A stretch of DNA of 8,958 nt from Thermodesulfobacteriota bacterium (GTDB taxonomy: Bacteria > Desulfobacterota > DSM-4660 > Desulfatiglandales > HGW-15): the NCBI GenBank assembly GCA_025454125.1, contig JALOPA010000286.1:1-8958 (forward strand). The letters run 5' to 3'. Below the pieces are notes generated by a model. That model was given only the letters and a program-made list of their open reading frames with translations. It was not told the DNA's origin and did not search any database. Position 1 is the stretch's first letter; each line of letters opens with the position of its first letter. The translations under genes were made by a program, and so were the position numbers. Shown one piece after another: positions 1 to 8,958 of this stretch.

Positions 1-960
1 ACGATCCCCCTTGCCGCGGAAGCGGTCTCCTTCAACAAGAAAATGGTGAAGGTTTCCAAGACACGGCTCGCGATGGGAAGCTTCGTTTCCATGACTCTCC
101 TTCATCCTTCCAAAGACCGGGCCGAAGAGGCCATGGACGCGGCCTTCGGCGAAATCGATCGTCTGTCCGGGCTCCTGAGCCGGTACGATCACTCCTCTGC
201 GGTTTACGACCTCAACACCCGCGGTCATCTGGCAGGCCTTCCGCCTGAAGTGGGTCAGGTGATCGCGAGTTCCCTTCACTATTACACGCTCACGGCCGGC
301 TATTTCGACGTCACCGTGAAGCCGGTGGTGGATCTGTTCCAGCAGAAGATGGGCGGCGAGAAAAAATCTGAACCCACGGATGCGGAAATCAACGACCTTC
401 TCAAGCGGGTGGACGCCCGGAACGTCGAGCTCAAAGACAAGGCCGTGTCCTTCAAAGCGGAAGGCATGGGGATCACCCTGGACGGCATTGCCGTGGGGTA
501 CATTGTGGACCGCGTGTCCGAACTGCTCCTGTCCCGGGGCATCCAGAACCATCTCCTCAATGCCAGCGGCGACATCCGCACCCGGGGCGCCAAAGAAGAC
601 GGGAAGCCCTGGACCGTGGCCATCCAGGACCCCTGGAAGCGCAAGACCTACCCGGATGTGGTTCACATGGGCGACGGCGCCATCTCCACCTCAGGGAACT
701 ACGAGATCTACTACGACCAGGAGAAAATGTTCCACCACATCGTGAATCCCAAGACGGGTCACTCCCCCGCCGCCGTGACCAGCGGCACGATTCAAGCGAA
801 CACGTGCATGGAAGCGGACGCTCTGGCCACGGCCCTTTGCGTCATGTCTCCTGCTCAGGGCACGGAGTTCGTCAACGGCCTTCCGGCCTGCCAATCCCTG
901 GTCATTGGGAAAGACGGGACTCTGTGGAAATCAAAGGGGTGGAAGAGCGCGGCCATATGA
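1..960 (+). CDS. apbE: FAD:protein FMN transferase (ApbE family), 5'-partial
   Basis: ApbE enzymes use FAD and Mg2+ to attach FMN covalently to Ser/Thr of target flavoproteins, usually outside the cytoplasmic membrane. The reading frame is open to the left window edge (it begins ...TIPLAAEAVSFNKK), so the ATG at 43 is probably internal and the true start, with any export signal, lies outside. Numbered from that ATG, the family blocks appear in order: MGS (11-13), DGIAVGY (147-153), NASGDIR (173-179, usually NAGGD), STSGNYE (215-221), HHIVNPKTG (231-239) and ADALATAL (258-265). The last supplies the conserved Asp/Thr (D259, T263) linked to Mg2+ and flavin handling. The C-terminus looks complete and ends with TGA at 958-960. 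The gene converges on hflX, and the two stop regions overlap by 59 bp. The target flavoprotein (Rnf/Nqr subunit or flavocytochrome) cannot be told from this window. Confidence 0.92.
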   Translation, partial: TIPLAAEAVSFNKKMVKVSKTRLAMGSFVSMTLLHPSKDRAEEAMDAAFGEIDRLSGLLSRYDHSSAVYDLNTRGHLAGLPPEVGQVIASSLHYYTLTAGYFDVTVKPVVDLFQQKMGGEKKSEPTDAEINDLLKRVDARNVELKDKAVSFKAEGMGITLDGIAVGYIVDRVSELLLSRGIQNHLLNASGDIRTRGAKEDGKPWTVAIQDPWKRKTYPDVVHMGDGAISTSGNYEIYYDQEKMFHHIVNPKTGHSPAAVTSGTIQANTCMEADALATALCVMSPAQGTEFVNGLPACQSLVIGKDGTLWKSKGWKSAAI

Positions 961-1921
961 GGTGCTCCATCTCCTGAAGCAGACCTGAAAAGGTCTTGGG
1001 GTTGAGAGCGGAAACCGGCACCCCCTTCAAGCTTTTCGACAAATCGACCGCCTGGACAGGATCCAGACGGTCGGTTTTGTTCAGGACGAGGACCACGGGA
1101 ATCCTTCCCAGGTCGAGCTTCCTCAGAATGTCCTCAACGGTCTTGATCTGATTCTCCATGCGCGGGCTGCTGGCATCCACCACGTGAAGGAGCAGGTCCG
1201 CATCCTGGAGTTCCTCCAGGGTGGCGGCAAAGGCTTCCATCAGGTCTTCGGGCAGGTCCCGGATAAAGCCCACGGTGTCGGTGATGATCACATTTCTTTC
1301 GCTGGGGAACCGGAGCCTCCGGCTGCTCGGGTCCAGGGTGGCAAAGAGGCGGTCTTCCACGGCCACATGGCTGCGGGTCAGAGCGTTGAGCAGGGTGGAT
1401 TTCCCCGCGTTGGTGTAGCCCACGATGGAGATCACCGGAATTCCTCTCGCGTTGCGCAGCCGGCGCCGGTCCTCCCTCTGTTGGCGAATCTGTTCGAGCT
1501 CCCGGATCAGGCGGGTGATCCGCTCCCGCACGCGCCTGCGGTTGATCTCGAGCTTGGTCTCTCCCGGCCCCCTTCCGCCGATGCCTCCTGTGAGCCGCGA
1601 CATGGCCGTGTTCTTTGTGCCGAGCCTGGGGAGAAGGTACTTGAGCTGGGCCAGTTCCACCTGGATTTTCCCTTCCCGGGTGACCGCCCTGCGCGCAAAG
1701 ATGTCCAGGATGAGCTGGCTCCGGTCAATGATCTTGAGTTCCGTGGCATCGGTAAGGCTCCGCACCTGGGCCGGAGTGAGCTCGTGATCGAAGAGGAGAA
1801 TCGTCGACCCCGTTTGAACGCACCGCAGCACCAGCTCGCTCAGTTTGCCCTTTCCGATGAGGTACCGGGAGTCCGCCTGCTTGAGGCGCTGGACCACCGT
1901 GTCCACCACCTCCACACCCAC
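902..1921 (-). CDS. hflX: GTPase HflX, GTP-binding half of a split gene
   Basis: HflX is a ribosome-associated GTPase that splits 70S ribosomes and rescues stalled ones. This frame carries the C-terminal half of the N-domain and the full G domain: GKGKLSEL (23-30), GGIGGRGPGE (112-121), a basic coiled-coil linker (about 124-157), Walker A GYTNAGKST (168-176), G3 DTVGFI (215-220), G4 NKTD (281-284) and G5 SAL (304-306). The only plausible start is GTG at 1921, without a good Shine-Dalgarno. The frame is open upstream to a TAG at 1976-1978, but those codons (ending GSGFRPC) do not look like HflX. The missing N-terminus lies in another frame at 1840-2475, so this is the 3' part of a disrupted gene. 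The last 15 or so residues run antisense into apbE. Whether a truncated protein is made is unknown. Confidence 0.88.
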   Translation of the reverse strand: MGVEVVDTVVQRLKQADSRYLIGKGKLSELVLRCVQTGSTILLFDHELTPAQVRSLTDATELKIIDRSQLILDIFARRAVTREGKIQVELAQLKYLLPRLGTKNTAMSRLTGGIGGRGPGETKLEINRRRVRERITRLIRELEQIRQQREDRRRLRNARGIPVISIVGYTNAGKSTLLNALTRSHVAVEDRLFATLDPSSRRLRFPSERNVIITDTVGFIRDLPEDLMEAFAATLEELQDADLLLHVVDASSPRMENQIKTVEDILRKLDLGRIPVVLVLNKTDRLDPVQAVDLSKSLKGVPVSALNPKTFSGLLQEMEHLIWPRSSTPLISTESRLSQ

Positions 1922-2475
1922 ACAGGGCCTGAACCCACTCCCACGAGCACAGCCCTTTCCTTTTGCCGCAGAGCCCTACCCCCTTCCCTGCTCCGCCCCA
2001 GTTCGTCCTCCAGGGACTCGATCAGCTCCTGGAAATCCGTCTGAAGCTGGCCCACGTCAGGGACCCTCTGAAGGCTCCACTTCTCGCCCCGGACGTTCTC
2101 AGGAAGGATGTGGGCATAGGCAATGGGGCCCGGCGAGCCCTCCTCTCCCACCTCCACGCTCACCATGAGGTCAAGCCCCAGAAGCACCAGGTCCGTGAGG
2201 TCCTCCCTGGACAGAGGCTCGCCGTGAAGGTGCGTGTGAAGGCATCGAAGGCCCTTGAGCCTGCCCAGGCCGAGCCTGAACCGTCCCAGATCCGGGATGA
2301 GGATGTTCCGGTCGTCGCCGACAATGACGGAAACCACCTCCCCTTTTCGGCTCACCAGGAGCGCAACCTGTCGCTGAATCTCGAAAGAAATGGAGCAGAG
2401 CTGGCGGGTCAGTTCATGGGTGATAATGTCGCGGCCGGACACGCGGCGGCGGTACAGGTTCTGGAGAAACTTCAT
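1840..2475 (-). CDS. hflX: HflX N-terminal fragment, frameshifted
   Basis: This frame reads as the N-terminal domain of the long HflX type seen in deltaproteobacteria: LYRRRV (7-12), IVGDDRNILIPDL (51-63), GLRCLHTHLHGEPLSREDLT (75-94), HILPEN (122-127), and ERAVLVGVGSGP (173-184). After residue 184 it becomes low-complexity W/R/S-rich sequence and stops at TGA 1840-1842, while genuine HflX sequence resumes in another frame at about 1921. In complete relatives I would expect about 18 residues between the VGVGSGP-like and GVEVVD-like blocks, and here they nearly touch. A deletion of about 50 bp that shifts the frame explains this. ATG 2475 is the only usable start. The codons just before it (VYGKTGGLKASQ, stop TGA further up) resemble the usual HflX N-terminus but contain no ATG, GTG or TTG. 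Confidence 0.82.
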   Translation of the reverse strand: MKFLQNLYRRRVSGRDIITHELTRQLCSISFEIQRQVALLVSRKGEVVSVIVGDDRNILIPDLGRFRLGLGRLKGLRCLHTHLHGEPLSREDLTDLVLLGLDLMVSVEVGEEGSPGPIAYAHILPENVRGEKWSLQRVPDVGQLQTDFQELIESLEDELGRSREGGRALRQKERAVLVGVGSGPVWVWRWWTRWSSASSRRTPGTSSERAN

Positions 2476-2540
2476 TTGGCTGGCCTTCAGGCCGCCTGTT
2501 TTGCCGTAAACTCTATCGATATCTCAAACCTCAAAAAAAG

Positions 2541-2689
2541 AAGGTGAAAGGTGCGAGGTATAAGGTACAAGGTACAAGGTATAAGGTGCAAGGTATAAGG
2601 TGCAAGGTATAAGGTAAAAAGGATACGATCACCCTGGACCCTAGACCTTGCACCTTGAACCTTGTACCTTATACCTTGCACCTTATACC
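2541..2689. repeat. Inverted array of 7-bp repeats (AAGGTRY)
   Basis: Eleven consecutive 7-mers of the form AAGGTRY (aaggtgc, aaggtat, aaggtac and close variants) run from 2541 to 2617. After a 14-base spacer, eight units of the reverse complement (CCTTRYA, the outermost two degenerate) run from 2632 to 2687. The best-pairing part is a perfect 24-bp inverted repeat, 2578-2601 with 2666-2689. The array lies between the end of dnaB and the start of hflX, both on the minus strand. Transcribed, it would fold into a long hairpin that could attenuate or terminate readthrough. Translations in these frames (YKVQG repeats) are spurious. The intergenic space 2476-2740 holds nothing else that I recognise. 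Confidence 0.93.
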
Positions 2690-2740
2690 GTTCATAAATG
2701 CTCGCTAACGGGAAAGAGACCATTCATCCACCGAGATCGT

Positions 2741-4117
2741 TTAAGCGCTCCCATACCCCTCCCCTTCTTCTGCATAGTCCCTGAACCGAGTCAGTTCCTT
2801 CTGGAAGGTCATCCTGAACGAGCCGGTGGGCCCATTTCGCTGTTTGGCGATGATGATTTCCGCCAGGTTCCGGTTCTCATCCGAGACCGGGTGGTAGAGT
2901 TCGTCGCGGTAGATGAAGGCGATCACGTCGGCGTCCTGCTCAATGGCGCCGCTTTCCCTGAGATCGGCCAGCTGCGGTCTCTTGTTCGGCCTGTCCTCCA
3001 CTTTTCTGTTCAACTGGGACAGGGCCATGACCGGCACCTTCAAATCCTTGGCCAGGGCTTTGAGGGCACGGGAGATCTCCGAGATCTCCATCTGACGCGA
3101 TTCGGCGTTTCGCCGGCCCTGCATGAGCTGGAGATAGTCGATGATCACCAGGGCCAGTTCACGCTTCTTCATGAGGCGACGGCACTTCGCCTTCATCTCG
3201 AGGGCGCTCAGGTTGGACGTGTCGTCGATGAACACCGGAAGTTCCGAGAGCTGGTTGGCGGACTCCGTCAACTTGTGCCAGTCCGAGTCCCTGAGAAATC
3301 CCGTTCTGAGCTTGGTCGCGTCGATCCCCGAGTGAAACCCCAGGAGTCTCATGCCGAGCTGCATTTTGGCCATTTCGAGAGAAAAGACCACCACGCCCTT
3401 GCGCGTTTCGATTGCCGCGTTGTAGCCGATGTTGAGGGCCAGGGCCGTTTTCCCTGTGCTCGGCCTGCCCGCCAGGATGATGAGATCCGAGGGCTGCAAG
3501 CCGGCGGTGTAGCGGTCCAGGTCCCGGAAGCCCGTGGGCACTCCTGTGACAAATCCCTCGTGCTCCGCCACGCTTTCGAGCTTCTTGAAACTCTCCTTGA
3601 TCACCTCCTCCAGGCTGGAGAAGGTCTCGCCGATCTTGTCCTCCGCAATGTCGAAGATCGACTGCTCCGCCATCTCCAGGAGCTCCTCCGTGGGTTCCCA
3701 GCTCTGAAAGCACGCCTCGGAGATGACCGAGCACTGGCTGATGAGTTTTCTTCTGACTGAAAGATCCCGGACGATTTGGGCGTGGAAGAGAATTCCGGCG
3801 GAGGTGGAGACCGCCTCGGCCAGGGAAGCCAGATACTCCATGCCTCCGGCCTTTTCCAGAAGCCCTTTTGTCTTCAGGAACTGGGGGAGGGTGATGAGGT
3901 CGATGGGTTCATTGCCGTTGTAGAGCTCGACCATGCCTTCATAAAGGCAGGCATGCCCTTCCCGATAGAAGTCTTCCGGCGACAGGATGTCCACGATCTG
4001 GTTGAGGGCGTCATTGTTGATCAGGACCCCTGCCAGGATCGTCTGTTCCGCCTCCACGTTTTGGGGAGGGATTTTGAGGGGACTGGGAGGTCCCTTTTCT
4101 TTGGCCTGCTGAGGCAC
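2741..4117 (-). CDS. dnaB: Replicative DNA helicase DnaB
   Basis: DnaB is the hexameric 5'-3' helicase that unwinds DNA at the replication fork and recruits primase. At 458 aa the length is typical. The N-terminal helical domain (about 18-115, starting PPQNVEAEQTILAG) is followed by a linker and the RecA-like ATPase domain (about 185-450): Walker A GRPSTGKT (217-224), Walker B VIIDYLQLM (324-332), LSQLNR (366-371), DLRESGAIEQDAD (385-397) and KQRNGPTG (425-432). The Walker A has Thr where RPSMGKT is usual. The start is GTG at 4117, with AGAGG six bases upstream. The gene begins 29 bases after the L9 stop, so it is probably the last gene of the rpsF-rpsR-rplI operon, a common arrangement. No simple terminator follows, and the repeat array at 2541-2689 lies downstream. 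Confidence 0.97.
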   Translation of the reverse strand: MPQQAKEKGPPSPLKIPPQNVEAEQTILAGVLINNDALNQIVDILSPEDFYREGHACLYEGMVELYNGNEPIDLITLPQFLKTKGLLEKAGGMEYLASLAEAVSTSAGILFHAQIVRDLSVRRKLISQCSVISEACFQSWEPTEELLEMAEQSIFDIAEDKIGETFSSLEEVIKESFKKLESVAEHEGFVTGVPTGFRDLDRYTAGLQPSDLIILAGRPSTGKTALALNIGYNAAIETRKGVVVFSLEMAKMQLGMRLLGFHSGIDATKLRTGFLRDSDWHKLTESANQLSELPVFIDDTSNLSALEMKAKCRRLMKKRELALVIIDYLQLMQGRRNAESRQMEISEISRALKALAKDLKVPVMALSQLNRKVEDRPNKRPQLADLRESGAIEQDADVIAFIYRDELYHPVSDENRNLAEIIIAKQRNGPTGSFRMTFQKELTRFRDYAEEGEGYGSA

Positions 4118-4146
4118 GATCGACCTCTTCCCTTCATGGACCGGCT

Positions 4147-5457
4147 TTAGGCTTCCGGAACCACGCTGACCTTGAGGGATGCCGTCACCTCAGGATGAAG
4201 CTTCACCGCCACGGCGAACTCCCCGAGGCTCTTGATGGGTTTGTCCAGGATGATCCTTCTTCGCTCCACCGCGATTCCCTGCTTCTCGAGCTGATCGGCG
4301 ATGTCCATGCTCGTGACAGACCCGTAGAGCTTTTCTTCTTCGCCCACTTTCTGCGCGATGGTGACCGAGACTTCGGAGAGCCTCTCTTTGAGCTTCAAGG
4401 CGTCTTCTTTGACCTTGACCCGCTTGATCTCGATGTTCTTCCTCTGAGTCTCCGTGAGCTTGATGTTCTTGTCTGTGGCTTCGAGGGCCATGCCGCGGGG
4501 AATGAGATAGTTTCTTGCATACCCCTTGGCCACATTGACGATCTCGTGATCAAACAACCCGGCCAGGGTCACCCCGATCACGAGAAACTGCTGAAGCAGG
4601 ATGAGCGCATAGACGCCGGACCTCATCCACGGGGGCACTCGGTACTTGTTCAAATAGAACAAAAGGATCGACAGGCCGTGAAAAAAATAGATGGCCAGCA
4701 GGATCACCAGGACATTGACGGCCACCAATCTTAAAGGAGAAAAAGACAAAAATAAAGAAAAACCGGCAGCGATCAGCCCCCAGACCATGAGTTCGGAGCT
4801 CTGCCACCGGTCGAGCGCGCCGTACTCGGGAAGCTCCAGTTTCCCTCTGCGAAAAAGGGGCCGGCTCACGATCACGTTCAACCAGACCACAAAGGCGCTC
4901 CCCACCGCCATGAGCGAAGGGTAGATCAAGGAAACCCCTTGCTTCAGGGCTTTGAGGTATTCCTGGAATTCGACGGCTCTCTCAGGGTCCGCACCCGCCT
5001 GGGCGTAAATCCGGGCGGTCGTCTCCAGGCTCTCCAGCAAAAAGGCCCGGACCATTTCCAGGGGTCCCACGTTGTTTCTCAGCCCGGCCACGGCCAGCGC
5101 CAGGATCCCGATCAGGAGCAGAAAGCACGCGCCCAGCAGCACCGTGCTGCCGATCGGCACCTTTCTTCTGTAGATCTCCGACAAGATCAAGCCGAGCACG
5201 CTGAACTCAAGGCCTAGGAACAGGAGCTGAGCCTGTCGGGTGATCGCCGCCGTCAAGCCTGCAGCGAGGATGCTCATGCACGCGAGCTTCACCGCTTCGG
5301 AGAGGCCGAGCTTGGCGGAATAGTAGAGAAAGGGCAGAGGGGTGAGCAAGCTGAGGAATGGACCCACAACGGGAATCCACACAGAGGCGAGAAGCAGCGC
5401 CAACGCTGTTCCCACACACCCCAGGACCTGGTGCGCTTTCATCGGTTCTTCGGACAC
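4147..5457 (-). CDS. YybS-family (DUF2232) membrane protein fused to ribosomal protein L9
   Basis: Residues 1 to about 303 are a polytopic membrane protein of the YybS/DUF2232 type, with hydrophobic segments near 11-45 (two), 57-72, 78-96, 104-125, 174-195, 223-242, 242-270 and 281-301. Its function is unknown. Without any stop the chain continues as ribosomal protein L9 from EIVNVAKGYARNYLIPRG (305-322), through the long helix (323-360), to the C-terminal rRNA-binding domain (GEEEKLYGSVTS, KSLGEFAVAVKLHPEV), ending at 436. Normal L9 has about 148 residues and starts with a MKVILxEDVxxLGKKG-like stretch. Those 16 or so residues and the end of DUF2232 are absent, and only 132 L9 residues remain. 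Relatives carry two adjacent genes, so this looks like an in-frame deletion fusion. The start is GTG 5457 with AGAGGG five bases before it; ATG 5442 is the alternative. Confidence 0.9.
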   Translation of the reverse strand: MSEEPMKAHQVLGCVGTALALLLASVWIPVVGPFLSLLTPLPFLYYSAKLGLSEAVKLACMSILAAGLTAAITRQAQLLFLGLEFSVLGLILSEIYRRKVPIGSTVLLGACFLLLIGILALAVAGLRNNVGPLEMVRAFLLESLETTARIYAQAGADPERAVEFQEYLKALKQGVSLIYPSLMAVGSAFVVWLNVIVSRPLFRRGKLELPEYGALDRWQSSELMVWGLIAAGFSLFLSFSPLRLVAVNVLVILLAIYFFHGLSILLFYLNKYRVPPWMRSGVYALILLQQFLVIGVTLAGLFDHEIVNVAKGYARNYLIPRGMALEATDKNIKLTETQRKNIEIKRVKVKEDALKLKERLSEVSVTIAQKVGEEEKLYGSVTSMDIADQLEKQGIAVERRRIILDKPIKSLGEFAVAVKLHPEVTASLKVSVVPEA

Positions 5458-5462
5458 GCGGT

Positions 5463-5484
5463 CCCTCTGCCCAAAGGGAGAGGG
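5463..5484 (-). promoter_or_regulatory. Hairpin covering the ribosome binding site of yybS-rplI
   Basis: On the minus strand CCCTCTCCC pairs with GGG-C-AGAGGG across a TTT loop: nine pairs with one bulged C. The 3' arm (AGAGGG, 5468-5463) is the Shine-Dalgarno for the GTG at 5457. The hairpin could hold back translation initiation of the fused gene, or couple it to ribosomes finishing rpsR. The fold is my own pairing by eye, and regulation is inference. Confidence 0.5.
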
Positions 5485-5516
5485 GTCGCCTTCAAGGGGT
5501 TGCTCCTGCCCTTATC

Positions 5517-5765
5517 TCACTTGACCGTAGCCGTGGTGTAGGGCAGAAGGGCGATGTTGCGAGCCCTCTTGATGGCCATGGTGATCATCCTCTGATGCTT
5601 GGCGCAGTTCCCGGAAATCCGGCGGGGGATGATCTTGCCGCGCTCTGTCGTGAACAACCTCAGGGTCCTTGGGTCCTTATAGTCAATCACCAGGCTGCTG
5701 TCCGCGCAGTAGCGGCAAACTTTTCGCCTGTGATAGGGCATTTTGCGTCGGCCTTTATCCATCAT
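5517..5765 (-). CDS. rpsR: 30S ribosomal protein S18
   Basis: S18 sits on the platform of the small ribosomal subunit as a partner of S6. The protein (82 aa from ATG 5765) shows the full family pattern: [37 protein letters not shown] and [13 protein letters not shown]. The CRYC pair plus the Cys of NCAKHQ suggest the cysteine-containing, zinc-ribbon-like form. Start choice: GAGG at 5778-5775 is nine bases before ATG 5765. GTG 5771 is too close to it, and ATG 5762 is possible. The start overlaps the end of rpsF (stop TAA 5757-5755) by about 11 bases, so translation is likely coupled. The yybS-rplI fusion begins 59 bases downstream. Confidence 0.97.
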
Positions 5766-6186
5766 GGTCACTCACCTCTTTCTCGGGTTGGTTTCCCTGA
5801 TCCTGAACGGCAGTTTCGGTCTGGGCGGGCGCTTCCGGCTCCGCGGCAGGCTCTTTCCTCTTCTCCTTCTCTTTCAGGACCAGTTCCTGGGGATCAACGT
5901 CCTCGGCAATCTTGACCGTCTGGAACCGGAAAATCCGGTCGTCCAGTTTGAGATCCCTCTCCAGCTCGGACGTGACACCCGACGGACCACAGTAATTCAT
6001 GAGCACAAAGGAACCCTTGTCAAACCTCTTGACGGCGTGGGCAAGGCGCTGAACTCCCCACTCCTCAATCCGGATGAGGACTCCCTTCTGCTTCTCCACC
6101 AGGGTACTGTACTTCCTGAGCACTTCTTTGTGCTCCTCTTCCCCCAGGGTCGGGTTGATGACAAAAATGGTTTCGTAGTTTCTCAT
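5755..6186 (-). CDS. rpsF: 30S ribosomal protein S6
   Basis: S6 binds S18 and the central domain of 16S rRNA. The sequence starts [19 protein letters not shown] and includes [39 protein letters not shown] and then an extended tail. The tail (about 107-143) is rich in Glu, Pro and Gln and is longer than the compact S6 core of about 95-100 residues. Such disordered acidic tails vary among bacteria. The start ATG 6186 has a strong Shine-Dalgarno (GGAGAAGGA) just upstream. This is the first gene of the rpsF-rpsR-yybS/rplI-dnaB unit, driven by the promoter at 6294-6322 and preceded by a leader of about 100 bases. No ssb gene lies between rpsF and rpsR. Confidence 0.97.
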
Positions 6187-6277
6187 TCTTTCCTTCTCCT
6201 CTCGGGCAATTTCCCCTCTCAGGGGGTCAGGTCCCGCCCCTCGGGCATCGCGCCGTCAGGCGGAACAAGGAGACAAA

Positions 6278-6291
6278 ATCGTCGAAACGAT
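6278..6291 (-). other. Small hairpin with TTCG loop near the rpsF transcription start
   Basis: On the minus strand ATCGT-TTCG-ACGAT forms a perfect 5-bp stem with a TTCG loop, directly after the -10 box and followed by TTTTG. If transcription starts at its first base it would cap the 5' end of the mRNA. If transcription starts about 7 bases after the -10, as is usual, it is only partly transcribed and could instead be a DNA palindrome. Its function is not known. Confidence 0.4.
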
Positions 6292-6293
6292 AT

Positions 6294-6322
6294 TTATTAG
6301 TCCCAACGGATTTGCTTGTCAA
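6294..6322 (-). promoter_or_regulatory. Sigma70-type promoter for the rpsF operon
   Basis: The minus strand shows TTGACA (6322-6317), a 17-base spacer and TAATAA (6299-6294), close to the consensus. It reads toward rpsF, predicting a start near 6287 and a leader of about 100 bases. The leader is GC-rich with several short inverted repeats (for example CCCC-CTGAGA-GGGG). The -35 lies inside an 11-base palindrome, GCTTGTCAAGC (6314-6324). Confidence 0.78.
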
Positions 6323-6370
6323 GCGATTTTCGTCATGATAACCAAAAGCACAAAACGGGGTAAGAACGTC

Positions 6371-7147
6371 ATGAACTTCGAAAAAGAACTCTCTGCGGCG
6401 CGCCAGATCGCCCTGGAAGCCGGAGCCCTCCTGAAAGGCTTTCTCGGCCGCATCACTCAGATCGCTCACAAGAGCGAAACGGATCTGGTCACCGAAGCCG
6501 ACCTTCAATCGGAGAAGCTCATCCTCGAATCCTTGGGCCGCCGCTTTCCCGGGGACAGCGTTCTTACGGAAGAATCCGGAGCGCATGGCCACGGCTCAAA
6601 AAGAGTGTGGCTCATCGACCCTCTGGACGGTACGATCAATTTCGCTCACGAGCTGCCTTTTTTTGCAGTCTCCATGGGCCTTCAGGTTGAGGGTGAAACC
6701 GTGGTCGGCGTGGTCTACAGTCCCTGCACCCAGGAGTGTTTCGAAGGGGCAAAAGGGGTCGGCGCCTTCCTCAACCAGCGGCCCATCACGGTGTCCAAGA
6801 CCACAGAGCTCATTCATTCCCTTCTGGCCACAGGGATCCCCTACACCGTGCGCCAGAACCCCGGCGACATCTTCAGGCGATTCAGCAACCTCACCCTTCG
6901 CAGCCGAGGCGTGCGGCGAATAGGCTCTGCGGCTCTGGACCTGTGTTACGTTGCCGCGGGCCGGTTTGCCGGATACTGGGAGCAGGACCTCAACCCCTGG
7001 GACACGGCAGCCGGGGCCTTCTTCGTGGAAGAGGCAGGGGGCCGGGTCACGGACTTCGAAGGAAACCCCTTCAACCCTTTTCTCAAGACCATCCTGGCCA
7101 CCAATTCCCTCATCCATGAAGACATGATGGCGGCGCTGCGCCTATGA
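6371..7147 (+). CDS. suhB: Inositol-1-monophosphatase family protein (SuhB-like)
   Basis: This is a Mg2+-dependent, Li+-sensitive phosphatase family that hydrolyses inositol phosphates and related sugar or nucleotide phosphates; in E. coli SuhB also acts in rRNA antitermination. At 258 aa it is full length. The metal ligands are in place: EESG (67-70), DPLDGTINF (83-91, usually DGTTNF) and WDTAAG (210-215, D211), plus GSAALDLCYVAAGR (185-198). I prefer ATG 6371 because MNFEKELSAARQIALEAG matches the usual N-terminus and GGGGTAAG lies upstream; ATG 6335 would add 12 untypical residues and has no ribosome site. It is divergent from rpsF. Its promoter is weak by eye: TTGTCA (6316-6321) with no good -10, overlapping the rpsF -35. 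Substrate is not predictable. Confidence 0.93.
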   Translation: MNFEKELSAARQIALEAGALLKGFLGRITQIAHKSETDLVTEADLQSEKLILESLGRRFPGDSVLTEESGAHGHGSKRVWLIDPLDGTINFAHELPFFAVSMGLQVEGETVVGVVYSPCTQECFEGAKGVGAFLNQRPITVSKTTELIHSLLATGIPYTVRQNPGDIFRRFSNLTLRSRGVRRIGSAALDLCYVAAGRFAGYWEQDLNPWDTAAGAFFVEEAGGRVTDFEGNPFNPFLKTILATNSLIHEDMMAALRL

Positions 7148-7179
7148 GGCAGCTAACTCTGAAACGGCTTCAGGGAAGT

Positions 7180-7241
7180 TGAGCGCGGGATGCCCTGGAG
7201 GTACTCTCTACAGAGACCACCTCCAGCGCATCCCACGCTCA
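7180..7241. repeat. 62-bp imperfect palindrome related to the 7314-7546 element
   Basis: Two 30-base arms (7180-7209 and 7212-7241) flank a 2-base centre, with 26 of 30 positions complementary. The mismatches are two singles and one AC/GG doublet. Sixteen bases of it, 7206-7221, recur exactly inverted at 7331-7346. It looks like two element ends joined with the middle missing. Confidence 0.85.
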
Positions 7242-7313
7242 TCAAGCGTTCTTGCACATGCCCACCTCTGAGCCTGCTCAGCCTTTTTCCTCCGCAGCAG
7301 CTTGCAACGTAGA

Positions 7314-7546
7314 GGCGAGGGGTTCTGGGGGGTGGTCTCTGTAGAGCCGCAACGGGTGTTCTGAAGTGCTGGTTCCCCGGAAGTGAGATCACAAACTCCA
7401 GCCCCGAATCAGCCCCATAGAATTCATTATCCAACCGCCGCGACGCGTTAGCTTCCTCGAATTCCCTATTGACACCGAGGGGGCGCATTCGGAGCTACAA
7501 AGAAATGTTGCGGCTCGTAAGAGAGTACCCCCCAGTGCCCCGAGCC
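7314..7546. mobile_element. 233-bp MITE-like element with 40-bp imperfect inverted ends
   Basis: The left end (7314-7353) and right end (7507-7546) are inverted repeats matching at 31 of 40 positions, including CTGGGGGGT/ACCCCCCAG and GAGCCGCAAC/GTTGCGGCTC. The mismatches fall into four clusters of 2-3 bases. The AC/GG doublet mismatch sits at the same place as in the 62-bp palindrome at 7180-7241. The 153-base interior encodes nothing recognisable. I see no clear target-site duplication, so mobility is inference from structure and from the second related copy. Confidence 0.5.
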
Positions 7547-7557
7547 TGCTCCCAAGC

Positions 7558-8571
7558 TCACCTCTTACCAAACGCCTCCATCGCTTCTCTTCGAATCTCC
7601 TCTTCCAGGTCAGTGTATCTTGGGGAAAAATGGAAAAGCGTTATTCGCTTTGCCCCCGCTTTTCGGGCCAGATTCCCCGCCTCTTTGGCCGTCAGGTGAC
7701 ACTTCGTCCTGGCCGTTTCCCTGTCCCGGTCCAGGAACGCCGCTTCCACAAAAAGGTGGTCTGCGCCGGCTGCGAGTTCCACCGCCTTTTCGAGGTTCTC
7801 GGGACTTCCCGATAGATCCGTCAGGTACGTCACCTTCTGGCCCGGCGTGATTCGCGCGATCTTGAAGGTGAGTTCCCCAAAAGAAAAAGTCTCCTCTCTT
7901 GCGCCCTTCCCTTCCTCTTCCCAGGTCACGGAGAAGAGACGGTCAGGGTCTGTCTTCTCAGCCACCGCTTTCTTGAAGGACGTGAGCCACGGTCCCACGG
8001 GGAGCCCCATGACCGCCAGAGCTTCCTTGTCGATGTTGACGGAGAACTCCTCCACGAGGGAGAGCCCCAGACACGGGATGCGGTGATCGAGCACAACCGC
8101 TTCGACTCGCAGAGCCGGTTCCTGAATCAGGGTCCGGTTGAACGGAGCCTCTTCCTCATCCCCGGCCCTTACAAAACGTTCTTTGCACAGGTAGCGCCTT
8201 GTTCTGCATCGCTTCTCGGTGACCTCCGTCACTGCCAGTTGGAGGTTGTAGGGATACTCGTCCACGAGGTTCCAGGTATACCCTGCGAGTTTCCCTTCCA
8301 CCCGCTCAAAAAAACCGGCCGGCCCGAAAAGGTGAAGCTCTTTGTCGCGGCCCAGAGACACCCGAAGCAAGGTGTCGAATCCGACAAAGTGATCCATGTG
8401 GGCGTGGGTCACAAAGGCGTGCGAGATCTTGAGCAGGTCTCTCGAGGAGAGGCCGTGAAGATCCCCAAGATCAAAGAGCATGGCTCTTCTCTGATACTGA
8501 AAGGAGATGAGAAGGCCCGGATCGTGAAAGGGCGGGTTCACGAGCCTCGCAGTGAAGGATGGCCTGGCCAT
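7558..8571 (-). CDS. RNase Z-like metallo-beta-lactamase-fold hydrolase
   Basis: The layout follows the RNase Z (tRNA 3' endonuclease) branch of the metallo-beta-lactamase fold: VNPPFHDPGL (11-20), MLFDLGD (31-37), the metal motif THAHMDH (55-61), LDHRIPCLG (161-169), YLTDLSG (249-255, supplying the bridging Asp where RNase Z has GDT), ADHLFVEAAF (270-279), KCHLTAKEAG (290-299) and FHFSPRY (313-319). At 337 aa it is slightly longer than the usual 305-310. Differences from textbook RNase Z are HAHMDH instead of HLHGDH, no opening xFLGTG strand, and TDLSG in place of GDT, so tRNA 3'-trimming is likely but not assured. ATG 8571 keeps the conserved N-terminal block but has no clear Shine-Dalgarno; a 7-bp repeat array begins 9 bases upstream. 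Confidence 0.85.
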   Translation of the reverse strand: MARPSFTARLVNPPFHDPGLLISFQYQRRAMLFDLGDLHGLSSRDLLKISHAFVTHAHMDHFVGFDTLLRVSLGRDKELHLFGPAGFFERVEGKLAGYTWNLVDEYPYNLQLAVTEVTEKRCRTRRYLCKERFVRAGDEEEAPFNRTLIQEPALRVEAVVLDHRIPCLGLSLVEEFSVNIDKEALAVMGLPVGPWLTSFKKAVAEKTDPDRLFSVTWEEEGKGAREETFSFGELTFKIARITPGQKVTYLTDLSGSPENLEKAVELAAGADHLFVEAAFLDRDRETARTKCHLTAKEAGNLARKAGAKRITLFHFSPRYTDLEEEIRREAMEAFGKR

Positions 8572-8580
8572 GTCGTTTCG

Positions 8581-8662
8581 CTCGTCACTCGTTACTTGTC
8601 ATTTATGCGCCTCTGGCGCACTTGTCACTCGTCACTTCTCTTCCGTCACTCGTCACTCTTCC
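8581..8662. repeat. 7-bp repeat array (CTCGTCA) with central hairpin
   Basis: Units of CTCGTCA and variants are laid in a 7-base register at 8581, 8588 and 8595, then 8621, 8628, 8635, 8642, 8649 and 8656. The two blocks are separated by TTTA and a perfect 6-bp hairpin, TGCGCC-TCT-GGCGCA (8606-8620). On the minus strand the unit reads TGACGAG and occupies the 5' leader of the RNase Z-like gene. The unit is unrelated in sequence to the array at 2541-2689 but has the same period. Confidence 0.88.
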
Positions 8663-8675
8663 GCACATAAGTTCA

Positions 8676-8704
8676 TTGACAAAACCTAGCAGATGTGTCA
8701 TTTT
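8676..8704 (+). promoter_or_regulatory. Possible ihfA promoter (-35 only convincing)
   Basis: A perfect TTGACA lies at 8676-8681, in an AT-rich stretch 72 bases before the ihfA start. At 17 bases spacing the -10 would be CATTTT (8699-8704), a poor match, so the exact promoter is uncertain. Confidence 0.3.
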
Positions 8705-8753
8705 TTGCCAATAACTAATCAGAATTTAAGCCCTTTTCGATTGCGAGGCTGCG

Positions 8754-8958
8754 ATGTCTCTGACCAAAGAGGATCTGTCAAAGAGAGTGATGGAATCGGT
8801 TCGCCTCAAGAAATCCAAGAAGGACAGGCAGCAGCTTCTTTTCCCTGAGTTCGGCTACACCCACATGAGCAAGAAGCGGGCCGCAGAGCTGGTGGAGGCC
8901 ACGATTGAAATCATCAAGAAAGCCCTTGAAAAAGGGGATCAGGTGCTGATCTCCGGCT
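8754..8958 (+). CDS. ihfA: IHF-alpha/HU-family DNA-bending protein, 3'-partial, with insertion
   Basis: IHF is a sequence-specific DNA-bending protein used in recombination, replication and transcription control. The visible 68 residues start MSLTKEDLSK, matching the MALTKAEMSE opening of IhfA, and reach ALEKGDQVLISG, just before the family's GF(G) turn. Against E. coli IhfA, where SG is at 47-48, SG here is at 67-68. About 20 extra residues (roughly 17-38, including KKSKKDRQQLLFPEFGYTH) are therefore inserted in the turn between helix 1 and helix 2. The frame is clean and GAGG lies five bases before the ATG, so the insertion is not an obvious sequence error. The DNA-binding arm lies beyond the window. 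An HU-like role cannot be excluded. Confidence 0.85.
   Translation, partial: MSLTKEDLSKRVMESVRLKKSKKDRQQLLFPEFGYTHMSKKRAAELVEATIEIIKKALEKGDQVLISG

Follow-up and report, generated by a model that had tools for sequence, protein, structure and literature searches.

An apparent in-frame fusion of yybS to rplI: most likely a scar left by sequencing or assembly, or a damaged gene, and not a novel fusion protein

Does a single reading frame in which the membrane protein YybS runs directly into ribosomal protein bL9 encode a genuine fusion, or has the DNA between two neighboring genes been lost? The question is raised by the 8,958-nucleotide stretch of DNA analyzed here (the window), where the genes around the join lie in the order rpsF, rpsR, yybS, rplI, dnaB and then hflX. 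The first-pass annotation had described an in-frame passage from YybS into an N-terminally truncated L9, uninterrupted by a stop and with its junction near 4543-4551. Such a frame is indeed present. The last yybS bases, TTTGATCA, are followed by CGAGATC of rplI, which places the join at 4547|4546 in plus-strand numbering, within the claimed interval. The features concerned are these.

4147-5457, minus strand: fused yybS-rplI open reading frame of 436 aa, stop-free inside
4547..5457, minus strand: yybS, encoding a DUF2232 membrane protein, without its last 20 or so residues and without a stop (from PF09991 and the database protein P0001)
4147..4546, minus strand: rplI, encoding bL9 from E17 onward, without codons 1-16 and without a start (from PF01281 and PF03948)
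4546..4547, minus strand: deletion join, with an estimated ~105-135 nt absent compared with relatives

The YybS portion is nearly whole. Its DUF2232 match (PF09991) spans residues 19-303 of the reading frame and positions 4-289 of the 290-position profile (E 3.2e-52), and its score of 178 bits against a cut-off of 27.8 is that of a full-length domain. There are two candidate yybS starts: a GTG at 5457, the place that matches the start of P0001, and an ATG at 5442, from which the protein begins MKAH as it does in 4 of the 10 relatives listed. The L9 portion is intact at its C-terminal end, where L9_C (PF03948) matches residues 352-433 over profile positions 2-85 of 86 with 102 bits. In contrast, L9_N (PF01281) is matched only from profile position 17 (residues 305-333), so a complete rRNA-binding N-domain with a start of its own is lacking. 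Compared with bL9 as known from PDB 1div and ribosome structures, the window retains the C-domain, the linker and most of the N-domain and lacks residues 1-16, which in L9 structures contribute the first strand and loop to the rRNA-binding domain. The earlier account had both these residues and the end of DUF2232 missing. The former are gone, but the DUF2232 domain is essentially complete and the loss on the YybS side is that of its hydrophilic tail (20 residues in P0001). What the window lacks is thus this C-terminal tail, the yybS stop, the intergenic stretch and L9 codons 1-16. An AlphaFold2 model of the fusion, built from a mixed 36-row alignment, was of poor quality (mean pLDDT 67, pTM 0.34) and speaks neither way.

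The corresponding region in relatives shows what would normally lie at the join. In the source searches, the class of the Deltaproteobacteria MAG G001 gave matches to the fused reading frame in 78 of its 85 genomes, and the phylum of G001 gave matches to YybS in 202 of 395; of these, 34 loci (L003, L004, L007-L034 and L041-L044) were read as DNA, their YybS being only 40-57% identical. All 34 genomes have separate yybS and rplI genes, as the first-pass annotation had expected from knowledge of the family, with a yybS stop of TAA, TAG or TGA, a spacer of 15-186 nt and an rplI start that is ATG in 32 and GTG in 2. The distance from the FD codons of yybS to rplI codon 17 is 108-288 nt in these loci (median 117), as opposed to 3 nt in the window, and a YybS tail beginning QW is found in all 34 and in P0001, but not in the window. 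P0001 is the nearest protein, its YybS being 98% identical over 70% of the reading frame, and it ends with GLFD followed by 20 more residues of a normal YybS tail. Full-length L9 relatives start with MKVxLxQDMESLG or a similar sequence. From the tail of P0001 and the spacing in relatives, we estimate that a segment of ~105-135 nt is absent, in keeping with the earlier suggestion that about 100 bp had been lost; the DUF2232 stop and intact L9 start that were to speak against a fusion are present, as far as relatives go. Two Deltaproteobacteria MAGs (L001 and L002) share the order, orientation and neighbors of the rpsF-rpsR-yybS-rplI-dnaB cluster with the window, which differs from clusters of this type in having no yybS stop, no spacer and no ATG or GTG start for rplI. 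Large open-frame lengths in relatives, such as 481 aa in G001, resemble fusions, yet every one of the 34 loci read has an intervening stop. Stop read-through or another genetic code is a needless explanation, given that the yybS stops in these loci are followed by an ordinary rplI start.

Searches for the same architecture elsewhere gave no support to a real or functional fusion. A protein search seeded with the L9 part, which sees only proteins with short exact words in common with the query, produced 5 matches from 601 candidates of 240-763 aa. None is a DUF2232-L9 fusion; four are L9 proteins extended at one end, and the fifth joins L9 to DnaB. With the entire reading frame as query, the best 120 of 295 matches likewise contained no fusion, only DUF2232 proteins of 257-367 aa. 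In independent genomes, therefore, the architecture was seen in 0 of 5 protein matches (601 candidates) and 0 of 34 DNA loci. Viral contigs had no match to P0001, and tblastn against plasmids returned 53 records, all below 60% identity, the best 20 of which align at most from query residue 264 onward, over the end of YybS and the L9 part. YybS is not named in the literature matches listed for L9, rplI and YybS. The L9-DnaB join, P0241, is a 293-aa database protein in which L9 is joined to the product of the next gene of the operon; like the window it has two neighbors of the same operon run together, although the partner is DnaB and not YybS. PDB entries 4wpo and 4w2e, in which L9 is fused to EF-G and EF4 and which are engineered, also join L9 to another protein. 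They match L9 residues 1-73 or 1-75 and so keep the N-domain and place it first, while in the window the N-domain is cut and C-terminal.

An L9 protein search gave 7999 matches, the best 120 of which are mostly 148 aa long. The closest L9 proteins by identity among the matches listed (93-94%) are P0121 (rank 1, 131 aa) and P0123 (rank 3, 128 aa), both N-terminally truncated and starting within a few residues of the join in the window. They come from contigs of 1822 and 1484 nt, and their truncation was likely caused by contig edges. A shared deletion is less likely, yet the coincidence is the main hint that something real could have happened at the join.

Features of the DNA at the join suggest how the segment may have been lost. 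The join is spanned by one arm of a perfect inverted repeat, identified by repeat search.

4542..4551: arm of a perfect 10-nt inverted repeat, spanning the join
4576..4585: other arm, 24 nt from the first and within the sequence for the last YybS membrane helix

When deletions of 90-139 nt were placed at random, 20 of 40,000 in the window produced a spanning inverted repeat and 11 of 28,000 in 28 relative loci produced one of the same kind; these odds are flattering because the repeat was noticed after the fact. Its position suggests template switching by a polymerase. The growing strand may have folded back at GATCA, copied a few bases and resumed in rplI, events that can take place in the cell or in the tube. 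Slippage between direct repeats was considered and discarded, as the one direct-repeat family in 4400-4700 lies away from the join. Judging from the codons of relatives, direct microhomology of the type needed for a k-mer graph error is probably missing at the join. MDA is weakened as a cause because same-strand joins of less than 10 kb made up only 11 of 475 chimeras according to the available part of PMC1855051.

The join is not the only lesion in the window. About 2.6 kb away, hflX is split by a second deletion, and the state of the neighboring genes is as follows.

902..2520, minus strand: hflX, split by the second lesion, with a probable start at ATC 2518-2520 (from reading frames, Pfam and alignment to relatives)
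1914..1921, minus strand: second lesion, a join inside hflX with 49 nt missing and the frame shifted (from motif spacing)
2741..4117, minus strand: dnaB, no lesion seen, 78-81% identical and gapless over 448 aa to L001 and L002
5517..5771, minus strand: rpsR (S18), no lesion seen, aligning to L001 with 0 gaps and to L002 with 1
5755..6186, minus strand: rpsF (S6), domain complete (Pfam profile 1-90 of 90), aligning to L001 with 3 gaps and to L002 with 14

The block of hflX between GPVW and VEVVD is gone. Fifteen loci were tried for motif spacing, of which L053, L055 and L059 were unmatched; the distance from the RAVLVGV-type to the GKGK-type motif is 50 aa (150 nt) in all 12 relatives with both motifs versus 101 nt in the window, and the figure of 49 nt rests on this shorter interval. 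The longer one, from VPDxG to GKGK, measures 209 nt in the window, as opposed to 85 residues in 8 loci and 87 in L054. No inverted repeat spans the hflX join (five offsets, arms of 7-10 nt), and a fold-back common to both lesions is accordingly unsupported. The IMPase and MBL genes align over equal lengths in the genomes that gave a strong match, 8 of 10 for each gene. The contig thus seems to contain two discrete deletions rather than to be of generally poor quality. The window also has repeats of other kinds. Between hflX and dnaB (2548-2689) there are arrays of a 7/14-bp unit (AAGGTATAAGGTGC) with an inverted copy, which fold as RNA into one long hairpin of 201 nt (2520-2720, minus strand; -98.4 kcal/mol, z -13.6), and short repeated GTCACTCGTCACT-type units were seen by eye at 8575-8670, upstream of the MBL-fold gene.

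These observations are most likely explained by damage, either a scar from sequencing or assembly or a disrupted gene, and not by a novel fusion protein. More specifically, with a probability that we put at about 0.58, library preparation or assembly left a local deletion scar that looks like a fusion: ~105-135 nt comprising the end and stop of yybS, the spacer and rplI codons 1-16 would have been lost, most likely during DNA copying or read assembly, and the deletion in hflX on the same contig would fit a local quality problem. This reading is favored because a stop and a start lie between the same two points in all 34 relatives, because the 98%-identical P0001 has a full YybS tail, because no DUF2232-L9 protein appeared among the matches listed from either protein search, because hflX carries a second deletion while dnaB and S18 show no lesion and the IMPase and MBL genes align over equal lengths where the match is strong, and because of the inverted repeat across the join. 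The technical origin of the loss is something we infer, and it is disfavored by the apparent lack of direct microhomology, by the different signatures of the two lesions, only one of which has an inverted repeat, and by the start of P0121 and P0123 near the same point. These two proteins would agree better with a real deletion in the organism, a reading that we rank second, in which the allele has lost its function and the cell survives with ribosomes that lack L9. The allele would encode a membrane-bound YybS extended by an L9 whose rRNA-binding domain is missing its first strand. Joins at inverted repeats are also known from living cells, and a cell could plausibly do without either of the two broken genes, rplI and hflX, while no lesion is seen in dnaB and S18. 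L9 itself is described as dispensable in the available text of PMC3335287, where E. coli survives truncation or deletion of the gene and a T. thermophilus L9 ending at residue 55 is not found in the ribosome. Against such an allele stand the intact yybS side of P0001 and the need for a decaying genome to account for two unrelated lesions in ~9 kb.

It is highly improbable that the fusion is functional, with YybS holding an altered L9 at the cytoplasmic side of the membrane. In its favor, no stop interrupts the frame, the C-domain of L9 is whole, and the tail of P0001 YybS is rich in positive charge, so the C-terminus of YybS is probably cytoplasmic. However, the gap between the FD codons of yybS and rplI codon 17 is a multiple of three in 14 of the 34 relatives, so an open frame is expected in about one-third of random losses. 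The absence of any relative with the fusion among the 5 matches of the protein search (601 candidates) and the presence of a second lesion nearby led us to reject this explanation, and the L9 involved lacks residues 1-16. We give equally little credence to an expressed fusion that places a trimmed L9 at the membrane face and is perhaps common to the lineage from which P0121 and P0123 come. Were the sequence real, L9 would far more probably have lost its function than gained a new one.

The start of hflX raised a separate point. The conserved N-terminus of HflX in the window begins at the isoleucine codon ATC (2518-2520, minus strand), and the short interval back to the preceding in-frame stop contains no ATG, GTG or TTG. 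We aligned 131 hflX loci, the window included (55 plus 76 of 80, from L045-L059, L095-L148 and L150-L229 with duplicates removed). They are the best class and phylum search matches in rank order and not a random sample, and all except the window are from the phylum of G001, probably Desulfobacterota; edge or near-edge rows G247 and G246 were skipped, and L178, L190, L192 and L217 (motif not found), L149 (N-terminus unaligned) and duplicates were dropped. At the start column, 99 of the 131 have AUH (AUC in 48, AUA in 26 and AUU in 25), while 15 have a canonical codon (10 ATG, 3 GTG, 2 TTG), 4 have ATG one codon earlier and 13 have another codon. No canonical start lies upstream in frame in 83 of the 99 AUH loci; a stop was seen in 81 of these, and in the other 2 (L161 and L203) the sequence read ended before any stop. 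The remaining 16 have an in-frame canonical codon upstream and may start there. A Shine-Dalgarno match of at least 4 nt precedes 93 of the 99 AUH loci compared with 6 of the 15 canonical ones. By comparison, all 34 rplI genes of relatives start with ATG or GTG.

Because AUH and AUG switch at one and the same column, this column is probably the hflX start, and as judged from the alignment hflX appears to begin at a conserved non-AUG codon, AUC, AUA or AUU. IF3 rejects start codons of the AUA, AUC and AUU type. We offer only as a hypothesis that IF3 would restrain HflX, a ribosome-splitting factor, and that HflX would rise when IF3 is short; the IF3-sensitive control of infC is a possible likeness for this ribosome-splitting GTPase. 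Both infC and pcnB are known to start at AUU, and the same has been proposed for lepA in two species, according to the available part of PMC1780047. The accessible portions of the literature on hflX start codons, non-AUG initiation and IF3 yielded no report of a non-AUG hflX start.

The outcome keeps a false membrane-ribosome fusion out of the annotation and illustrates that two small deletions in one contig can mimic a gene fusion and a split gene. Should the deletion be real, it would provide a natural case of a bacterium living without L9; an expressed fusion, if true, would be a natural way to remove L9 from the ribosome or to anchor it. The pattern of non-AUG starts in hflX matters more than the fusion.
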